From: an uncultured Verrucomicrobiota bacterium
Lineage (GTDB): Bacteria; Verrucomicrobiota; Verrucomicrobiia; Chthoniobacterales; JACTMZ01
Length of the DNA stretch: 64,000 bases
NCBI GenBank assembly: GCA_903953565.1
Contig: CAJBKE010000026.1
Location: 1-64,000, forward strand
Reading direction: 5' to 3'
How positions within the stretch are numbered: the stretch's first letter is position 1; every line of letters starts with the position of its first letter. The position numbers and the translations under genes are program-made. The notes under the pieces were generated by a model. The model ran no database searches. It was not told the origin of the DNA and saw nothing but the letters and a program-made list of their open reading frames with translations. Positions 1 through 64,000 of this stretch are shown here, piece by piece.

Positions 1-15
1 GGGGTTATTCGTGGA

Positions 16-1140
<1,125 letters not shown>

Positions 1141-1154
1141 AAGCCAATCTGCGA

Positions 1155-1180
1155 CGGCGCCCGGGGCAACCCGGGCGCCG
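1155..1180. promoter_or_regulatory. strong GC hairpin with GCAA loop between gap and pgk
   Basis: A perfect 11-bp inverted repeat (CGGCGCCCGGG / CCCGGGCGCCG) closes on a four-base GCAA loop, which is a GNRA-type tetraloop. Only three T residues follow, so it is a poor intrinsic terminator. It more likely stabilises the gap mRNA 3' end, or partly terminates so that pgk is made at a lower level. No separate promoter for pgk is obvious. Confidence 0.6.
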
Positions 1181-1200
1181 TTTCCATCTCCCGCACCGCC

Positions 1201-2445
1201 ATGGGCAAATTCTCCTCTCTCCGCGATCTCGACTTCGCCGGCCGCCGCGCGCTCATCCGCGTGGACTTCAATGTCCCGCAGGACAAAGCCACCGGCGCGA
1301 TCACCAACAACCAGCGCATCGTCGCTGCGCTTCCCACCATCAAGCACGTCCTCGACCACGGCGGTTCCGTCGTGCTGATGAGCCATCTCGGACGCCCCAA
1401 CGGTGAGAAGGTGGAGAAATACACGCTCAAGCCCGTCGCCGCGGAATTGGAAAAGCTCCTCGGCCTGCCGGTCAAATTCGTCCCCGAGTGCGCCGGTCCG
1501 CTGGCGGAAGAAGCCTGCGCGAGCCTCAAACCCGGCGATGTCGTCCTTCTCGAGAATCTCCGCTTCCACATCGAGGAAGAGGGCAAAGCGAAGAAAGAAG
1601 ACGGATCCTCGGTCAAAGCCGACCCCGCCAAAGTCGCCGCCTTCCGCGCCAGCCTGAGCAAACTCGGCGATGTTTATGTCAATGACGCCTTCGGCACCGC
1701 GCACCGCGCGCATTCGTCGATGGTCGGTGTCGATCTCCCGCAGAAAGCCGCCGGCTTCCTCATGGAGAAGGAACTCAATGCTTTCGCCGCGGTGCTCGAA
1801 CATCCGCAGCGCCCGCTTCTCGCCATCCTTGGTGGCGCGAAAATCGCGGACAAAATTCCGCTCATCACCAACCTCATCGAAAAGGCCGACGAAATCATCA
1901 TCGGCGGCGGCATGGCCTACACCTTCAAGAAGGTCCTCGACGGCATGGAAATCGGCGGCAGCCTTTTCGATCCGGAAGGCGCCAAGATTGTGGCCGACCT
2001 CGCGGCCAAAGCCAAAGAGCGCAAGGTGAACCTCATCTTCCCGGTCGACTTTGTTTGCGGCGACGCCTTCTCGCCGGATGCCAATACGCAACCGGCCGAC
2101 GAGGCCTCCGGCATTCCCGCCGGATGGGAAGGTCTCGATGCGGGCCCGAAATCCATCGCGCTCTACCGCGAGGCCATTCTGCGCGCCAAAACGATCATCT
2201 GGAACGGCCCTCCCGGGGTGTTCGAGTTCGAGAAATTTTGCGGTGCAACCAAAGCCATGGCCGAAGCCGTGGCCGAAGCCACAGCCAATGGCGCGACCAC
2301 CGTGGTCGGGGGCGGGGACACGGCCACTGCGGCCAAGAAATTCGGGGTGGCGGACAAAGTCAGCCATTGCTCGACGGGCGGCGGGGCCAGTCTGGAATTC
2401 CTTGAAGGTAAGGTGCTTCCGGGTGTGGCGGCCTTGGCCTCCTGA
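1201..2445 (+). CDS. pgk: phosphoglycerate kinase
   Basis: Transfers the acyl phosphate of 1,3-bisphosphoglycerate to ADP, giving ATP and 3-phosphoglycerate in the cytosol. The 414-residue protein has the N-terminal substrate loop RVDFNVP (residues 20-26), the SHLGRP motif, the hinge region with GGAKIADKI, and the C-terminal nucleotide loop [13 protein letters not shown] near residue 370. It is about 15-20 residues longer than the usual enzyme. No Shine-Dalgarno sequence stands out before the ATG, which lies 20 bases after the gap/pgk hairpin. Gene order gap-pgk is common in bacteria and supports co-expression. Confidence 0.98.
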
Positions 2446-2525
2446 CCGGCATCCTTGCCGTCCCCACGATACGAACCTACGCTTGAACGACCATATCGCC
2501 GGCCTCCCCGCGAGGCCGCCCACGA

Positions 2526-4109
2526 ATGCGCAAATTCCTTCATCGGCAGCAGTTGGTGAAAAAAGGCCTAGCCTGCGGCAAGTCCCGCCGCACGGTCGAG
2601 GACAGCCCGTGGCGTGAAGCCTTGGCCTGCGGCTGGCTGCCGCGCGTCATCGTCTTCGCGCTCTTCGCCATCGGTCTCGGTTTCCTCATCTTCACTGGCG
2701 GACCCCAGGAAGAGCCGCTCAAGAAATACCTCATCTGCCTGCTTGTCTTCGGCATCTCGATCGCCCAGCTCTGGGTCAATCACCCGCAGGCCTTTTACCG
2801 CAACTCCAGCCTCGCGCTGATCTACGGCATCCTTCTCACCCAACTCGCCACGATCAAGGGCCTCCTAGTGCTGGCCGACACCGGCCGCATCGATCTGCAA
2901 GTCTTGCCGTTGCTCATTCCGTATGCGTTCGCACCGCTGGTTTTTTCCGTCTTGCTCGGACGTCACCTCGGGCTCTTCGGCGCCGTGGTGGCGAGTTTGT
3001 GGGGTGCGTTCTTGATGCCGGTCATCGACACCGTCTTTCTCGTTATCTCGCTCATTTCCGGCGTGGTCGCCGTGCTTTTCACCCTTCAAGTCCGCCGCCG
3101 CAGCCAACTCATCCGCGCCGGTCTTTATGTCGGCGTCGCCGTTTGGCTCCTCGCCGCCATGTTCGGGCAGATCGGGCCGCGCCTCATCACCGAGCCGCAA
3201 TTGACCGATTGGGGCATGGTCGGATGGCAAACCCTCGCCGCCTTCGGGATCGGCGTGGGCACCGCCATCCTGGTGAGCGGTATCCTGCCCGTGCTCGAGC
3301 ACATTTTCGGCATCACCACGGACATTTCGTGGTTGGAGTCCGCCGATCTCAATCACCCGCTGCTCAAGCGCATGACCCTCGAAGCGCCCGGCACTTACCA
3401 TCATAGCCTCGCCGTGGCCAACCTCGCCGAAGCCGGCGCCGAATCGATCGGGGCGAATCCGACGATTTGCCGCGTATGTGCCTACTTCCACGATATCGGC
3501 AAAATGGTGAAGCCGGAATATTTCACCGAGAACATGGCTGGCGGGGTCAATCCGCACGACGATCTCGCGCCGTCCATGAGTTCGCTCATCATCATTTCGC
3601 ACGTGAAGGAAGGCGTCGACCTCGGACTGAAAAACAAACTCAACGACTTGGTGATCGATGTCATTCGCGAGCACCATGGGAACTCGACGGTGCGCTTCTT
3701 TTACGAACGCGCCCAGCGGCAGGCCGAGGACGCACGGCTCGGCGGCAAGATCATGAACCTGCGCGCCGAGGATGTTCCGGCCGTGCAGGAGGAAAATTTC
3801 CGTTATCCCGGACCGAATCCGCAGACCAAGGAAAGCGGCATCATTTGTCTGGCCGATGCCGTGGAGAGCGCCTCGCGCAGCCTGAAGCGCCCTACTCCGC
3901 AACGCGTCGAGGACCTGGTCGATGAAGTCATCGAGCGCAAAATGGATGAAGGATTGCTCGACGAGTGTCCGCTGACCTTGGCCGATATCAAAAAGTTGTC
4001 CGCCAGCTTCCGCTTCACCCTCCTCAACATGATGCACAGCCGTATCGCCTACACGCAGGAAGAGGAGAAAGCGGACAAAGCCGAAGCCGAGGCCAAGGCG
4101 ACGGCTTGA
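2526..4109 (+). CDS. PgpH-like membrane HD-domain phosphohydrolase, short form
   Basis: Integral membrane protein with a cytosolic HD hydrolase domain, 527 residues. About seven hydrophobic segments occupy residues ~38-270. The HD domain follows, with [13 protein letters not shown] near residue 290, the metal-binding pair in YFHDIGK near 320, and IREHHG further on. The closest family is the 7TM-HD (PgpH/YqfF) group, which hydrolyses the second messenger c-di-AMP. Those proteins usually exceed 700 residues because of an N-terminal extracytoplasmic 7TMR-HDED domain, and that domain is absent here. The neighbour ybeY is the same one found beside pgpH in Firmicutes, which supports the assignment. 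The c-di-AMP substrate is inference. Confidence 0.85.
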
Positions 4110-4111
4110 GG

Positions 4112-4129
4112 TGTAGCGGCGACGCTACA
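4112..4129. repeat. short TGTAGCG/CGCTACA palindrome
   Basis: TGTAGCG and CGCTACA are separated by four bases (GCGA), directly behind the HD-protein stop codon and just before the first large palindromic element. Related GTAGCG/CGCTAC ends occur at 7388, 10104-10195, 42417-42496 and 52305-52342. Confidence 0.55.
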
Positions 4130-4131
4130 AA

Positions 4132-4203
4132 GGTGGATCGCGACCTCCGGGCGCGATTTTTCAACGACTTATCGCGATCGCGACAGGGACATCGCGATCA
4201 ACC
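4132..4203 (-). repeat. palindromic intergenic element, copy A (inverted orientation)
   Basis: A 72-base element with ends GGTGGATCGCG and CGCGATCAACC (one mismatch in the terminal repeat). Read on the minus strand it aligns with copies at 15201, 42436, 52197 and 63647: a left hairpin of the form ATCGCGATG...ATCGCGAT and a right GC-rich hairpin. It is the only copy between two genes in the same direction. No coding potential. Confidence 0.75.
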
Positions 4204-4210
4204 TTGGTGC

Positions 4211-4239
4211 TTGGTCCGTCTCGCCCCCTTCGGCATAAC
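4211..4239 (+). promoter_or_regulatory. candidate promoter for ybeY, leaderless spacing
   Basis: TTGGTC (4211-4216) and CATAAC (4234-4239) are 17 bases apart, predicting a start near 4246, three bases before the ybeY ATG at 4249. No Shine-Dalgarno lies between. Matches to consensus are moderate (3 of 6 and 4 of 6). Confidence 0.35.
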
Positions 4240-4248
4240 CAAAGCCCC

Positions 4249-4701
4249 ATGAGCACCACACCCGAGTTGGTTTGGTTGAACCGCCAGCGCGCGGTCTCTG
4301 CCCGCCAACTGCGGCTTCCCGCGGTGGCGGAAGCCGTGCAACGTGCTTGGCCCGACATCGCCGCGGCGGAACTCAAGGGCTCGGTCCTGCGCCGATTGCC
4401 TGAGATCTGCTTCGTTGTTGTTTCCGATGCGCGCATCGCCGCACTGCATGACGAGTTCATGCGCGATCCGACTCCGACCGATGTCATCACGTTCCATCAT
4501 GGTGAAATCGTGCTCAGTGCCGAGACGGCCCGCCGCGAAGCGCGGCAGCGCGGGCTGCCCTTGCCCGCGGAAATCGCCCGCTACGCCGTGCACGGACTTC
4601 TCCATCTCGCCGGCTGGTCGGACGGCGACTCCGGTGCGGCGGCGGACATGCGTTCCATACAGGAGAAAATTTTGCGCCGCGCGCTGCGCGGTTTGTGCTA
4701 A
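4249..4701 (+). CDS. ybeY: YbeY-type rRNA maturation endonuclease with altered metal site
   Basis: YbeY is a single-domain metal-dependent RNase that helps mature the 16S rRNA 3' end and takes part in ribosome quality control. The ATG at 4249 gives 150 residues, the family's usual size; an earlier in-frame codon at 4204 would add a run overlapping the repeat and is unlikely. The core matches the family: RDPTPTDVITFHHGEI, then ARYAVHGLLHLAGW. Zinc is normally held by three His in H-G-x-L-H-L-x-G-Y-D-H. Here His115 and His119 are present, but the third ligand position (125) is Asp, in GWSDGD. Asp can bind metal, so activity may be kept. Position beside the PgpH-like gene supports the call. Confidence 0.88.
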   Translation: MSTTPELVWLNRQRAVSARQLRLPAVAEAVQRAWPDIAAAELKGSVLRRLPEICFVVVSDARIAALHDEFMRDPTPTDVITFHHGEIVLSAETARREARQRGLPLPAEIARYAVHGLLHLAGWSDGDSGAAADMRSIQEKILRRALRGLC

Positions 4702-4709
4702 CTTCGGCC

Positions 4710-5309
4710 ATGCTTCGTCCCGTGCCCGTTGCCGATCCTGCGGCGGAAATCGCCGCATGGTGGCGCCTCGTGGAATTGTGCCTGCCCACGCACGAAAAAT
4801 GCGGCGCTTTGACTTTTGCCCCGTCGGGAACCGAGACGCTCGAGGGTGATTGGCAACGCTGGGTGACGGATGTGTTTTTGCCCGTCCTGCATCCGGCCCT
4901 TCTCTCTTTGCAAAATACCGCCGCCGCGCAGGATAGCGTCCGTTTGCTCTGCGAAGATGCCGCGCTCGGCGCCGCTCTGACTGCGGATGCGGCGCAGCGC
5001 AGCTTGCTCTCCGGGCGCCATCTCCTTCTTGCCTGCCAACCTCCCCAAGGGGCCAAGTTTCTCGAACGCTTGCGCGAAACGGCTCTGCATCGCACCGAAG
5101 CCGGACAACTCGCCACAATCTTCGCCGTCCGTGGTCAGATTTTCCATTTGCCCTTCGTGCAAGTGGCCGGCGCGTTGGTCCTGGCTGAATGCGTTTTGGG
5201 TGCCGATGCAGCGGGCGTCACCCTGCCCGCAGCAAGAACCATCGACCTGATGCAAGGCGCGATGGATTCCGTAGCCGCGGTTCCGTCTGTTCAGTTGCTG
5301 GCGGTATGA
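4710..5309 (+). CDS. unrecognised protein between ybeY and clpS
   Basis: A 199-residue product without a signal peptide or clear membrane segment. It is rich in Ala and Leu, with a Trp-rich start (AAWWRLVELC) and a helical C-terminal half. I recognise no family. The ATG at 4710 is preferred over one five codons upstream that overlaps the ybeY stop. The gene ends in an ATGA overlap with clpS, so its translation is probably coupled to clpS, and base composition matches its neighbours. A role tied to ribosome or protein quality control would be guesswork from position alone. Confidence 0.7.
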   Translation: MLRPVPVADPAAEIAAWWRLVELCLPTHEKCGALTFAPSGTETLEGDWQRWVTDVFLPVLHPALLSLQNTAAAQDSVRLLCEDAALGAALTADAAQRSLLSGRHLLLACQPPQGAKFLERLRETALHRTEAGQLATIFAVRGQIFHLPFVQVAGALVLAECVLGADAAGVTLPAARTIDLMQGAMDSVAAVPSVQLLAV

Positions 5310-5596
5310 GCCAAGCGGGAGTCATCACCGAGATCGAAACGCGCGACAAGGATGCGCTGGACACGCCTTGGAATGTCGTGGTGCACAACGATCCGGTCAA
5401 CCTCATGTCTTATGTCACGATGGTCTTCCAGCGTGTGCTCGGATTTCCGCGCGACAGGGCGACCAAGCACATGCTCGAAGTGCACCAAAAGGGCCGTTCG
5501 CTCGTCTGGTCCGGCGAACGCGAACGCGCCGAAGCCATCGTCGAGCAACTCCACGGTTACCTCCTGCTCGCCACGATCGAGCAGGCGGAGCTCTGA
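5306..5596 (+). CDS. clpS: ClpS adaptor of the ClpAP protease
   Basis: Small cytosolic adaptor that delivers N-degron substrates to ClpA/ClpAP. The start at 5306 overlaps the upstream stop (ATGA) and gives 96 residues, a normal size. Family features: WNVVVHNDPVNLMSYVTMVF near the start (the Asn-Asp pair contacts the substrate N-terminus), the helix with HMLEVHQKGRS, and the closing segment ERAEAIVEQLHGYLL. No clpA lies in the window. It is followed six bases later by a DUF2017-like gene, a pairing known mainly from Actinobacteria. Confidence 0.95.
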   Translation: MSQAGVITEIETRDKDALDTPWNVVVHNDPVNLMSYVTMVFQRVLGFPRDRATKHMLEVHQKGRSLVWSGERERAEAIVEQLHGYLLLATIEQAEL

Positions 5597-5602
5597 CTTC
5601 CC

Positions 5603-6082
5603 ATGCGTTTCCGCCGCGCCTCGTCCGACTCGTGGGAACTCCGCGAGATCCATCCTCTTTTTGCCACGCTTCTCGTCGACTTGCCCAAGGCGGCGTCGCG
5701 CCACAAGAAAGCGCAGGCCAGACTTTATCCCGATCCGACCGGAGGCACCGGGGATGAGGAGCTTCGCCGGGATTGGAAAGAACACGTGCGTCCCGAACTG
5801 GAGCGCCTTTTTTCGACCAGCCGAGATATCGTGACACGCGACCTGGAAAGCCTCGGACCCAACGGGCAGGGCGGCAAAGTTGTCATTCCGGAAAACCACA
5901 TCGATGCGTGGCTGAACGCGCTCAACCAAGCGCGCTTGGTCATCGTCGAGGAAAACCGGTTCGCCGAGTCCGATCTCGATCATCGCGAGCCGCCCGACTT
6001 GGCCACGCGCCGAGGTCTCTCCCTGCTCAAAATACACTTCTACGCGCACTTGCAGGAGCTGCTCGTCGAGGCGGCGGGCTGA
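5603..6082 (+). CDS. DUF2017-like protein linked to clpS
   Basis: A 159-residue soluble protein of unknown function. The segment containing DAWLNALNQARLV, followed by an acidic stretch and a helical end, resembles DUF2017, a family described from Actinobacteria where it sits next to clpS. The same adjacency here, with only six bases between, supports the assignment, though my match is by eye. A role together with ClpS in regulated proteolysis is a reasonable inference from repeated linkage, not shown. Translation is probably coupled to clpS upstream and recO downstream. Confidence 0.65.
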   Translation: MRFRRASSDSWELREIHPLFATLLVDLPKAASRHKKAQARLYPDPTGGTGDEELRRDWKEHVRPELERLFSTSRDIVTRDLESLGPNGQGGKVVIPENHIDAWLNALNQARLVIVEENRFAESDLDHREPPDLATRRGLSLLKIHFYAHLQELLVEAAG

Positions 6083-6086
6083 CCCC

Positions 6087-6623
6087 ATGCCCGCGGCCGA
6101 GACCACCGAGGCCATCCTCCTGCGCCGGGCCCGTTTCGGCGAATCGAGCTACGTCCTCATTTGGCTCTCGCCCGAGCACGGAAAAATCCGCACCGCCGCG
6201 CGGGGCACGGCGCGCAAGGACAGCAAGCTGCGTGGCCGGCTTGATCTTTTTTATCACGCGGAAGTGCAATTCGCAGCCGGACGGAAATCGGATCTGCATG
6301 CGCTGCGCGAGTTGAAACTGCTCGAGACATGGGAAGGTCTGCGCGGGAACTACGGACGCCTCCTTGCCGCTTCGTATTTCGCCGAGTTGTGCGATCTTTT
6401 GTCCGAGCCTGCCCACGCCGCGCCGGGTTTGTTCGATCTCATGCGTCGCGCCCTCGGACACTTGTGTGACAACAACCCCTCTCGCCGTTCGCTGGAATTT
6501 TTCGAGTCCGAAGTCTGCCGCGTCCTTGGCTTTGGTCACGCCGGCAACGCACTCGGCGCGATCGAGGCCCACGCCGGACGTATTCCGGTCAATCGCCGGC
6601 GCTTGGCCGAAGTAATCGGCTAG
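6087..6623 (+). CDS. recO: RecO-type recombination mediator, short form
   Basis: RecO works with RecF and RecR to load RecA on SSB-coated single-stranded DNA. The N-terminal part reads as the RecO OB-fold: TTEAILLRRARFGESSYVLIWLSPEHGKI, then a basic ARGTARKDSKLRGRLDLF. A helical C-terminal part includes YFAELCDLL and SLEFFESEVCRVLGF. At 178 residues it is much shorter than the typical ~240, and the four-Cys zinc site found in many RecO proteins is not seen. The reading frame is intact and ends cleanly, so this looks like a compact variant rather than a broken gene. Confidence 0.82.
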   Translation: MPAAETTEAILLRRARFGESSYVLIWLSPEHGKIRTAARGTARKDSKLRGRLDLFYHAEVQFAAGRKSDLHALRELKLLETWEGLRGNYGRLLAASYFAELCDLLSEPAHAAPGLFDLMRRALGHLCDNNPSRRSLEFFESEVCRVLGFGHAGNALGAIEAHAGRIPVNRRRLAEVIG

Positions 6624-6641
6624 CAGTTCCCGATTGTATCG

Positions 6642-6670
6642 TTGCTGCCGGTGGGTCAGGACATTACAAT
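6642..6670 (+). promoter_or_regulatory. sigma70-like promoter of the TPR gene, leaderless spacing
   Basis: TTGCTG (6642-6647), a 17-base spacer and TACAAT (6665-6670, five of six consensus bases) predict a start at about 6677. The TPR gene's ATG is at 6679, leaving essentially no leader and no room for a Shine-Dalgarno. This is the clearest of several such arrangements in the window. Confidence 0.5.
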
Positions 6671-6678
6671 CTTTGGCA

Positions 6679-7383
6679 ATGGCGCCGGCCGCCTCCCCGA
6701 ATCCTCCCGAGTTCGTCGCTCGGGACAAGGCGGCGTTGTCCATGGAAGTCGCGGGAGACAAAGCCGCCTCGCGCGGCGACGATCGCGAAGCACTTTCCTG
6801 TTGGAACGAAGCTCTCGATATTCTCACCAGCCGCGCCCGGTCCGCCGAGGCTGCGCGGGTTGCCTCGAAAATTGCCATGACCGAGGAAAATCTCGGCGAG
6901 ACGGAATCCTCCTGCCTCCACTACGCCCAAGCGGCGGACCTTTACAAACTGGCCGGAGACCAACGTCGCGTGCCCATGTGCCTCAACAATCTCGCGATGC
7001 TGCGCAAACTTTCCGGTGAGTTGGAAGAAGCCTCCGTTCTTCTTGCTCGAGCTCTCGACGAGGCGTCGCGTTGCCATGGTTCGGTCCATGGTGAAACCGC
7101 CCTCATCGCCACCAACCTCGGCGCCGTCCTCTGCGAGTGCGGCGACCTCCTCGGCGCCGAGCAGCGCCACATGCAGGCCCTCGGGATCCGCGAACAACTT
7201 TTCGGTCCGAACCATCCCGAAGTCGGCCTCAGCCTCGGACACCTCGCTGTCATCCATCAAATGCGCGGCGATCAAGAACGCGCCCGGAGCTTCTACACCG
7301 CCGCCCTCGAAATCCTCGACCAGTTTCCCCAACTCCACGAAGCCGAGCGCAGCATCCTGCGCCAAAATCTCGAAGGCCTGTGA
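6679..7383 (+). CDS. tetratricopeptide repeat protein, kinesin-light-chain type
   Basis: A 234-residue soluble protein made of TPR helices. Repeats of the form SSCLHYAQAADLYKLAG, VPMCLNNLAMLRKLSG, ALIATNLGAVLCECGDL and VGLSLGHLAVIHQMRGD, about 40 residues apart, match the TPR_12/kinesin light chain pattern. No enzymatic domain or signal peptide is present, so it is probably a protein-protein interaction scaffold. The ATG at 6679 is chosen over one 15 codons upstream because a good -10 box sits directly in front. Its end lies six bases from the convergent prmA stop. Confidence 0.8.
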   Translation: MAPAASPNPPEFVARDKAALSMEVAGDKAASRGDDREALSCWNEALDILTSRARSAEAARVASKIAMTEENLGETESSCLHYAQAADLYKLAGDQRRVPMCLNNLAMLRKLSGELEEASVLLARALDEASRCHGSVHGETALIATNLGAVLCECGDLLGAEQRHMQALGIREQLFGPNHPEVGLSLGHLAVIHQMRGDQERARSFYTAALEILDQFPQLHEAERSILRQNLEGL

Positions 7384-7387
7384 CCGT

Positions 7388-7394
7388 CGCTACA
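7388..7394. repeat. CGCTACA half-site at the prmA stop
   Basis: CGCTACA on the plus strand (TGTAGCG on the minus strand) overlaps the prmA stop codon. Only one arm is seen, so this may be a remnant of the GTAGCG family or chance. Confidence 0.3.
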
Positions 7395-8259
7395 AGCGCG
7401 GCGTGGATGCGGGGGATTTCAGTTGCAGGGTGACCCACTTGCCCCGGCGCGACACAGCTTCGAGTTGTAGCCCGAAGAGGAGGAACGTTTCGAGCGTTTC
7501 GCTTTCTTGGGGACGCAGGATGCCGGAAAGAATGAGGCAGCCGCCGGGCCGGACGGTAGCGGTGATTTGCGGAGCGGCGAGGCGCAGGATTTCGCTGAAG
7601 ACATTGGCCGCGACGAGCGGGTAGGTTTTGCGTGGTTTCCAGCGCAGGAGATTTGTCTTGGTTGTTTTGATGCGGCCGCAGCGGTTGCGGCGCATATTGG
7701 CCTGCGCGGCTTTGATGGCCCGTTCGTCATAGTCAAAAGCATCGACCCGCTTGGCGCCGAGTTTTTCGGCGGCGATGGCCAGGATTCCGGAGCCCGTTCC
7801 GATATCGAGCATGGTCCAGTCTTTGCCGATGCGTCCGGCTTCTTGGCAAAGAAAACGCAGGCATGCCGCGGTCGTCGCGTGCTCCCCTGTGCCGAAGGCC
7901 ATGGCTCCGGTGATGCGGAGAAGAATGCGGGGTTTCGGCTTGGCCGAGGGCCAAGATCCGTGGGCGTCGATGATGGCAAGATCGCGCGCGACGACCAGTG
8001 GACGGCGCGGCGCGTTGGCGCGGGTGGCGATTTTGACGGTGTCGATGCGTTCCAGTTTTCCGCCGAATTCTTTACGAAGTTGGCGCAGCACACTCCCGGA
8101 TGCGTAGCCCTCGAGGCGCAGAAGTTTGGTTCCCGGCCGGATGTGTATCACCAGCCCGGTGCCGAGAAAGGCGAGACGTTCGCGCCACGCATCCTCGTGC
8201 ACTTTCGAGGCGTGGCGCACCCATCGCTGGATATGGCGCGGGGAAGATTTTTCTGCCAT
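7390..8259 (-). CDS. prmA: ribosomal protein L11 methyltransferase
   Basis: SAM-dependent methyltransferase that trimethylates ribosomal protein L11. The 289-residue frame has the family's two domains: a divergent N-terminal substrate domain, then a Rossmann methyltransferase domain. That domain has the lead-in AFGTGEHATT (the signature GTGxHxTT), motif I LDIGTGSGILAIAA, the acidic loop DAFDYDERAI, and the VAANVFSEIL motif in place of the usual VANIL. The C-terminal ILSGIL segment also fits. An ATG at 8259 is preferred over a GTG one codon upstream. Its TAG stop falls inside a TGTAGCG motif shared with the short palindrome family. It is divergent from doxX. Confidence 0.93.
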   Translation of the reverse strand: MAEKSSPRHIQRWVRHASKVHEDAWRERLAFLGTGLVIHIRPGTKLLRLEGYASGSVLRQLRKEFGGKLERIDTVKIATRANAPRRPLVVARDLAIIDAHGSWPSAKPKPRILLRITGAMAFGTGEHATTAACLRFLCQEAGRIGKDWTMLDIGTGSGILAIAAEKLGAKRVDAFDYDERAIKAAQANMRRNRCGRIKTTKTNLLRWKPRKTYPLVAANVFSEILRLAAPQITATVRPGGCLILSGILRPQESETLETFLLFGLQLEAVSRRGKWVTLQLKSPASTPRL

Positions 8260-8319
8260 CACCTCAAACTGGATTTATTTTCTTCGCTGCTCAAGCACCG
8301 GGCGGATAGATTCGAGGCC

Positions 8320-8766
8320 ATGATCAAATCTTACGCGCAATGGATCACCGGACCCGGTGGTGAGTGGCTCAAGGATGTCGGATTGCTGGTCCTGCGGGTC
8401 TGGCTCGGACTGTCCATGCTTCTGCTGCACGGCTGGGGCAAAGTGCAAGGCATGGCCGACAAAGCAGCCTCTTTCCCGGATCCTCTCGGGGTCGGTTCGG
8501 CCATGAGCCTCAACCTCGTGGTCTTTTCGGAGGTCCTCTGCGCCGTCCTGCTCGTGGCCGGCTTGGCTGCGCGCTTCGCCCTTATCCCTCTCGTCGTGAC
8601 CATGGCGGTGGCGTTCTTTGTCATCCATGGCGGACGTCTGGTCGGCGAGGGCAACGGCGAGATGGCCTTCATTTACCTCGCGGGATTTGTCGCGCTGCTC
8701 ATCGCCGGTCCCGGGCGTTATTCCTTTGATCATTACATCCTGAGGGCCTTCCGCGGGAATAGCTGA
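8320..8766 (+). CDS. DoxX-family membrane protein
   Basis: A 148-residue integral membrane protein with four hydrophobic segments (about residues 20-40, 60-82, 85-105 and 115-135). The RVWLGLSMLLLHGWGK stretch and a second segment followed by FVIHGG are typical of DoxX/DoxD relatives, which are linked to thiosulfate or redox metabolism in a few species but mostly uncharacterised. The ATG at 8320 directly follows the divergent prmA region. A TAGATT -10-like box ends about seven bases before the start codon. The exact role is unknown. Confidence 0.85.
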   Translation: MIKSYAQWITGPGGEWLKDVGLLVLRVWLGLSMLLLHGWGKVQGMADKAASFPDPLGVGSAMSLNLVVFSEVLCAVLLVAGLAARFALIPLVVTMAVAFFVIHGGRLVGEGNGEMAFIYLAGFVALLIAGPGRYSFDHYILRAFRGNS

Positions 8767-8771
8767 CCAAA

Positions 8772-8790
8772 CGGCTGGCTAAGCCAGCCG
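8772..8790. terminator. 8-bp perfect hairpin after doxX
   Basis: CGGCTGGC and GCCAGCCG flank a TAA loop between doxX and lysA, followed by GCCCTACC. There is no U-tract, so termination is uncertain. GGTAGGGC next to a GC-rich stem recurs at 37071, suggesting a third small intergenic repeat type. Confidence 0.4.
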
Positions 8791-8803
8791 GCCCTACCGG
8801 CTT

Positions 8804-10108
8804 ATGCACGAGTTTTCTTACCGAAACGGCGAATTGTATTGCGAGGGCGTGTCTCTCGCTCGCCTGGCGTCCGAGCACGGCACGCCGCTCTACGTCTATA
8901 GTGCGAAGACGGTCCGCGAGCATTACCGTCGTTTGGACGAGGCGCTCTCCGGTCTCGATCACCGCGTGTGCTTCGCCATGAAGGCGAACTCGAATCTGGC
9001 GGTGCTCGACCTGCTGGCGCGCGAGGGGGCGGGCTTCGACATTGTTTCAGGCGGTGAGTTGTTCCGTGTGCTCAAGGCGGGAGGGCGCGCCAATGACTGC
9101 ACTTTCGCCGGTGTGGGCAAGACGCGGGAGGAAATCGAATACGCGCTGGAGCAAGGTGTTTATTCCTTCAACGTGGAGTCCGAGCCGGAGTTGGAATTCA
9201 TCAACGAGGTGGCCGGCGCGATGGGCAAAAAGGCCCCGGTGGCTTTGCGCGTTAATCCCGATGTTGACGCGCAGACCCACAAATACATTTCGACCGGCAA
9301 GAGCCACAACAAGTTCGGGATCGGGATCGACCGCATCCTCGGGGTCTATGCGGAGGCAGCCAAGTTGCCGCATTTGCAGATCCGCGGGATCCAGACGCAC
9401 ATCGGCTCGCAGATCCTCGAGACGAAACCCTTTGTCGAAGCCCTGGCCAAACTTGTTCCGATCGTGCAGGAGTTGAAGGCGCTCTACGGCATCGAATTTT
9501 TCAGCATCGGTGGCGGGGTTGGCATCATCTACCGGGGCACTTTGGAGAGTGGTGCGCCCGACTGGTGGAAGCGGGCGGATGAAGACGGCGGCAAGCGCAT
9601 CGGATTCGACGACTACGCCAAAGCGGTGGTTCCGCTGCTGCAACCGCTCGGTTTGAAAATTCTGCTCGAGCCCGGACGCAGTCTGGTCGGCAACGCGGGC
9701 GTTCTGCTTGCCACGGTGCAGTATGTGAAGCGCACGCCGGCAAAGACTTTTGTCATAACCGATGCGGGCATGAACGATCTGATCCGCCCGGCCCTTTACG
9801 AAGGCCACCACGAAATCGTGCCGCTGAAAGAACCGCCAGCCGGCGTTCCCTGCGGTCCGGTCGATGTGGTTGGTCCGGTCTGCGAGAGCGGCGATTTCTT
9901 TGCCCAAGATCGGGAGCTTCCCGAGGTGGCCGCGGGTGACCGTCTCGCCCTGCTCAGTGCGGGTGCTTACGGATTTGTCATGGCCTCGAACTACAATTCG
10001 CGGCGTTTGCCGGCGGAAATTCTCGTCGATGGCGACAAGTGCGAGGTCGCACGGGCGCGTCAGTCTTGGGATGATTTGATCGCGGGGGAGAAGGTCGCAA
10101 AAATGTAG
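8804..10108 (+). CDS. lysA: diaminopimelate decarboxylase
   Basis: PLP enzyme that converts meso-diaminopimelate to L-lysine, the last step of the DAP pathway. The 434-residue protein has the alanine-racemase-like barrel with the PLP lysine in FAMKANSN (Lys60), HIGSQI, the glycine loop FFSIGGGVGI, EPGRSLVGNAG, the dimer-interface Cys in VCESGDFFAQ, and the C-terminal GAYGF with a Tyr. There is a short acidic insertion around ESGAPDWWKRADEDGG. Its TAG stop lies inside the TGTAGCG end of the element at 10104-10195. Confidence 0.97.
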   Translation: MHEFSYRNGELYCEGVSLARLASEHGTPLYVYSAKTVREHYRRLDEALSGLDHRVCFAMKANSNLAVLDLLAREGAGFDIVSGGELFRVLKAGGRANDCTFAGVGKTREEIEYALEQGVYSFNVESEPELEFINEVAGAMGKKAPVALRVNPDVDAQTHKYISTGKSHNKFGIGIDRILGVYAEAAKLPHLQIRGIQTHIGSQILETKPFVEALAKLVPIVQELKALYGIEFFSIGGGVGIIYRGTLESGAPDWWKRADEDGGKRIGFDDYAKAVVPLLQPLGLKILLEPGRSLVGNAGVLLATVQYVKRTPAKTFVITDAGMNDLIRPALYEGHHEIVPLKEPPAGVPCGPVDVVGPVCESGDFFAQDRELPEVAAGDRLALLSAGAYGFVMASNYNSRRLPAEILVDGDKCEVARARQSWDDLIAGEKVAKM

Positions 10109-10195
10109 CGTCGCCGTCCCCGGCGACGGCCGTTTCCGCTCTTGCGTCGGACCATAAATCAGCAAGTGCACCGACGCTCACAGAGCGCCGCTACA
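10104..10195. repeat. GTAGCG-family palindromic element between lysA and the DUF1460 gene
   Basis: TGTAGCG (10104-10110) and CGCTACA (10189-10195) bound 92 bases between two convergent genes. Inside is a perfect 8-bp hairpin, CGTCGCCG TCCC CGGCGACG (10109-10128). The left end contains the lysA TAG stop codon. It may act as a two-way terminator, but there is no U-tract. Confidence 0.55.
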
Positions 10196-10200
10196 AATTT

Positions 10201-11106
10201 TCAATCCGCCGATGCGGTGCGCGGTGCGTTGGGCAAATCGAGCGGACGGGCAACGAAGATACCCGCGTGCGTGCTGAACTTGTTGAGGTAATCGCTCAAC
10301 CGGTCATCGAGGACGACTTCGCGGTGATTTCTCGAGGCGTGGAGGAAGCGCAGGACGCCATTGCTGTCGCGGGAGGCGAGGCCGACGTGCGAGGTGTAGG
10401 TCTCGTGCCAATTGGTCACGATGCAGATGATGTCGCCGTTGCGCAGTTTCGATTCGATGCGCGGCACTTGCGAACGCGGGACGTAGGTGATGCCGCGGCG
10501 GGAGAGTTCGTTTTCGACGCGGATGAAAGCGGGAACGAGCGAGGGGTCGGCGCGCAATTGGCGGTAGAGGTGGGGCTTTTTTCCCATGTAGGCCATGCGA
10601 CGGTGGAGTTTTTTGCCGCCGAGGGACGGGGTGATGTCCTTGACCAGTCCGCGGCGTTCGTTGTCGCGGATCCAGTCTTCGAGATGGTGCAAACGCGAGT
10701 CGAAGCGCCCGGTGCAGCGTCCGTCGCGGTAGCGGTCCATCTCGACGAGTCGCAGCATTTCCTGCGGCGAGTAGGGCGGGGGATGCAGGGCGACGAGCCG
10801 CCCCATGCAGAGGGCGATTTCGAAGAGCGTCCAGCAATCCATCCCGGCCATGTTGACCGACTCCGCCTCGACGGTGTCGTGCAGCTCCAGCGTGTAGTTC
10901 ACGTAGGGCGTGCCGCGCAGGGCGAGGGCGAATTTGTTGACCCGTTCCCCGAGGGGAAGCTCAGCCCAGCCCGCGCGGTAACCGCGGTTCATGAGCTGCT
11001 GGAATTTTTCCTGTCCGATGAATGTCTTGTCCAAGGGCAATCCGGCCGCCGGCCCGGGCGTGATCGAGGCGGAGAGCAGGACGAGAGAGAAGAAGGCGGC
11101 GCGCAT
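10201..11106 (-). CDS. secreted DUF1460 (amidase-like, NlpC/P60 clan) protein
   Basis: Exported 301-residue protein with an N-terminal signal peptide (residues ~1-21, AFFSLVLLSASI) and a body matching DUF1460, described as N-acetylmuramoyl-L-alanine amidase-like. Hallmarks are TPYVNYTLE followed by the catalytic Cys region AGMDCWTLFE (Cys91), a later HVGLASR segment with the likely catalytic His, and LRFLHASRNHREVV. A role in peptidoglycan peptide turnover in the periplasm is likely for the clan, but the substrate is not known. It is convergent with lysA. Confidence 0.85.
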   Translation of the reverse strand: MRAAFFSLVLLSASITPGPAAGLPLDKTFIGQEKFQQLMNRGYRAGWAELPLGERVNKFALALRGTPYVNYTLELHDTVEAESVNMAGMDCWTLFEIALCMGRLVALHPPPYSPQEMLRLVEMDRYRDGRCTGRFDSRLHHLEDWIRDNERRGLVKDITPSLGGKKLHRRMAYMGKKPHLYRQLRADPSLVPAFIRVENELSRRGITYVPRSQVPRIESKLRNGDIICIVTNWHETYTSHVGLASRDSNGVLRFLHASRNHREVVLDDRLSDYLNKFSTHAGIFVARPLDLPNAPRTASAD

Positions 11107-11166
11107 CGGAGGAACCTACCACAGGAGGCCCAACGGGCCAACCTGCTCCGCGGACGGCCTGCTATT

Positions 11167-11179
11167 AAGAATTATTCTT
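11167..11179. promoter_or_regulatory. candidate Fur/PerR-type operator before the fur-like gene
   Basis: AAGAAT-T-ATTCTT is a perfect odd palindrome in an AT-rich island of otherwise GC-rich DNA, 33 bases upstream of the regulator start. Its layout resembles PerR/Fur boxes (two 6-base arms around one central base). Immediately after it lies TTGAAA (11178-11183), which at 17-base spacing to GATGTT would place a start at 11213. A repressor bound here would cover the -35 box. Confidence 0.5.
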
Positions 11180-11212
11180 GAAATAAACTGCCATAAGAAC
11201 GATGTTCCCCAC

Positions 11213-11670
11213 ATGACTGGCAAGGCCGCCCACTCCAAACGTCAACTCAAGCGCTACGAGGAATCGATCGCGCAGGACGGACTGCGCCTCACCCGCCAGC
11301 GCAAGCATGTTTACGAGGTTCTCCTCGGGCGTCAGGACCATCCGACCGCCATGGAGGTATTCCTCAGAGCCAAGCCGGAGATGGAGTCGCTCTCTCTGGC
11401 CACGGTTTACAACGTGCTCGAGACGCTTTCCGAGCGCGGTTTGGTGCGCAAGGTGCATCTGGACAGCGGTTCGATGCGCTATTGCGCGAACCATGCCAGA
11501 CACGGACACTTCACATGCACGGGTTGCGGCGCGGTGCTTGATGTTCCGCTTCTTCCCGGAGCGGAGTTGGAGAAACTTCACCAACTTCCGCGCGGCTACA
11601 CCGTGACCCACCAAGAGGTTGCTCTCCGCGGCCTCTGCGCCACCTGCCGGAAAAAACCACCATTGAATTT

Positions 11671-11674
<4 letters not shown>
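11213..11674 (+). CDS. Fur/PerR-family transcriptional regulator heading the suf operon
   Basis: A 153-residue DNA-binding regulator. The winged helix spans residues ~20-85 with the family pattern [16 protein letters not shown] and [12 protein letters not shown]. The C-terminal dimerisation and metal domain has [13 protein letters not shown] and LCATC, so the structural zinc site C102/C105 and C142/C145 is intact. It could sense iron, peroxide or another metal; the residues do not settle this. The stop overlaps the sufC start (ATGA), so it is made with the Suf machinery, which makes feedback control of Fe-S assembly likely. An AT-rich palindrome sits upstream for autoregulation. Confidence 0.92.
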
Positions 11675-12435
<761 letters not shown>

Positions 12436-12455
12436 ACGAAAAAGAGGACACAACC

Positions 12456-13865
12456 ATGAGCGACACACAGACCCAACTGGAAATCGACCGCGAGAAAGGC
12501 AACTTCCGCTATGACGTCGATTACGAATTCGACGCCGGCACCGGCCTGACCGAGAAAACCATCGATTACATTTGCGACGTCAAAGGCGAACCGGATTGGA
12601 TCCGCGAGTTCCGCAAGGACGCGCTGAGAAAATTCCACGAGAAACCCATGCCGACGCATTGGGCCTCGAAGGATCTGGAGAACATCGTCTTCGACAACAT
12701 CCGCTACTATCTTTCGCAGGGCCAGAAGCCCAAGCGCTCGTGGGACGAAGTGCCGGAGGACGTGAAACGCACTTTCGAGCGTCTCGGTATCCCCGAACAG
12801 GAGCGCAAGTTCCTCGCCGGCGTGGAAGCTCAGTTCGACAGCGAAGCGGCCTATTCGAACATCAAAGAAGCCGTGGGCAAGCAGGGTGTCATTTTTGTTG
12901 GAAGCACCGAAGGACTTAAGGAACACCCGGAAATTTTCCGCAAGTGGTTCGGCAAAGTGATCCCGACTGGCGACAACAAATTCAGCGCTTTGAACAGCGC
13001 GGCCTTCAGCGGCGGTTCGTTCATTTACGTCCCGCCCGGCGTGAAAGTCTCGCATCCGCTGCAGGCTTATTTCCGCATCAACGCGGAAAACTTCGGCCAA
13101 TTCGAGCGCACGCTGATCATCGCCGACGAAGGCGCCGAGGTGACCTACATGGAAGGCTGCACCGCGCCGAAGTTCGACACGGCCACCCTACACAGCGCAG
13201 TGGTGGAACTCGTCGCGCTCAAGGGCGCGAAGATCCAATACATCACCGTGCAGAACTGGTCGAACAACGTGTTCAATCTCGTGACCAAGCGCGGGCTGGC
13301 CATGGAAGATGCCGAGGTCAAGTGGATCGACTGCAATATCGGTTCCCGCCTGACCATGAAATATCCCGGCGTGGTCATGAAGGGCCGTCGCGCCCGCGGT
13401 GAAGTGATTTCCATCGCGCTGGCCGGCGACGGACAGCACCAGGATACCGGCGCGAAGATGATCCACGCGGCGGACGACACGACGAGCAATATCGTGTCGA
13501 AGTCTATCAGCGTGGGCACAGGCCGCGCCACCTACCGCGGAATGGTCAATGTGCCGCGCCATCTCAAGGGCTGCAAAAACAACACCGAGTGCGATGCGTT
13601 GCTCATCAATACAAACAGCCGCACGGACACCTATCCCGCCATCACGGTGCGCGGAACGGGCAATGCCTGCCAGCACGAGGCCAGTGTCAGCCAGGTGAGC
13701 GAAGAGCAGATCTTCTATATGCAGCAGCGCGGTCTCACCGAGGGGCAGGCCATGAGCCTGAGTGTCAATGGATTCATCAACGATCTGGTCCGCGAATTCC
13801 CTATGGAATACAGCGTCGAGTTGAAGCGTCTCATCGATCTCGAGATGGAAGGGTCGGTCGGCTGA
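12456..13865 (+). CDS. sufB: SufB scaffold protein
   Basis: Core scaffold of the SufBC2D complex, where nascent Fe-S clusters are built. The 469-residue protein aligns throughout: [13 protein letters not shown], the beta-helix core with [29 protein letters not shown], and the conserved C-terminal NTECDALL segment (the Cys used in cluster building). The ATG at 12456 is preceded by a good AAAGAGGA ribosome site. A TTG at 12432 overlapping the sufC end is less likely. Confidence 0.97.
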
Positions 13866-13884
13866 GCGGCCGCCAGGAGCGAAC

Positions 13885-15201
13885 ATGAATATGGCAACCG
13901 CACCCGTTTCCGGCGTCCCTTTGATCGAAGGCGCTTTGGTCGAAGGCCACTGGCCCGAATGGTTTGTCGCCTCGCGCCAGCGTGGATGGGAAGATTTCCA
14001 AAAGCTTCCCGCCCCGGCCGCGAAGGACGAAAAATGGCGCTTCTCCAATGTCCGGGCGCTTTCGCTCGATGCTTTCCGTTATCCGGGTGCCGTGGCTGAT
14101 GCGGCCGCGCTGACGGCGCGCTCGACGGGGTTGGGCGAATCCGCCGCACGCTTTGTTTTCGGCAACAACCGTCTTCTCTCTGCCACCGCGCCCGCTGCGG
14201 ATCTGGTCGCGGCAGGTCTGGTCATCATGACCCTCGAGGAGGCCGCCACGAAGCATGCCGATCTCGTGCAAAAACATTTCATGGCGCAGGAAGCCAAACT
14301 CGGATCGGCCAAATATGCCGCCTTGCATCGTTCCGGTCCGATCAATGGCGTGTTTATCCGTGTCCCCAAAAATCTCGAAGTCGCGCAACCTATTGAAATT
14401 TTCCACTGGGTCGAAGGCGAGAGCTCCGCAGTTTTCCCGCACACCCTTGTGGTCTGCGAACGTCACAGCAAAGCCACCGTGGTCGATTGCTTCCGCAGTG
14501 CCGACGGCGCCCCGGCCTTCGCCTGCGGGGTCAACGATCTCGTGGTCGAAGAAGGCGCCAAGCTTAACTACGTCGCCGTGCAGCAATGGAGTCCCTCGTC
14601 GGTGGCGTTTCATCTCAACTCCACCATCGTCGGCCGCGATGCCTCTTGCCTCGGTATGCAGGTCAACCTCGGCGGCAAATTTGTCCGCAACGAGAACTAC
14701 AGCCGCATGGTCTCCGAGGGTGCGCGCAGCGACATGCTTTCGGTCAATATCGCCTCGGACGAACAAATGATCGACCAGCGCACGTTCCAGGATCATGCCA
14801 AGCCGAACGCGACCAGTGATCTGCTGTACCAGAATGCGCTGACCGGCAAGGGCCGCACTGTTTTCAGCGGGGTCATCCGGGTCGAACCCGGTGCGCACAA
14901 GACCGATGCGTACCAGAAAGTGCGCAACATTGTCCTGAGCGATGACGCCGAGGCCAACAGCATGCCCGGTTTGGAAATCGAGGCGGACGACGTCCGTTGC
15001 ACCCACGGTGCGACCACCGCGCAAATCGACGACCGCGAGTTGTTCTATCTTGAAGCCCGCGGCATCCGTCCGGATGCTGCGCGCCAGTTGCTCGTCATGG
15101 GATTTTTCAACACCGTTCTCGATCGCCTGCCGGACGCACGTCTGCGCGGCCACATCGAGGGCTTGGTCGAAGCGCGACTGACTTCCGCTCTGCGGAGTTA
15201 G
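13885..15201 (+). CDS. sufD: SufD Fe-S assembly protein
   Basis: SufB paralogue and partner in the SufBC2D complex, 438 residues. N-terminal EKWRFSNVRAL, a beta-helix core with RVEPGAHKTDAYQ, and the diagnostic C-terminal block LFYLEARGIRPDAARQLLVMGFF are present. It lies 19 bases after sufB with a GGAGCGA ribosome site. The last base of its TAG stop is the first base of repeat copy B, so the element abuts the gene exactly. Confidence 0.95.
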   Translation: MNMATAPVSGVPLIEGALVEGHWPEWFVASRQRGWEDFQKLPAPAAKDEKWRFSNVRALSLDAFRYPGAVADAAALTARSTGLGESAARFVFGNNRLLSATAPAADLVAAGLVIMTLEEAATKHADLVQKHFMAQEAKLGSAKYAALHRSGPINGVFIRVPKNLEVAQPIEIFHWVEGESSAVFPHTLVVCERHSKATVVDCFRSADGAPAFACGVNDLVVEEGAKLNYVAVQQWSPSSVAFHLNSTIVGRDASCLGMQVNLGGKFVRNENYSRMVSEGARSDMLSVNIASDEQMIDQRTFQDHAKPNATSDLLYQNALTGKGRTVFSGVIRVEPGAHKTDAYQKVRNIVLSDDAEANSMPGLEIEADDVRCTHGATTAQIDDRELFYLEARGIRPDAARQLLVMGFFNTVLDRLPDARLRGHIEGLVEARLTSALRS

Positions 15202-15266
15202 GTGGATCGCGATGTCCCCATCGCGATTTCTTTCTGAGTAATCGCGCCGGGACGGCGCGATCCACC
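15201..15266 (+). repeat. palindromic intergenic element, copy B
   Basis: A 66-base element between the convergent ends of sufD and the E2 gene. The termini are GGTGGATCGCG and CGCGATCCACC (perfect 11-base inverted repeats). It folds into two neighbouring hairpins: ATCGCGATG/CATCGCGAT (9 bp, TCCC loop) and TCGCGCCG/CGGCGCGA (8 bp, GGA loop). This is the cleanest copy of the family. Confidence 0.8.
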
Positions 15267-15340
15267 TAGCGTTAGACCCGAATCGTTCGATTCGGCTGGC
15301 TTGGCCGACCGCATGCTGAGCCAGTTCTTTTGGAAATGGA

Positions 15341-16576
15341 TTACAACTCCTCGGGGTGATTAAGGAGTTCGGAGATGCGCATGAGGAGGCGGCCGGCGGC
15401 GCCGCCGTCGAGCACGCGGTGATCGAAACTGAGCGTGAATTGCGCGACGGTTACCGGGACAAACTGAGCTTTCTCCTTGTCCCATTTCGGCTCGACGCGT
15501 CCCGCGCCGAGTCCGAGAAGAACGGTCTGCTCGGGCAGCGGGATCGGCGTGGCCAAGGTAAGACCGAATGTGCCGTAGTTTGTGACCGTCGAAATGCACT
15601 GCCCCATGTCGGCGGGTGTGAGGCGGCGTTGGCGGGCGAGTTCGACCAAACGCGCATACATCGGCACCATTTCCTTGAGCTTGTGTTTGTCCGCGTTGCG
15701 GATGACCGGGACAAGCACGCCATCCTCGGCTTCGACAGCGAAGCCGATGTCAATCGAACCCGGGTGGATGACTTGGTTGCCGATGAGGCGGCCGGCCGGA
15801 GCGCTGTTTTCGCTCAGGGCCATGGCCAGCGCGCGCAAAGCGTAGAGCGAGACGCCGGCTTTTTCGGCGGAGGCTTTGCGGTGCGCGAGCATCTTGTCGA
15901 GTTCGACGGGCAGGACGACGGTGGCCAGCGGTCGTGTCCAACTGCGGCGCATGGCATCGGCCACGGCGACGCGCATGGAGGACGCCTCGGTGACTTTCTG
16001 TTGGTCGAGGTTCTCCATGAAACGTTCGAAGTCCTCGATGGTGACGCGTCCGCCCGCACCGCTGCCAGCCACGCCAGCGAGATCGGCGGCACTGAGTCCG
16101 AGTTCCGTCATACGCGCCTTCATGCGCGGCGAAAGATAAGCGGCACCGCCGGCGTGGGCGGGAACGGGGAGGCCTTTGATCGTGGGTTCGGGTTTGTCGG
16201 ACTGCTTGATCTCGGGCTTGGCTACGCGTTTCTTTTTCGGTTTCTCCGGGGCGCCGGCGGGCATGGAGCCGGTGGGTTGTCCGTTGGATCCGTTTTCCTC
16301 CGGTTCGAGATAGCCCATGCGTTCGGCATCGGCGTCGGCCACTTCGAGATACCCCAGCGTGGCCCCGACGGCGTAGCTCTCGCCTTCGGCCGCGCGCAAC
16401 TCGACCAATTTGCCGCTGCATGGGGCGACGACGCCCATGACGGCTTTGTTCGTTTCCACTTCCATCACGTCGCTGTCACCGAGGACATCGTCACCGGGTT
16501 TGGCGATGAGGCGGACGATGGTGGCTTCGGCGATGGACTCGCCGAGTTGCGGCATGAGGAGAGGAATGCGGGCCAT
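15341..16576 (-). CDS. dihydrolipoamide acyltransferase (E2) of a 2-oxoacid dehydrogenase complex
   Basis: E2 core of a pyruvate or branched-chain dehydrogenase complex, 411 residues. Domains: one lipoyl domain (1-80) with the lipoylated lysine in VETNKAV (Lys44); a Pro/Lys-rich linker; the peripheral-subunit-binding domain (~146-185, YLSPRMKARMTELG); and a catalytic acyltransferase domain ending in SFDHRVLDGG (His386, Asp390). ATG 16576 begins MARIPLLMPQLGE; the open frame continues upstream without lipoyl character. It is the last gene of the E1alpha-E1beta-E2 operon, and an E3 gene is absent. Whether the acyl group is acetyl or branched-chain cannot be told from sequence alone. Confidence 0.93.
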   Translation of the reverse strand: MARIPLLMPQLGESIAEATIVRLIAKPGDDVLGDSDVMEVETNKAVMGVVAPCSGKLVELRAAEGESYAVGATLGYLEVADADAERMGYLEPEENGSNGQPTGSMPAGAPEKPKKKRVAKPEIKQSDKPEPTIKGLPVPAHAGGAAYLSPRMKARMTELGLSAADLAGVAGSGAGGRVTIEDFERFMENLDQQKVTEASSMRVAVADAMRRSWTRPLATVVLPVELDKMLAHRKASAEKAGVSLYALRALAMALSENSAPAGRLIGNQVIHPGSIDIGFAVEAEDGVLVPVIRNADKHKLKEMVPMYARLVELARQRRLTPADMGQCISTVTNYGTFGLTLATPIPLPEQTVLLGLGAGRVEPKWDKEKAQFVPVTVAQFTLSFDHRVLDGGAAGRLLMRISELLNHPEEL

Positions 16577-16580
16577 AAAA

Positions 16581-17546
16581 TTATTGGGTGAGAAGTTGGC
16601 GCAGACGCGCGCCGACGGTCGTGGCGGTCGGACGGTGGGCGGCCCAGAGGTCCGGGTGATAAGGCACGGGTGTGTCCTTGGCGTTGAGCCGCATGGGCGC
16701 GGCGTCGAGGAGGCCGAAGCCTTCGGTGGCCACGCGCGAAATGACTTCTGCAGTGACGCCGCCCCACGGCCAAGCTTCGCCCACGACGAGGAGGCGTCCG
16801 GTGCGGGCGACGGAGGCGAGGATGGTGTCGGTATCGAGGGGCTTGACCGTGCGCAGGTCGATGACTTCGATCTGCCAGCCTTCCTCGACAAGATCTTCGG
16901 CAGCTTGCAGGGATTCGTGCAGCATGGCGCTGTAGGTCACGACAGTGGCATCGCGTCCGGCGCGGGCGATGCGCGCTTTGCCCGCGGGTTGCGCGACATC
17001 GGGAAGTTTGTCCGCCTTGAGATGGTAATAGAGGAGCTTGTGCTCGCAGAAAATGACGGGGTCGTCGATGGACACCGCCTCGAGCATCATGCTGTAGGCG
17101 TCCTCCACCGTGGCGGGTGTCATGACAACAAGACCCGGGTAGTGGGAATAAATCGCCTCCATGCTCTGACTATGGAAGGGTCCGGCGCCGAGCGTGCCGC
17201 CACTGGGCAGTCGGACGACGATGGGGCAGGGGATATCGGTGCGGTAGTAGAGGGTGGCGGCTTGGTTGACGATCTGGTTGAACCCGACGGTCGAGAAGTC
17301 GGCGAATTGCATTTCGACGATCGGGCGCGCGCCTTCGATGGCGGCGCCGACGGCCAGACCGACAATGGCGTCCTCGCTCAACGGCGCATCCATGACCCGG
17401 CCGGGAAATTCGGCGGCCAGATTCTTGGTTGCTTTGAACGCCCCGCCGAATGCGCCGACGTCCTGCCCGTAGATGAAAACGCGCGGGTCGTCGGCCAGCG
17501 CTTTTTCCTGCGCGGCGCGGATGGCTTCGAGGTAGGTGACGCTCAT
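16581..17546 (-). CDS. pdhB: 2-oxoacid dehydrogenase E1 beta subunit
   Basis: Beta chain of the thiamine-dependent E1 heterotetramer, 321 residues. It starts MSVTYLEAIRAAQEKALADD and carries FIYGQDVGAFGG, MDAPLSEDAIVGLAVGAA, EMQFADFSTVGFNQIVNQAA, and the C-terminal domain with VVTYSAMLHESL and EVIDLRTVKPLDTDTI. The start overlaps the alpha stop by four bases, and E2 follows after four bases, so the three subunits are made from one mRNA. Confidence 0.95.
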   Translation of the reverse strand: MSVTYLEAIRAAQEKALADDPRVFIYGQDVGAFGGAFKATKNLAAEFPGRVMDAPLSEDAIVGLAVGAAIEGARPIVEMQFADFSTVGFNQIVNQAATLYYRTDIPCPIVVRLPSGGTLGAGPFHSQSMEAIYSHYPGLVVMTPATVEDAYSMMLEAVSIDDPVIFCEHKLLYYHLKADKLPDVAQPAGKARIARAGRDATVVTYSAMLHESLQAAEDLVEEGWQIEVIDLRTVKPLDTDTILASVARTGRLLVVGEAWPWGGVTAEVISRVATEGFGLLDAAPMRLNAKDTPVPYHPDLWAAHRPTATTVGARLRQLLTQ

Positions 17547-18583
17547 TCTTCCTCCGCGTCGTAATGTCCGTCGACCAGGCGCTCCGTCGAAATGGCCTGC
17601 CAATCTTCGCTGGTCGGGTCCGGTCCTTTTTCGCGCTGCGCTTTGTTGAGGGCTGCCTCGACTTCGGCCTGAGCCTCTTTGGTCCATGTCGCAATTTCCC
17701 CGTCTGTCGCGAGATCGGCTTCGATGAGTTGGCGGGCGCCGACCTCGAGACAGTCGCGACCGACATTGGCCTTGCGCAGATCTGGATCAACGTAACCGGC
17801 GTCGTCATGCTCGCCGTGTCCGACGAGACGCAGGAGGCTGGCCACGACGAGTTGCGGTCCGTGACCCTCGCGCGCGGCTTGCACGGCGAGGCGCAGGGTC
17901 TCGAGGCAGGCCGTCGGGTCGGTGCCGTCGCATTTGAACCCGGCGATGCCGTATCCGGCGGCTTTGTCGAGGAGGTCGGCGCAGACGAACTGGCGGTTGT
18001 TCGGTGTGGAGTAAGCGTATTGGTTGTTGGCCACCACGACGACGAGCGGGAGGTGTTCGACCGCGGCCATGTTGATGCCCTCGTGAAAGGCACCGGTCGA
18101 GGTGCCGCCGTCGCCGATGGAAGTGACCCCGACCACGCCGGTTTCCCCGCGCAAGCGCCGGGCGTAAAGTCCGCCAGCCACCACGGGCACAAGCGCACCG
18201 AGGTGGCTGATCATGGCATAGTAGCCTTCGCGCGGGCGTCCGCGGTGGATGTTGCCGTCGCGCCCGCGCATGGGACCTTGGGCTGATCCGAGATAGGTGC
18301 GCAACGTGTCGAGCACGGTGTCGCCGAAGGCAAGGCGTCCGGCCTGGTCGCGGATGAGCGGACCATAAATGTCGCCCTTTTTGAGGAAGATGGACGAGGC
18401 GGTGCTGAGGGCTTCCTGGCCTTTGCCCAGAAAGACGCCGCCTTTGATCATCCCGGCGCGATAGAGGCTCGCGAGTTTGTCTTCTGTCGCGCGAGCGAGA
18501 AGCATGACGCGGTAAGCGCGCACGAGCAGGGCCGGATCGAGGTCATTTCGTGCCGCTGTCTTTTCCTTGACTGCCGTGACCAT
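17543..18583 (-). CDS. pdhA: 2-oxoacid dehydrogenase E1 alpha subunit
   Basis: Alpha chain of E1, which decarboxylates the 2-oxoacid on thiamine pyrophosphate, 346 residues. The ThDP motif starts at GDGGTSTGAFHEG (residues 157-169) and closes with VANNQYAYS. RRGREG-like phosphorylation loops are absent, as expected for bacteria. The ATG at 18583 (MVTAVKEKT) is chosen because the open frame above it shows no family similarity. It is divergent from the peptide ABC transporter genes and first of three in its operon. Confidence 0.95.
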   Translation of the reverse strand: MVTAVKEKTAARNDLDPALLVRAYRVMLLARATEDKLASLYRAGMIKGGVFLGKGQEALSTASSIFLKKGDIYGPLIRDQAGRLAFGDTVLDTLRTYLGSAQGPMRGRDGNIHRGRPREGYYAMISHLGALVPVVAGGLYARRLRGETGVVGVTSIGDGGTSTGAFHEGINMAAVEHLPLVVVVANNQYAYSTPNNRQFVCADLLDKAAGYGIAGFKCDGTDPTACLETLRLAVQAAREGHGPQLVVASLLRLVGHGEHDDAGYVDPDLRKANVGRDCLEVGARQLIEADLATDGEIATWTKEAQAEVEAALNKAQREKGPDPTSEDWQAISTERLVDGHYDAEEE

Positions 18584-18682
18584 CAGAGAGCCGACACTAT
18601 CGCGGGAGGCCCCTGTGCTGCAAAGGCAAAACAGGCATGGTTTGCTTCCTTTTGGCTCGCGGAGAGTTGCCCTACAGACAAA

Positions 18683-20770
18683 ATGCCGGGGATGTCCCGG
18701 GTGCGCGTCCTGATTGTCGGAATCCCCTTGCTGCTGGCGGCGGTGACAGCGGTCGCGCTTTGGACAGTGGCCCGCGTCTCGGTCGACAAGAAAAACGAGA
18801 TGTATATCGGCAGTATCGGGGAGCCCACCACGCTCAATCCGATTCAGGCGGCCGATTCGGTGTCCGGTTCGGTGACCGGCGTCGTCTTCAACGGCCTCCT
18901 CAAATACAATGCCGGGCTGGAAATTGTCGGGGATCTGGCTTCGGAGTGGGATCTGGGACAACGCAGCACGTTTTTTTTCGGCACGGACGAAGAGGCGATC
19001 ATGGCCGCGGCCAACCTGGAAGCGGGCCTCGTCGATCGCACGGCCCTGAATTTGCAGCGCTACTCCGTGGAAGGGAACCGGCTGATGCTCGAGTTGTCGC
19101 TGCCGGGGGTTTCTGACTCGCGCAAGCTGGCGGAAAAGTTCGGTGTGCCGGCAATTCCCGTGCGGACCGTCTCGATTACCGCGCCCAAGCCGCTGGGCGA
19201 GGCGCTCGCCGAATTCGCCGCCACCGATCCGGCCGGGCGCGTCGTGCGGGTTTGGACCAACGGCAACCTCGGGGAGTTGGTTTATCTCGGCAACGAGGAG
19301 GAAACCCTCGGACGCTTGCGTGTGTGGCTGGCAGAACGCTTCGGCGAGGAGGGGTTGGTCATCGAACCGGTGCTGGCGCCGGAATTCCTGGCCGAGCCGG
19401 AGGTCACCTTCCGTTTGCACGAAGGTGTGCGTTGGCACGATGGCGCGCCATTCACCTCGCGCGACGTCAAATTCACCTACGATGCGATCATGGACGACCG
19501 CGTGGCCTCGCCGCGCAAACCGGATTACGAGTTGGTGCTGTCCGTCGAAACACCCGACGAGCAGACCGTGCGCGTGGTTTACCGGCGTCCATTTTCACCC
19601 GCGCTGGAAAGTTGGATGATGAGCATTTTGCCCGCGCATTTGCTGGCCGATGTCCCGCCCGACCAATGGCCCCTCGCTTTCAACCGCGCGCCGGTCGGCA
19701 CGGGTCCGTTCAAATTTGCGGAATGGAAAACCAACCAATTCGTACGCGTGGCGCGCAATGACGACTATTTCAAAGGCCGTCCGCATCTCGACAGCATCGT
19801 CTTCCGATCGCTCCCCGACCCGTTGACCCTGCGGCTTGCCTTCGAAACGCGGCAGGTCGATTTCTGGTCGGCTGACCCGTGGGCGGTGGGGAGTTTCCGC
19901 AAGGACGAGCGCTTTACGCTCTTCACTTCACCGAGCAATTCCTACAACTATGTCGGCTGGAATCTGCGGCGGCCGATGTTCCAGGATTTGCGTGTGCGGC
20001 AGGCGCTGGCCCATGCGGTCAATATCGACCAAATGATCCGCTACGTTCTTTACGGTTACGGCACGCAGAGCACGGGAATTTTCACCCCCGAGATGTGGTT
20101 CTTCAACCCGGACGTGCAACCGCTGGCCTACGATCCGGAAAAGGCCAAGCAACTTCTCGATGCCGCCGGCTGGGTTCCGGGGCCTGACGGCGTGCGCGTG
20201 AAGGACGGAAAACGCTTCGCTTTCACCCTGATTACGAACAACGGCAATGTTATCCGCAGCGACATCGCCACGCTGGTGCAGGAAAATCTGCGCGCAGTCG
20301 GCATCGACGTCACCGTCGAAATGTATGAGTGGGCCGTCTTTCTCAAACGCTTCGTCAACCAGGGTGAATTCGACGCTGTGGTGCTCGGGTGGGCACTGGG
20401 GCAGGGGTTCGATCAATTCCAGATTTGGCATTCCACGCAAACCGAGCCCGAGCGCTTGAATATGGTCGGCTACCAAAGCGAGCCAGCCGACCGGCTGCTT
20501 GAATCGATCCGCGAGGAATTCGACCGCGCGGAAATCATCCGTCAGTGCGGCGAATTGCAGCAGTTGATTTACAACGACCAGCCCTATTTGTTTTTGTTCG
20601 TGCCGGAAGGAACCTCGGTCATGTGGAAAGACGCTTTCCGCGTCAAACGTCCGGGTCCGGATGCCACGTGGATCGACGAGCCGGTTACCATGACTAAGGC
20701 GGGTTGGAGCCATTACCTTGAATGGTTTTACCGGCCGGAATACGCGCAGGAGGCGGTGAACAACCCATGA
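18683..20770 (+). CDS. peptide-type ABC transporter solute-binding protein with large insertion
   Basis: Family 5 extracellular solute-binding protein (DppA/OppA type), 695 residues against a usual 500-600. An N-terminal hydrophobic segment (about residues 8-30) lacks a lipobox Cys, so it may be an uncleaved anchor. The family start IGEPTTLNPIQAADS and DLASEWDL is followed by about 130 extra residues. The normal fold then resumes at VTFRLHEGVRWHDGAPFT, with YNYVGWNLRRP and VRQALAHAVN later. The reading frame is unbroken, so the insert is real. The ATG at 18692 is an alternative start. Its stop overlaps the permease start (ATGA). The ligand, peptide or otherwise, is unknown. Confidence 0.9.
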   Translation: MPGMSRVRVLIVGIPLLLAAVTAVALWTVARVSVDKKNEMYIGSIGEPTTLNPIQAADSVSGSVTGVVFNGLLKYNAGLEIVGDLASEWDLGQRSTFFFGTDEEAIMAAANLEAGLVDRTALNLQRYSVEGNRLMLELSLPGVSDSRKLAEKFGVPAIPVRTVSITAPKPLGEALAEFAATDPAGRVVRVWTNGNLGELVYLGNEEETLGRLRVWLAERFGEEGLVIEPVLAPEFLAEPEVTFRLHEGVRWHDGAPFTSRDVKFTYDAIMDDRVASPRKPDYELVLSVETPDEQTVRVVYRRPFSPALESWMMSILPAHLLADVPPDQWPLAFNRAPVGTGPFKFAEWKTNQFVRVARNDDYFKGRPHLDSIVFRSLPDPLTLRLAFETRQVDFWSADPWAVGSFRKDERFTLFTSPSNSYNYVGWNLRRPMFQDLRVRQALAHAVNIDQMIRYVLYGYGTQSTGIFTPEMWFFNPDVQPLAYDPEKAKQLLDAAGWVPGPDGVRVKDGKRFAFTLITNNGNVIRSDIATLVQENLRAVGIDVTVEMYEWAVFLKRFVNQGEFDAVVLGWALGQGFDQFQIWHSTQTEPERLNMVGYQSEPADRLLESIREEFDRAEIIRQCGELQQLIYNDQPYLFLFVPEGTSVMWKDAFRVKRPGPDATWIDEPVTMTKAGWSHYLEWFYRPEYAQEAVNNP

Positions 20771-21729
20771 CCGCTTTCATCATCCGCCGTCTCCTCATCT
20801 CGGTCGTGCTGTTGTTTTTCATCAGCTTGATTTCCTTTTTCATCATCACGCTGACCCCCGGCAGTCCGTATCCGTGGGGCGAGTTGAACCCGAAAGTTTC
20901 CGAGGATGTGAAGCGCATCTTCCGCGAGAAATTCCATCTCGATCGCCCGTTGCACGAGCAATACGGATTCATCATGCGCGATCTCTTCACCGGAGAGTTG
21001 CGCAGCATCAAAGACGAGCGTCCCGTCTTGCAAAAAATCGCCGAACGTCTCCCGGCCACCCTTGTTCTCAATCTCGGCGCGCTCGCGCTTTCTTTGAGCT
21101 TCGGTCTCATGCTCGGAATCTACGGGGCGCGCTATGCCGGGCGTCCGCCTGACGTGATCACGAGCATCCTTGCTTTTGTCTTCATCGCTTTGCCCGGTTT
21201 CTGGGTCTCGTATTTGCTGGCTATCGGGCTGGTCAGTTATGCCGCGGTCCCCATTCTCGGAACACACACCATCGGCGTCACTTTTGGCAACGGGCTCGAG
21301 GTGTTTCTCGATCGCTGGTGGCACGTCATGTTGCCGGCGTCCATCCTGGCCATCGGCGGCATTGCTGTGCAGTCGCGTTTCATCCGAGCCAGCATGATCG
21401 AAACCCTGCGCGAGGATTACATCCGCACGGCGCGGGCCAAGGGGCTCGACGAGAACGCAGTCTTTTACCGTCACGCCCTGCGCAATTCCATCCGCCCGCT
21501 CATCACCGGTATCGGTATGCTTTTGCCGGCGCTGATCGGCGGGGCGGTCATCATCGAAAACATTTTCGCCTATCCCGGAATGGGGCGCTTGGGTTACGAG
21601 GCGGTGCTGGAGCGCGATTATCCCACGCTGGTGGCGCTGAATTTCGTGACGGCCGCGCTTGTCCTCGTGGGCAATTTGCTGGCCGATGTGCTCTACGCGG
21701 TGGTCGATCCGAGGGTGCGACTGGAATGA
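20767..21729 (+). CDS. peptide-type ABC permease, DppB/OppB family
   Basis: Inner-membrane permease of 320 residues. It has the family opening FIIRRLLISVVLLFFISLISFF, a periplasmic loop with FHLDRPLHEQYG, and then five further membrane segments. The coupling motif with ARAKGLDENAVFYRHALRNS contacts the ATPase. GAVIIENIFAYPGMG and a C-terminal VLVGNLLADVLYAVVDPRVR are classic for DppB. Translation is coupled at both ends by ATGA overlaps. Confidence 0.95.
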   Translation: MTAFIIRRLLISVVLLFFISLISFFIITLTPGSPYPWGELNPKVSEDVKRIFREKFHLDRPLHEQYGFIMRDLFTGELRSIKDERPVLQKIAERLPATLVLNLGALALSLSFGLMLGIYGARYAGRPPDVITSILAFVFIALPGFWVSYLLAIGLVSYAAVPILGTHTIGVTFGNGLEVFLDRWWHVMLPASILAIGGIAVQSRFIRASMIETLREDYIRTARAKGLDENAVFYRHALRNSIRPLITGIGMLLPALIGGAVIIENIFAYPGMGRLGYEAVLERDYPTLVALNFVTAALVLVGNLLADVLYAVVDPRVRLE

Positions 21730-22621
21730 TCACAACAACACCGGAACCAATCAATGCGGCCGCGGCCAGTCCGTCGCGGCGCGCCTTGCGCCGTTTTCGC
21801 GCAAACAAGATCGGTCTTTTCGCGCTCGGCATGGTCTGTGTCCTCGGCTTGCTCGCGCTGACTTTCTTCATTCTCGACCGTCTCGGCATCCCGTGGCCGA
21901 TGGATCCGAATGCGACGAATCTCGAGCGCAAACTGATGCCGCCGAATTCGGTCAATTGGCTCGGCACGGACAATCTCGGGCGCGACGTCTTCAGCCGCCT
22001 GCTCAACGGCGCCTACATTTCGCTCACTGTCGGCTTTGTCGCTGTTTTCGTTTCGCTCTTCATCGGCGTGACCGTCGGGTCCATCGCGGGTTATTTCGGC
22101 AAATGGGTGGACAATCTGATCATGCGTGCGGTCGATGCGATCATGTGTTTTCCGACCTTCTTCCTCATCCTGACCGCCGTGGCACTGGTCGGTCCGAGCA
22201 TTCTCAACATCATCGTGGTCATCGGGCTGGTCAGCTGGACCGGCACAGCGCGCCTGGTGCGGGCGGAATTTCTCACCCTGCGCGAATCCGCCTATGTGCA
22301 AGCGGCGCGTGCCCTCGGGCAGCGCGGCCCGAAAATCATCTTCCGCCACATTCTGCCCAATGCGGCCGCGCCAATCCTTGTCACCGCGGTGCTCGGGGTG
22401 CCCGAGGCCATCCTCGCCGAGGCCGGACTGAGCTTTCTCGGCTTCGGCGTGCAGCCTCCCCAAGCCACGTGGGGCAACATTATTGCCGACGGCAAGACGT
22501 ACATCCTTGATGCTTGGTGGCTGATTTTGTTTCCCGGGCTTGCCATTCTCCTCGCGGCGTTGTCGTTTTACCTGACCGGCGATGCGCTACGGCAGGCGGT
22601 GGAGACCCGGTCGGAAAGACA

Positions 22622-22625
<4 letters not shown>
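21726..22625 (+). CDS. peptide-type ABC permease, DppC/OppC family
   Basis: Partner permease of 299 residues. The N-terminal RRFRANKIGLFALGMVC, the LGTDNLGRDVFSRLLNGA motif, six hydrophobic segments, the EAA-type loop REsAYVQAARALGQ and GLSFLGFGVQPPQATWGNII identify DppC. ATG 21726 overlaps the dppB-like stop, and its own stop overlaps the ATPase start. Together with its neighbours it forms one importer. Confidence 0.95.
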
Positions 22626-23464
<839 letters not shown>

Positions 23465-23502
23465 GTCTTGCCATGAGAGGCCGGGCGATTTGAGATGCGC
23501 CC

Positions 23503-24240
23503 ATGGAAAGATCTTTTGGACGGGCGGCGGACGGATTGCGTCCGGTTACTTTCGAGCGGGGCATCGCGCCCCATGCGGCGGGGTCGGTGCTGGTGGCCTT
23601 CGGCAACACGAAGGTCGTTTGTGCAGCCACCATCGATGAGGCGGTGCCGCGCTGGATGCAGGTGCAGAAGGTAAGCGGCGGTTGGCTGACGGCGGAATAC
23701 TCCATGTTGCCGTATTCAACGCTGGACCGGAAACAGCGTGATATTTCCCGAGGCAAGCTCGATGGACGGACCACGGAAATTCAGCGACTCATCGGCCGGT
23801 CGCTGCGGGCGGTGGTGGATCTGGAAAAAATGGGCCCGCGGACTCTCTGGATCGATTGCGATGTGTTGCAGGCGGATGGGGGAACTCGGACCGCCGCCAT
23901 CACGGGGGCCTGCGTGGCGGTGGAGTTGGCCTTCCAAAAGCTGATCGCGGAAGGAAAAATCAAGGAAACGCCTTTGAAAGAACGGGTTGCGGCGGTCAGT
24001 GTGGGCGTCGTGGGCGGTGAGGTGCTGCTCGATTTGGACTATTTGGAGGACAAAGATGCTTCGGTCGACATGAACTTGGTCATGACCCAAAGCGGGGAGT
24101 TCGTCGAGGTTCAGGGGTCGGGCGAGGAAGCCACTTTCGGGGAGGAAGCCCTCTTTGAGATGCTGCGCAGCGGCCGGGCCGGGATCGAAAGATTGCTTGC
24201 CCTTCAGGAGGAGGTCCTTACTGTGTCCGCCCCGCAATAG
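23503..24240 (+). CDS. rph: ribonuclease PH
   Basis: Phosphorolytic 3'-to-5' exoribonuclease that trims tRNA 3' ends, forming a hexameric ring. The 245-residue protein shows [49 protein letters not shown], the active-site block [18 protein letters not shown], and [15 protein letters not shown] with the catalytic acidic pair. Length and ends are normal. It lies 38 bases after the transporter, and gmd starts two bases after its stop. Confidence 0.97.
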
Positions 24241-24242
24241 TC

Positions 24243-25250
24243 ATGAAAAAAGCACTCATCACCGGCATCACTGGTCAGGATGGCTCCTATTTGGCCGACC
24301 TGCTCATTGCCAAAGGCTATGAAGTCCATGGCATCATCCGCCGGGCCAGCACCTTCAATACCGCGCGCATCGACCACCTTTATCAGGACCCGCACGTCAA
24401 CGGAGTGCGCCTCTTTCTCCATTACGGAGATCTGGCCGACTCGGTCAACCTGACGAAAATGCTCTACGAGCTGCAACCTGACGAAGTTTACAACCTCGGG
24501 GCGCAGAGCCATGTGCGCGTCAGTTTCGATATTCCCGAATACACCGCCGACGTCACCGGGGTGGGCACGATCCGTATTCTGGAGGCCATCCGTGAATCCG
24601 GGGTGAAGCCCCGCTTTTACCAGGCCTCGAGCAGCGAGATGTTCGGCAAGGTGCAGGAGATTCCCCAGAAGGAGACCACGCCGTTCTGGCCGCGCAGTCC
24701 CTACGGTTGCGCCAAGATGTTCGGTCACTGGGCCACGGTGAATTACCGCGAGAGCTACAACCTTTTTGCCTGCAGCGGCATTCTCTTCAACCACGAAAGC
24801 CCGCGCCGCGGCGAGACCTTCGTGACCCGCAAAATTTCCCGTGCGGTCGCCGCGATCAAGCTCGGCCTCCAGAAAGACCTCTACCTCGGCAACATGGATG
24901 CCAAGCGCGACTGGGGTTATGCCCCGGAATACGTCGAGGGCATGTGGCGCATGCTGCAGGCCGACCAGCCCGATGACTTCGTCTTGGCCACCAATGAGAC
25001 GCACACGGTCAAAGAATTCGTCGAAGTCGCCTTCGGGCACGTCGGGCTGGACTGGAAGGAATTTGTCAAATACGACGCCCGCTACGAGCGCCCGGCCGAA
25101 GTCGATCTCCTCATCGGCGATCCGGCCAAAGCCAAGAAACAGCTTGGCTGGGAGCCGAAGGTCAGATTCAAGGAACTTGTCCAGATCATGGTCGACGCCG
25201 ATGTCGAAATGCTTGAAGGCAAGGGCCTCGTCCACCAACATCAAGCCTGA
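24243..25250 (+). CDS. gmd: GDP-mannose 4,6-dehydratase
   Basis: Converts GDP-D-mannose to GDP-4-keto-6-deoxymannose, the entry to GDP-fucose, rhamnose and related surface sugars. The 335-residue short-chain dehydrogenase opens with [18 protein letters not shown] (NADP-binding). It carries the RRAS loop typical of Gmd, [14 protein letters not shown], the catalytic YGCAK (Tyr-x3-Lys), and [16 protein letters not shown] and [11 protein letters not shown]. No GDP-fucose synthase or glycosyltransferase is next to it, so the final sugar is unknown. It is followed by rpmB in the same direction. Confidence 0.96.
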
Positions 25251-25272
25251 GCAACAGAAGAACCCGAAATTT

Positions 25273-25536
25273 ATGTCTAGAGTCTGCAGTGTCACCGGAG
25301 CCAAGCCCAAGCGCGGCTCGACCATTCATCGCCGCGGTATGGCCAAGAAGAAAGGCGGCGTCGGCCGCCACGTCACGGCCAACACACCCCGTTATTTTAC
25401 CCCGAACCTCCAGGAAAAGCGCATCTGGGTTCCCGAGCTGAAGCGCTTCGTCAAAGTGAAGCTCACCGCCCGCGCCCTGAAGACGATCAACAAGAACGGG
25501 GCTTACGCTACTCTCAAGAAGGCCGGCGTCATCTGA
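25273..25536 (+). CDS. rpmB: 50S ribosomal protein L28
   Basis: Large-subunit protein of 87 residues. The start MSRVCSVTGAKPKRGSTIHRRG and the segment TPNLQEKRIWVPELKRFVKVKLTARAL match L28. The internal KKKGGVGRHVTANTPR insertion between the two conserved parts is a longer version also seen in PVC bacteria and some others. Only one of the possible Cys zinc ligands (Cys5) is present. It lies 22 bases after gmd. Confidence 0.94.
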   Translation: MSRVCSVTGAKPKRGSTIHRRGMAKKKGGVGRHVTANTPRYFTPNLQEKRIWVPELKRFVKVKLTARALKTINKNGAYATLKKAGVI

Positions 25537-25581
25537 CCCTCTTGAATCCCACCCAAAACCCAAGAAAGGAAACAAACCACC

Positions 25582-25788
25582 ATGGCATTCAGCACAGTCA
25601 GCAAAAAAAGCGGTAAAACCTATTTCCTCCACGCGCGTCTCCAGAAGTTGCGCGGTGGACAGGAAGTCACCCTCTACTACTTCGCGGGACAGCCCAGCGA
25701 AGGCGCGATCGACGCGCTTCCGGCCGGCTACGAAGTCTCCGAAAACGAGCGCACCGGCCTCCCGCTCCTTAAAAAGAGCAAGAAGTAA
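25582..25788 (+). CDS. small conserved basic protein of unknown function
   Basis: A 68-residue protein with a strong ribosome site (AAGAAAGGA, 11 bases before the ATG). It resembles a family of small uncharacterised proteins with the pattern GKTYFLH...LRGG...YYFAG, then ALPAGYEVSENERTGLPLLKK. No membrane segment and no known motif. Placement directly after rpmB, in a pair closed by a strong terminator, suggests ribosome- or translation-linked expression. Function unknown. Confidence 0.8.
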   Translation: MAFSTVSKKSGKTYFLHARLQKLRGGQEVTLYYFAGQPSEGAIDALPAGYEVSENERTGLPLLKKSKK

Positions 25789-25813
25789 GGCGCCAGTCAG
25801 ACGTCTTTTCAGG

Positions 25814-25849
25814 AAAGCGGCCCGGCACTCGTTGCAGGGCCGCTTTTTT
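25814..25849 (+). terminator. rho-independent terminator after the rpmB unit
   Basis: AAAGCGGCCC and GGGCCGCTTT form a 10-bp stem around a 13-base loop, with the T run reaching 25849. This is the clearest intrinsic terminator in the window. It separates the rpmB pair from lhgO. Confidence 0.85.
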
Positions 25850-25865
25850 CATTGCCGCTCACCAC

Positions 25866-27056
25866 GTGAAGAATCCCCTGATCATCGGCGGCGGCCTCGT
25901 CGGCTTGGCCACCGCGTGGCAGTTGCTCCGCTCCGGCCGTGTTCCGTCGCTCACTCTTTTGGAGAAGGAGTCGCGTGTCGGCGCCCACCAAAGCACGCAC
26001 AACAGCGGCGTGCTCCACGCGGGACTCTACTACCAACCGGGTTCTCTGAAGGCGCGCCTCGCGGTGGAAGGTATTCGCGAAATGACCGCCTACTGCCGGG
26101 AGAAAAACATCCCGCACGAAATCTGCGGCAAGGTCGTGGTGGCCGTGGACGAGAGCGAAGTCCCGCGGCTGCGCGGATTGCAAACCCGGGGGCACGCCAA
26201 CGGACTCACCGGCCTGCACTGGTTGGATCGCGATGGCTTGCGAGCCATCGAACCGCACGCCGCCGGTGTTGCCGCGCTTCATGTTCCGGAAGAAGGCATC
26301 GTCGACTACGCCGCAGTGTGCGAAGCCCTCCGCAGCGACATTTCGGACATGAACGGCCGAATCGTGACCGGAGCAGAAGTTGTCGCGTTGCATGAGGCAG
26401 GAGACGGCTGGACGGCCATAACCAAAGCTGGGGATTTCGCCGGCGATTTTCTCGTCAACTGTGCCGGACTCCACAGCGACCGTGTCTGTCGTCTGGCCGG
26501 CCTTGATCCCGCCGACCGCATCGTTCCGTTCCGCGGCGAGTATTACCAACTGCGCCCCGAGGCCGCGCATCTCGTGCACCATCTCATCTATCCCGTGCCC
26601 GATCCGAAATTTCCCTTCCTCGGTGTCCATTTCACCCGTTTGATCGCCGGTGGGGTCGAAGCCGGACCCAATGCCGTCCTCGCTTTCGCCCGCGAGGCCT
26701 ACCGCAAAACCCAGTGGAACGCCCGGGATCTGGCCGAAGCCCTCTCGTTTCCGGGCCTGTGGAAATTTCTGGCCCGCCATCCGCGCATGGCTTGGGACGA
26801 GGGCCTGCGTTCGATGAGCAGGAAGCTTTTCTGCCGCTCGTTGCAGCGCTTGGTGCCCGATTTGCGGGAAGGGGACCTCGCCCCCGGCGAGGCCGGCGTG
26901 CGGGCGCAAGCCATCTCATCGGAAGGCGAGTTGGTGCAAGACTTCCGCCTCGTTTCCGGCTCGCGAGCCCTCCACGTGGTCAACGCACCGAGCCCTGCAG
27001 CCACGGCCAGCCTCGCCATCGGACGCGAGGTGATGCAAAGGATCGCCGGAGGTTGA
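25866..27056 (+). CDS. lhgO: L-2-hydroxyglutarate oxidase/dehydrogenase
   Basis: FAD enzyme that oxidises L-2-hydroxyglutarate to 2-oxoglutarate, usually passing electrons to quinone or oxygen. The 396-residue protein begins at a GTG and opens with the dinucleotide motif IIGGGLVGLATAWQL. Diagnostic blocks are THNSGVLHAGLYYQPGSLKARL, FRGEYYQLRPE, YPVPDPKFPFLGVHFTR and the end VNAPSPAATASLAIG. It is cytosolic or membrane-associated. It probably serves metabolite repair, clearing the product of promiscuous dehydrogenases. It starts 17 bases after the rpmB-unit terminator. Confidence 0.93.
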   Translation: MKNPLIIGGGLVGLATAWQLLRSGRVPSLTLLEKESRVGAHQSTHNSGVLHAGLYYQPGSLKARLAVEGIREMTAYCREKNIPHEICGKVVVAVDESEVPRLRGLQTRGHANGLTGLHWLDRDGLRAIEPHAAGVAALHVPEEGIVDYAAVCEALRSDISDMNGRIVTGAEVVALHEAGDGWTAITKAGDFAGDFLVNCAGLHSDRVCRLAGLDPADRIVPFRGEYYQLRPEAAHLVHHLIYPVPDPKFPFLGVHFTRLIAGGVEAGPNAVLAFAREAYRKTQWNARDLAEALSFPGLWKFLARHPRMAWDEGLRSMSRKLFCRSLQRLVPDLREGDLAPGEAGVRAQAISSEGELVQDFRLVSGSRALHVVNAPSPAATASLAIGREVMQRIAGG

Positions 27057-27105
27057 GTCCCGCTAAATTCTTCCGTCCCAAGGTCCGAGTCGCTAACTTT
27101 TCCCT

Positions 27106-28188
27106 GTGCAAAAGACACTTGTCCTTCTTTTTGTTCTTACTCCCCTTCTGGTGCGCGGTGCCGAATGGATCGACTTGAACGACGGCACCAAGGTCGAAGG
27201 CAAAATCATTTCGGCTGGTGCCCAGACGATCACGATCGAAGTCCAGACCAGCCCGACGATCCGCGAGGAAAAATCTTATCCGCGTGCCGATGTGGCCAAA
27301 GTCCAGCGTGCCACCCAGGACGACGTGGCCTTTGAAGAGATCGCGGCCATTACGTTGCCCGCCACGGCAGATGATGCCGCGGTTTACGACGCGCCGCTCG
27401 AAAGGGTGCGGTCGTTCATGAAGATCTACGCCTATAGCAAACACATGCCGGAGGCGCGCAAGTTGGCCGGTGCCCTCGAATCCGAGCGCGCCCGAGTTGA
27501 GGGAGGCGAGGTCAAGGTCGAGGGACAATGGATCAGCGGCGCAGCCGCCGGGCCCGACAAAAGCGAACTCGGCGGTCGGATCCAGATTTCAAAAATGAAG
27601 TCCGCCTCCGATGCCGCGTCGGCTCTCATGGTGTTCGAGGTCCTCGAGAAAAACCACGCCACTTCCTCGGCCTATCCCGAAGCGGTGAAGCTGGCGCGTC
27701 AATCGATCGGCAAACTTCGTTCTGATTTGTTGCGGGCGCGGGCGGATTTCGACCGGCGCACGCGCGAGCAGGAACAAGGTTTGCAGCTGGCCAGCGCCGA
27801 CCGGCGTCTGCAAATCGAGCAGGGGATCGCCCAGGAAAAAGCGGCCGTGCAGGCGCAAGTCGATCGCGCCAAGCAATCCGGCGCCAAATGGCGCCCCCTT
27901 TTGCCCGACGCCAAGGTGCTCGATGAGACGTCCAGCCTCGCGGACAGTGAAGACCTGCGCTTGTCCAAGATCGATGTCGACAGTATGGCTGCCGGTGTTG
28001 CCGCGGCGGCTGAAGCCAAGGAGCAGATTGCCGGCGGCCAATTGACCGAAGCCAAGGCCAGTCTTGAGCGCGCCGGAAAGGTCTGGCCGCAGTATGTTCT
28101 GCTTGCCTCCCTCAACGAATCGCTCAAAAAAGCGGAGCAAGAAGCCGCCGATAAAGCCAAAGAAGAAGCCAAAACCGCTAAACCATGA
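27106..28188 (+). CDS. secreted coiled-coil protein with N-terminal DG-motif domain
   Basis: A 360-residue product beginning at a GTG (27106), with a signal peptide (residues ~1-18, LVLLFVLTPLLVRGA). The first ~55 mature residues (EWIDLNDGTKVEGKIISAG, then PRADVAKVQRA) look like a small beta-barrel. The same pattern begins the protein at 46045-46944 (EVRLKDGNTRKGRIVG, IPRANVERII). Residues ~180-300 are charged and helical with many Gln/Lys/Glu, probably coiled coil, ending in an Ala/Lys-rich tail. It is coupled to hisB by an ATGA overlap. Function unknown; periplasmic location is inferred. Confidence 0.75.
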   Translation: MQKTLVLLFVLTPLLVRGAEWIDLNDGTKVEGKIISAGAQTITIEVQTSPTIREEKSYPRADVAKVQRATQDDVAFEEIAAITLPATADDAAVYDAPLERVRSFMKIYAYSKHMPEARKLAGALESERARVEGGEVKVEGQWISGAAAGPDKSELGGRIQISKMKSASDAASALMVFEVLEKNHATSSAYPEAVKLARQSIGKLRSDLLRARADFDRRTREQEQGLQLASADRRLQIEQGIAQEKAAVQAQVDRAKQSGAKWRPLLPDAKVLDETSSLADSEDLRLSKIDVDSMAAGVAAAAEAKEQIAGGQLTEAKASLERAGKVWPQYVLLASLNESLKKAEQEAADKAKEEAKTAKP

Positions 28189-28772
28189 GCCGCACTGCCA
28201 CCGTCAAACGCAAAACCCGCGAAACCGACATCGAGCTGACTTTCACCATCGATGGCACCGGACGCGCCGACATTTCCACCGGCATCGGCTTCTTCGATCA
28301 CATGCTCGAGTTGTTCACCAAGCACGGGCTCTTTGATTTGCAGCTCAAGGCCAAAGGCGATCTCAATGTCGACGCCCACCACACGGTGGAAGATGTCGGC
28401 CTCGCCCTCGGCCAAGCGCTGCGAGAGGCGCTCGGCGAAAAAAAAGGACTCTGCCGCTACGGATGGTGCTTGTTGCCGATGGATGATGCGCTCGCGCGCA
28501 TCGCGCTCGATTGCAGCGGCCGTCCCTATCTCGCTTACGAGGCGCCGGAAGATGCAGGGTCCATTGGTGACTTTCCTTTTCAACTGCTCGAGGAATTCCT
28601 CCGTGCATTCAGCGTCCAAGGCGGACTCAATTTGCACGTCACCCTGCTCGACGGACGCGATACGCATCACATGGCTGAGGCGGTCTTCAAAGGCCTGGCC
28701 CGCACGCTCGACCAAGCCACGCAAATCGACCCGCGTGTGCAAGGAGTGCCCAGCACCAAAGGCCAACTCTGA
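28185..28772 (+). CDS. hisB: imidazoleglycerol-phosphate dehydratase
   Basis: Histidine biosynthesis enzyme converting imidazoleglycerol phosphate to imidazoleacetol phosphate; Mn-dependent 24-mer in most bacteria. The 195-residue protein has FFDHMLELFTKHG, the metal motif DAHHTVEDVGLALGQAL, YGWCLLPMDDALA, and the second motif DTHHMAEAVFKGLARTL. It is the monofunctional form, without the phosphatase half. It starts inside the stop of the secreted protein gene and is followed by hisH and hisA. Confidence 0.97.
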   Translation: MSRTATVKRKTRETDIELTFTIDGTGRADISTGIGFFDHMLELFTKHGLFDLQLKAKGDLNVDAHHTVEDVGLALGQALREALGEKKGLCRYGWCLLPMDDALARIALDCSGRPYLAYEAPEDAGSIGDFPFQLLEEFLRAFSVQGGLNLHVTLLDGRDTHHMAEAVFKGLARTLDQATQIDPRVQGVPSTKGQL

Positions 28773-28775
28773 TCC

Positions 28776-29414
28776 ATGGCCGACTCGCCACGCGTGGCCA
28801 TGATCGATTATGGCAGCGGCAACCTGCGCAGCGTGGAAAAAGCGCTGCAGCATGCCGGCGCCGAAGTTTTTCGTGCCGCTTCGCCGGATGCTTTGGCTGA
28901 TTGCGCCGCCATCGTGTTGCCCGGCGTCGGATCGTTCGGCGATTGTGCGCGCAGTCTGCAGGAACGCGGTCTGACCGACCCACTTCGCGCCTGGCTGGCT
29001 GCCGATCGCCCTTACCTCGGTATTTGTCTCGGCTACCAAATTCTCTTCGCCACCAGCGAAGAGTCGCCGGAGGCCCGGGGTTTGGCGCATTGGCCGGGCA
29101 ATGTCGTGCGTTTCCCCTCACGAAAAGATTTGAAAGTTCCGCACATGGGATGGAACAACCTGGAATATCGCGCCCACGATCCGCTCTTCGGCGGCCTCCC
29201 TGATCCCGCATTTCTTTATTTTGTGCACTCCTACTATCCGGAACCGTCCGAGCCGGATTTGATCACGGCCGCATGCACGCACGGCGTTCCTTTCGCCGCC
29301 GCCTGTCGCCGCGGCAATGTGCGCGGAGTGCAATTCCATCCGGAAAAAAGCCAAGACACAGGATTGCGTATGCTGGAAAATTTCGTCGGCGAACTTCGCG
29401 GAGCAACAAACTGA
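28776..29414 (+). CDS. hisH: imidazole glycerol phosphate synthase, glutaminase subunit
   Basis: Class I glutamine amidotransferase that feeds ammonia to HisF, 212 residues. The oxyanion and nucleophile region is YLGICLGYQIL (Cys84), and the His/Glu pair lies in VQFHPEKS (His188, Glu190). VPHMGWNNLEY and YFVHSYYPE are family markers. Its stop overlaps the hisA start by one base. HisF, its obligate partner, is not in the window. Confidence 0.96.
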   Translation: MADSPRVAMIDYGSGNLRSVEKALQHAGAEVFRAASPDALADCAAIVLPGVGSFGDCARSLQERGLTDPLRAWLAADRPYLGICLGYQILFATSEESPEARGLAHWPGNVVRFPSRKDLKVPHMGWNNLEYRAHDPLFGGLPDPAFLYFVHSYYPEPSEPDLITAACTHGVPFAAACRRGNVRGVQFHPEKSQDTGLRMLENFVGELRGATN

Positions 29415-30142
29415 TGCTACTTTACCCTGCAATCGATTTGATGGGCGGACAAGCCGTCCGCCTCCGGCAAGGTCGCGCCGAAGAAAAGACGGTCTATTCC
29501 GACGATCCCATCGCTGTGGCCCGCGAATGGGAGGCCCGTGGCGGCGATTGGCTTCATGTGGTGGACCTCGATGCGGCTTTCACCGGTGTGCAGTCCAATC
29601 TCGAAGTCGTCCGTCGCATGACTGCGAGCATCCGTATTCCCGTGCAGTTGGGGGGCGGAATTCGCGACGAGGCCGCGATCGAGAGGGCGCTTGGCGCGGG
29701 TGTATCGAGGGTTGTCATCGGCACGCGAGCGGCCGAGGCCGATGATTTTGTTGAAAGGATGGTTGGAAAATTCGGCGGGGAACGCATCGCGGTCGGTATC
29801 GATGCGAAGGATGGCTTCGTCGCGGTGCGCGGTTGGACCGAGAGCACCAAACTGGCTGCCTTTGACTTGGCCTTGCGCGCGGAAAAAGCCGGCGCCGGGG
29901 CGATTATCTACACGGATATCGCCACGGATGGAATGTTGCAAGGACCTAATGTGCAAGCAGTTAAAGATATGATCGCCGAGACTAAAGTGCCGGTCATTTC
30001 CAGCGGCGGCGTCTCTTCGGCCAAAGACCTCTCTGTGCTGGCTGGTGTGGAAGGCTTGTCTGGAGCCATCATTGGCAAGGCGCTCTTCGATGGGCTGATC
30101 CAAGGCAATCTGCGCGAAGCCATGGCGGCGGCTGATGCCTGA
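29414..30142 (+). CDS. hisA: ProFAR isomerase
   Basis: Isomerises ProFAR to PRFAR in histidine synthesis; a (beta-alpha)8 barrel of 242 residues. It starts MLLYPAIDLMGGQAVRLRQG with the catalytic Asp8, carries VQLGGGIRDEAAIERALGAG and the second catalytic Asp in YTDIATDGMLQGPNV, and ends with the phosphate loop SSGGVSSAKDL and GAIIGKALFDG. Start ATG 29414 overlaps the hisH stop (TGATG). It is the last gene of the hisBHA unit. Confidence 0.97.
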   Translation: MLLYPAIDLMGGQAVRLRQGRAEEKTVYSDDPIAVAREWEARGGDWLHVVDLDAAFTGVQSNLEVVRRMTASIRIPVQLGGGIRDEAAIERALGAGVSRVVIGTRAAEADDFVERMVGKFGGERIAVGIDAKDGFVAVRGWTESTKLAAFDLALRAEKAGAGAIIYTDIATDGMLQGPNVQAVKDMIAETKVPVISSGGVSSAKDLSVLAGVEGLSGAIIGKALFDGLIQGNLREAMAAADA

Positions 30143-30196
30143 GTAGCTCTCAGTTTCGCCTTGATGTCCTAACAGGTCTCTGTTCAGTTTCATCCC

Positions 30197-30628
30197 ATGA
30201 CTCGCACTGCGTTGACTTGGACTTCTCTTGGTCTGCTCGGCGGCTTGCTCGCGGCTTGTGCGCCCGAGAAGCCCCAGACCACCCCGCGTAATCGCTACGG
30301 CTTCGGCGGAACGCAAACTCTGCAGCAGCAGCCGGCTGCGCAGCAACCTGCACCTTCCAATCTGCCGCCCCTCAGCGGCACCGACACCACGGCGGGGATG
30401 ACCGATACTGCGTTGGTCAATCCCATCCCGAATCCGACGCCCGCCCCTACGCCGCCTCCGGTCAGCCTCCCGACGCCCGAGATCTCCTACGGTATCCCTG
30501 TCCCCGGAAAGCCGGGCTTCGTTACGAGCCCACATGCGCCCAGCGCCGGCTTTGTCGATGTGCGCGGATTTCCTCCGGGCACCGAGGTGAAAGATCCTTA
30601 CACGGGTCGGATCTTTCTCGTTCCCTGA
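30197..30628 (+). CDS. proline-rich lipoprotein
   Basis: A 143-residue product with a lipoprotein signal peptide: a hydrophobic run and the lipobox LLAAC, with the acylated Cys near residue 21. The mature chain is low-complexity, rich in Pro, Gln, Thr and Gly, with a central PNPTPAPTPPPV stretch. It ends in a better-ordered segment, GFVDVRGFPPGTEVKDPYTG. It is likely anchored in a membrane facing the periplasm. Family unknown. Confidence 0.7.
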   Translation: MTRTALTWTSLGLLGGLLAACAPEKPQTTPRNRYGFGGTQTLQQQPAAQQPAPSNLPPLSGTDTTAGMTDTALVNPIPNPTPAPTPPPVSLPTPEISYGIPVPGKPGFVTSPHAPSAGFVDVRGFPPGTEVKDPYTGRIFLVP

Positions 30629-30682
30629 ACCGTCATTTTCCGGCGTGAGATTCACGCTGTCTCCTGCCATAGTCGGCGGAAT

Positions 30683-31546
30683 ATGACCGCCGCACCCACG
30701 TCCGTATCCGTATTCGGCCCGGGTCTGATGGGCGGTTCGCTTCTCATGGCTCTGCGCCAACGCGCGCCCGACATCAAACTCGGAGTTTGGGCAAGGCGGA
30801 CAGCGGTTGTTGATGAACTCAAGCTCCGCAAACTGGCGGATTTCGGTGGCACCGACGCGGCCGCAGTCGCGGCGGATTCGCAAATGATCGTGCTTTGTCT
30901 TCCGGTCGAGCACCTCGAGAAAGTGGCGGCCGAGATCAAAGATGTCCTCCCACGCAACGCTTGGGTGACGGATGTGGGCAGCGTCAAAAAATCCGTGGTG
31001 GAAACGTTGGAGAAATTGTTCGGCCGCGGCGGGTGCTTTGTCGGGAGCCATCCCATGTGCGGGTCCGAAGAGGCCGGTCTCCAGGCCGCGCGGACCGATC
31101 TTTACCAAGGTGCCTTGTGCGTCATCACACCGACATCCCACTCCAATCCCCAAGCAGTGCGTGCCGTCAGCGCCCTCTGGCGGACCGTAGGTGCGCGCAC
31201 GATAGAAATGGAGCCGGCCGAACATGACCGGGCCGCCGCGATTGTCAGTCATGTGCCGCACGTTGCCGCCGCTCTCTTGGTCGAGTTGGTTCGCGCCGAA
31301 AAGCCATCCTTCCGGGAGCTTTGCGCCGGGGGCTTCCGCGACACCACGCGCATTGCCTCGGGATCTCCCGACTTGTGGGCGGGTATTCTCTCTTCCAACC
31401 GTGCGGAGGTTCTTGCCGCATTGCGTAAGCTCACTGCCGCCGCCACGCGGATCGAGGGAGCCTTGCAAAGCAACGACACCGATGCCCTTCGCGCTTTCCT
31501 GGCCGAAGCAGCTCAACACCGCTTCGAAATCCTTTCCCGATCCTGA
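30683..31546 (+). CDS. tyrA: prephenate/arogenate dehydrogenase
   Basis: Oxidatively decarboxylates prephenate (or arogenate) in tyrosine synthesis. The 287-residue protein begins with the NAD(P) motif VFGPGLMGGSLLMAL and has VTDVGSVKKSVVETL, GSHPMCGSEEAGLQAA and EHDRAAAIVSHVPHVAAALL, then a helical dimer domain. The GWARR-like GVWARR after beta-2 hints at NADP use, but this is not certain. The aroA GTG start follows two bases after the stop, forming an aromatic amino-acid operon. Confidence 0.93.
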   Translation: MTAAPTSVSVFGPGLMGGSLLMALRQRAPDIKLGVWARRTAVVDELKLRKLADFGGTDAAAVAADSQMIVLCLPVEHLEKVAAEIKDVLPRNAWVTDVGSVKKSVVETLEKLFGRGGCFVGSHPMCGSEEAGLQAARTDLYQGALCVITPTSHSNPQAVRAVSALWRTVGARTIEMEPAEHDRAAAIVSHVPHVAAALLVELVRAEKPSFRELCAGGFRDTTRIASGSPDLWAGILSSNRAEVLAALRKLTAAATRIEGALQSNDTDALRAFLAEAAQHRFEILSRS

Positions 31547-31548
31547 AC

Positions 31549-32841
31549 GTGGAAATTCGTGTTCATCGTGCTCCGCAGATCACGGCGGAGATCAAGGTTC
31601 CGGGAGACAAGAGCATTTCCCACCGGGCGGGTATGCTGGCTGCACTTTCCGATGGGCCGTGTCGTCTGACCAATTATCTGCGCGGCGAGGATTGTCTGGG
31701 AACTTTGCGCGTTTTGCGCCAGTTGGGCGTGGTCATCGAGGAAGAAGCCGGTGGCGTCTTCACCGTGCACGGACGCGCGGGCCGCTTCAGCACGCCATCC
31801 GGTGATCTCGACTGCGGAAACTCCGGCACCACCATGAGATTGATGTCGGGTCTGCTTGCGGCACAGCCTTTCCGATCGCGTTTGACCGGCGATCCCTCCC
31901 TTTCCCGCCGCCCCATGAAGCGTGTCATGGAGCCACTCGGGTTAATGGGGGCGAAACTCAGCACCGAGGGTGAGGGCGATCGTCCTCCGCTTGTCATCGA
32001 TGGGAGTGCCGATTTGCAGGGCATCGAATACCGCCTGCCGGTGGCCAGCGCGCAGGTGAAGAGTTGTGTTCTCTTGGCCGGCCTGCTCGCGCACGGCGAA
32101 ACATCCGTTGTCCAACCGGTCGCCACGCGCGATCACACCGAGCGGATGTTGGAGTCCTTCGGAGTTCCGCTTGGCCGGGCGGGGAACCGTATTTCGGTGC
32201 AGGGCGGCAAGCTTCCGCGCGCCCGCGACTTCGTCGTTCCCGGGGATATTTCCAGCGCCGCTTTCTGGTTGGTCGCAGCCTCCGCTCATCCCGCCTCCAA
32301 GCTCACGCTGCGTGAAGTCGGGCTCAACCCGACGCGGACTGGAATCATAGCTGTTCTCCGCCGCATGGGGGCAAACATTGGCGAAGCAGTTTCCAACGAG
32401 TCGGGCGAACCGATCGGCACGATTGAAGTTTCCGGCGCATTGTTGCAAGGAACCACCATTGGTGGGGATGAGATTCCCAACGTGATCGATGAAATTCCCG
32501 TTCTGGCCGTGGCGGGAGCCCTCGCCTCGGGAACCACGGTTATTCGTGATGCCGCCGAGCTTCGCGTCAAGGAATCGGACCGCCTCGCCGTGGTAGCGCA
32601 GCACCTCCTGGCCATGGGTGCAGACGTGACGGAAAATCCGGACGGTCTGGTTATCCGCGGCGGCCGTCCTCTGCACGGCGCCCGCCTCAACAGCCATGGT
32701 GACCACCGTATCGCCATGGCATTTGCCATCGCCGGACTCTTTGCCGACGGCGAAACCGTCATCGAGGACACCGCCTGCGTCGAGACATCCTATCCGGGGT
32801 TTGCGGCACAGCTTCGACAATTGTTTGATGAAAATGGGTAA
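31549..32841 (+). CDS. aroA: 3-phosphoshikimate 1-carboxyvinyltransferase (EPSP synthase)
   Basis: Shikimate-pathway enzyme joining PEP to shikimate 3-phosphate. The 430-residue protein starts at a GTG. It has the PEP/S3P contacts PGDKSISHRAGMLAAL (Lys21), LDCGNSGTTMRLMSGLLA, RPMKRVMEPL, and later DEIPVLAVAGALASG, ELRVKESDRL and HGDHRIAMAFAIAG. The Asp in DEIP is the catalytic base of the family. It lies between tyrA and cmk and overlaps the cmk start. Confidence 0.97.
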   Translation: MEIRVHRAPQITAEIKVPGDKSISHRAGMLAALSDGPCRLTNYLRGEDCLGTLRVLRQLGVVIEEEAGGVFTVHGRAGRFSTPSGDLDCGNSGTTMRLMSGLLAAQPFRSRLTGDPSLSRRPMKRVMEPLGLMGAKLSTEGEGDRPPLVIDGSADLQGIEYRLPVASAQVKSCVLLAGLLAHGETSVVQPVATRDHTERMLESFGVPLGRAGNRISVQGGKLPRARDFVVPGDISSAAFWLVAASAHPASKLTLREVGLNPTRTGIIAVLRRMGANIGEAVSNESGEPIGTIEVSGALLQGTTIGGDEIPNVIDEIPVLAVAGALASGTTVIRDAAELRVKESDRLAVVAQHLLAMGADVTENPDGLVIRGGRPLHGARLNSHGDHRIAMAFAIAGLFADGETVIEDTACVETSYPGFAAQLRQLFDENG

Positions 32842-33520
32842 ACCGAAGACATCCGACACAGTGGTCATCGCCATCGACGGTCCGGCTGCCTCGGGCAAGA
32901 GCACAGTGGCACGTGCGTTGGCCGGCCGCCTCGGCTACCGCTTCCTCAACTCCGGCGACCTCTACCGCGCCATGACTTGGGCGTGTCTGCAGTGCAAGAT
33001 CGATTGCCATGACATCGGTGCAGTCGCCTCCGCAGCCGGCCAGACCCAGATCGAGGTCGGGTGCGATGGCAGCGAATACTTTCCCCTGATCGACAGCGAG
33101 GACCCCCGGGCGCACCTCAGGAAGGAACAGGTCAATGCCAATGTCTCTCCGGTCTCCGCCGTTCCTGCCGTCCGTTACGTCGTTTCTGCCGCTATCCGCG
33201 CACACGCGACCGGACGGCAGACCGTCATCGAGGGCCGCGATATCGGCTCGGCGGTTTTTGCCGAGACGCCTTACAAATTCTACATCGATGCCCCGGCCCA
33301 CGTCCGCCAGCGCCGTCGCAGAAACCAGGGCCAGACCGAAGAAATTGCCCGCCGCGATCTGATCGACTCCACCCGCGAGACCGACCCTCTCACCGTTGCT
33401 CCGGGGGCGACGGTTATCGACTCATCGGCCCTCGATGTCACAGGCGTTGTTGCTGCGATGCTGGCCAAACTCAAAGAGCAGGGCCTTTCCTCCGCCGTCT
33501 ACGCATGCAGCAACGGATGA
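32828..33520 (+). CDS. cmk: cytidylate kinase
   Basis: Phosphorylates CMP and dCMP using ATP. The 230-residue protein has the P-loop IAIDGPAASGKSTVARAL (18-25 core), FLNSGDLYRAMTWACL, the segment VIEGRDIGSAVF, and the lid RQRRRRNQGQTEEIARRDLIDSTRETDPL. ATG 32828 (or 32834) overlaps the aroA end; the stop overlaps the plsC start. The aroA-cmk pairing recurs in many bacteria, often with rpsA, but here plsC follows instead. Confidence 0.96.
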   Translation: MKMGKPKTSDTVVIAIDGPAASGKSTVARALAGRLGYRFLNSGDLYRAMTWACLQCKIDCHDIGAVASAAGQTQIEVGCDGSEYFPLIDSEDPRAHLRKEQVNANVSPVSAVPAVRYVVSAAIRAHATGRQTVIEGRDIGSAVFAETPYKFYIDAPAHVRQRRRRNQGQTEEIARRDLIDSTRETDPLTVAPGATVIDSSALDVTGVVAAMLAKLKEQGLSSAVYACSNG

Positions 33521-34128
33521 CATTCTGGTATCTGCTCGGTTACTCGCTGAGCAAAACTCTCGCCAAAACGTTCTTCAATTACCGCGTTATCGGCGCGGAG
33601 AACATAATCGAGGAGGGGCCGTGCATCATCGCGGCCAACCACTGCAGCTACCTCGATCCGCCGTTGGTCGGGGTCGCCTGCAAGCGCGCCATCCACTACC
33701 TTGCGCGCAAGAGCCTGCTCGATGTTCCAATTCTCGGCCCGATCCTACCCGAACTGAACGTTATACCCGTCGATCAGAAAAACGCGGATCGCAGCGCGCT
33801 CATGGGTGCGATACGGGTGGTGAAAAATGGCGGTGCGGTGCTGATTTTTCCCGAAGGCACGCGCAGCACTGATGGTGGCCGGCAGCCGGCACAACCCGGC
33901 ATCGGGATGATCGTGGCCAAGACCGGTGCCCCGGTCGTGCCGGTGAGAATTTCAGGATCCTTTGAAGCTTTTCCGCGGGGAGCATCTTGGCCGCGTCTTG
34001 CGCCTGTGCGGATTTCGGTTGGCCCTGCTGTGTATTTCGAAGGTTCGGAAGCGGAAGAACGTGGCCTCTACCAAAAGACCAGCGATCGCATCATGGATGC
34101 GATCGCTGAGGGAGCAGGTGACTGCTGA
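33517..34128 (+). CDS. plsC: 1-acyl-glycerol-3-phosphate acyltransferase
   Basis: Membrane-associated acyltransferase forming phosphatidic acid in phospholipid synthesis. The 203-residue protein has the four family blocks: ANHCSYLDP (His42, Asp47; the HX4D catalytic pair), LARKSLLDVPILG, LIFPEGTRS, and VPVRISGSFEAFPRG. A weakly hydrophobic N-terminal helix could anchor it. It begins within the cmk stop codon. Its stop is four bases from the convergent pseudopilin gene. Confidence 0.94.
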   Translation: MTFWYLLGYSLSKTLAKTFFNYRVIGAENIIEEGPCIIAANHCSYLDPPLVGVACKRAIHYLARKSLLDVPILGPILPELNVIPVDQKNADRSALMGAIRVVKNGGAVLIFPEGTRSTDGGRQPAQPGIGMIVAKTGAPVVPVRISGSFEAFPRGASWPRLAPVRISVGPAVYFEGSEAEERGLYQKTSDRIMDAIAEGAGDC

Positions 34129-34132
34129 ACGA

Positions 34133-34726
34133 TCAGTTCAGCGGCGTCAGTGTGCTGTAATTCGTTCCCACGACCGACGGAGCGGTGGCATCCGTTGGGC
34201 GGCTAAAGGTTCCACCATCGCCCCCCTTCCGAAACACAATGAACCCCTTGTCGCCGTAAGGCGCATTCGTGGTTAGCGATCCAGCCTGCCAGTTCCTCGT
34301 AATGACGAAAGGCTGGTCGGAGGGGCTGGATTCCGTTGTGGCCATGATAGAGAAGGCGATGTTGTTGGCGGTAAAGTTAGTGTTGTTCACGATCACTCCG
34401 GGTGCGGCATAGATCTTCTGGAGATCTGAACCGGTAAGATACTTCCCGTCAGTCAAGGCTTGGCTAAAGGTTGCGACCGTCAGCGTGTCGTTGTTTGTGC
34501 CTGTGGTCCATGATACGCCACTACCTGCCGTAGTTGTGTCGATGGACATGGTCTGCGTGGCAAGAGTGAGTTGTCTGGCATTGTTCAGGGTCTGGGTCAT
34601 TTGTCCTCTGGTAAGAGCGCTCGATACTGCGGGGATGGCGAGCGATGCGAGGATAGCAATGATCGAGATGACGACGAGGAGCTCGATCAAAGTGAAGGCG
34701 CTGACAGAGTGAGGGAGTTTTTTCAT
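34133..34726 (-). CDS. type II secretion/type IV pilin-like pseudopilin
   Basis: A 197-residue prepilin-type protein. The leader peptide MKKLPHSVSA is followed by the methylation/assembly helix FTLIELLVVISIIAILASLA. The residue before the cleavage site is Ala, not the usual Gly. The globular part is Thr/Asn-rich with VNNTNFTANNIAFSIMAT and FVITRNWQAG, and lacks recognisable pilin disulfide Cys. Base composition is less GC-rich than the neighbours. PilT-type ATPases lie 3 kb away on the same strand, but no assembly ATPase or secretin is in view. Confidence 0.85.
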   Translation of the reverse strand: MKKLPHSVSAFTLIELLVVISIIAILASLAIPAVSSALTRGQMTQTLNNARQLTLATQTMSIDTTTAGSGVSWTTGTNNDTLTVATFSQALTDGKYLTGSDLQKIYAAPGVIVNNTNFTANNIAFSIMATTESSPSDQPFVITRNWQAGSLTTNAPYGDKGFIVFRKGGDGGTFSRPTDATAPSVVGTNYSTLTPLN

Positions 34727-34735
34727 GCTGTGAAG

Positions 34736-34764
34736 TAATTAGGCAGGGAGGATCGTAAAAGCAA
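34736..34764 (-). promoter_or_regulatory. candidate promoter of the pseudopilin gene, leaderless spacing
   Basis: On the minus strand TTGCTT (34764-34759) and TAATTA (34741-34736) are 17 bases apart, predicting a start near 34729, three bases before the ATG at 34726. No Shine-Dalgarno fits in between. The match to the -10 consensus is weak. Confidence 0.3.
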
Positions 34765-34767
34765 ACC

Positions 34768-36969
34768 CTATTCGACCGCAAAACCAAGCAAGGCCAGAGG
34801 TGGTAGTTCGATTTGTATGGAATGATCCCGGCCTTGCCACGGAACTGGCTCTGAAGACATGCCTCCGAAGTTGCCCACGTTGCCTCCCCCGTAAATACCG
34901 GCGTCGGTGTTGAGTATTTCTGTGTAAAATCCGGGTTTGGGCACTCCTAGGCGGTAACCACCGCGCACCACAGGCGTGGCGTTCATGATGAAGACCAGAG
35001 TCTGGCCGGATGACGATTTGCGAAGGAAGGCCACCACACTGTTGTCGGAGTCGTGGAAATCGATCCATTCGAAGCCGTCGTTGGTGTCGTCCAGTTCGTA
35101 GAAGGCCGGATATTCCTTGTAGATATTATTGAGATGCTGGACGAGCCGCGAGAGACCGGCGTGCAGGGGGAATTGCTTGAGATGCCAGTCGAGACTCTGG
35201 TTGTAGCGCCACTCGTCCCATTGGCCGAATTCGCCGCCTTGGAAGAGCAGTTTCTTGCCCGGGTGCGCCCACATGAGCGCGTAGAACATCCTGAGGTTGG
35301 CGAATTTCTGCCACATGTCGCCGGGCATCTTGCTGAGCAGCGCGCCCTTGCCGTGCACGACTTCGTCATGGCTCAGCACGAGGACAAAGTGTTCGTGGAA
35401 GGCGTAGAGCAGGGAAAAGGTAATACTGCCTTGGTGGTAACGGCGATAAATCGGGTCGAGGCTCATGTAGCCGAGGAAGTCGTGCATCCACCCCATGTTC
35501 CATTTGAAGCCGAAGCCGAGGCCACCAAGATAAGTCGGCCGCGAGACGCCGGGCCATGCGGTGGATTCCTCGGCAATTGTCATAATGCCCGGGAAACGCT
35601 CGTAGCTGACTTCGTTGAAGCGCTTCAGGAAATAAATCGCGTCCAAATTTTCCCGTCCCCCGAAACAATTAGGCACCCACTGTCCACCCTCGCGCGAGTA
35701 GTCGAGGTAAAGCATCGAGGCCACCGCATCCACGCGCAGGCCGTCGATGTGGTATTGGTCGAACCAGAAGAGGGCGTTGGCGATGAGGAAATTCCTCACT
35801 TCGTTGCGTCCGTAGTTGAAAATATACGTTCCCCAGTCGCGGTGTTCTCCCTGACGCGGATCGGCATGCTCGTAGAGATGCGTGCCGTCGAATTTGGCCA
35901 ACCCGTGCGCGTCCTTCGGAAAGTGCGCCGGCACCCAGTCGAGAATCACGCCGATTCCGGCTTTGTGGCAGTTGTCGACGAAGTGGCGGAATTCATCCGG
36001 ATTTCCGAAGCGGCTGGTCGGCGCGAAGTAGCCGGCGACTTGGTAGCCCCAGGATCCGTCATAGGGATGCTCGGCCACCGGCATTAACTCGATGTGAGTG
36101 AAGCCCATTTCGAGGCAGTAGGGGATCAGGCGGTGGGACAGTTCGATGTAGCTAAGCGGACGATTTTGGTCTTCCGCCATGCGTTGCCATGACCCGAGAT
36201 GCACTTCGTAAATACTGATCGGTTTTTTGTGCCACTCCTGCTTGGCGCGGTAATCCATCCAGCCTTGGTCCGACCATTTGAATCGTTTCAGGTCATAAAC
36301 AATCGAACCGGTCTGCAAGCTGTGCTGGCCGTAGAAAGCGAAGGGGTCGCTCTTGAGGAAAACATCGCCGTGGTAGCCCTTGATCTCGAATTTGTAGTGG
36401 GCGCCTTCACCGACGCCAGGAATGAAGATTTCCCAGACTCCGCTACCGACGAGTTTGCGCATGATGTGCACGCGGCCATCCCAGTTGTTGAAGTCTCCAA
36501 CCACGCTAACGCGCTGTGCATTCGGCGCCCACACGCAGAAGGCCGTGCCAGTCACACCGTCAATCGTCGTCAGATGCGCTCCGAATTTGTTGTAGAGATC
36601 CCAGTGGTTGCCTTCCGCGTGGAGGTGGACATCCGTGTCGCCGAGGATGCGTCCGTAGGAATACGGGTCATGCATTTCCCACTCTGTGCCGTCATGGCTT
36701 TTGAACTGCAGCGTGTAGGCGAACTCCTGCATGCCTTTGGGCAACACCGCTTCAAAAAATCCCGACTCGTGGATTTTCGCAGCCTCGAACACACGCGTGC
36801 GATTCGAAGTATCAACCACCCTGACCGATGCCACATCCGGACGGAAGACCCGGACGGCCAAGAAGTCGCCCGCACGGCGCATGCCAAGCGTGTGGAAAGG
36901 ATCTGCATGGCGCGCTTCCAGAAAAGCGGCAAGTTCTTCGGTGGGGACGGTTGATTTGGGTATCGGCAC
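34768..36969 (-). CDS. glgB: 1,4-alpha-glucan branching enzyme (GH13)
   Basis: Introduces alpha-1,6 branches into glycogen. The 733-residue protein has an N-terminal domain (1-~115), a CBM48 domain ([22 protein letters not shown]), then the GH13 barrel. The barrel carries [10 protein letters not shown], the nucleophile in [15 protein letters not shown] (near residue 412), the acid in AEESTAWP (near 467) and [14 protein letters not shown]-terminal beta domain closes the chain. Length is normal. It lies between the pseudopilin and pilT genes without an obvious functional link; no other glycogen gene is in the window. Confidence 0.97.
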
Positions 36970-37021
36970 TTCCGCAACAAATATCGGGGTGCGCTCATTG
37001 CGGCAAGGGTGGTTGTGGAGG

Positions 37022-37097
37022 TGTCGGCGCGTCGGGGACGCCGCGCCCCACCGGCGCTTCGATTCCCAAAGGTAGGGCGGGGCCTCCGGACCCGCCG
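37022..37097. repeat. palindrome-rich intergenic segment before glgB
   Basis: Contains GGCGCG (37026-37031)/CGCGCC (37042-37047), and GGTAGGGC followed by a GGCGGG (37076-37081)/CCCGCC (37091-37096) stem. GGTAGGGC also occurs, inverted, beside the hairpin at 8772-8790. It lies between the pilT stop and the glgB start, in the 136-base spacer. Likely a further small intergenic repeat type. Confidence 0.4.
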
Positions 37098-37105
37098 TGA
37101 GCCAT

Positions 37106-38203
37106 CTAGCTCGCTCCGCCGGCCGAGTTGGCCAGCGCCGCCTCGTCTTCCGGCAAGAATGCCTTGAAGCGGTTTTTGTCGATCGCCTTCATGAAGGCCT
37201 CGTGCGGGGAGACATGACCTTGCTGGAGTTGCGCCCAGATGGCGTCGTCCATGAACTGCATGCCCTGTGCCTTCCCGCCCACGATGGCGTCCTGCAGCTT
37301 CTGTGTGGCGCCTTCGCGGATGATGGCGGCCACGGCGCTGTTGACCACGAGGATTTCGTTGACGGCAATGCGTCCGCCGCCGTCCTGACGTTTGAGCAAA
37401 AGCTGCGCAACCACGCCGCGCAACGAGGCGGCGAGCATGGTGCGAACCTGCGACTGTTGGTCGGAAGGAAAGACATCGATCATGCGGTCGACAGTCTTGC
37501 GCGCATTGTTGGTGTGCAGGGTTCCGAAAACGAGCAGGCCCGTCTCCGCCGCGGTCAGGGCGAGCGAGATTGTCTCCAGATCGCGCATCTCGCCGACCAG
37601 CACGATGTCCGAGTCTTCGCGCAGAGCCGCCTTCAGGCCTGCCGGGAAATTAACCGAGTGCTCGGGCACCTCGCGTTGGGTGATGATGCTGTTTTTGTTC
37701 GAGTGAACGAACTCGATCGGCTCTTCAACCGTCACGATATGCCGGGCGAAGTTCGTGTTGATGTAGTCCATCAGCGCGGCCAGCGTCGTGCTCTTGCCGC
37801 TGCCGGTCGGGCCCGTCACGAGGACCAAGCCGCCCCGCAGGTGTCCGAATTCCTTGATCACCGGCGGCAGACCGAGTTCGTCGAGGGTGGCAATGCGCGT
37901 CGGAATCAGCCGGAACACCGCACCGAGTCCGTGCACCTGCTTGAAATAATTGCAACGAAAGCGGTTGTCCGCGTTCATCTCGTAGGCGAAGTCGAGATCC
38001 CCTTTTTCATGGAAACGCTCCCAATTTTTCGGCGAGCAGATTTCGCTCAGCATGTAGTTCATTTCATCCGCGGTCAGCAGTTCCTCGCGGATGGGAATGA
38101 CGTCGCCATGGCGACGGATTTTCGGGGGTTGCCCCTCGGCAAGGTGCAGGTCGGATGCTCCCGCGTTGATCAGAACCTCGAAAAGTTGGTCGATGTGCGC
38201 CAT
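37106..38203 (-). CDS. pilT: PilT-type retraction ATPase
   Basis: Hexameric ATPase of the secretion-ATPase superfamily that retracts type IV pili, 365 residues. It has an N-terminal PAS-like domain ([12 protein letters not shown]), Walker A GPTGSGKS (131-138), the Asp box, Walker [18 protein letters not shown], and the His box [27 protein letters not shown]-like [14 protein letters not shown] is the retraction signature. A second, related gene lies immediately upstream on the same strand with four bases between. Confidence 0.95.
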
Positions 38204-38207
38204 GGCT

Positions 38208-39338
38208 TCAGATTATCCCGCAAAGTTGTTTCATCTGCTGCTTTTGCTCGGCACGAGAGACAGCCTCGTCTGCCGTGATCGCTCCCGCGAGGTAGAGATC
38301 GGCCAGCGAGTCGTCCATCAGTTTCATGCCGAGCTTCTTCCCGGTCTGGATGATGCCGGGGAGCATGAAGGTCTTCGCTTCGCGGATAACATTGGCCACC
38401 GCCGGGGTGTTCATCAGGATTTCAATGGCGAGAGCCCGTCCCGAGCCGTCCGTCCGCGGCACGAGTTGCTGCGAAATGATGCCGCGCAGCGACTCGCTGA
38501 CCATGATGCGGATTTGCTCGCGCTGGTCGACGGGGAAGACGTCGAGCAGGCGGTCCAGAGTGCGCGCGGCATTTCCGGTGTGCAGGGTGCCGAGGACAAG
38601 GTGACCGGTTTCGGATGCCGTGATGGCCAGCGAGATGGTTTCAAGATCGCGCATTTCGCCGACCATTATGACATCCGGATCTTCGCGCAGAGCGCCGCGC
38701 AGGGCGGCTCCGAACGACTCGGTGTGCGTGTGCACTTCGCGCTGGTTGACTTGGCAGCCGTGCGGAGTGAACAAGTATTCGATCGGATCCTCCAGCGTGA
38801 TGATGTGCTCGTGACGCGTGCGGTTCACTTCCTCCACGAGTGCGGCCAGCGTGGTGCTTTTTCCGCTGCCGACCGATCCGGTGACCAGCACGAGTCCGTT
38901 CTGGTATTGCGTGAGCATCTTGAGTTGCGGCGGCAGCCCGAGCTCGTCCATGGTCCGTACATTCGTCTGGATAATGCGGAAAACGAGATCGTAGCCCAAA
39001 CGATGCCGCACCACGCTCGTGCGGTAGCGCCCGCTTTCATTCGAGTAGGCGAAATCTACGTCACCGCGGTCCGCGAGCAGCTTTTTCTGCGCATCGTTGA
39101 GGAATCCCATGGCGAGGCGCTCGGTGTCGGTGGCGCTGAGTTTGTCCGCCTGCAGCCAGATCGGCTCCAGCGTTCCAAAGCGCCGCCAAGTCGGCTGGAC
39201 ATTGACGCTCAGATGGATGTCCGAGGCACCCGACTCTTTTCCAATGGCGAGGTATTGGTCGACGTGCGCCAGCGCGTGGACGTCGGACTGGCTCTCTTCG
39301 ACGACCTCGACGGTCTGGGTGGCGGTGGAGTCGGACAC
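38208..39338 (-). CDS. second PilT-family ATPase with altered Walker A
   Basis: A 376-residue paralogue of the downstream pilT. Domains run in the same order: N-terminal ASDIHLSVNVQPTWRRFG, ATPase core, [45 protein letters not shown], and SESLRGIISQQLVPR. Walker A is GSVGSGKS (154-161) instead of GPTGSGKS: the Pro-Thr pair is replaced by Ser-Val, while Lys160 and Ser161 are kept, so ATP binding should persist. It probably corresponds to a PilU-like accessory motor; the pair is expressed together. Confidence 0.92.
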   Translation of the reverse strand: MSDSTATQTVEVVEESQSDVHALAHVDQYLAIGKESGASDIHLSVNVQPTWRRFGTLEPIWLQADKLSATDTERLAMGFLNDAQKKLLADRGDVDFAYSNESGRYRTSVVRHRLGYDLVFRIIQTNVRTMDELGLPPQLKMLTQYQNGLVLVTGSVGSGKSTTLAALVEEVNRTRHEHIITLEDPIEYLFTPHGCQVNQREVHTHTESFGAALRGALREDPDVIMVGEMRDLETISLAITASETGHLVLGTLHTGNAARTLDRLLDVFPVDQREQIRIMVSESLRGIISQQLVPRTDGSGRALAIEILMNTPAVANVIREAKTFMLPGIIQTGKKLGMKLMDDSLADLYLAGAITADEAVSRAEQKQQMKQLCGII

Positions 39339-39351
39339 GGTCCGGAAACTT

Positions 39352-39690
39352 CTAATTCTTGCGGCCGGATCGCAAACTCAAAACGAGCGGGACGATTTGG
39401 GTGAGCACGGCAGGCAGGACCTTGACGAGCATCGGAATCCAGAGGGCGGCACCCGAGGCAGGGATGGTCGCGCCCTTGCCGTGCTTGGCCGCCGCCGAGC
39501 CGCCCAAACGCAAAAAGCGGGCTGCAGCGAATCCCGCGACCGAGGCGCCGGGGAGCCACCATTTCCAATCCCTCACCACCTCGCTGCGCAGCTGGTTGAG
39601 GGGGTTCGCAGCCACCCCCAACTCGCGAATCCTGGCCTGCAGGTCATTGCCGGCCGTCTCCAATTCACGCAAATACTGCTCGCGGTTCAT
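39352..39690 (-). CDS. small membrane-associated protein, YqjK-like position
   Basis: A 112-residue protein. A charged N-terminal helix (MNREQYLRELETAGNDLQAR) is followed by a hydrophobic stretch (WWLPGASVAGFAAARFL) and a C-terminal hydrophobic region (WIPMLVKVLPAVLTQIV) ending in RSGRKN. It overlaps the upstream holin-like gene by four bases. The order DUF883-protein, holin-like protein, small protein matches E. coli yqjD-yqjE-yqjK, so it may be the YqjK counterpart, but sequence similarity is not evident. Confidence 0.65.
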   Translation of the reverse strand: MNREQYLRELETAGNDLQARIRELGVAANPLNQLRSEVVRDWKWWLPGASVAGFAAARFLRLGGSAAAKHGKGATIPASGAALWIPMLVKVLPAVLTQIVPLVLSLRSGRKN

Positions 39691-40094
39691 GACAGTCTTT
39701 GCGCCTCGCGCCGGAGTGCTTCGCGTGTTCCCGGGAAGAGCGGCTTGGTTGCACGACCGCGCAGGATCAAGGCAAGGATCGCGGCCAGCAGCAGGTGGAA
39801 AACACACAGTCCGAAAAGCGCCGCCAGCCAGCTCCCACCGAGCCAGCCGACGACAAGCATGGTCACGCCGAGGAGCAGGAAGAGATAGGCGAAGACTGCT
39901 GCCACAATAATGGCCACTCCGAGCAGCCCAAGGACGAGGGCTTGGGCACCGGTTTCACGCAGTTCCAAACCGAAGAGACCCGTCAGGGCCTGCAGAAAAC
40001 GCACCAGAGAGGAACTGAAGGCTCCGGCTGCAGCATGCAGGCCGGGAGACTCCGGAATCCCCTCGGAGCGATCCGCGCCGGTTGGTGCGTTCAT
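39687..40094 (-). CDS. YqjE/Holin-X-like membrane protein
   Basis: A 135-residue protein with two strong central membrane segments (about residues 52-78 and 82-108). They follow a helix FSSSLVRFLQALTGLFGLELRETGA typical of the phage-holin-3 superfamily group (DUF1469/Actinobacterial Holin-X) that includes E. coli YqjE. This family is chromosomal and not known to lyse cells; it often accompanies DUF883 proteins. It lies between the DUF883 gene (11 bases away) and a small membrane-protein gene (4-base overlap). There is no sign of phage genes nearby. Confidence 0.75.
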   Translation of the reverse strand: MNAPTGADRSEGIPESPGLHAAAGAFSSSLVRFLQALTGLFGLELRETGAQALVLGLLGVAIIVAAVFAYLFLLLGVTMLVVGWLGGSWLAALFGLCVFHLLLAAILALILRGRATKPLFPGTREALRREAQRLS

Positions 40095-40105
40095 GCGCCG
40101 CGCGC

Positions 40106-40405
40106 TCAGCGGCGCATGAACGCGCCGAGAACAAATCCCGCAACCAAGGCAATGCCCACGGCTTGCAGCGGATTTTCGCGGATATAGTCTTCTCCTTCTT
40201 CGCTGACGGTGCGGGCACGACCGGTGGTGTCCGACCACACTTGGTTGGCGCGCTCGCGGTATTCGCCGGCGCGCTGGTTGAGGTTGTCGCGCAGGTCGTT
40301 GAATTTGGCCGCCGCGGCTTCCTTGAACTCATTGGCCGCCTCGGTGGCATGGGTGCGTCCGCTTTTGAACTTGTCGGCCGCTTGTTTGGTGTCTTTTTCG
40401 CTCAT
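40106..40405 (-). CDS. DUF883 (ElaB/YqjD-type) tail-anchored protein
   Basis: A 99-residue protein. A long charged helix is rich in Ala, Glu, Lys and Asn (KEAAAAKFNDLRDNLNQRAGEYRERANQVW), and one C-terminal membrane segment (AVGIALVAGFVLGAF) follows YIRENPLQ. This is the layout of ElaB/YqjD proteins, which bind ribosomes at the inner membrane in stationary-phase E. coli. It heads a three-gene set with YqjE- and YqjK-like neighbours, divergent from nuoEF. ATG 40405 is preceded by AAGGAAAT. Confidence 0.85.
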   Translation of the reverse strand: MSEKDTKQAADKFKSGRTHATEAANEFKEAAAAKFNDLRDNLNQRAGEYRERANQVWSDTTGRARTVSEEGEDYIRENPLQAVGIALVAGFVLGAFMRR

Positions 40406-40518
40406 GATATTTCCTTTTGTTACGGGGTAGAAGGTTCGCAGATGCAGTCGGGGCTGGCAAGTGCCTGGGCATCGTTTTTCTTGAAGCGGGCGTATCATTG
40501 AAGGACAAATCCTCTTTC

Positions 40519-42408
40519 ATGACCGCCGCCGCGACCCGCCAAGCCGAACAAGTCCCGCCCGACCTCCTCCGGCGTATCGACGAAACCATCACGCATTACC
40601 CTGTTTCCAAGCGGAGCGCCTCGGTGCCGCTGCTCCACCTGTGGCAGAACTTCTTCGGCTACATCGACGAGAGCGGGGTCGACTGGATCGCCCGCAAACT
40701 CGACCTCGAGCCGATCAATATCCTCGAGTTGGTCACTTTTTACCCGTGGTTCCGCCAGACCGCGCCCGGCAAAACCACCATCCGCGTCTGCCGCACCTTG
40801 TCCTGTGCCATGGCCGGATCCCACGAGGTTCGCGAGGAATTGCTCCGCGCCGCCGGGGCGATGGACTCGCCCGACCACGGTCATGGGGTGAACAGCCCTG
40901 ACGGCAAATACACCATCGAGTTCGTCGAATGTCTGGCCAGTTGCGGAACCGCACCGGTTGCCTTGGTCGGTGACCGGCTCGTCGAAAAGCTGAAGCCTTC
41001 CGAAGCCGCGGCTGTGTTGCAGGATTCCGACCGTGCCTACCGCAAGACACTGCGCGCTCCGCACCACGCGGAAAAGCGCATGATTCTAAGGAATGTCGGA
41101 CGCGCCGACTATGATTCCTCCCTCGAATGCTACCAGCGCCACGGCGGCTACGAATCGCTGAAAAAGGCGCTCAAGATGAAGCCCGAGGAGATCGTGGCCG
41201 AAGTGAAAGCATCGAATTTGCGCGGCCGCGGCGGCGCCGGATTCCCCACGGGCGTCAAATGGAGCTTCATCAAACGCGAAGACGGCAAGCCGCATTACCT
41301 CGTGGTCAACGGCGACGAGTCGGAGCCCGGCACCTTCAAAGATCGTTACATTTTGCACGAGGATCCGCACCAATTGCTCGAGGGTATGATGATCGCCGCC
41401 TGGGCGCTCAATGTGCACCTCAGCTACATCTACATCCGCTGCGAATTCCCCGAGGCTGCCCGCATTGTCGAAAAAGCGATCGAAGAAGCAAAAGCCGCCG
41501 GCTTCATCGGAAAAAACGTCTGCGGCAGCGGCTTCGATTGTGACATCTATGTGCATCAGGGCGCCGGCGCCTACATCTGCGGCGAAGAAACGAGCCTTCT
41601 CGAATCGCTCGAGGGCAAACGTCCTTATCCGCGCATCAAACCGCCGTATTTCCCCGCTGTCTTCGGCCTCTACAACTGCCCGACCATCGTCAACAACGTC
41701 GAGTCCCTCTGCCACGTCAGGCACATCATCGCCATGGGCGCGGCCGAGTTCTCCAAGCTCGGTTCCCCCGGCGACGGCGGCACGCGCACCCTCTGTGTCA
41801 GTGGCGACGTGCAAAACCCCGGTTACTTCGAACTGGGCTGCGGTCAGGTCACCGTCGGGCAACTGATCAATGACGTCTGCGGCGGACTCAAACCCGGCCG
41901 CAAATTGAAAGCCATCATTCCCGGCGGCAGCTCGGCCAAAGTCCTGCGTGCCGGCGAGAAATACAAAATGAAGCGCAAGACCGCCGATGGCGCCGAGGAG
42001 ACGGTCGAGGTCGATCTGATGGATCTCGTGCTCGACGCCAATTCCCTTGCTGCAGCCGGTTCGATGATCGGCAGCGCGGGGGTCATGATCCTCGACGACT
42101 CGCGCGACATGCTCTGGGTGCTAAACAACATCAACGACTTTTACGCCCACGAGAGTTGCGGGCAATGCACTCCGTGCCGCGAAGGAAGCTTGTGGATGTC
42201 CAAAGTCACCACCCGCATGCTCCACGGCGACGTCAAGCCGACCGACGCGAACCAACTTGTCGGCATCGCCGACAACATTGCCGGACGCACGGTATGTGCT
42301 TTCGGTGAAGCGTGCGCCTGGCCGACCCAAAGCTTCGTGGCCAAGTTCCGCGAGGAATTTGAACCGCGCACCGCGGCTGCCAACGGCAACGGCACGAACG
42401 GCCACTGA
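40519..42408 (+). CDS. fused NuoE-NuoF subunit of complex I
   Basis: NADH dehydrogenase module of respiratory complex I as one 629-residue chain. Residues 1-~185 are NuoE: FFGYIDESGVDWIA, then the 2Fe-2S ligands Cys91, Cys96, Cys138 and Cys142. Residues ~190-629 are NuoF: SNLRGRGGAGFPTG (NADH/FMN), VNGDESEPGTFKDR, GAGAYICGEETSL (FMN), and the 4Fe-4S ligands Cys547, Cys550, Cys553 (SCGQCTPC) and Cys593. All ligands are present. ATG 40519 follows an AAGGA site. It stands alone; the other nuo genes, apart from nuoD at 52.3 kb, are outside the window. Confidence 0.95.
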   Translation: MTAAATRQAEQVPPDLLRRIDETITHYPVSKRSASVPLLHLWQNFFGYIDESGVDWIARKLDLEPINILELVTFYPWFRQTAPGKTTIRVCRTLSCAMAGSHEVREELLRAAGAMDSPDHGHGVNSPDGKYTIEFVECLASCGTAPVALVGDRLVEKLKPSEAAAVLQDSDRAYRKTLRAPHHAEKRMILRNVGRADYDSSLECYQRHGGYESLKKALKMKPEEIVAEVKASNLRGRGGAGFPTGVKWSFIKREDGKPHYLVVNGDESEPGTFKDRYILHEDPHQLLEGMMIAAWALNVHLSYIYIRCEFPEAARIVEKAIEEAKAAGFIGKNVCGSGFDCDIYVHQGAGAYICGEETSLLESLEGKRPYPRIKPPYFPAVFGLYNCPTIVNNVESLCHVRHIIAMGAAEFSKLGSPGDGGTRTLCVSGDVQNPGYFELGCGQVTVGQLINDVCGGLKPGRKLKAIIPGGSSAKVLRAGEKYKMKRKTADGAEETVEVDLMDLVLDANSLAAAGSMIGSAGVMILDDSRDMLWVLNNINDFYAHESCGQCTPCREGSLWMSKVTTRMLHGDVKPTDANQLVGIADNIAGRTVCAFGEACAWPTQSFVAKFREEFEPRTAAANGNGTNGH

Positions 42409-42416
42409 CTTTCTTT

Positions 42417-42496
42417 TAGCGGTGGCGCTGCATCCGGTGGATCGCGATGTCCCCATCGCGATTTCCCATCCACTCGCGCCGAATAGAATACGCTAC
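42417..42496. repeat. GTAGCG-family ends enclosing a partial palindromic element
   Basis: TAGCGG (42417) and CGCTAC (42491-42496) bracket nearly the whole convergent gap between nuoEF and the zinc-ribbon gene. The right end contains the latter's TAG stop on the minus strand. Copy C of the larger palindrome family is nested inside. Confidence 0.45.
42436..42480 (+). repeat. palindromic intergenic element, copy C (truncated)
   Basis: GGTGGATCGCGATG TCCC CATCGCGAT reproduces the left hairpin of copy B exactly. It is followed by a short divergent stretch ending in CTCGCGCCG. The right hairpin arm and the terminal CGCGATCCACC are missing. It sits between convergent genes. Confidence 0.7.
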
Positions 42497-43218
42497 CGCT
42501 GATATTCCGGCAGCACGTAAACAATCCGCCCGCACTGCTCGCATGACACCACGGTAGTGCCGACTTTGGCATCGCGCAGCGTTGCGGGGGTAACCGTCAT
42601 GTGGCAACCCGAGCAATGGTTGCCCTCGAGCGGAACGATGGCGCGGCCGGCTTTCGTGCGGAACAATTTTTCGTAAAGCTCGAAAAGGTCGTCGTCGGAC
42701 GCCTTGACCTCCTCGGCAACCGCATCGCGCTCGACTTTCAATTCGTCGGCGCGGCCCTGGAGCACGCCGACCTTCTCGTCGGCGATTTTCATCAGATTGG
42801 CCACGCGGTTTTTTTCCGCACTGTATTTGGCGTCCGCGGCCGCGATGACCGGCTTGAGATCCTCGAATTCCTGCATCAATTCGAGTTCGCGGTCCTCGAT
42901 CGTGTTGATGTCGCTCTGGGCCCGCTCGATCTCGTGTTTGAGCGCGGTGTATTCCTCGTTCTTGCGAGTCTCGAGCTGCTGCGTCTGGTATTTGGCGATT
43001 TGCGCGCGCTTGCCGTCCGCCTCTACCTCGAGGCGTTTGCGCTCGACCTCGATCTGCGTGGCGCGGGTCTTGTCGTTCTCGAGCGTGCGCTGCGCCGCAT
43101 CGAGTTCCTTCTGCAGGGCGGCTTTTTCCGCGGGCACGGAATTGATCTCGTGGAGAAAGGTCTGCAACCGCTGATCGCGCTCCTGCAGGAGGAGAAGTTT
43201 CTCCAGAATTTCCACCAT
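42493..43218 (-). CDS. coiled-coil zinc-ribbon protein (C4 type)
   Basis: A 241-residue protein. Residues ~10-175 are a long coiled coil rich in Glu, Lys, Leu and Ala; the C-terminus has a zinc ribbon with HCSGCHM (Cys202, Cys205) and SCEQCGRIVY (Cys226, Cys229). The block FRTKAGRAIVPLEGNHCSGCH is the hallmark of a widespread uncharacterised bacterial family, sometimes annotated as nucleic-acid-binding. It is downstream of and parallel to the vWA/ExbD operon, with 55 bases between, so it may be co-transcribed. The TAG stop lies in a GTAGCG motif. Confidence 0.88.
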   Translation of the reverse strand: MVEILEKLLLLQERDQRLQTFLHEINSVPAEKAALQKELDAAQRTLENDKTRATQIEVERKRLEVEADGKRAQIAKYQTQQLETRKNEEYTALKHEIERAQSDINTIEDRELELMQEFEDLKPVIAAADAKYSAEKNRVANLMKIADEKVGVLQGRADELKVERDAVAEEVKASDDDLFELYEKLFRTKAGRAIVPLEGNHCSGCHMTVTPATLRDAKVGTTVVSCEQCGRIVYVLPEYQR

Positions 43219-43273
43219 TGCGTCCCTTCTAGATGCCCGCCGCCGCGGCGGCCAGCAAGAAGTGCCCCGGAAC

Positions 43274-44350
43274 TCAGTAATCCTCGGCCTTGACCTGACG
43301 GAACTGTCCGTCGTTGCGCCGAGCCACCCCGCGCAGGGTCTTTTCCTCCTCGTCGCGGGCGGCCTTGGTCAGGAAATGGATTACGTGGATCCTCGCCGGG
43401 GTCTCCAACGGCTTCTGGGCTTCGGCAATGATCGAAAGGAGTTCACGCTCATCGATGTCGCCGCCTTTTTGCTGGTCGTCCTGCCCACCACCGCTGCGGC
43501 TCATTTCACCGTCGCTGATGAGAAAGATTGTGCTCGGACGCATGGAGAGTGCTTGTTTCATCGCGGTGTCGGTGCGGGTCCCGCCGCCTTCGTAAAGGCC
43601 TGTACCCATTTTGCTGTAGGCGCTTTTGTATGACAGTCCGCTTTTGTCGCTTCCACCCTCCACGCTTTGGATCCAAGTCTCCGCCTTCTTTTTGTTGGTG
43701 TCCGTGGCCGGCTGCATGTCAGGGAACATCGCCACCGATCCGCCCTCATAGATGATAATATTGAATAGGGTATTGATGCCGAGCCCCTGCACGAGTTTGG
43801 CCGCTTCTTCTTTCACCGCGTTGAACTTGCCCGGTTGGCGGTCGAACATGGTGTTCGAGACGTCCATGACAATGGCGACCCGCGTGGCCGTGTCAGAAAC
43901 GCCGAAGAAACTCACCGCTGATCCGCGTCCGCCGCCTCCCGATCCCGAGCCCGCTCCGGCGCCCGCACCTGCCAGCGCGGCCAACTGGTCGGAAACGATG
44001 TCGCTCGGGTCGATGGTTGCCGCGGTGTCGACGGGGAGCGAGGGCAGGTCGGGGAGGGAAAAATCGGTGGGCCGCGCGGTCGACATTTTGTCGGTGAATG
44101 AAGGCTTCGGCCGCGCCGCGTCGAATTCGGCCATGTTCATGCGGTGCTCGCGCTCCTCCGCCGCGATGCGAATTTGCTTTTTCACCTCGAAAGTCGTGGG
44201 GGTCGCGAGGATGAAGCGCGCCACGATCCAGACGCCGGCAAGAATGGCACCGATGAAATGCAGCGCGATACTGACGATGATGACGGAAATAATGATGCGC
44301 CGGCGTCGCAACCGCGCCTCCGCCTGTGGATCGAGTGTGGCCTGACTCAT
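43274..44350 (-). CDS. membrane-anchored vWA-domain protein of the ExbB/ExbD operon
   Basis: A 358-residue protein. A basic N-terminus (RLRRRR) is followed by one membrane segment (residues ~19-48), a charged and Pro-rich stretch, a Gly/Ala/Ser linker (128-144), and a von Willebrand A domain. The MIDAS residues are DVSNT (Asp163, Ser165, Thr167), GGGTRTDT (Thr258/Thr260) and LISDGE (Asp280); the family more often has Ser at the Thr167 position. The inside-to-outside charge pattern places the vWA domain in the periplasm. It follows exbD after five bases. It may be the force-receiving partner of the ExbB-ExbD motor. Confidence 0.85.
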   Translation of the reverse strand: MSQATLDPQAEARLRRRRIIISVIIVSIALHFIGAILAGVWIVARFILATPTTFEVKKQIRIAAEEREHRMNMAEFDAARPKPSFTDKMSTARPTDFSLPDLPSLPVDTAATIDPSDIVSDQLAALAGAGAGAGSGSGGGGRGSAVSFFGVSDTATRVAIVMDVSNTMFDRQPGKFNAVKEEAAKLVQGLGINTLFNIIIYEGGSVAMFPDMQPATDTNKKKAETWIQSVEGGSDKSGLSYKSAYSKMGTGLYEGGGTRTDTAMKQALSMRPSTIFLISDGEMSRSGGGQDDQQKGGDIDERELLSIIAEAQKPLETPARIHVIHFLTKAARDEEEKTLRGVARRNDGQFRQVKAEDY

Positions 44351-44355
44351 GGCGC

Positions 44356-44805
44356 CTACATGTCCTCCTCTTCCGAGCGGTCGGAAAAAGTGACCCCGGT
44401 GATGCTTGCTTTGGCGCAGGCATTGAGCACGTTGACGATCCGCTGGTGGTCGGTGCCGTCGGCCGCGTCGAGTGTGACCAGCGCCTCGGCTTTGTTGGCG
44501 TCGGCCGATTCCTTGAACCGCTTCAAAGTGGCGACCAGGCCCTGCAGTTCGGCGTCACCCGGTTCGCCGAGCGTCGAGTCGTTGAGCACCACGCGTCCGT
44601 CGTCCTCAATGCGGATGCGCTGTTCGTCGGGCAGATCGACGCTTTCCTCCGCGGCAACCGTGCCGGGCAATCCGAGGCTGATGTCGCTCTCCTGTTTGAT
44701 CGGCTTGGCCGTGACCATGAAAAAGACGAGGAGAAGGAAGACCATGTCGATCATCGGTCCCATCTGCATCTCAACGATCTGGGTGTCGCGGCGTCGGATT
44801 TTCAC
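44356..44805 (-). CDS. ExbD/TolR-family transporter subunit (second copy)
   Basis: A 149-residue protein with a short cytosolic start (MKIRRRDTQIVEMQMG), one membrane helix with the proton-carrying Asp20 (PMIDMVFLLLVFFMV), and a periplasmic domain containing VDLPDEQRIRIEDDG and ALVTLDAADGTDHQRIV. It is longer than the upstream ExbD and differs in the periplasmic part, so the two may form a mixed dimer in the ExbB ring. Three bases separate the two genes. Confidence 0.92.
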   Translation of the reverse strand: MKIRRRDTQIVEMQMGPMIDMVFLLLVFFMVTAKPIKQESDISLGLPGTVAAEESVDLPDEQRIRIEDDGRVVLNDSTLGEPGDAELQGLVATLKRFKESADANKAEALVTLDAADGTDHQRIVNVLNACAKASITGVTFSDRSEEEDM

Positions 44806-44808
44806 GGC

Positions 44809-45216
44809 TCAGGATTGATAGCTTCCGAAGATAACATCCACCGCGCCGGCATCGGCGGCCATTTTCATGATTTCTTTGATTTTTTTGGCCGATGTTTTCT
44901 GATCGGCACGGATGTAAAGGCGAAGCGGCGGGGTGTTCTCGAAGCGTTTTTTGAGGTATTCGGCCAGGCGTTTTTTGTCGGCGATTTCCTGTCCGATGAA
45001 ATAGCGGCCCTGCGCGTCGATACTGATGATGTCGCGGTTGCTCACGTCCTCGGGGATCAAGGCATTGCTCGCCACGGGCAGCTTCACTTCCTCTTTGATC
45101 TGCTCCTTGGAGATCTTGGTCGTGACCATAAAGAAGATGAGCAGGAGGAAAGTCATGTCGATCATCGGCGCGAGCTGGAAACCCATCTCGTCATCGGGCC
45201 GGCGTGTGATCTTCAT
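44809..45216 (-). CDS. ExbD/TolR-family transporter subunit (first copy)
   Basis: A 135-residue protein: MKITRRPDDEMGFQLA, one membrane helix with Asp20 (PMIDMTFLLLIFFMV), and a periplasmic domain with LPVASNALIPEDVSNRDIISID and RLYIRADQKTSAKKIKEIM, ending DVIFGSYQ. This is the classic ExbD layout. It lies between the ExbB-type gene (25 bases) and the second ExbD. ExbD proteins work as dimers inside an ExbB pentamer, using the proton-motive force to drive periplasmic partners. Confidence 0.93.
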   Translation of the reverse strand: MKITRRPDDEMGFQLAPMIDMTFLLLIFFMVTTKISKEQIKEEVKLPVASNALIPEDVSNRDIISIDAQGRYFIGQEIADKKRLAEYLKKRFENTPPLRLYIRADQKTSAKKIKEIMKMAADAGAVDVIFGSYQS

Positions 45217-45241
45217 GGCTCTATCCCGGTGGCAACACGGA

Positions 45242-46048
45242 TCATTCTGCGGCTTCTTCCGGAGGCAGCTCGTGCGAATGCACCGCCCCTTCCAGCTTCA
45301 GTTCGCCGGAGAGAACGTCGATCATGAAAGTAACCGATTTCTGGATGTTGCCGATCGCCACCTGCAGAAGGTTCCGGAAGTAGAAAAAGAGAAACATCGC
45401 CGGAATGCCGACGAACAAGCCGCCTGCCGTGGTGATCATGGCCTCGCCGATACCGCCCGCCAGATCCGAAGGTTCGCTGCGACCGGCCGCGAGTTGGTCG
45501 AAGCTCGCGATCATGCCGGTCACGGTGCCGAGCAGTCCGAGCATCGGTCCGATCGTGGCGAAGATATTGAGGTAGTTGATCCAGATCATGAGCCGCTGTT
45601 CCTCCTGCATGAGTGTTTCGCCGGCGGCCTGTTCCATCGACGCCTTGTTCGCCAGGTCGCGGTCGAAATTCACCTTGAGCAAAGCCGCGCACATCGTGTT
45701 GGCGAAAACGTTCGGCGAACTTTGGCAGAGTTGGTAAGCCGCATTCGGGTCGCGGTGCTGCATGTATTGCGACACGGCCGTTTCCTGCGCCTTGGGCATC
45801 ATTTTTTTCTGGTTGATCTGCAGGAAGCAGTAGACGCCGACGGCGATGGTTCCGATCGAACAGAGCAGGATCGGCCACATGAGCGCACCACCGGCGAGAA
45901 AGAGATCGAGCAGGCTTTTCTCGATCACAGCCGGTGGCGGCAGCGCGGCGGGCGAGGGTGTGGCCTCCTGCGCTGTGGCGATGACGACGGTCAGGACGAA
46001 GAGCGCGGCCGCGAAGGTTGATATTTTGGCGTGTGGGGATGTTTTCAT
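45242..46048 (-). CDS. MotA/TolQ/ExbB proton-channel protein
   Basis: A 268-residue membrane protein with a cleavable or anchoring N-terminal segment (residues ~9-26, AAALFVLTVVIATA), then three membrane helices (about 50-75, 155-180 and 195-217). The diagnostic block is LNIFATIGPMLGLLGTVTGMIASF, followed by GGIGEAMITTAGGLFVGIPAMFLF. Its start overlaps the upstream TPR gene (ATGA). With two ExbD genes downstream it forms a complete energised channel. No TonB, TolA or TolB gene is present, so its client is probably in the same operon. Confidence 0.93.
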   Translation of the reverse strand: MKTSPHAKISTFAAALFVLTVVIATAQEATPSPAALPPPAVIEKSLLDLFLAGGALMWPILLCSIGTIAVGVYCFLQINQKKMMPKAQETAVSQYMQHRDPNAAYQLCQSSPNVFANTMCAALLKVNFDRDLANKASMEQAAGETLMQEEQRLMIWINYLNIFATIGPMLGLLGTVTGMIASFDQLAAGRSEPSDLAGGIGEAMITTAGGLFVGIPAMFLFFYFRNLLQVAIGNIQKSVTFMIDVLSGELKLEGAVHSHELPPEEAAE

Positions 46049-46944
46049 GATTTTTCGGTTTTCTTCTTGAGAAATTCGGCGGCTTTTTTCGCTTCCGGGG
46101 AATCGGAGTATATCTCCGTGAGGTCGGTGGCAACCTTGCGCGCCTCATCCTCGTCTCCGGTGAATTGATAAAGTTCCAGCAGGATACCCAGTCCCTTGGC
46201 CGCCTGCCCGCGCGCCGTCCCGTGGAAAAGGAAGGGGTAAAGTGCGTTGTCCGCCGTCTCGTGAAGCAAGCGCAAGCGCTCCGCGCGCACCGGCGGGTCC
46301 TCGTGCCAGCGCGGATTGTCAGCGACCAGCGTTTGCATCGCGGCGAGCCGGGCGCTGGCGATGAGAAGTTTGGAATCAAGCAGTAGGTCGGGATCCTGTG
46401 CCGAGGTGGCAAGTTGCTCGATTTCCGCGGCGACTTCCTGCGAGCGGCCGAGGTCGATCATGGTGCGGAGTCGTCCGCGCTTTGCATCCTCGCGGTCGGC
46501 CGGATTCCACGCGCCCTGTTCGACTTCGGCGTAAACCCCGAGGGCTTCCTCGAGCCGGGCACTCTCTCCGGTCAGTCGCAGGCATTCGCCGTAAAGATTG
46601 CCCGCGTCGCCCGCCCGCGATTCGGGGATGGCCAGCATGGGTTGCAAGGTTTGCCAGCGGACCCGCGCCGTGTTCAGTGCGCCGCGACCGGGATTGGCGC
46701 GGACCGCTTCGAGCGTCTGGTCGGGCGCGAAAATGATGCGCTCCACATTGGCGCGCGGGATCGAGGTCGTGCCCGCGCTTTGCCCCGGCACCGGCCCGGG
46801 CAAGGAAAGACGGAACGATGTTTCGTCCATGCCGACGATGCGGCCCTTGCGCGTGTTGCCGTCCTTCAGCCGCACCTCGTCGTCGGCCACCAGCGAAGGC
46901 GCGGCGGCGAGGAGAAAAAGCATGATGCAGAAACGCGTTTTCAT
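46045..46944 (-). CDS. secreted helical-repeat protein with N-terminal DG-motif domain
   Basis: A 299-residue protein with a signal peptide (~1-20, FCIMLFLLAAAPSLVA), then a small beta-rich domain (DEVRLKDGNTRKGRIVG ... IPRANVERIIFAP) followed by TPR-like helices. The N-terminal domain parallels that of the secreted protein at 27106. Four-base overlaps join it to the 938-residue TPR gene upstream and the ExbB gene downstream, so the three are made together. It is probably periplasmic and a likely partner of the ExbB-ExbD motor. Confidence 0.8.
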   Translation of the reverse strand: MKTRFCIMLFLLAAAPSLVADDEVRLKDGNTRKGRIVGMDETSFRLSLPGPVPGQSAGTTSIPRANVERIIFAPDQTLEAVRANPGRGALNTARVRWQTLQPMLAIPESRAGDAGNLYGECLRLTGESARLEEALGVYAEVEQGAWNPADREDAKRGRLRTMIDLGRSQEVAAEIEQLATSAQDPDLLLDSKLLIASARLAAMQTLVADNPRWHEDPPVRAERLRLLHETADNALYPFLFHGTARGQAAKGLGILLELYQFTGDEDEARKVATDLTEIYSDSPEAKKAAEFLKKKTEKS

Positions 46945-49757
46945 GACGGGCCGGTGGAACCCGACGGCGGACCCAGCTTCTGCAATCGCTCCCGCGCCGT
47001 CTGCGCCTCCGGGAGGGCGGCGAGGTCTTCGCTTTTGCTCAGTTCCTCGTAGGTTTTGCGTGCGGCTTCGAGGTCGTTGATTTTTTCGAAGGCCTCACCG
47101 CTGCGCAGATAAGCTTTGGCCACCGTCTCGCGCCATTTCCCGTAGAGAATGTAGATGCGCTGATAGTAGGGGATGGCGGTCTGCGGACGGTCTCGCGCCA
47201 TTTCGAGTTCGCCCAAGGCGAGAAGCGCCTGAGCTTTGAGTTTTCCCGGAACGCTTTCCGCGGCGAGCAACCGGGTGTACGCCTCCGCGGACCCATCCGT
47301 GTTGCCCGCCTCGCTCTCGATGAGCGCCCGTGTCATAAGCACCTCGCCCATCAGCGTGGACCACGGTGTGTCGCGCTCGAGACGGGTGTAATAGTCGAGC
47401 GCTGCCTGACGGTCTCCGTCCTCCATGGCCATGCGCCCGAGCGCGGCCAGAGCTTTGTCTTTCTGCGCCGCGCGCGGATGCCACTTGAGCAAGTCGCGGT
47501 AGATCTGAGCCGCTTTTTCGCGTCGCCCTGCGGATTCTTCATCACCCGCCGTGGCCCCCGCCAACTGCGCCTCGGCGCCGTCCGCGAGGATGAGGGGATT
47601 GGTCGTTTCGGCCTTGGCCAAGGCTGAAGCCTCGCGGAATAAGGCCGACGAAAGCTCCGGGTCGGATTTCTTCACCGCCTGCCCCAGAGCCCAAATCGAC
47701 CGGACCGTGAGCGTCTCCTGCTTTTCCGCCTCCGCCTTGGCGCGCAGTTCACGCAGGGCGGCGAGGTGGTCGTGCTTCTCCGTATCACTTTTATGGAGCC
47801 GTCCGAGCGCGATGAACAAATCCTCGACCGAATCGGCTTCCGGATCGTTGCCGAAATCTCCGATCGCTCTCCAATACTCCGCAATGGCTTTGTCCGGTTG
47901 GTCGTCTTGCCGCCACGACTGGCCGATGAGGAAAAGCGCTTCGGCGGCGCGTGGACTCCGGGGATAAGCCTCGAGATACTTGCCCATGAGGTCGCGCAGC
48001 CCTTCGTAGTCTTCCTCCAGCTTGAGCACCTTGGCCAATTTGAACTGTGCATCTTCGTGGAAGTGCCCCGCTTCGGCCGGAACCCCTGCGTAGACCTCTT
48101 TGCCCTCGTCGGACTTGGCTTGGGCCAGCAGTGCATCGCCGAGCAGAAGGCGGGCTTCGTTGCTTTCCTGCGCATCCGGATATGCGGCGAGATACGCTTC
48201 GAGTTCCGCCTCCGCCGTTGCGTAGTCCTTCATCGACTGCGCGCAATAGGCCTGACGGAAGCTGGCCGCTCCGAGCAGCGTGCCTTTGGGAAATTTCTTC
48301 GCGTGCGCGCCCAGCACCTCGCGCGCTTCGGGTAATTTTTTGGCAAAAGCCAAAGCCGAGCCGCGCCAGTAGTTCGCCGGCTCCGCCAGTTCGTGGTCCG
48401 GATGCTTTTCGCCGAACTTCGCCAAAGTGGCGGCCGCCTCCTCGTTGCGTTCGGCGAGGAGCTGCGTGAAGCCTTCCATGAAAAAAGCGCGCGGGGCCTG
48501 CTCGGATTGGGGGAATTTCTCGCGCAGAGCGGCAAACGTCGCGATCGCTTCGTCGAATTGGTCGGCGCGTTGCTGCGCTGTGCCGCGCAGGTAGAGAACG
48601 AGGGGCAATTGCTTGGACTGGGGGAAATTTTTCTCGAAGAGCAGCGATGTTTCCACCGTCTTGTCGTTGCGTTCGATGGCCAGCCAGCTCTGCAGCGCGC
48701 TGAGCGAAGCCGTTTCCACCGCCGCATCCGGTTTCATTTGCCGGAGCATGTCGTCGAGCAGCAGCGCGCATTCGCGGTAGCGTTCCTGTCGGTGGAATGC
48801 GCTGGCCATGCGGAATCGCACCGACGCATCGAAACCCTGCGCTTTCTGCAGGTTCTGCAATTCCTTCTCGATCTCCCGCGCGATCTGGCGCATCTGGGCG
48901 CGCTCGAACACATCGGGAGTTGCGTCTGCTTCGATCGCCTCGAGACGCTTTTTGACCTCCTCAAGACGGCGTTGCTGCTGCTCAACCAGCCGCTCTTGCG
49001 TCGAGATGGTTTGCATCACCCGGATGGCCTCGCGCGGCCTGTCTTGCTCGAGAAGTCTCTCGCCGAGTTGCATAGCCAGCGCCTGAAAGGTGGCCAACTG
49101 CGTGATGCGGTCCTGCCGAGCGGCCTCCGTTGTGACCAACTCGAGCGCCGCTTCGTCGTTGCCCGTTTCGATCAGGCTGTGCAATTCGAGGACTGCGGCG
49201 CGGCCGCTGTGGACGCTTTGCGGATTTTTGCGGATCGCTGCAAGCGCTGTGGCCGCATCCTTCTTGTTACCTTCGGTCACGAGCAGGGTGGCCGCGAGCA
49301 ACGCGGCATCTTCCCGCCGGCGCGAGCGCGGAAAATTTTCCATGAATTGGCCGAGCGCCTCCCGCGCCTTCACCGTATCGCCGGTCTGCATCAGGCTAAC
49401 TCCGAGCCAGAACGAAAGATTCTCCTGCTTGTCGGGGGTGATCTCGGGGAGTTTTTGTGCTTCCTCGATCGCTTCTGCAGCACCGCCGAACTTCTGCGTC
49501 TGCATCAATGCGGCAACAAGATTATAGCGCACATGCGGCAAGAGAGGCTTGGCCTCTCCGGAAGCTCCGAAATCACCGAGGAACTTCTGATAGCCGGCCA
49601 CAGCCTCGTCGTAGCGCTTCTCGTTGTAGGCCTTGTCGGCCTTGATGATCACATCGCGTGCCGTGCCGACCTCGGGAGCCGACGGCTCAGTCTGCGCGCT
49701 CAGCGGTCCCATCGAGGCCAGCGATAGAAATAACAAGATGGGCAATTTCGAGCTCAC
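46941..49757 (-). CDS. large secreted TPR protein heading the ExbB/ExbD operon
   Basis: A 938-residue protein with a signal peptide (~1-22, LPILLFLSLASMGPLSAQ), composed almost entirely of TPR-like helical repeats from residue ~30 to the end. Examples are AYNEKRYDEAVAGYQKFLGDF, FDEAIATFAALREKFPQ, DYATAEAELEAYLAAYPDA and PDKAIAEYWRAIGDF. These resemble the YbgF/BamD/Tol-associated TPR class. A coiled-coil stretch lies near residues 250-310. It is first in the operon and overlaps the next gene by four bases. Its size suggests a periplasmic scaffold. Confidence 0.88.
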   Translation of the reverse strand: MSSKLPILLFLSLASMGPLSAQTEPSAPEVGTARDVIIKADKAYNEKRYDEAVAGYQKFLGDFGASGEAKPLLPHVRYNLVAALMQTQKFGGAAEAIEEAQKLPEITPDKQENLSFWLGVSLMQTGDTVKAREALGQFMENFPRSRRREDAALLAATLLVTEGNKKDAATALAAIRKNPQSVHSGRAAVLELHSLIETGNDEAALELVTTEAARQDRITQLATFQALAMQLGERLLEQDRPREAIRVMQTISTQERLVEQQQRRLEEVKKRLEAIEADATPDVFERAQMRQIAREIEKELQNLQKAQGFDASVRFRMASAFHRQERYRECALLLDDMLRQMKPDAAVETASLSALQSWLAIERNDKTVETSLLFEKNFPQSKQLPLVLYLRGTAQQRADQFDEAIATFAALREKFPQSEQAPRAFFMEGFTQLLAERNEEAAATLAKFGEKHPDHELAEPANYWRGSALAFAKKLPEAREVLGAHAKKFPKGTLLGAASFRQAYCAQSMKDYATAEAELEAYLAAYPDAQESNEARLLLGDALLAQAKSDEGKEVYAGVPAEAGHFHEDAQFKLAKVLKLEEDYEGLRDLMGKYLEAYPRSPRAAEALFLIGQSWRQDDQPDKAIAEYWRAIGDFGNDPEADSVEDLFIALGRLHKSDTEKHDHLAALRELRAKAEAEKQETLTVRSIWALGQAVKKSDPELSSALFREASALAKAETTNPLILADGAEAQLAGATAGDEESAGRREKAAQIYRDLLKWHPRAAQKDKALAALGRMAMEDGDRQAALDYYTRLERDTPWSTLMGEVLMTRALIESEAGNTDGSAEAYTRLLAAESVPGKLKAQALLALGELEMARDRPQTAIPYYQRIYILYGKWRETVAKAYLRSGEAFEKINDLEAARKTYEELSKSEDLAALPEAQTARERLQKLGPPSGSTGPS

Positions 49758-49834
49758 CGCGACAAATCTGCCCCGCCGCCCTCCTCAGGTCAAAATGTCG
49801 TTTGCCGGCGTGCGGGAACTGGCAGGATGGATGC

Positions 49835-50845
49835 ATGCAAACCGGCGAAATCGAGTCTCTGGAGAAGGATGCTTGCCGAGTGGTCAGAGGCGAGGGGGAT
49901 GAGAACTTGGGCGACCTGCTCCTGCGGTTGCATGCGTATCAATTCCGTAACAATGCGCCTTACCGCGCGTTTTGCCTGAGCGTGGCAGTTGGGGAAATGC
50001 CGGATGATTGGCGGCAAATTCCCTGCCTTCCCCAAGAAGCTTTCAAACACGCCGACCTGCGCAGCTTTCCCGCGGAACAAACCAGGAAAATATTCCGCAC
50101 CAGCGGGACGACAGGCGAGGGATACGGACAACACCATTTCCGCACGCTCGAGGTTTACGAGGCGGCGGTGCGCGAAGGGTGGCGTCAGGCCGGACTTCCT
50201 TCCTCGCCTTATCTCGTCATTGCACCGCATCCGGACGAAGCCCCGCATTCCTCGCTGAGCCACATGCTCGGCATGCTCGCGCCGCGCGAGAATTTTATCG
50301 CGCCGGGCGGTGAGATCGATCTGCAGCGGTTGCAATCCGTCGAGGAGCCGGTTTGCCTGCTTGGCACGGCGCTCGGGTTCCTCCATTTGTTCGAGCGGAT
50401 GAATCAACGCGGGCTCTCGCTCGCTTTGCCCCCCGGATCGAGTGCCATGGAAACCGGCGGATACAAAGGCAGCGGACGCCATATTTCGCGGGGCGACCTA
50501 TACGCGCTGTTTGGCGACAAGCTCGGCATCCGTCCGGATGACATTTACAACGAATATGGAATGACCGAGCTCAGTTCGCAATTTTACGCCCGTGGGCCGC
50601 AAGGTTTGCACTACGGTCCGTCTTGGGCTCGGGCGATCGTGGCCGATCCGGTCACGCTCGCGGAGGTCGAGGACGGCGAAACAGGCATCCTGCTCATTTA
50701 TGACGCGGCCAATGTCGGATCAGTTGTCGGCATCCGCACGCGCGATTTGGCCGTCAAGCGCGGCGAGGCTTTCGAATTGCTCGGACGCGATCCTGCTGCT
50801 TTGCCGCGCGGATGCTCCCGCGCCGCTGACGAATGGTTGCGATGA
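49835..50845 (+). CDS. LuxE-like acyl-protein synthetase
   Basis: Adenylate-forming enzyme related to LuxE, which activates a fatty acid with ATP and passes it to LuxC. The 336-residue protein has the nucleotide loop KIFRTSGTTGEGYG (core 87-94), GALAPHPDE-like VIAPHPDEAPHSSLSHML, GSSAMETGGYKGSGR, and NEYGMTELSSQFYARG near the C-terminus, all matching LuxE/PaaK-type motifs. The stop overlaps the LuxC-like start (ATGA). No luxA or luxB is present, so light production is not implied. Fatty aldehyde or a derived lipid is the likely product. It is divergent from the TPR/ExbB operon. Confidence 0.88.
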   Translation: MQTGEIESLEKDACRVVRGEGDENLGDLLLRLHAYQFRNNAPYRAFCLSVAVGEMPDDWRQIPCLPQEAFKHADLRSFPAEQTRKIFRTSGTTGEGYGQHHFRTLEVYEAAVREGWRQAGLPSSPYLVIAPHPDEAPHSSLSHMLGMLAPRENFIAPGGEIDLQRLQSVEEPVCLLGTALGFLHLFERMNQRGLSLALPPGSSAMETGGYKGSGRHISRGDLYALFGDKLGIRPDDIYNEYGMTELSSQFYARGPQGLHYGPSWARAIVADPVTLAEVEDGETGILLIYDAANVGSVVGIRTRDLAVKRGEAFELLGRDPAALPRGCSRAADEWLR

Positions 50846-51942
50846 ACACCGCTCAACGCGCCACCGCCATCGCCAAAGCCGCGGAGCCTTTCCGCGCGCT
50901 CCTCGGTCCAACCACGGCGGCTGATTTGCTGGCCTGGCTGCGAGCCGAGTTGGGAAGCAGTGAAGTGCTCGACCGCTGGATCGATCACGGCATGGCAAAA
51001 ACCAAGGCCGTCGCACCCGGGACAATCCTTCACGTGGTGAGCGGCAACACGCCGCACGCGGCACTGCAGAGCATCATCGGCGGACTACTTCTCGGCAGCC
51101 GCAATCTGGTCAAACTGCCGCGCGGTGGACTGATCGAATTGGATGAATTTGTCTCCGGGCTGCCGGATACTTTGCGCGCCACGGTCGAAATGGCGGAAGT
51201 ATTGCCCTCCGCATGGTTCGCGTTGGCTGGAGCACTGATCGTTTACGGCTCGGATGAAACCACCGCGCATTTCCGCACGCTTGTTTCGCCTTCGCAGGTC
51301 TTTGTCGGCCACGGACACAAGGCGAGTCTGGGGATCATTTGGGACGATCCCAAGTTTGCCTCCTGCGACCCTGCGGCGCGGGATGCATCGCTTTTTGACC
51401 AGCAGGGATGTCTTTCCCCACAGGTCTTTTATGTGCGCGAGTCGCGTCCGGGATTCGCCCGCGCTTACGCGGAAAAACTTTCCTCGGCCATGGACCGTTT
51501 CAATCGCTCGCATCCTCGCGGGTCGATCACCGTTGCCGAGCAGGCGGAGATAGCTAACCTTCGTGCGGCTTACCGTTTCCGCGCCGCGGGGGATTTGCGG
51601 GTGGCGCTGTGGGAAGGTGGGGGAAACATGGACTGGACAGTGGTCTATGAGGAGGACGCATGGTTTCCCGCATCGACGCTCAACCGCGTGATTTTCGTCA
51701 AACCGCTCCCCGAAGATCCTGCCGCATCGATTGGTCCAGCCGCCGCGCATGTCGGCGCAGTCGGACTTTTTCCCTGCACGGAGGAACTGGCCGAGCGCTT
51801 CGCTTCACTGTGTCCATCGCGCTTTTGTCTGCTCGGACGCATGCAAGATCCGCCGTGGACCTGGCACAATGGCGGCGTGGCGCGATTGGTTTCTTTGGTC
51901 AAGTGGGTTGATTTCGAGCCGCCCAGCGGTTTGACTGCCTGA
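50842..51942 (+). CDS. LuxC-like acyl-CoA/acyl-protein reductase
   Basis: NADPH-dependent reductase of the LuxC (aldehyde-dehydrogenase-like) family, 366 residues. Features are [26 protein letters not shown] (NADPH site), [12 protein letters not shown], and the nucleophile region [13 protein letters not shown] (Cys190), which corresponds to the acyl-accepting Cys of LuxC. It is shorter than Vibrio LuxC (~480 residues), missing N-terminal sequence. Coupled to the LuxE-like gene, it would reduce the activated acyl chain to an aldehyde. infA begins four bases after its stop. Confidence 0.88.
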
Positions 51943-51946
51943 TCAC

Positions 51947-52165
51947 ATGGCCAAAGAAGAATCCATTCCTGCGGACGGTGTCGTTGTCGAGGTGCTCCCC
52001 GGCACGATGTTCCGCGTCAAATTGGCTAACGACAAAGTCGTCCTCGCCCACATCGGCGGCAAAATGCGCAAGCACTTCGTCCGCATCGTTCCCGGCGACA
52101 AGGTTAAGATGGAAATTTCTCCCTACGACTTGAGCAAGGCGCGGATCACCTACCGCGAGCGCTAG
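51947..52165 (+). CDS. infA: translation initiation factor IF-1
   Basis: Single OB-fold protein of 72 residues that binds the ribosomal A site during initiation. [37 protein letters not shown] and [21 protein letters not shown] are near-perfect family matches. It follows the LuxC-like gene by four bases; its usual ribosomal-protein neighbours are missing, so it may be read from the LuxE/LuxC promoter. Repeat copy D lies behind it. Confidence 0.97.
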
Positions 52166-52196
52166 AAGCAATCCGCAGAGGCTGCGTGAGAATTCA

Positions 52197-52263
52197 GGTG
52201 GATCGCGATGTCCCTATCGCGATTCCCCGCTGAAACTATCGCGCCGGGACGGCGCGATCCACC
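52197..52263 (+). repeat. palindromic intergenic element, copy D
   Basis: A 67-base element with perfect 11-base ends GGTGGATCGCG/CGCGATCCACC, between the convergent infA and nuoD genes. The right hairpin TCGCGCCG/CGGCGCGA is identical to copies B and E; the left hairpin has one changed base (TCCCTATCGCGAT). Confidence 0.8.
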
Positions 52264-52304
52264 CCGGTAATCAAACGATCGTGGCGGCCGCTGCAAAATT
52301 CTCC

Positions 52305-52342
52305 GTAGCGCCCCTGCGCTTGCAACAAAACAGAACCGCTAC
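52305..52342. repeat. GTAGCG/CGCTAC inverted repeat at the nuoD 3' end
   Basis: GTAGCG (52305-52310) and CGCTAC (52337-52342) lie 26 bases apart. The right arm carries the nuoD TAG stop on the minus strand. A short member of the family seen at 4112 and 10104. Confidence 0.4.
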
Positions 52343-53586
52343 CGGTCACACTCGCCCATGACGAAGTCGATGCTGCCGAGAATGGCCGGCACGTCGCTGA
52401 CATAGTGGCCGGGTAGCAACGAGGGAATGATGCTGAGATTAGCGAAGCTCGGGGCGCGGATTTTCAAACGATAGGGCACGCCGCCGCCTTTGCTGTGGAT
52501 GTAAAAGCCCAACTCTCCCTTGGGATTTTCCGCGCCGAAATAAACGTCCCCGGCGGGCGCATCGATTCCTTGGGTCGTGATGATGAACTGATGGATGAGT
52601 TCCTCCATCTTGGTCATCACGTCGGTTTTCTTGGGCAAAATATTCTTGGGATCCTCAACATGGATCGGGCCGGATGGCATCTTGTCGAGAGCCTGCTTGA
52701 GAATCCGCGCACTCTGCCGCATTTCCTCCATGCGCACCAAGTAACGGTCGAAACAGTCACCGACCGATCCGACCGGCACATCGAAGTCGTATTGTTCGTA
52801 GCTCAGATACGGGTGGGCTTTGCGCAAGTCATGATCCACGCCCGAGCCGCGCAGGTTCGGACCGGTCAGACCGTAAGCAATGGCGTCCTGCCTCTTGATG
52901 ACCCCGACATCCTTGGTGCGATCCAGCCAGATCGGATTGCGGGTGAGAAGCTTGTCCACTTCATCGAGGCTGGGCAGCAGATCGTCGATGAAAGCGCGCA
53001 CTTGCTGATCGAATCCCGGCGGCAGATCGCGCGTCATTCCGCCGATGCGCGTGTAAGACGTGGTGAAACGGGCGCCGGTCAATTGCTCGGTCAAATTGTA
53101 GACCACCTCGCGGTGTTTGAAGGTGTAGAGAAAGACGGTCATCGCCCCGATGTCCATGGCATAAGCCCCGATCCCGAGAAGGTGCGAAGAAATGCGCGCC
53201 AGCTCGCAGCAGATCACGCGGATGGCTTGGCCGCGCGGCGGCAATTCCCAGCCCATCAATTTTTCCACCGCCAGAGCGTAGGCCACGTTGTTGGCCAGCG
53301 GCGCGAGGTAATCCAGCCGGTCCGTGTAAGGCACGAACTGGTTGTATTGCATGTTCTCTGCGATCTTCTCGTCGCCGCGGTGGAGGTAGCCGATGTCCGC
53401 ATCGGCCTTGGTAATGACCTCACCGTCCAACTCGAGCACAATGCGCAGCACGCCGTGCGTCGACGGGTGAGAGGGCCCCATGTTGATGGTCAGCGTCTCC
53501 CCGAGCAGTTCGCCTTTCTTGCGTGCCTCGGCTTCGACCGCACGGGTGCGAGCGGCGGCATCGGGAGTTTCGAGAACGGTGGACAT
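52339..53586 (-). CDS. nuoD: NADH-quinone oxidoreductase subunit D
   Basis: 49-kDa-type subunit of complex I that forms the quinone site with NuoB, 415 residues. Key blocks are INMGPSHPSTHGVLR, ADIGYLHRGDEKIAE, CELARISSHLLGIGAYAMDIGAMT, GGMTRDLPPG, and the C-terminal RLKIRAPSFANLSIIPSLLPGHYVSDVPAILGSIDFVMGECDR. It is a plain NuoD, not a NuoCD fusion. The ATG at 53586 is used because the open frame above has no family similarity. It is separated from other nuo genes: nuoEF lies 10 kb away on the other strand and NuoB/C are not in the window. The stop lies in a GTAGCG repeat arm. Confidence 0.96.
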   Translation of the reverse strand: MSTVLETPDAAARTRAVEAEARKKGELLGETLTINMGPSHPSTHGVLRIVLELDGEVITKADADIGYLHRGDEKIAENMQYNQFVPYTDRLDYLAPLANNVAYALAVEKLMGWELPPRGQAIRVICCELARISSHLLGIGAYAMDIGAMTVFLYTFKHREVVYNLTEQLTGARFTTSYTRIGGMTRDLPPGFDQQVRAFIDDLLPSLDEVDKLLTRNPIWLDRTKDVGVIKRQDAIAYGLTGPNLRGSGVDHDLRKAHPYLSYEQYDFDVPVGSVGDCFDRYLVRMEEMRQSARILKQALDKMPSGPIHVEDPKNILPKKTDVMTKMEELIHQFIITTQGIDAPAGDVYFGAENPKGELGFYIHSKGGGVPYRLKIRAPSFANLSIIPSLLPGHYVSDVPAILGSIDFVMGECDR

Positions 53587-53684
53587 GGCGCGGATTGTTA
53601 CGTCCGGGAGGTGCTTTTGGCAACTTCCGGACGCTGCGGCCGACCCTTTCGTCGGTTGCTGTGGTCCCCGAGAAGCCACGCGGC

Positions 53685-54749
53685 TCACGTCGCCGCGGCC
53701 AACTCGTCCTCGACGCGCAGCCGCAGTTGACCGCAGGCGGCGTCGATATCGTGTCCCTTTTCGCGGCGGATGGTGGCGACCACTCCGCCGGCGCGCACCG
53801 CCCGGACAAATTCCTGCTGCCGCGCCTCGCTCGGACGTTCCCACGCAAGACCTTCCACCGTGTTGTAGGGGATGAGATTCACTTTGGCGTCAAGACGCCG
53901 CGCGTGGGCCGCGAGCAACCGCGCCTGCTCGGGAGCATCGTTCACCCCGGCGATGAGGATGTATTCGAAGCCGAGCTTTTGTTTGCGGCGGGAGCTGAAA
54001 TACGCGCACGCATCGAAGAGTTCTTTCAACGGATACTTTTTGTTCACCGGCATGATCTGCTCGCGTACCTCGTCGCTCGCGCCGTGCAGCGAAATGGCCA
54101 ACCGCACCGGCACCGGATGATCCGCCAGCTCGCGGATTTGCGGGACCAGACCGCTGGTCGATACCGTGATATGCCGCGCGCCGATTTCGAAACCCCAGGG
54201 AGCGTTGAGGATTTCGAGGGCGACGGACAAATTTTTCCAATTGGCCAGCGGCTCGCCCATGCCCATGAAAACAATGTTGTCGACCCGCTCGCCCGTCGAT
54301 TGCTCGACTTGCATGACTTGCGCGGTGATTTCGCCCGCCGAAAGATTGCGTTTCCATCCGCGCAGACCGCTGGCGCAAAATTTGCACCCGTAAGCGCAGC
54401 CCACTTGCGTCGAGACGCACAGGGTTCTGCGATCGGATGTCTGCCCGTAAAGCGCGGGCGAGGCCGGGATGAAGACGCTCTCGATGAATTGCCCGTCAGG
54501 CAGGCGATACAAGAATTTGCGCGTTGTATCCTTCGACCCGCTCATGCGCACCTGTTCCAGCTTTCCGACCGGATATCTCTCGGCCAATTGGGCGCGCAGC
54601 TCGGCCGGAAGATCGGTCATCTCCGCGAAGTCTCCGACCCGCTTCTCATGGACCCATTCCATGATCTGTCGCGCGCGGTAAGGCTTGTGGCCCAAAGCGG
54701 CAAGACCGGCCTCGAGCGACTCGGTGGTTTCTCCCAACAGCGAAATCAT
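53685..54749 (-). CDS. rlmN: RlmN rRNA/tRNA methyltransferase (radical SAM)
   Basis: Radical-SAM enzyme that methylates C2 of adenosine 2503 in 23S rRNA and adenosine 37 in some tRNAs. The 354-residue protein has the cluster motif GCAYGCKFCASG (Cys118, Cys122, Cys125), FMGMGEPLANWKN, SLHGASDEVREQIMPVN, YILIAGVNDAPEQA and the C-terminal TIRREKGHDIDAACGQLR with the methyl-carrying Cys. ATG 54749 begins MISLLGETTESL. It lies 98 bases upstream of nuoD on the same strand and diverges from a lipoprotein gene. Confidence 0.97.
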   Translation of the reverse strand: MISLLGETTESLEAGLAALGHKPYRARQIMEWVHEKRVGDFAEMTDLPAELRAQLAERYPVGKLEQVRMSGSKDTTRKFLYRLPDGQFIESVFIPASPALYGQTSDRRTLCVSTQVGCAYGCKFCASGLRGWKRNLSAGEITAQVMQVEQSTGERVDNIVFMGMGEPLANWKNLSVALEILNAPWGFEIGARHITVSTSGLVPQIRELADHPVPVRLAISLHGASDEVREQIMPVNKKYPLKELFDACAYFSSRRKQKLGFEYILIAGVNDAPEQARLLAAHARRLDAKVNLIPYNTVEGLAWERPSEARQQEFVRAVRAGGVVATIRREKGHDIDAACGQLRLRVEDELAAAT

Positions 54750-54830
54750 GCCCGCACCATGCCATGACCGGGCGGGGGAATCCAATGCGGGATGCCTTGA
54801 CCCGCGCCGCCGGAAAATTACCGTGGTCCC

Positions 54831-55298
54831 ATGCGTTTGCTCAAGTTTCTCCCGTTCCTCGCCTTGCTCGCCGCCGCCGGTTGCGAAACAACCGGCACCA
54901 CGATGACGCGTCCCGATCCGCGTGCCGCCGCGATCATCGCCGCCGAGACCCCCGGCAACTACTACATCGGCCGCCGCTACTACAAAAAAGACTACAAAAT
55001 GTGGGGCTGGGTTCGCCGTCCGGGCCAACCGTGGAGCACCGCGCAGCTCGTCATGATGAACGAGAACACCAAGCTCGCGCCCGACCGCGCGACCGGCAAG
55101 CTCGGCATCGACAACAACCACGAATACCGCCTGCAAGGGCGCTTCACTGGGGGCAAAGTTTACGAGCCGGCGAGCAATGATTTTTATCCCGAGTTCGTCC
55201 TCGCCGACTACACGCTGCTCTCCAGCGCGCCGCCCAATATCTACCGCGACCGGCGCCAACTCGACCCCGCGGTGCGCCTGCTCAATCCGCCGCTCTGA
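54831..55298 (+). CDS. small lipoprotein of unknown function
   Basis: A 155-residue product with signal peptide and lipobox LAAAGC (Cys near residue 18), so it is membrane-anchored outside the cytoplasm. The mature part has YYIGRRYYKKDYKMWGWVRRPGQPW, Tyr- and Lys-rich, and later DFYPEFVLADYTLLSSAPPN. No known domain was recognised. It lies upstream of the liv operon in the same direction with 48 bases between; a link is not evident. Confidence 0.75.
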   Translation: MRLLKFLPFLALLAAAGCETTGTTMTRPDPRAAAIIAAETPGNYYIGRRYYKKDYKMWGWVRRPGQPWSTAQLVMMNENTKLAPDRATGKLGIDNNHEYRLQGRFTGGKVYEPASNDFYPEFVLADYTLLSSAPPNIYRDRRQLDPAVRLLNPPL

Positions 55299-55311
55299 GG
55301 CGTTAATTCCC

Positions 55312-55340
55312 TTGCGGCCGGTCTGGGTGCTCCCTAAACA
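55312..55340 (+). promoter_or_regulatory. candidate promoter of the liv operon, leaderless spacing
   Basis: TTGCGG (55312-55317) and TAAACA (55335-55340) are 17 bases apart, predicting a start exactly at the livK-type ATG (55347). No Shine-Dalgarno precedes that ATG. Consensus matches are moderate (3 of 6 each). Confidence 0.3.
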
Positions 55341-55346
55341 CGTTTC

Positions 55347-56510
55347 ATGTTGAAACTCCTCGCTCTCCTCGCGTCCGTCTCCTTTCCTCTCGTCCTCGCC
55401 GGTTGCGGCCGCCCGGACGCCGATACGGTCAAAGTCGGCATGAATATCGAGCTGACCGGTGACATCCCTGCCGTTGGCGCCTCGAGCAAAAATGCAGCCG
55501 AGCTTTTCTTCGACCAGCTCAACGAAAAAGGCGGCGTCACCCTCGCCGACGGAGCCAAGAAAGTTTCCCTCGTCATCCGCGACAACGCGGCCAAAGCCGA
55601 CCAGTCCGCCTCGGTCACCCAGCAACTCATTTCGAGCCAAGACGTGGTCGCCATGGTCGGCCCGAACTCCAGCGCCTGCGCCATTCCCGCCGGCGAAATC
55701 GCCGAGACCCTCAAGTGCGTGATGATCTCACCGTGGTCGACCAATCCGAAAACCACCCTCGATCAAGCCTCCGGCGTGCCCAAACGCTACGTCTTCCGCG
55801 GATGCTTCACCGACCCGTTCCAGGCCATCGTGCTGGCCAAATTCGTGTCCAACGACCTCGGTGCGAAAAAAGCCGCCGTCCTCTATGACGTCTCCTCCGA
55901 GGCTCCGCTCGGTCAGGCCACTCTCTTCCGTGACACCTTCACCGCGGCCGGCGGAGAAATCGTCGCCTTCGAAACCTTCACCACCGGCGACAAGGATTTC
56001 TCCGCCCAATTGACCAATATTCGCGAGGCCAACCCGGACGTGATTTTCCTCCCGACCTATTACAACGATGTCCCGCTTATTGCCCAGCAGGCCCGCCGCC
56101 TCGGCATCACCGCGAAATTCATCGGCAGCGACGCGTGGAGTTCCCCCGAGATCATCAAGCTCGGCGGGGCCGACGTGGACGGTTCGTATTTCTGCAATCA
56201 CTTCTCGACCCAGATCGCGACCGACGAGGCCAAGAAATTCATCGCCGACTACACGGCGAAATACGGCCAGGCTCCCGACGATGTCGCCGCGCTCACTTAC
56301 GACGCATGCGGCCTCGTGACCGAAGCGCTCAAGGCGGGTGGCAAGAACGACCGCGAGGCCCTGCGCGAAGCTTTCGCCCAGATCCGGGAATACAAAGGTG
56401 TCACCGGAACGTTCCGTTTCGAGCCCGGCTCGGGCGATCCGATCAAGAGCGCCGTGGTCCTGCAGATCAAAGACGGCGCCTTCCAGTGGGTGACCAACGC
56501 GCAACCTTGA
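55347..56510 (+). CDS. livK: branched-chain amino-acid ABC transporter, solute-binding lipoprotein
   Basis: Periplasm-facing binding protein of a high-affinity Leu/Ile/Val-type importer, 387 residues. A lipoprotein signal ends LVLAGCGR (Cys near residue 17). The mature part is the type I binding fold: VKVGMNIELTGDIPAVGASSKNAAELFFDQLN, AMVGPNSSACAIP, ISPWSTNPK, VLYDVSSEAPLGQATLF and PDVIFLPTYYNDVPLIAQQARRLG. Anchoring by a lipid is typical of Gram-positives and some Gram-negatives that lack a freely diffusing form. First of five liv genes. Confidence 0.94.
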   Translation: MLKLLALLASVSFPLVLAGCGRPDADTVKVGMNIELTGDIPAVGASSKNAAELFFDQLNEKGGVTLADGAKKVSLVIRDNAAKADQSASVTQQLISSQDVVAMVGPNSSACAIPAGEIAETLKCVMISPWSTNPKTTLDQASGVPKRYVFRGCFTDPFQAIVLAKFVSNDLGAKKAAVLYDVSSEAPLGQATLFRDTFTAAGGEIVAFETFTTGDKDFSAQLTNIREANPDVIFLPTYYNDVPLIAQQARRLGITAKFIGSDAWSSPEIIKLGGADVDGSYFCNHFSTQIATDEAKKFIADYTAKYGQAPDDVAALTYDACGLVTEALKAGGKNDREALREAFAQIREYKGVTGTFRFEPGSGDPIKSAVVLQIKDGAFQWVTNAQP

Positions 56511-56527
56511 CCGACTGACGCGCGCGC

Positions 56528-57403
56528 ATGGACTACTTTGCGCAGCAGGCGATCAACGCCATCCAGCTCGGGTCGATCTATGCACTGATCGCTCTGGGCT
56601 ACAGCATGGTCTACGGCGTGCTGGTCATGATCAACTTCGCCCACGGCGATGTCTTCATGGTCAGTTCGTTTTTCTGTCTTCTCCTCCTGCTGTTTCTGCC
56701 CGTCCCCTTCGTTGCCGCCCTGATCATCGTCATGCTGGCCACCGCGATCCTCGGCGTGGCGATCGAGAGGCTGGCCTATCGACCACTGCGCAATGCGCCG
56801 CGCGTTTCCGCCATTATCACCGCGCTCGGTTGCGGGCTCATCATCCAAAACACCACCCTGAGCCTCAGCCCTTACTCGCAACGGATGCCGGAGCTTTTCG
56901 TTCCGGTCACCTGGAACTTCGCCGGCGTCACCGTTTCCTCCCTGCAACTGCTGATCATCGGTGTTTCGGTCGCGTTGATGGTCGCTCTCGACTTTTTCAT
57001 CCGTCGGACGCGTTACGGCATGGCCATGCGCGCCATCGCGCAGGACCGCATGACCGTCCCGCTCATGGGCATTCCGGTCAACACCATCATCGCCATGACC
57101 TTCGCCATCGGGGCTGCGCTGGGCGGCGCGGCCGGCGTGCTCTACGCCTCGGCCTACCCGGTGATCAGTGCGACGATGGGTGTGCTCGTCGGTTGGAAAG
57201 CGTTTGTTGCTGCGGTCATCGGTGGCATCGGCAGCGTGCGCGGCGCAGTTCTCGGGGCCTACGTGCTCGGCACGGTCGAAGTCTTCACCGTGACGGTGCT
57301 CCCCTCGACCTACCGCGATCTGGTCGTTTATTCGCTGTTGCTCGTCATTCTCGTCTTCAAACCCTACGGACTCCTCGGGCGTCCCGCCGTGCAGAAAGTA
57401 TGA
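56528..57403 (+). CDS. livH: branched-chain amino-acid ABC permease LivH
   Basis: Inner-membrane permease of 291 residues with about eight hydrophobic segments. It begins QAINAIQLGSIYALIALGYSMVYGVLVMINFAHGDVFM and carries ALGCGLIIQNTTLSL, RRTRYGMAMRAIAQDRMTVPLMGI, and GGIGSVRGAVLGAYVLGTVEVF, all LivH hallmarks. It ends in an ATGA overlap with livM. The partner permease is LivM. Confidence 0.96.
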   Translation: MDYFAQQAINAIQLGSIYALIALGYSMVYGVLVMINFAHGDVFMVSSFFCLLLLLFLPVPFVAALIIVMLATAILGVAIERLAYRPLRNAPRVSAIITALGCGLIIQNTTLSLSPYSQRMPELFVPVTWNFAGVTVSSLQLLIIGVSVALMVALDFFIRRTRYGMAMRAIAQDRMTVPLMGIPVNTIIAMTFAIGAALGGAAGVLYASAYPVISATMGVLVGWKAFVAAVIGGIGSVRGAVLGAYVLGTVEVFTVTVLPSTYRDLVVYSLLLVILVFKPYGLLGRPAVQKV

Positions 57404-58377
57404 CACGGTGGTTCCGCCAACCCCCGCCGCGCGGCGTGTTGCTGACCCTGCTCGCCGCCGGTCTGGCTGCTTGTTTTGTCATCGAGCAGTTCGGTTTGGT
57501 CGACGACTACGTGCGCTTCGTCCTGATCACCCTCGGGATCAACATCATCCTTTGCGTCAGCCTCAACCTCGTCAACGGCTGGATGGGCGAGTTTTCCGTC
57601 GGTCACGCCGGCTTCATGGCGCTCGGCGCCTATCTCTCGGCCTGCGTCTCGGTCAAATGGCTCGCGTGGGGTGACCCGCTTTGGATGTTCCCGCTCGCCG
57701 TCATCGGCGGCGGACTGATGGCCGGCGCCGTCGGCTTCCTCCTCGGGTTGCTCTCGTTCAAGACCCGCGGCGACTACCTCGCCATCATCACGCTGGCCTT
57801 TCTCATGATCGTGAAGTCCGGGTTGGAAAACATCCCGTATGTCGGCGGCGCGCGCGGTTTCCTCGGCATCGGCAACCACACCACGCTGCTTTGGACCGCC
57901 ATCTGGACCGCCCTCACGCTCTGGGCCATCCGCAATCTTGTCTATTCGCGGTTCGGTCGCGGGATCGTCGCCGTGCGCGAAGACGAAATCGCGGCCAATG
58001 CCATGGGAGTCGACACGCGCAAAGCCAAACTCGCCGCGTTTGTCGTTTCCTCGTTCTTCGGCGGCGTGGCCGGTGCGCTCTTCGCCCACCAGCTCCAATT
58101 CATCAATCCCGGCGTCTTCGATATCGTCAAATCCACCGAGATCCTCGTCATGGTTTACCTCGGCGGGGTCGGTTCGCTGGCCGGATCCATCCTCGGTGCC
58201 ACGGTCTTCACCTTCCTCTCGCAGGTGCTGCAACCGCTCGGCACCTGGCGGATGGTCATTCTCCCGCTCATCCTCGTTCTCCTCATGCTCTTCCGTCCCC
58301 GCGGCATCATGGGCATGCGCGAGTTCCCCTGGTTCGTTCCGCGTCGCGAGTTCCCCGCCAAGGAGGATAAAAAATGA
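57400..58377 (+). CDS. livM: branched-chain amino-acid ABC permease LivM
   Basis: Second permease, 325 residues, with about nine hydrophobic segments. VSLNLVNGWMGEFSVGHAGFMALGAYLSA, RGDYLAIITLAFLMIVKS, RFGRGIVAVREDEIAANAMGVDTRKAKLAAFV and EILVMVYLGGVGSLAGSILGA identify LivM. ATG 57400 overlaps livH, and the stop overlaps livG. It has the short form of the N-terminus. Confidence 0.96.
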   Translation: MTRWFRQPPPRGVLLTLLAAGLAACFVIEQFGLVDDYVRFVLITLGINIILCVSLNLVNGWMGEFSVGHAGFMALGAYLSACVSVKWLAWGDPLWMFPLAVIGGGLMAGAVGFLLGLLSFKTRGDYLAIITLAFLMIVKSGLENIPYVGGARGFLGIGNHTTLLWTAIWTALTLWAIRNLVYSRFGRGIVAVREDEIAANAMGVDTRKAKLAAFVVSSFFGGVAGALFAHQLQFINPGVFDIVKSTEILVMVYLGGVGSLAGSILGATVFTFLSQVLQPLGTWRMVILPLILVLLMLFRPRGIMGMREFPWFVPRREFPAKEDKK

Positions 58378-59150
58378 ACCCCTTGCTCGAGGTCCGCGGC
58401 GTGACCATGCGCTTCGGCGGCCTGGTTGCCGTGTCGGATCTTTCGTTCGAAGTCACCCCGGGCCACGCCCACGGAATCATCGGTCCAAACGGCGCGGGCA
58501 AAACGACCGCGTTCAATATCATCACCGGCCTTTACACCCCGACCGCGGGCGACGTTCTTTTCCGCGGCGAGTCCATCGCCGGGCAACGCCCCAGCAACAT
58601 CGCCCGCCGCGGTATCGCCCGCACTTTCCAGAACATCCGCCTCTTCCGCGATCTCACCGTGCTCGACAACGTCCGTGTCGCCCACGACGCCCACGCCCGC
58701 TACTCGTGGCCCGGCGCCATGGTCCAACTTCCTTCGGCGCGCCGCGCGGAGAAAGAGACCATCGCCATTTGCCTGGATATGTTGGAAAAATTCGGCCTCG
58801 GCGACGTGGCTTACGAGCGCGCCGGTGATTTACCCTACGGATCGCAGCGCCGTTTGGAGATCGCCCGCGCCATGGCGCTGCAACCGCAACTCTTGCTGCT
58901 CGACGAACCCGCGGCCGGGATGAACTCCGCCGAAACTCTGAAGCTGGTCGAGTTCCTCGGATGGCTGCGCGACCATTTTTCCGTGACCATGCTCCTCATC
59001 GAGCACCATATGCAGTTGGTCATGACATTCTGCGACCGCATCACCGTCCTCGACTTCGGCAAAACCATCGCGGAAGGCACGGCCGCCGAAGTGCGCAGCA
59101 ACCCCAAAGTCATCGAGGCCTACCTCGGACCGGAGGACGGCCATGAGTGA
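58374..59150 (+). CDS. livG: branched-chain amino-acid ABC ATPase LivG
   Basis: ATPase subunit of 258 residues. Walker A GPNGAGKTTAFNIITG (near residue 40), RGIARTFQNIRLFRDLTVLDNV, signature region DLPYGSQRRLEIARAMAL, Walker B LLLLDEPAAGMNSAE, and LIEHHMQLVMTFCDRITVLDFG. The YGSQRR loop, rather than LSGGQ, is usual for LivG. It overlaps livF by eight bases. Confidence 0.97.
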   Translation: MNPLLEVRGVTMRFGGLVAVSDLSFEVTPGHAHGIIGPNGAGKTTAFNIITGLYTPTAGDVLFRGESIAGQRPSNIARRGIARTFQNIRLFRDLTVLDNVRVAHDAHARYSWPGAMVQLPSARRAEKETIAICLDMLEKFGLGDVAYERAGDLPYGSQRRLEIARAMALQPQLLLLDEPAAGMNSAETLKLVEFLGWLRDHFSVTMLLIEHHMQLVMTFCDRITVLDFGKTIAEGTAAEVRSNPKVIEAYLGPEDGHE

Positions 59151-59859
59151 ACCTATCCTCCGGGTGGAAAATCTCGTGGTCCGCTACGGCGATATCCGCG
59201 CGGTCAAAGATATCAGCTTCCACGTGCAGCGGGGCGAAATCCTCGCCCTTGTCGGGGCCAACGGCGCCGGCAAGACCACTACCCTCCGCGCGATCTCCGG
59301 CATGCTGCCTTTCGAGGGTTCGGTCATTCTCGAGGGGCGCGACGTGCGCGGGATGTCCCCCGATCGCATCCTCTGCCTCGGTCTCTCCCACGTTCCGGAG
59401 GGGCGCGGCATCTTCGGCGGACTTACCGTGATGGAAAATTTGCAACTCGGCGCTTGGATCCGGCGCGACAAAGCCGGTCGAGCACGCGACCTCGAGATGG
59501 TCATGGATATTTTCCCCCGCCTGCGCGAACGCGCGGGGCAACTCGCCGGCACCCTCAGCGGGGGGGAGCAGCAAATGCTCGCCTTGGCCCGCGCGCGGAT
59601 GAGCGATGCCAAGATCCTCATCCTCGACGAACCCTCCATGGGACTGGCCCCGAAACTCGTGCAGGAAGTGTTCGCCGTCCTGCGGCGACTCAACGAAAAC
59701 GGAGTGACCATCCTCCTCGTCGAACAAAACGCCAACATGGCCCTGCGCCTCGCCCACCGCGCCTGCCTCCTCGAAACCGGCAACCTCGTCCTCGAAGGCC
59801 CGGCCTCCGAACTCCTCGTCAACCCCCGCGTCCGCGAAGCCTACCTCGGCGCCGCCTGA
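59143..59859 (+). CDS. livF: branched-chain amino-acid ABC ATPase LivF
   Basis: Second ATPase subunit, 238 residues: LVVRYGDIRAVKDISFHV, Walker A GANGAGKTTTLRAISG, LSHVPEGRGIFGGLTVMENL, signature TLSGGEQQMLALARARM, Walker B ILILDEPSMGLAPKLV, and LLVEQNANMALRLAHRACLLETG. It completes the KHMGF set, enough for a working importer. It is followed by a convergent gap with hairpins and a short tandem repeat before alr. Confidence 0.97.
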   Translation: MSEPILRVENLVVRYGDIRAVKDISFHVQRGEILALVGANGAGKTTTLRAISGMLPFEGSVILEGRDVRGMSPDRILCLGLSHVPEGRGIFGGLTVMENLQLGAWIRRDKAGRARDLEMVMDIFPRLRERAGQLAGTLSGGEQQMLALARARMSDAKILILDEPSMGLAPKLVQEVFAVLRRLNENGVTILLVEQNANMALRLAHRACLLETGNLVLEGPASELLVNPRVREAYLGAA

Positions 59860-59907
59860 AGCTTGGCCTATTCCAGTTTCGCGCGTTTGGCCGGATGACT
59901 TTTTTTG

Positions 59908-59923
59908 CGCCGGTGTGCCGGCG
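59908..59923. terminator. hairpin in the livF/alr convergent gap
   Basis: CGCCGG TGTG CCGGCG (6-bp stem), flanked by seven T on the left and AAAAATATTTTT on the right. It could stop transcription from either side, but on neither strand does a T run directly follow the stem as in a classic terminator. Confidence 0.4.
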
Positions 59924-59940
59924 GAAAAATATTTTTCTTC

Positions 59941-59970
59941 AATCCGTGTTTATCCGTGCCAATCCGTGGC
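59941..59970. repeat. three tandem 10-base units, ATCCGTG core
   Basis: AATCCGTGTT, TATCCGTGCC and AATCCGTGGC follow one another with exact 10-base spacing, overlapping the end of alr on the other strand. The units share ATCCGTG. Similar ATCCGTG strings are common between genes in related bacteria by my recollection; only one array is seen here. Confidence 0.55.
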
Positions 59971-61076
59971 TAAGTATTTCTCTGCTCCAAGACAACTCGC
60001 TTACCCAATCGCGTAAGAACATCCCACGTGATCGTTCCGGCCCACGCGGCGACTTCGCCAACCGTGATTTCTTCGTCTCCCTGTTTCCCAAAGAGCACCA
60101 CTTCCTCGCCGGGCGCCACATCGCGCGGCAAGTCGGTCACATCGACCATCAATTGGTCCATGGTGATGCGGCCGAGGATTGGGCAACGCTTGCCGCGGAC
60201 GAGCACTTGCGCGCCCCTGTTCGAAATCTGCCGCGGATAGCCGTCCGCATAACCTATGGCCAGCGTGGCGATACGCATGGGCTTCGTTGTGATGAAGTCG
60301 CGCCCGTAACTGATCCCGCGCCCGGGTCCGACATCGCGCACCAGCGTGATGCCTGTCTTCAATGTCATGACCGGCTGGAGAAGTTTCTGGAACGCGGGGA
60401 GGGGAGAGATGCCGTAGAGGGCGAGCCCGGGGCGAACGCGGTCGGCGGCGTGTTCCGGGCGTTCGAGTGAGGCGGCGCTATTCAACGCGTGGAATTTTGC
60501 TTTCGGTAAAATCGGACGCAGTTGCGCGTCAAGTTGGTCCCAGGCGGTTAATTCCTGCGCGGTGAAATCGGGATCACTGTCCGCCACCGGCAAATGGGTA
60601 GAGATGCTCTCCACCTCGATGCCGGCGATTGCCGCGATTTCCTGCGCAGTTTTGATCGCATCGTCCTGCCACACGCCAATGCGCCCCATCCCGGTGTCGA
60701 TGCAGAGATGGATGCGCACGGGTTTTCCCTGCGCCAAGTGTGCGTAGGCTTTGGCTTCGGAGGCGCTCGAAACCACGGGAATGAATCCCTCGCGCACGAC
60801 CTCCTCGCGCTCGCTGGGCAGGCACGGACTGAGGATGAGAATGTCTCTGTCTGCTACCGCCGCACGCACTGCGCGCGCTTCACCCAGCGTGGCCACGCCG
60901 AATTGCTCGGCAAACGGTTCGAGCGTTTTCGCCACCTCGGGTCCGCCATGGCCATAGCCGTCGGCTTTGACCACGGCAATGATGCCGGGTGACTTGCCGA
61001 CTGCGTTCCGCACCGCCGCCGCGTTGTGGCGCAGCGCGGCATGATCGATTTCCGCCCGGCAGCGGTGAGAGGACAT
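59970..61076 (-). CDS. alr: alanine racemase
   Basis: PLP enzyme making D-alanine for peptidoglycan. The 368-residue protein has the PLP lysine in VVKADGYGHG (Lys37), LCIDTGMGRIGV, HALNSAASL, RPGLALYGISPL, the C-terminal domain with AIGYADGYPRQIS, ILGRITMDQLMVDVT and a final TWDVLTRLGKRV. ATG 61076 overlaps the stop of the membrane protein upstream. The open frame that runs further upstream is not alr-like. Confidence 0.96.
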   Translation of the reverse strand: MSSHRCRAEIDHAALRHNAAAVRNAVGKSPGIIAVVKADGYGHGGPEVAKTLEPFAEQFGVATLGEARAVRAAVADRDILILSPCLPSEREEVVREGFIPVVSSASEAKAYAHLAQGKPVRIHLCIDTGMGRIGVWQDDAIKTAQEIAAIAGIEVESISTHLPVADSDPDFTAQELTAWDQLDAQLRPILPKAKFHALNSAASLERPEHAADRVRPGLALYGISPLPAFQKLLQPVMTLKTGITLVRDVGPGRGISYGRDFITTKPMRIATLAIGYADGYPRQISNRGAQVLVRGKRCPILGRITMDQLMVDVTDLPRDVAPGEEVVLFGKQGDEEITVGEVAAWAGTITWDVLTRLGKRVVLEQRNT

Positions 61077-61444
61077 CAGGAGCGGGCTTTGCGCGCGTCG
61101 ATGAACGACTTCACGCAGAGGGCGACGAAGACAAGGCTGAGAATGGCAAAGGAGGCCTGCACGCCGACAGCAGCTGCGCGTTCGACGGGTTCGCCCGCGA
61201 GCAGAGCCGGCAGTTTGCCAAGACTCTTGGCGGTGCCGAGAAATCCGAGGAGGCCGACCAGCGCGGCGAAGTGTCCGCCGTGTTTGAGGCTCTTGAGGGA
61301 GATTCCCCCGGCAATGGCCAACAGCAAACCGAAGATCGAAGGAATGAGCGCCGTCCAAGATTGCGCCCCGGTGATCAGATAAGCTCCGATTCCCAGCAGG
61401 ACAAAAATAACGGCGAAGGTGAAGATGATGCGCGGCATGTTCAT
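61076..61444 (-). CDS. small four-helix membrane protein coupled to alr
   Basis: A 122-residue membrane protein: start MNMPRIIFTFAVIFVLLGIGAYLI, then hydrophobic segments TALIPSIFGLLLAIAGG, FAALVGLLGFLG and FAILSLVFVALCVKSFI. It is Gly/Ala/Leu-rich with no charged catalytic motif. It overlaps alr by one base (stop/start TGATG type), so both are likely translated together. No known family recognised; a similar small membrane protein type is scattered in bacteria. Confidence 0.7.
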   Translation of the reverse strand: MNMPRIIFTFAVIFVLLGIGAYLITGAQSWTALIPSIFGLLLAIAGGISLKSLKHGGHFAALVGLLGFLGTAKSLGKLPALLAGEPVERAAAVGVQASFAILSLVFVALCVKSFIDARKARS

Positions 61445-61516
61445 GAGTTTGGATCCTAGCTGCGCGAACCATCCCTGCCAAGTTGAAGCCGCGTGCAACC
61501 GGCAGGAAAGTGTGCT

Positions 61517-62362
61517 ATGCAAATGTCAATGACGAGGTTTCCAGCCGCGCTCCTGCTCCTTGCTTTGGTCGCAGCGGCCAGCGGACAAGAACTGCAGAAA
61601 TTCGAAAACTGCCGCCTCGTCGAGGCTGGCTGGTCGGATGGCGATAGCTTTCCGGTCAATCTGCCCGACGGCAAAGAAATCGTCCTCCGGCTTTATTATG
61701 TCGATTGCAACGAGGTTGCTGCGGCGACGGAAACCGACCAGCGGCGCGTGCGCGATCAGTCGTCTTATTTCGGGATCGATGATCACCAAGTGACCCTCGA
61801 ATTCGGGCGCCGCGCGACGGACGAAGTGAAAAAGCTGCTCGCGACGCCGTTCACCGTGCAGACCGCTTTCGCCACCGCACCCGGTCGCTCGGCCAAGCCG
61901 CGCACTTACGGATTCGTCACGCTGTCCGACGGACGCGATCTCGGCGAGGTGCTCGTCGACGAGGGTCTGGCCCGCAGCTATGGCGTGAGGCGCAACACGC
62001 CGGACGGACTCAATGCCGAAGCGGCTGAAGCCAAGATGGACGATCTTGAGCTTGGCGCAGCCATCGCGCGCCGCGGCATTTGGTCCAAGACCGATCCGCA
62101 GCGGCTGGTCTCTTTGCGCGAGGATCGCCGCGCGGAGGAGCGCGAACTTCAAGCGGCATTCGGCACGAGCAGCGGCCAACCGATTGATCCGAATACGGCG
62201 ACAGTCGATGAAATCATGCTTCTGCCCGGCGTGGGCGAGGTGCTGGCCGAGCGCATTGTCGAGGGGCGTCCCTACAAATCCGTCCAAGACCTGCGCCGCG
62301 TGCCGGGCATCGGCGAGAAAGTATTCGCCGAACTAAAAGATTCGCTACAGATTGCCCCCTGA
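61517..62362 (+). CDS. secreted thermonuclease-like protein with ComEA-type HhH domain
   Basis: A 281-residue exported protein. The signal peptide covers ~1-23 (FPAALLLLALVAAASGQ). Residues ~24-200 form a staphylococcal-nuclease-like (SNase) fold with RLYYVDCNEVAAATETDQRRVRDQ, FGRRATDEVKKLL, and GLARSYGVRR; the usual catalytic Arg/Asp/Glu set is only partly recognisable. Residues ~213-281 are two helix-hairpin-helix motifs, DPNTATVDEIMLLPGVGEVLAERIVEGRPY and LRRVPGIGEKVF, as in the DNA-uptake receptor ComEA. The ATG at 61517 has GGCAGGAAAG before it. An extracytoplasmic DNA-handling role is inferred. Confidence 0.85.
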   Translation: MQMSMTRFPAALLLLALVAAASGQELQKFENCRLVEAGWSDGDSFPVNLPDGKEIVLRLYYVDCNEVAAATETDQRRVRDQSSYFGIDDHQVTLEFGRRATDEVKKLLATPFTVQTAFATAPGRSAKPRTYGFVTLSDGRDLGEVLVDEGLARSYGVRRNTPDGLNAEAAEAKMDDLELGAAIARRGIWSKTDPQRLVSLREDRRAEERELQAAFGTSSGQPIDPNTATVDEIMLLPGVGEVLAERIVEGRPYKSVQDLRRVPGIGEKVFAELKDSLQIAP

Positions 62363-62373
62363 GCGGCATCATT

Positions 62374-63642
62374 ATGGAGAGCTTCTATTCCTCCGACCCG
62401 GTCTTCCGCATGGCCGTGAAGCAATTCGAGGTTTTGGCTGATCACCTCGAGATTCCTCAGCAATATCGTCAGCGCGTCATCCAACCGAAGCGCTCGGTCA
62501 CCGTCTCGCTGCCCATCGAGCTCGATGACGGACGGGTCGAGGTTTACCACGGGTATCGCGTCCAGCACCACCTGAGCATCGGTCCGACCAAAGGCGGCAC
62601 GCGGTTTTCCCCCGAGCTAACCCTGGGGGAATCGGCCGCGCTCTCCATTTGGATGAGTTGGAAATGCGCGCTGGTCGGACTTCCTTATGGGGGAGCCAAG
62701 GGCGGGGTGGCGGTCGACCCGAACAAGCTTTCCCGCCGTGAAATGGAAAAACTTTCCCGCCGCTACATGCAGGAAATGATCCCGTTCGTCGGCCCACGCA
62801 CCGACATCATGGGCCCCGACATGGGCACCAATGCGCAGGTCATGGCCTGGTTCATGGACACCTATTCGATGCACGCGGGTCATGCCGTTCCGGAAATTGT
62901 CACCGGAAAACCGGTGGCCATCGGCGGGGTGGCCGGACGCCGCGAATCGACCGGGCGCGGCGTGGTCTTCCTCGTCGAGCGTGCCTTGGATCATCTCAAT
63001 ATCGAGCCGGCCAAATGCACCGCTATCGTGCAGGGCTTTGGCAATGTCGGATCGGTCACCGCCTGCGGCTTGGCTTACAAATCGGGCATGAAAATTGTCG
63101 GTCTGAGCGACCACACGGTCTGTCTTTACGATCCGAAGGGCCTCGATGTGGCCGCGGCCGACAAGCACGTTCAGGAGCACAAGACGTTGAAAGATTTTCC
63201 GCAAGGCGAGCGGATCCCGGCCGATGATTTTCTCACCCTGCCGTGCGACGTGCTCGTGCCGGCGGCGGTCGAGCGCGTCATTCATGCCAGCAATGCCGCG
63301 CGGCTGCGCTGCCGCGTGCTGGCCGAGGCGGCCAATGGTCCGACCACGCCGGAAGCGGACGAGGTGCTCGACAAGCGGCGGGATGAGATCTTTGTCATCC
63401 CCGATGTGCTGTGCAACGCGGGCGGGGTGATCACGTCGTATTTCGAGTGGGTGCAGGACATGCAGAGTTTGTTCTGGAGCGACATCGAAATGACCGACCG
63501 GCTCTACCGCATTCTCGACACCGCTTTCAATGCGGTGATCAAGCGCTCCAAGGAGCGCGATGTGGCCAACCGCACCGCGGCCATGGCCATCGGCATCGAG
63601 CGCGTGCTCGATGCCAAACGGGACCGCGGGTTGTTTCCGTGA
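62374..63642 (+). CDS. gdhA: glutamate/leucine-type amino-acid dehydrogenase
   Basis: Cytosolic NAD(P)-dependent enzyme that deaminates glutamate to 2-oxoglutarate (or a related amino acid), 422 residues. The N-terminal domain has YRVQHHLSIGPTKGGTRF, SWKCALVGLPYGGAKGGV (catalytic Lys109) and GTNAQVMAWFMDTYS. The Rossmann part starts VQGFGNVGSVTACGLAYKSG. Length and motifs fit GdhA of the 420-residue hexamer class. It lies 12 bases after the nuclease gene; repeat copy E sits behind it. Confidence 0.94.
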   Translation: MESFYSSDPVFRMAVKQFEVLADHLEIPQQYRQRVIQPKRSVTVSLPIELDDGRVEVYHGYRVQHHLSIGPTKGGTRFSPELTLGESAALSIWMSWKCALVGLPYGGAKGGVAVDPNKLSRREMEKLSRRYMQEMIPFVGPRTDIMGPDMGTNAQVMAWFMDTYSMHAGHAVPEIVTGKPVAIGGVAGRRESTGRGVVFLVERALDHLNIEPAKCTAIVQGFGNVGSVTACGLAYKSGMKIVGLSDHTVCLYDPKGLDVAAADKHVQEHKTLKDFPQGERIPADDFLTLPCDVLVPAAVERVIHASNAARLRCRVLAEAANGPTTPEADEVLDKRRDEIFVIPDVLCNAGGVITSYFEWVQDMQSLFWSDIEMTDRLYRILDTAFNAVIKRSKERDVANRTAAMAIGIERVLDAKRDRGLFP

Positions 63643-63646
63643 GGAA

Positions 63647-63713
63647 GGTGGATCGCGATGTCCCCATCGGGATTTATTCCCCAGAGCATCGCGCCGGGAC
63701 GGCGCGATCCACC
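63647..63713 (+). repeat. palindromic intergenic element, copy E
   Basis: A 67-base element exactly filling the gap between gdhA (ends 63642) and the convergent exonuclease III stop (63714-63716). The ends GGTGGATCGCG/CGCGATCCACC are perfect. The left hairpin has one mismatch (CATCGGGAT); the right hairpin is identical to copies B and D. Confidence 0.8.
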
Positions 63714-64000
63714 TCAACGCAGCTCCAAGACCACCGGACAATGATCCGAGCCCGGCACGTGCGGCAGGATGCGCGCGGATTTGACCCGTGGAACGAGCGA
63801 CGCCGAGACGAGGAAGTAATCGATGCGCCAGCCGATGTTCCTCGGACGCGCATTGTTCATGTAACTCCACCATGTGTAGTGGCCGCTGCCTTGGGTGAAT
63901 AAACGGAAAGTGTCGACGAAGCCGGCGTCGATGAGCGCTTGGAATTCCGTGCGCTCCTCGTCGGTGAAACCGGCGTTGTTCCGGTTGGTCTTGGGGTTGG
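63714..64000 (-). CDS. xth: exodeoxyribonuclease III, C-terminal part (cut by window edge)
   Basis: The minus-strand frame from the window end to a TGA at 63714-63716 encodes the last ~95 residues of an exonuclease III/AP endonuclease. Diagnostic blocks are [22 protein letters not shown] (split here: YTWWSYM, then NIGWRIDYF) and the active-site end [14 protein letters not shown] with catalytic Asp and His. The N-terminal part and start lie beyond 64000. It is a base-excision repair enzyme removing 3' blocks and cutting AP sites. It is convergent with gdhA. Confidence 0.93.

Follow-up and report, generated by a model that had tools for sequence, protein, structure and literature searches.

Zinc is given as the metal of the YbeY proteins that have been studied (PMC6943124, PMC9895993). 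The three-His motif H-x3-H-x5-H is called characteristic of YbeY (PMC4047096), or diagnostic, in the literature, and each of the five YbeYs present in the PDB copy has His at the third place in alignments; a solved structure of a YbeY with Asp there (Asp type) is not among these five. In S. aureus YbeY, Arg58 is described as touching citrate, and RNA in a model (PMC9895993), and by alignment this residue corresponds to Arg59 of the E. coli protein. A second-shell role has been ascribed to Glu137 of E. coli YbeY (PMC4231759). In metzincins the third metal ligand is described as typically His and rarely Asp, the latter for example in the snapalysins and IgAse with a catalytic zinc (PMC12237041). 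In YfcM, which is YbeY-like, the metal is reported to be held by two His and one Glu at the same places (PMC4231759), and a YbeY-like fold thus tolerates a carboxylate.

The DNA analysed here (the window) is a stretch of 64,000 nucleotides from an uncultured Verrucomicrobiota bacterium of the order Chthoniobacterales (contig CAJBKE010000026.1, assembly GCA_903953565.1). One of its open reading frames (Table 1) is identified as ybeY because its product scores 76 bits against TIGR00043 (cut-off 45) and 69.7 bits against PF02130 (cut-off 25), both curated family cut-offs being passed. The product is the sole PF02130 match in the source genome, a 2.86-Mb assembly that is 95.68% complete. A model predicted from the window YbeY and 116 homologues has a mean pLDDT of 93.3 and adopts the YbeY fold; its best matches among solved folds are the YbeYs 1oz9 (Z 17.5), 7y7o (Z 16.7) and 1xm5 (Z 16.6), with an rmsd of 2.0 over 130 residues. 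Other zinc peptidases match the model by alignment at Z below 9, which we take as probably reflecting only a shared zincin-like arrangement.

Table 1. Coordinates of ybeY, its site residues and neighbouring features in the window
Feature	Position	Strand	Remarks
7TM-HD protein (PgpH/YqfF-like)	2526..4109	+	Pfam match; directly upstream of ybeY, common ybeY neighbour
ybeY	4249..4701	+	ATG start, 150 aa, single copy in genome
H67	4447..4449	+	His in 54/54 in order; Asn in most bacteria
M71	4459..4461	+	Place of RNA-binding Arg59 (E. coli)/Arg58 (S. aureus), from alignment
Metal-site motif H115-x3-H119-x5-D125	4591..4623	+	HGLLHLAGWSD, from profile alignment
D125, GAC codon	4621..4623	+	Putative third metal ligand, place of E. 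coli YbeY His124
D127	4627..4629	+	Asp in 7/54 in order; unlikely ligand
Q138	4660..4662	+	Place of second-shell Glu137 of E. coli YbeY; Gln in 52/54 in order
ORF, 204 aa	4695-5309	+	Between ybeY and clpS; no Pfam or NCBIfam match
recO-like ORF	6087-6623	+	178 aa; RecO C-terminal domain match only to position 65 of 157

The codons at positions 4591-4629 read HGLLHLAGWSDGD and encode H115, H119, D125 and D127, exactly as the preliminary description had given them together with the motif HGLLHLAGWSD. The His triad H-x3-H-x5-H is thus absent from the window YbeY, its third residue being Asp, and the profile alignment places D125 with the third His of other YbeYs. The metzincin signature HExxHxxGxxD is absent as well, since Gly116 stands at the place of the catalytic Glu.

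The order was sampled with 57 genomes including the source genome, and a YbeY match was found in 54 of them (those without a match are G005, G039 and G042). Two further frames, L055 and L056 (from G049 and G054), each of 125 amino acids with the sequence HEIGHLLGWDE, gave a weak second PF02130 match and were dropped from the set; they look like a small HExxH zincin-type peptidase, which we presume to be unrelated to YbeY. Thirteen positions are invariant in the 54 aligned YbeY sequences (H67, T77, D78, T81, F82, G85, E86, E108, H115, L118, H119, L120 and D125). H115, H119 and D125 are each kept in 54/54, and residues 123, 124, 126 and 127, which flank D125, vary widely. The constraint on D125 resembles that on the two His ligands, unlike that on a drifting residue, and such conservation speaks against a useless site as far as an alignment can tell. 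The preliminary description had pointed to a further Asp at position 127, which is present but is not conserved: Asp occurs there in just 7/54 order sequences, on which ground D127 was rejected as a ligand, and Thr is commoner (24/54).

All 53 order relatives that were read have His, His and Asp at the three ligand places, and within the same genus Asp was found in all 9 genomes with a YbeY match (10 searched). The sample of the phylum gave a YbeY match in 282/288 genomes and none in the other 6. Asp is the third ligand in 79/79 further phylum loci read, which comprise 29 of the 30 best-scoring loci (the 30th being already included), 20 from families that the first DNA pattern had reached poorly, and 30 of which most had low scores or split frames. 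As far as these loci were read, Asp is the normal state of YbeY in Verrucomicrobiota. An alignment of relatives from the phylum had been proposed as the check on D125, and the normal His that would have exposed a base error was found in none of the 53 order relatives or the 79 further loci. In some distant members of the phylum (L259, L261-L265, L267, L268 and L270-L272) HGxLHLxG is replaced by HGxDHLxG, with both His and the Asp kept.

Beyond the phylum, genome contigs were scanned with a DNA pattern that accepts either His or Asp as the third residue and requires Met nine residues on. The scan returned at least 119 named loci and, as the pattern allows no third state, is silent on other residues. 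Read in frame, the 119 named matches listed comprise 30 Asp and 89 His, with phyla taken from the record titles. The profile alignment holds 117 of them (30 Asp, 87 His), L133 and L199, both His in frame, having been dropped as short frames. Among the matches listed, His and Asp are divided cleanly by phylum. Asp is found in 13/13 Bacteroidota, 5/5 Planctomycetota, 4/4 Verrucomicrobiota and 2/2 Armatimonadota, and in one locus each from Caldisericota, Omnitrophota, Poribacteria, Chlamydiota, Fidelibacterota and Lentisphaerota. His is found in all 15 Actinomycetota, 17 Bacillota, 2 Chloroflexota, 1 Acidobacteriota, 1 Mycoplasmatota and 3 unplaced loci and in all 47 Pseudomonadota scored; one more locus of the latter phylum, L099, is a fragment with His. 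The His-or-Asp pattern was present in 66 of 118 Bacteroidota genomes and missed the other 52, and a His-only pattern was present in 0. In 200 genomes of Pseudomonadota, to which the Asp-only pattern alone was applied, this pattern gave 0 matches.

Family searches that are independent of the third residue, in which each phylum takes its name from the named loci that served as centres, gave a match in 31/31 Bacteroidota genomes with Asp in 30/30 loci read (one match unread), and in 28/30 Planctomycetota genomes with Asp in 28/28 loci read. In Armatimonadota a match was found in 30/31 genomes, and the 30 loci read divide into 23 with Asp and 7 with His. The rarity of Asp at the third ligand place that the preliminary description implied is contradicted by these counts, Asp being normal in Verrucomicrobiota and several other phyla. 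Hence, the window YbeY is an ordinary variant of its lineage, neither a broken nor an odd gene, and nothing unusual is left in the window ybeY once its relatives are seen. A scan of viral contigs found no relative.

Trees were built without the ligand column, and the number and direction of switches they give are to be read with the shortness of the protein (134 to 137 columns) and many unresolved forks in mind. A quick tree of 116 rows, which took in a random 15 of the Pseudomonadota and only 12 rows from the order and 19 from the phylum, requires 7 state changes versus 38.6 for shuffled labels, the states being strongly clustered, and a single Asp clade is not rejected on it (p-AU 0.967). 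The best tree of Armatimonadota has 3 changes, and one His clade is not rejected (p-AU 0.113). In our best explanation the exchange of His and Asp would be ancient and largely fixed by phylum.

A substitute for the third His was sought in the alignment, and no column is generally His in the Asp type and non-His in the His type. The nearest candidate is alignment column 67 (not residue H67), which is His in 19/30 named Asp-type sequences among the matches listed and in 0/54 of the order. The window YbeY has five His, at positions 67, 83, 84, 115 and 119; of these, H67 was rejected as a substitute ligand because His at its place is rare in other Asp-type YbeYs. A nearby His taking over the ligand role, which had been raised as a possible outcome, therefore finds no candidate in the alignment. 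With D125 kept in 54/54 order sequences and Asp widely conserved, the two-His/one-Asp site that had been offered as one option is the best reading.

Besides the third His, the window YbeY lacks the conserved Arg that binds RNA (R59 in E. coli) and has M71 at its place. Among the named matches listed, Arg is present in 71/87 His-type versus 4/30 Asp-type rows, the 16/87 His-type rows without it including one gapped fragment. It is present in 1/54 order sequences, 0/30 Bacteroidota loci and 0/28 Planctomycetota loci. Judged from this loss, the RNase activity of the window YbeY may be reduced. Strict coupling of Asp to the loss of Arg was rejected. Among the matches listed, 14/15 His-type Actinomycetota are without Arg, and the loss is therefore not tied to Asp; 18/23 Asp-type Armatimonadota keep Arg, so that the Asp swap occurs inside an otherwise canonical site. 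In the Actinomycetota concerned (L091, L096, L103 and 11 others) the His triad is combined with Met in place of an Arg that has been described as highly conserved. The 30 Armatimonadota loci (L343-L372) comprise 7 with His and Arg, 18 with Asp and Arg, 5 with Asp and no Arg, and 0 with His and no Arg (Fisher p 0.30 for Asp versus Arg loss within the phylum). This series suggests, without proof, that the ligand changed first and Arg was lost later, and Armatimonadota offer a natural series for studying the exchange. Gln, as in Q138, is also common in His-type YbeYs at the place of Glu137 (29/87 among the named matches listed), and D73 stands at the place of E. coli K61, where Lys and Arg are absent. 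M71, D73 and Q138 extend the differences in the window site beyond the third ligand alone, which counts against the explanation that we propose below.

The neighbourhood of the window ybeY is an ordinary one for this gene. The 7TM-HD gene was detected by tblastn in 15/30 order loci with flanks of at most 1.5 kb and in 19/119 named loci among the matches listed, in His and Asp types alike, and genes for ClpS, DUF2017 and RecO lie downstream of ybeY. The frame at 4695-5309 has tblastn matches in 8/30 order loci with short flanks and in none of the other loci searched.

We propose that the window YbeY is probably a single, orthologous and functional member of a widespread Asp type with a two-His/one-Asp site, most likely for zinc. 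A single catalytic metal would be bound by H115 and H119 from the active-site helix and by D125 from the following loop. It would most likely be zinc, as in metzincins with Asp as third ligand. Like YbeYs elsewhere, the protein would contribute to maturation of the 30S subunit and of 16S rRNA. Metal binding by Asp, zinc as the metal and enzyme activity are what we infer beyond the observed sequence, family, predicted fold, conservation and distribution. There is next to no chance that Asp at position 125 stems from a sequencing or assembly error, a pseudogene or a paralogue that replaced the true YbeY. The codons CAC and GAC are one base apart, but the Asp in every relative read rules this reading out; in addition, the frame is open, the gene is single copy and a 7TM-HD gene lies upstream, as in many ybeY loci.

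It is unlikely, in our view, that the Asp-type YbeY works chiefly in ribosome assembly and cuts RNA weakly or not at all, with a metal that is structural only and a loss of Arg that reflects relaxed catalysis. Arg is indeed absent in 26/30 named Asp-type loci among the matches listed, in 53/54 order sequences and in 30/30 Bacteroidota and 28/28 Planctomycetota loci, and H128A is reported to lower the activity of human YBEY yet to complement, as does an R55A-type change that severely impairs the RNase of bacterial YbeY (PMC7515705). Since variants of the third His and of Arg complement in spite of their lowered RNase activity, an Asp-type YbeY without Arg could serve assembly with little such activity. 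However, H115, H119 and D125 are strictly kept, beyond what a structural role need demand, and the His-type Actinomycetota without Arg (14/15 among the matches listed) and the Asp-type Armatimonadota with it (18/23) also tell against such a role, which we rate below that of an active zinc enzyme. A two-His/one-carboxylate site that prefers iron or manganese, or that serves a different reaction, as does the site of YfcM, a hydroxylase with the YbeY fold, is quite improbable. YfcM resembles YbeY, and its two-His/one-Glu motif has been proposed for Fe(II) (PMC4231759), but metzincins of the Asp type are reported still to bind zinc (PMC12237041), and, as the source genome has no YbeY match other than the Asp type, the latter must do the YbeY task, if the family does that task. 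Possible, if on the doubtful side, is the broader idea that YbeY exists in bacteria in two chemically distinct forms. The Asp type, which usually has neither the third His nor the RNA-binding Arg, may then use another metal or substrate contact or act in assembly without cutting RNA. If so, YbeY chemistry derived from His-type proteins would fail for much of bacterial diversity, and Asp-type proteins would be a natural test of whether the RNase activity of YbeY matters.

The deep split of a core enzyme between phylum groups with His and with Asp, the Asp side mostly without Arg, has apparently gone unremarked, and no paper on an Asp-type YbeY was recognised in searches of open-licence papers. 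In several large phyla, true YbeYs would be discarded by any screen that demands the His triad. As the Asp type is usually without the RNA-binding Arg, it bears on whether the ribosome needs the RNase activity of YbeY.

The His-triad YbeYs of E. coli (1xm5), S. aureus (7y7o) and A. aeolicus (1oz9) have in common with the window YbeY the fold, the first two His, the TDV segment, the G-E/D-I strand and the Met after the loop. The window YbeY differs from them in its third ligand, Asp, in the replacement of Arg by Met and of the second-shell Glu by Gln, and in a shorter loop before the G-E-I strand. With the Asp-type YbeYs of Bacteroidota, Planctomycetota, Chlamydiota and other Verrucomicrobiota it shares H-x3-H-x5-D and the Arg that is usually missing, although many other Asp-type YbeYs have a His two residues past the Arg position (19/30 named matches listed) that is found in 0/54 sequences of this order. 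The snapalysins and IgAse resemble the window YbeY in their two helix His, Gly, third-ligand Asp and downstream Met, but they are peptidases with a catalytic Glu in HExxH, whereas Gly follows the first His in the window YbeY. YfcM (EpmC), the EF-P hydroxylase, is described as having a partial YbeY-like fold and, like the window YbeY, a two-His/one-carboxylate site (PMC4231759). It differs in that its Glu ligand comes from another helix, its sequence similarity is low and it catalyses another reaction.

Follow-up and report, generated by a model that had tools for sequence, protein, structure and literature searches.

vWA force transducers were described in 2025 from PVC bacteria (the Tichowtungia family; Mol Biol Evol, PMC12204202). 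These proteins combine a transmembrane (TM) helix, with a conserved His, a disordered linker and a C-terminal vWA domain, and in Verrucomicrobia their genes lie downstream of a TPR gene, one tolQ-like gene and a pair of distinct tolR-like genes. An AF3 model in the same work shows the transducers bound to the side of the motor, and their function was stated as unknown, with gliding suggested as a possible role. For the classical transducers TonB and TolA, a Ser-His pair touches ExbB and TolQ, respectively, and its His is essential, while conservation in Ton is lower at the last two positions of the SHLS motif (PMC12215075).

The window analysed here is a stretch of 64,000 nucleotides from an uncultured Verrucomicrobiota bacterium of the Chthoniobacterales, whose genome is a 2.86 Mb draft (95.7% complete) and whose named close relatives are Chthoniobacterales MAGs, also from Verrucomicrobiota. 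Six minus-strand genes at positions 43274-49757, with two overlaps of 4 bases each and gaps of 25, 3 and 5 bases, form an operon in the order TPR-P5-ExbB-ExbD1-ExbD2-vWA. By the features examined, this operon belongs to the PMC12204202 vWA force transducer family, with two exceptions: only the Ser-His pair of SHLS is present, and no motor-box strand appears in the low-confidence part of the model. The gene arrangement given in the preliminary description was confirmed, but its proposal of a new system does not stand, because the vWA-transducer operon of PVC bacteria had already been published. The flanks contain ORFs for a CdsZ-like zinc ribbon and for LuxE- and LuxC-like proteins, and nuo and pilT are also among the neighbours. 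The divergent LuxE-like acyl-protein synthetase gene (49826-50845, plus strand), a neighbour that we do not count as a component, is found next to TPR in 13 of the 24 loci examined for it.

TonB, TolA, TolB and Pal had been reported as missing, which is correct for the operon but not for the genome. Searching the host genome for paralogues family by family, we located TonB-like proteins encoded next to further ExbB/ExbD genes on C67 (PF03544, 8e-8) and C15 (9.8e-4), as well as two OmpA-like domains at other sites. The same draft (95.7% complete) yielded no match to the plug domain of TonB-dependent receptors.

The gene order was maintained in relatives from the same taxonomic order down to 28% identity of the vWA protein. 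A profile of this protein matched in 82 of 289 genomes sampled across Verrucomicrobiota, and a phylum-wide survey identified, counting the window, 49 loci in which the transducer gene is preceded by a large TPR gene, ExbB and ExbD, in about 25 families (counted as family codes). This distribution rules out a chance cluster and indicates that the TPR, motor and transducer genes are kept together in relatives. In three genomes of one genus (loci L048, L050 and L052), the TPR, P5 and vWA genes adjoin without the three intervening motor genes, indicating that TPR, P5 and vWA behave as a unit; one of the three genomes (G029) carries a further motor operon (L071).

The motor genes retain the residues expected for proton conduction. 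The ExbB/TolQ-type channel subunit (45242-46048, minus strand; PF01618, 1.4e-25), which has an N-terminal signal peptide or extension and TolQ proteins as its best solved relatives (5e-9), contains T175, T207 and P216, invariant in 58/58 homologues. Both ExbD1 (44809-45216, minus strand; PF02472, 1.3e-20) and ExbD2 (44356-44805, minus strand; PF02472, 1.9e-20) carry the membrane Asp20 noted earlier, which was invariant in all 56 and all 59 sequences, respectively. Residue S64 of ExbB is a candidate partner of the transducer His, with an uncertain alignment register relative to S28 of TolQ.

The last gene (43274-44350, minus strand) encodes the 358 aa vWA transducer, assigned from AlphaFold and Foldseek results. 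Its sequence starts with an RRRR stretch, followed by a TM helix containing S27 and H31, a disordered linker (residues 48-142) and the vWA head (144-354); the AlphaFold model (mean pLDDT 71.6) reproduces this layout, with a helix at 8-47, disorder at 48-142 and a vWA fold at 144-354. In Pfam, the vWA domain is the only one returned, below threshold (VWA_2, 3.2e-5), with no TonB C-terminal domain, and the model matched vWA structures with Foldseek E values down to 1.8e-9, the top matches of the head including inter-alpha-inhibitor heavy chains and BatB. By the positive-inside rule, the RRRR stretch before the TM helix predicts an N-in/C-out topology that would place the head in the periplasm; as expected for a cytosolic N-terminus, the homologues from locus L149 have an N-terminal SAM domain. 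Only the Ser and the His of the SHLS motif are present, with A38 in place of the Leu and I42 in place of the second Ser. The AlphaFold model contains no motor-box strand after the TM helix, where pLDDT is 50-56, and F54, in alignment A5, is invariant.

H31 was invariant in close relatives in two alignments (21/21 and 23/23). Over a broader set of 91 transducers, which includes some duplicate MAG copies, the position is occupied by His in 80 and by Gln in 11. All 63 transducers with a motor gene upstream have His, and motor-less transducers are split between 17 with His and 11 with Gln. These 11 Gln proteins have neither motor nor TPR neighbours, and the 10 of them included in the tree form one clade. 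This pattern fits a coupling of the transducer to the motor; since the Gln proteins are essentially one clade, few independent events lie behind the association. We found no account of this His/Gln split in the literature examined.

The preliminary description had also emphasized a near-complete MIDAS site. This site does occur in the window protein (D163-x-S165-x-T167, Thr loop and D280), but the emphasis is not warranted, because 15 of 21 main-clade vWA proteins have other residues at the Thr loop. Metal-dependent binding is therefore not the conserved function, and MIDAS-dependent adhesion is ruled out as such.

The two remaining products are predicted to be exported. The TPR protein (46941-49757, minus strand; 938 aa, GTG start, type I signal peptide; TPR_6, 7e-31 in Pfam) contains repeats of the CpoB/YbgF and BamD/YfiO types, those of CpoB/YbgF type being above the TIGR02795 cut-off, and shows a weak match to BatC. 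P5 (46045-46944, minus strand; 299 aa) was defined from its AlphaFold model (mean pLDDT 87.6) and from its position between TPR and ExbB in relatives. It comprises a signal peptide, a small five-stranded barrel (residues 22-71, Sm/Hfq-like) and an alpha solenoid (76-293). Foldseek matches were weak, to Hfq for the barrel and, for the solenoid, to SprE of the type 9 secretion translocon (0.016), PilF, LapB and BamD. In readable loci, the protein encoded between TPR and ExbB has a signal peptide, then a short beta-like stretch and one more region, and this P5-like architecture is seen even where the P5 profile stops scoring. P5 is thus a regular sixth component of the operon, probably acting as a scaffold or adaptor. 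We did not find such a barrel/solenoid protein described as a regular component in the literature examined.

The anchor/linker module of the transducer (44006-44326, minus strand), delimited from alignment A6, a phylum search and a tree, consists of the TM helix with His31 and a linker of the form EHRM...LPxLPxxP, and is common to proteins with at least three types of head. Seven of nine PA14-like heads (alignment A3) matched Pfam PA14 (best E of 1e-4, others up to 1, and below the curated cut-off where shown), and their PDB matches were mainly to PA14 domains of yeast adhesins (E of 0.03-0.6). In L149, two adjacent transducer genes close a motor operon. Their products, the pair with SAM domains mentioned above, share 126 identical residues from the TM helix through the linker and differ in their heads, one being vWA (VWA_2, 28.4 bits) and the other PA14 (24.7 bits), each above its cut-off. 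Searching with the anchor only uncovered a third type, an alpha/alpha toroid of the squalene-hopene-cyclase kind (28.8 bits in L224, cut-off 26.1). In L210 and L224 the toroid-headed gene forms part of the operon itself, and in L211, L216, L217 and L218 it lies elsewhere. Proteins with any of the three heads also occur without an adjacent motor, and in one genus (g84) PA14-headed transducers account for 16 anchor matches in several genomes.

A tree built on the anchor region implies seven or more changes of head type, and its starred branches force six changes of the vWA label, although the exact number is uncertain because the tree uses only 109 columns and has many open forks. The head need not be vWA, because PA14 and toroid heads sit on the same anchor. 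It is likely, in our view, that the vWA transducers described so far form a single branch within a larger proton-driven family, in which the anchor, encoded with a TPR/P5/ExbB/ExbD/ExbD cassette, has repeatedly exchanged its head. PA14 heads are not mentioned in the main text of PMC12204202, and we found no PA14 or toroid heads associated with ExbD in the literature searched.

The proposal of a dedicated proton-driven device spanning the envelope, with the vWA protein in the place of TonB or TolA, is upheld by the conserved gene order, the invariant proton residues and the Ser-x3-His anchor. By analogy, the ExbB ring and the two ExbD subunits would very likely pull the vWA protein as TonB and TolA are pulled. 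ExbB would form a channel ring, presumably of five subunits like ExbB/TolQ, enclosing what is probably a heterodimer of ExbD1 and ExbD2, each contributing a proton-carrying Asp. The vWA protein would attach laterally to this ring by its TM helix (S27/H31) and span the periplasm with its disordered, Gly/Pro-rich linker, so that its head could grip a partner that proton flow would pull or release. The TPR protein and P5 are the likely scaffold, periplasmic or on the outer-membrane side, that the head would engage; that the vWA head grips one or both of them is suggested by the co-retention of TPR, P5 and vWA, and we give this about an even chance. The head itself would be an exchangeable binding domain, vWA here and PA14 or alpha/alpha toroid in relatives. 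Such a device might energise an outer-membrane or surface process, and its role may be assembly at the outer membrane or the surface, the import of large polymers, or adhesion or gliding.

Two of the alternatives that we considered concern the cellular role and are, as such, compatible with the transducer mechanism. It is unlikely, if conceivable, that the operon serves the uptake or surface handling of polysaccharides, as a TonB analogue working without TonB-dependent receptors and using its heads as carbohydrate-directed adaptors. That no plug-domain receptor was found in the window's genome is in line with this role, PA14 is often a glycan-binding domain, and the g84 PA14 transducer genes adjoin, as judged by eye, sulfatase-, GH2-, acetylesterase- and LacI-regulator-like genes. 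However, genes of this sort abound in polysaccharide degraders in any case, the operon's own neighbours (nuo, pilT, LuxE/LuxC-like) are not of a carbohydrate kind, and neither vWA nor toroid heads are carbohydrate-specific. A machine for gliding or surface adhesion, similar to Agl-Glt, where a TolQ-like and two TolR-like proteins would push a periplasmic TPR/vWA assembly in contact with the surface, seems rather improbable: no Glt/Agl outer-membrane or FHA/GYF components were seen in the operon or its flanks, and the vWA protein is an inner-membrane-anchored transducer and not an outer-membrane adhesin. This machine would nevertheless account for the ratio of one ExbB to two ExbD and for the TPR and vWA partners, which AglRQS with the Glt proteins also has, and for the resemblance of PA14 heads to yeast adhesin domains. 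Gliding is, besides, the possible role named in PMC12204202.

The remaining alternative would separate the ExbB/ExbD genes from a Bat-type envelope system, made of BatA/BatB-like vWA and BatC-like TPR proteins. The head does match BatB (3ibs, 1.8e-7) and the TPR protein weakly matches BatC; nevertheless, this is very improbable, because transducer and motor genes belong to one operon in 49 loci, and the TM His goes with the presence of the motor. Moreover, BatA and BatB have two flanking TM helices, as against one N-terminal helix here. A Bat operon as such is ruled out by gene content, the MoxR ATPase and DUF58 genes being absent alongside the operon.

If the transducers do belong to a larger, head-exchanging family, one kind of envelope motor would have been turned to different targets by the exchange of heads, and in one genus the PA14-headed form would have expanded strongly. 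The operon adds to the case that motors of the ExbB/ExbD type drive more than TonB and TolA; relative to the literature examined, what is new is the swapping of heads on a constant motor-coupling anchor. The L149 pair, with the same anchor and different heads, and the motor-less clade with Gln in place of His offer handles on what the motor does and what each head grips.

Among known systems, Bat shares with the operon a membrane vWA protein, structurally close in BatB, and a TPR protein; the operon differs in having ExbB/ExbD and a single TM helix, and in the absence of MoxR/DUF58. Agl-Glt of Myxococcus likewise has one TolQ-like and two TolR-like motor proteins with TPR and vWA partners; unlike there, the vWA protein here is an inner-membrane transducer, and no Glt barrels, GltG/GltJ or MglA were seen in the operon. 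Tol-Pal (TolQ-TolR-TolA-TolB-Pal-CpoB) provides the closest solved relative of ExbB, TolQ, and TPR repeats of the CpoB/YbgF type, but the operon has no TolA C-terminal domain, TolB or Pal. The Ton system has in common the ExbB/ExbD motor residues and a Ser-x3-His TM helix (SVCIH in TonB, SIALH here), and is distinguished by a TonB C-terminal domain where the operon has a vWA head, by the second ExbD gene and the TPR and P5 partners found here, and by receptors whose plug was not found in the window's genome. A second published vWA type, with an Asp-bearing transpore helix and no ExbD, was rejected, as the operon has two ExbD genes and a TM helix with His and no Asp. The PMC12204202 family, finally, agrees with the window protein in its N-terminal TM helix, disordered linker and C-terminal vWA domain, in a conserved TM His (H31 here), and in a gene position downstream of TPR, ExbB and two ExbD genes. 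It differs in that a P5 gene is not mentioned in the text examined, and in that relatives of the window carry PA14 or alpha/alpha-toroid heads.

Further genes flank the motor operon on both sides. Upstream, and divergent from the TPR gene, genes for a LuxE-like acyl-protein synthetase and a LuxC-like reductase lie on the plus strand at 49826-51942; the LuxC-like gene comes after the LuxE-like one in the genus of the window. Comparison of 24 loci indicated that several families of the order have a divergent LuxE-like gene beside the TPR gene, an arrangement observed at 13 of these loci (for example, L048, L050 and L057). Downstream, a gene for a CdsZ-like coiled-coil zinc-ribbon protein (42493-43218, minus strand) starts the other flank, 55 bases 3' of the vWA gene, and among the loci compared it occupied this position only in the window's own genus. 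Further along, we recognized by eye a single NuoE-NuoF fusion-like ORF of 663 aa (40417-42408, plus strand) and two adjacent PilT/PilU-like ATPase genes (37106-39338, minus strand).

The window's own draft genome contains a second operon (L076, contig C59, 6740-9382), encoding a P5-like protein, ExbB and two ExbD subunits, with no adjoining transducer gene. It also encodes TonB-like proteins, and no plug domain of TonB-dependent receptors was found in it at E 0.001.

At loci L134-L143 and L146, orphan vWA proteins contain Gln at the position of the transmembrane His. The genes for these proteins lack motor and TPR genes in their vicinity, and some of them adjoin an acyltransferase-like gene.

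Anchor proteins, up to 16 reported per genome, also occur in genus g84 (L205-L209, L212 and L220). By visual inspection, their genes often adjoin sulfatase-, GH2-, esterase- or LacI regulator-like genes. Among those read, the head is mostly PA14, and some carry a C-terminal SHD1 domain (L209, 1.1e-6).
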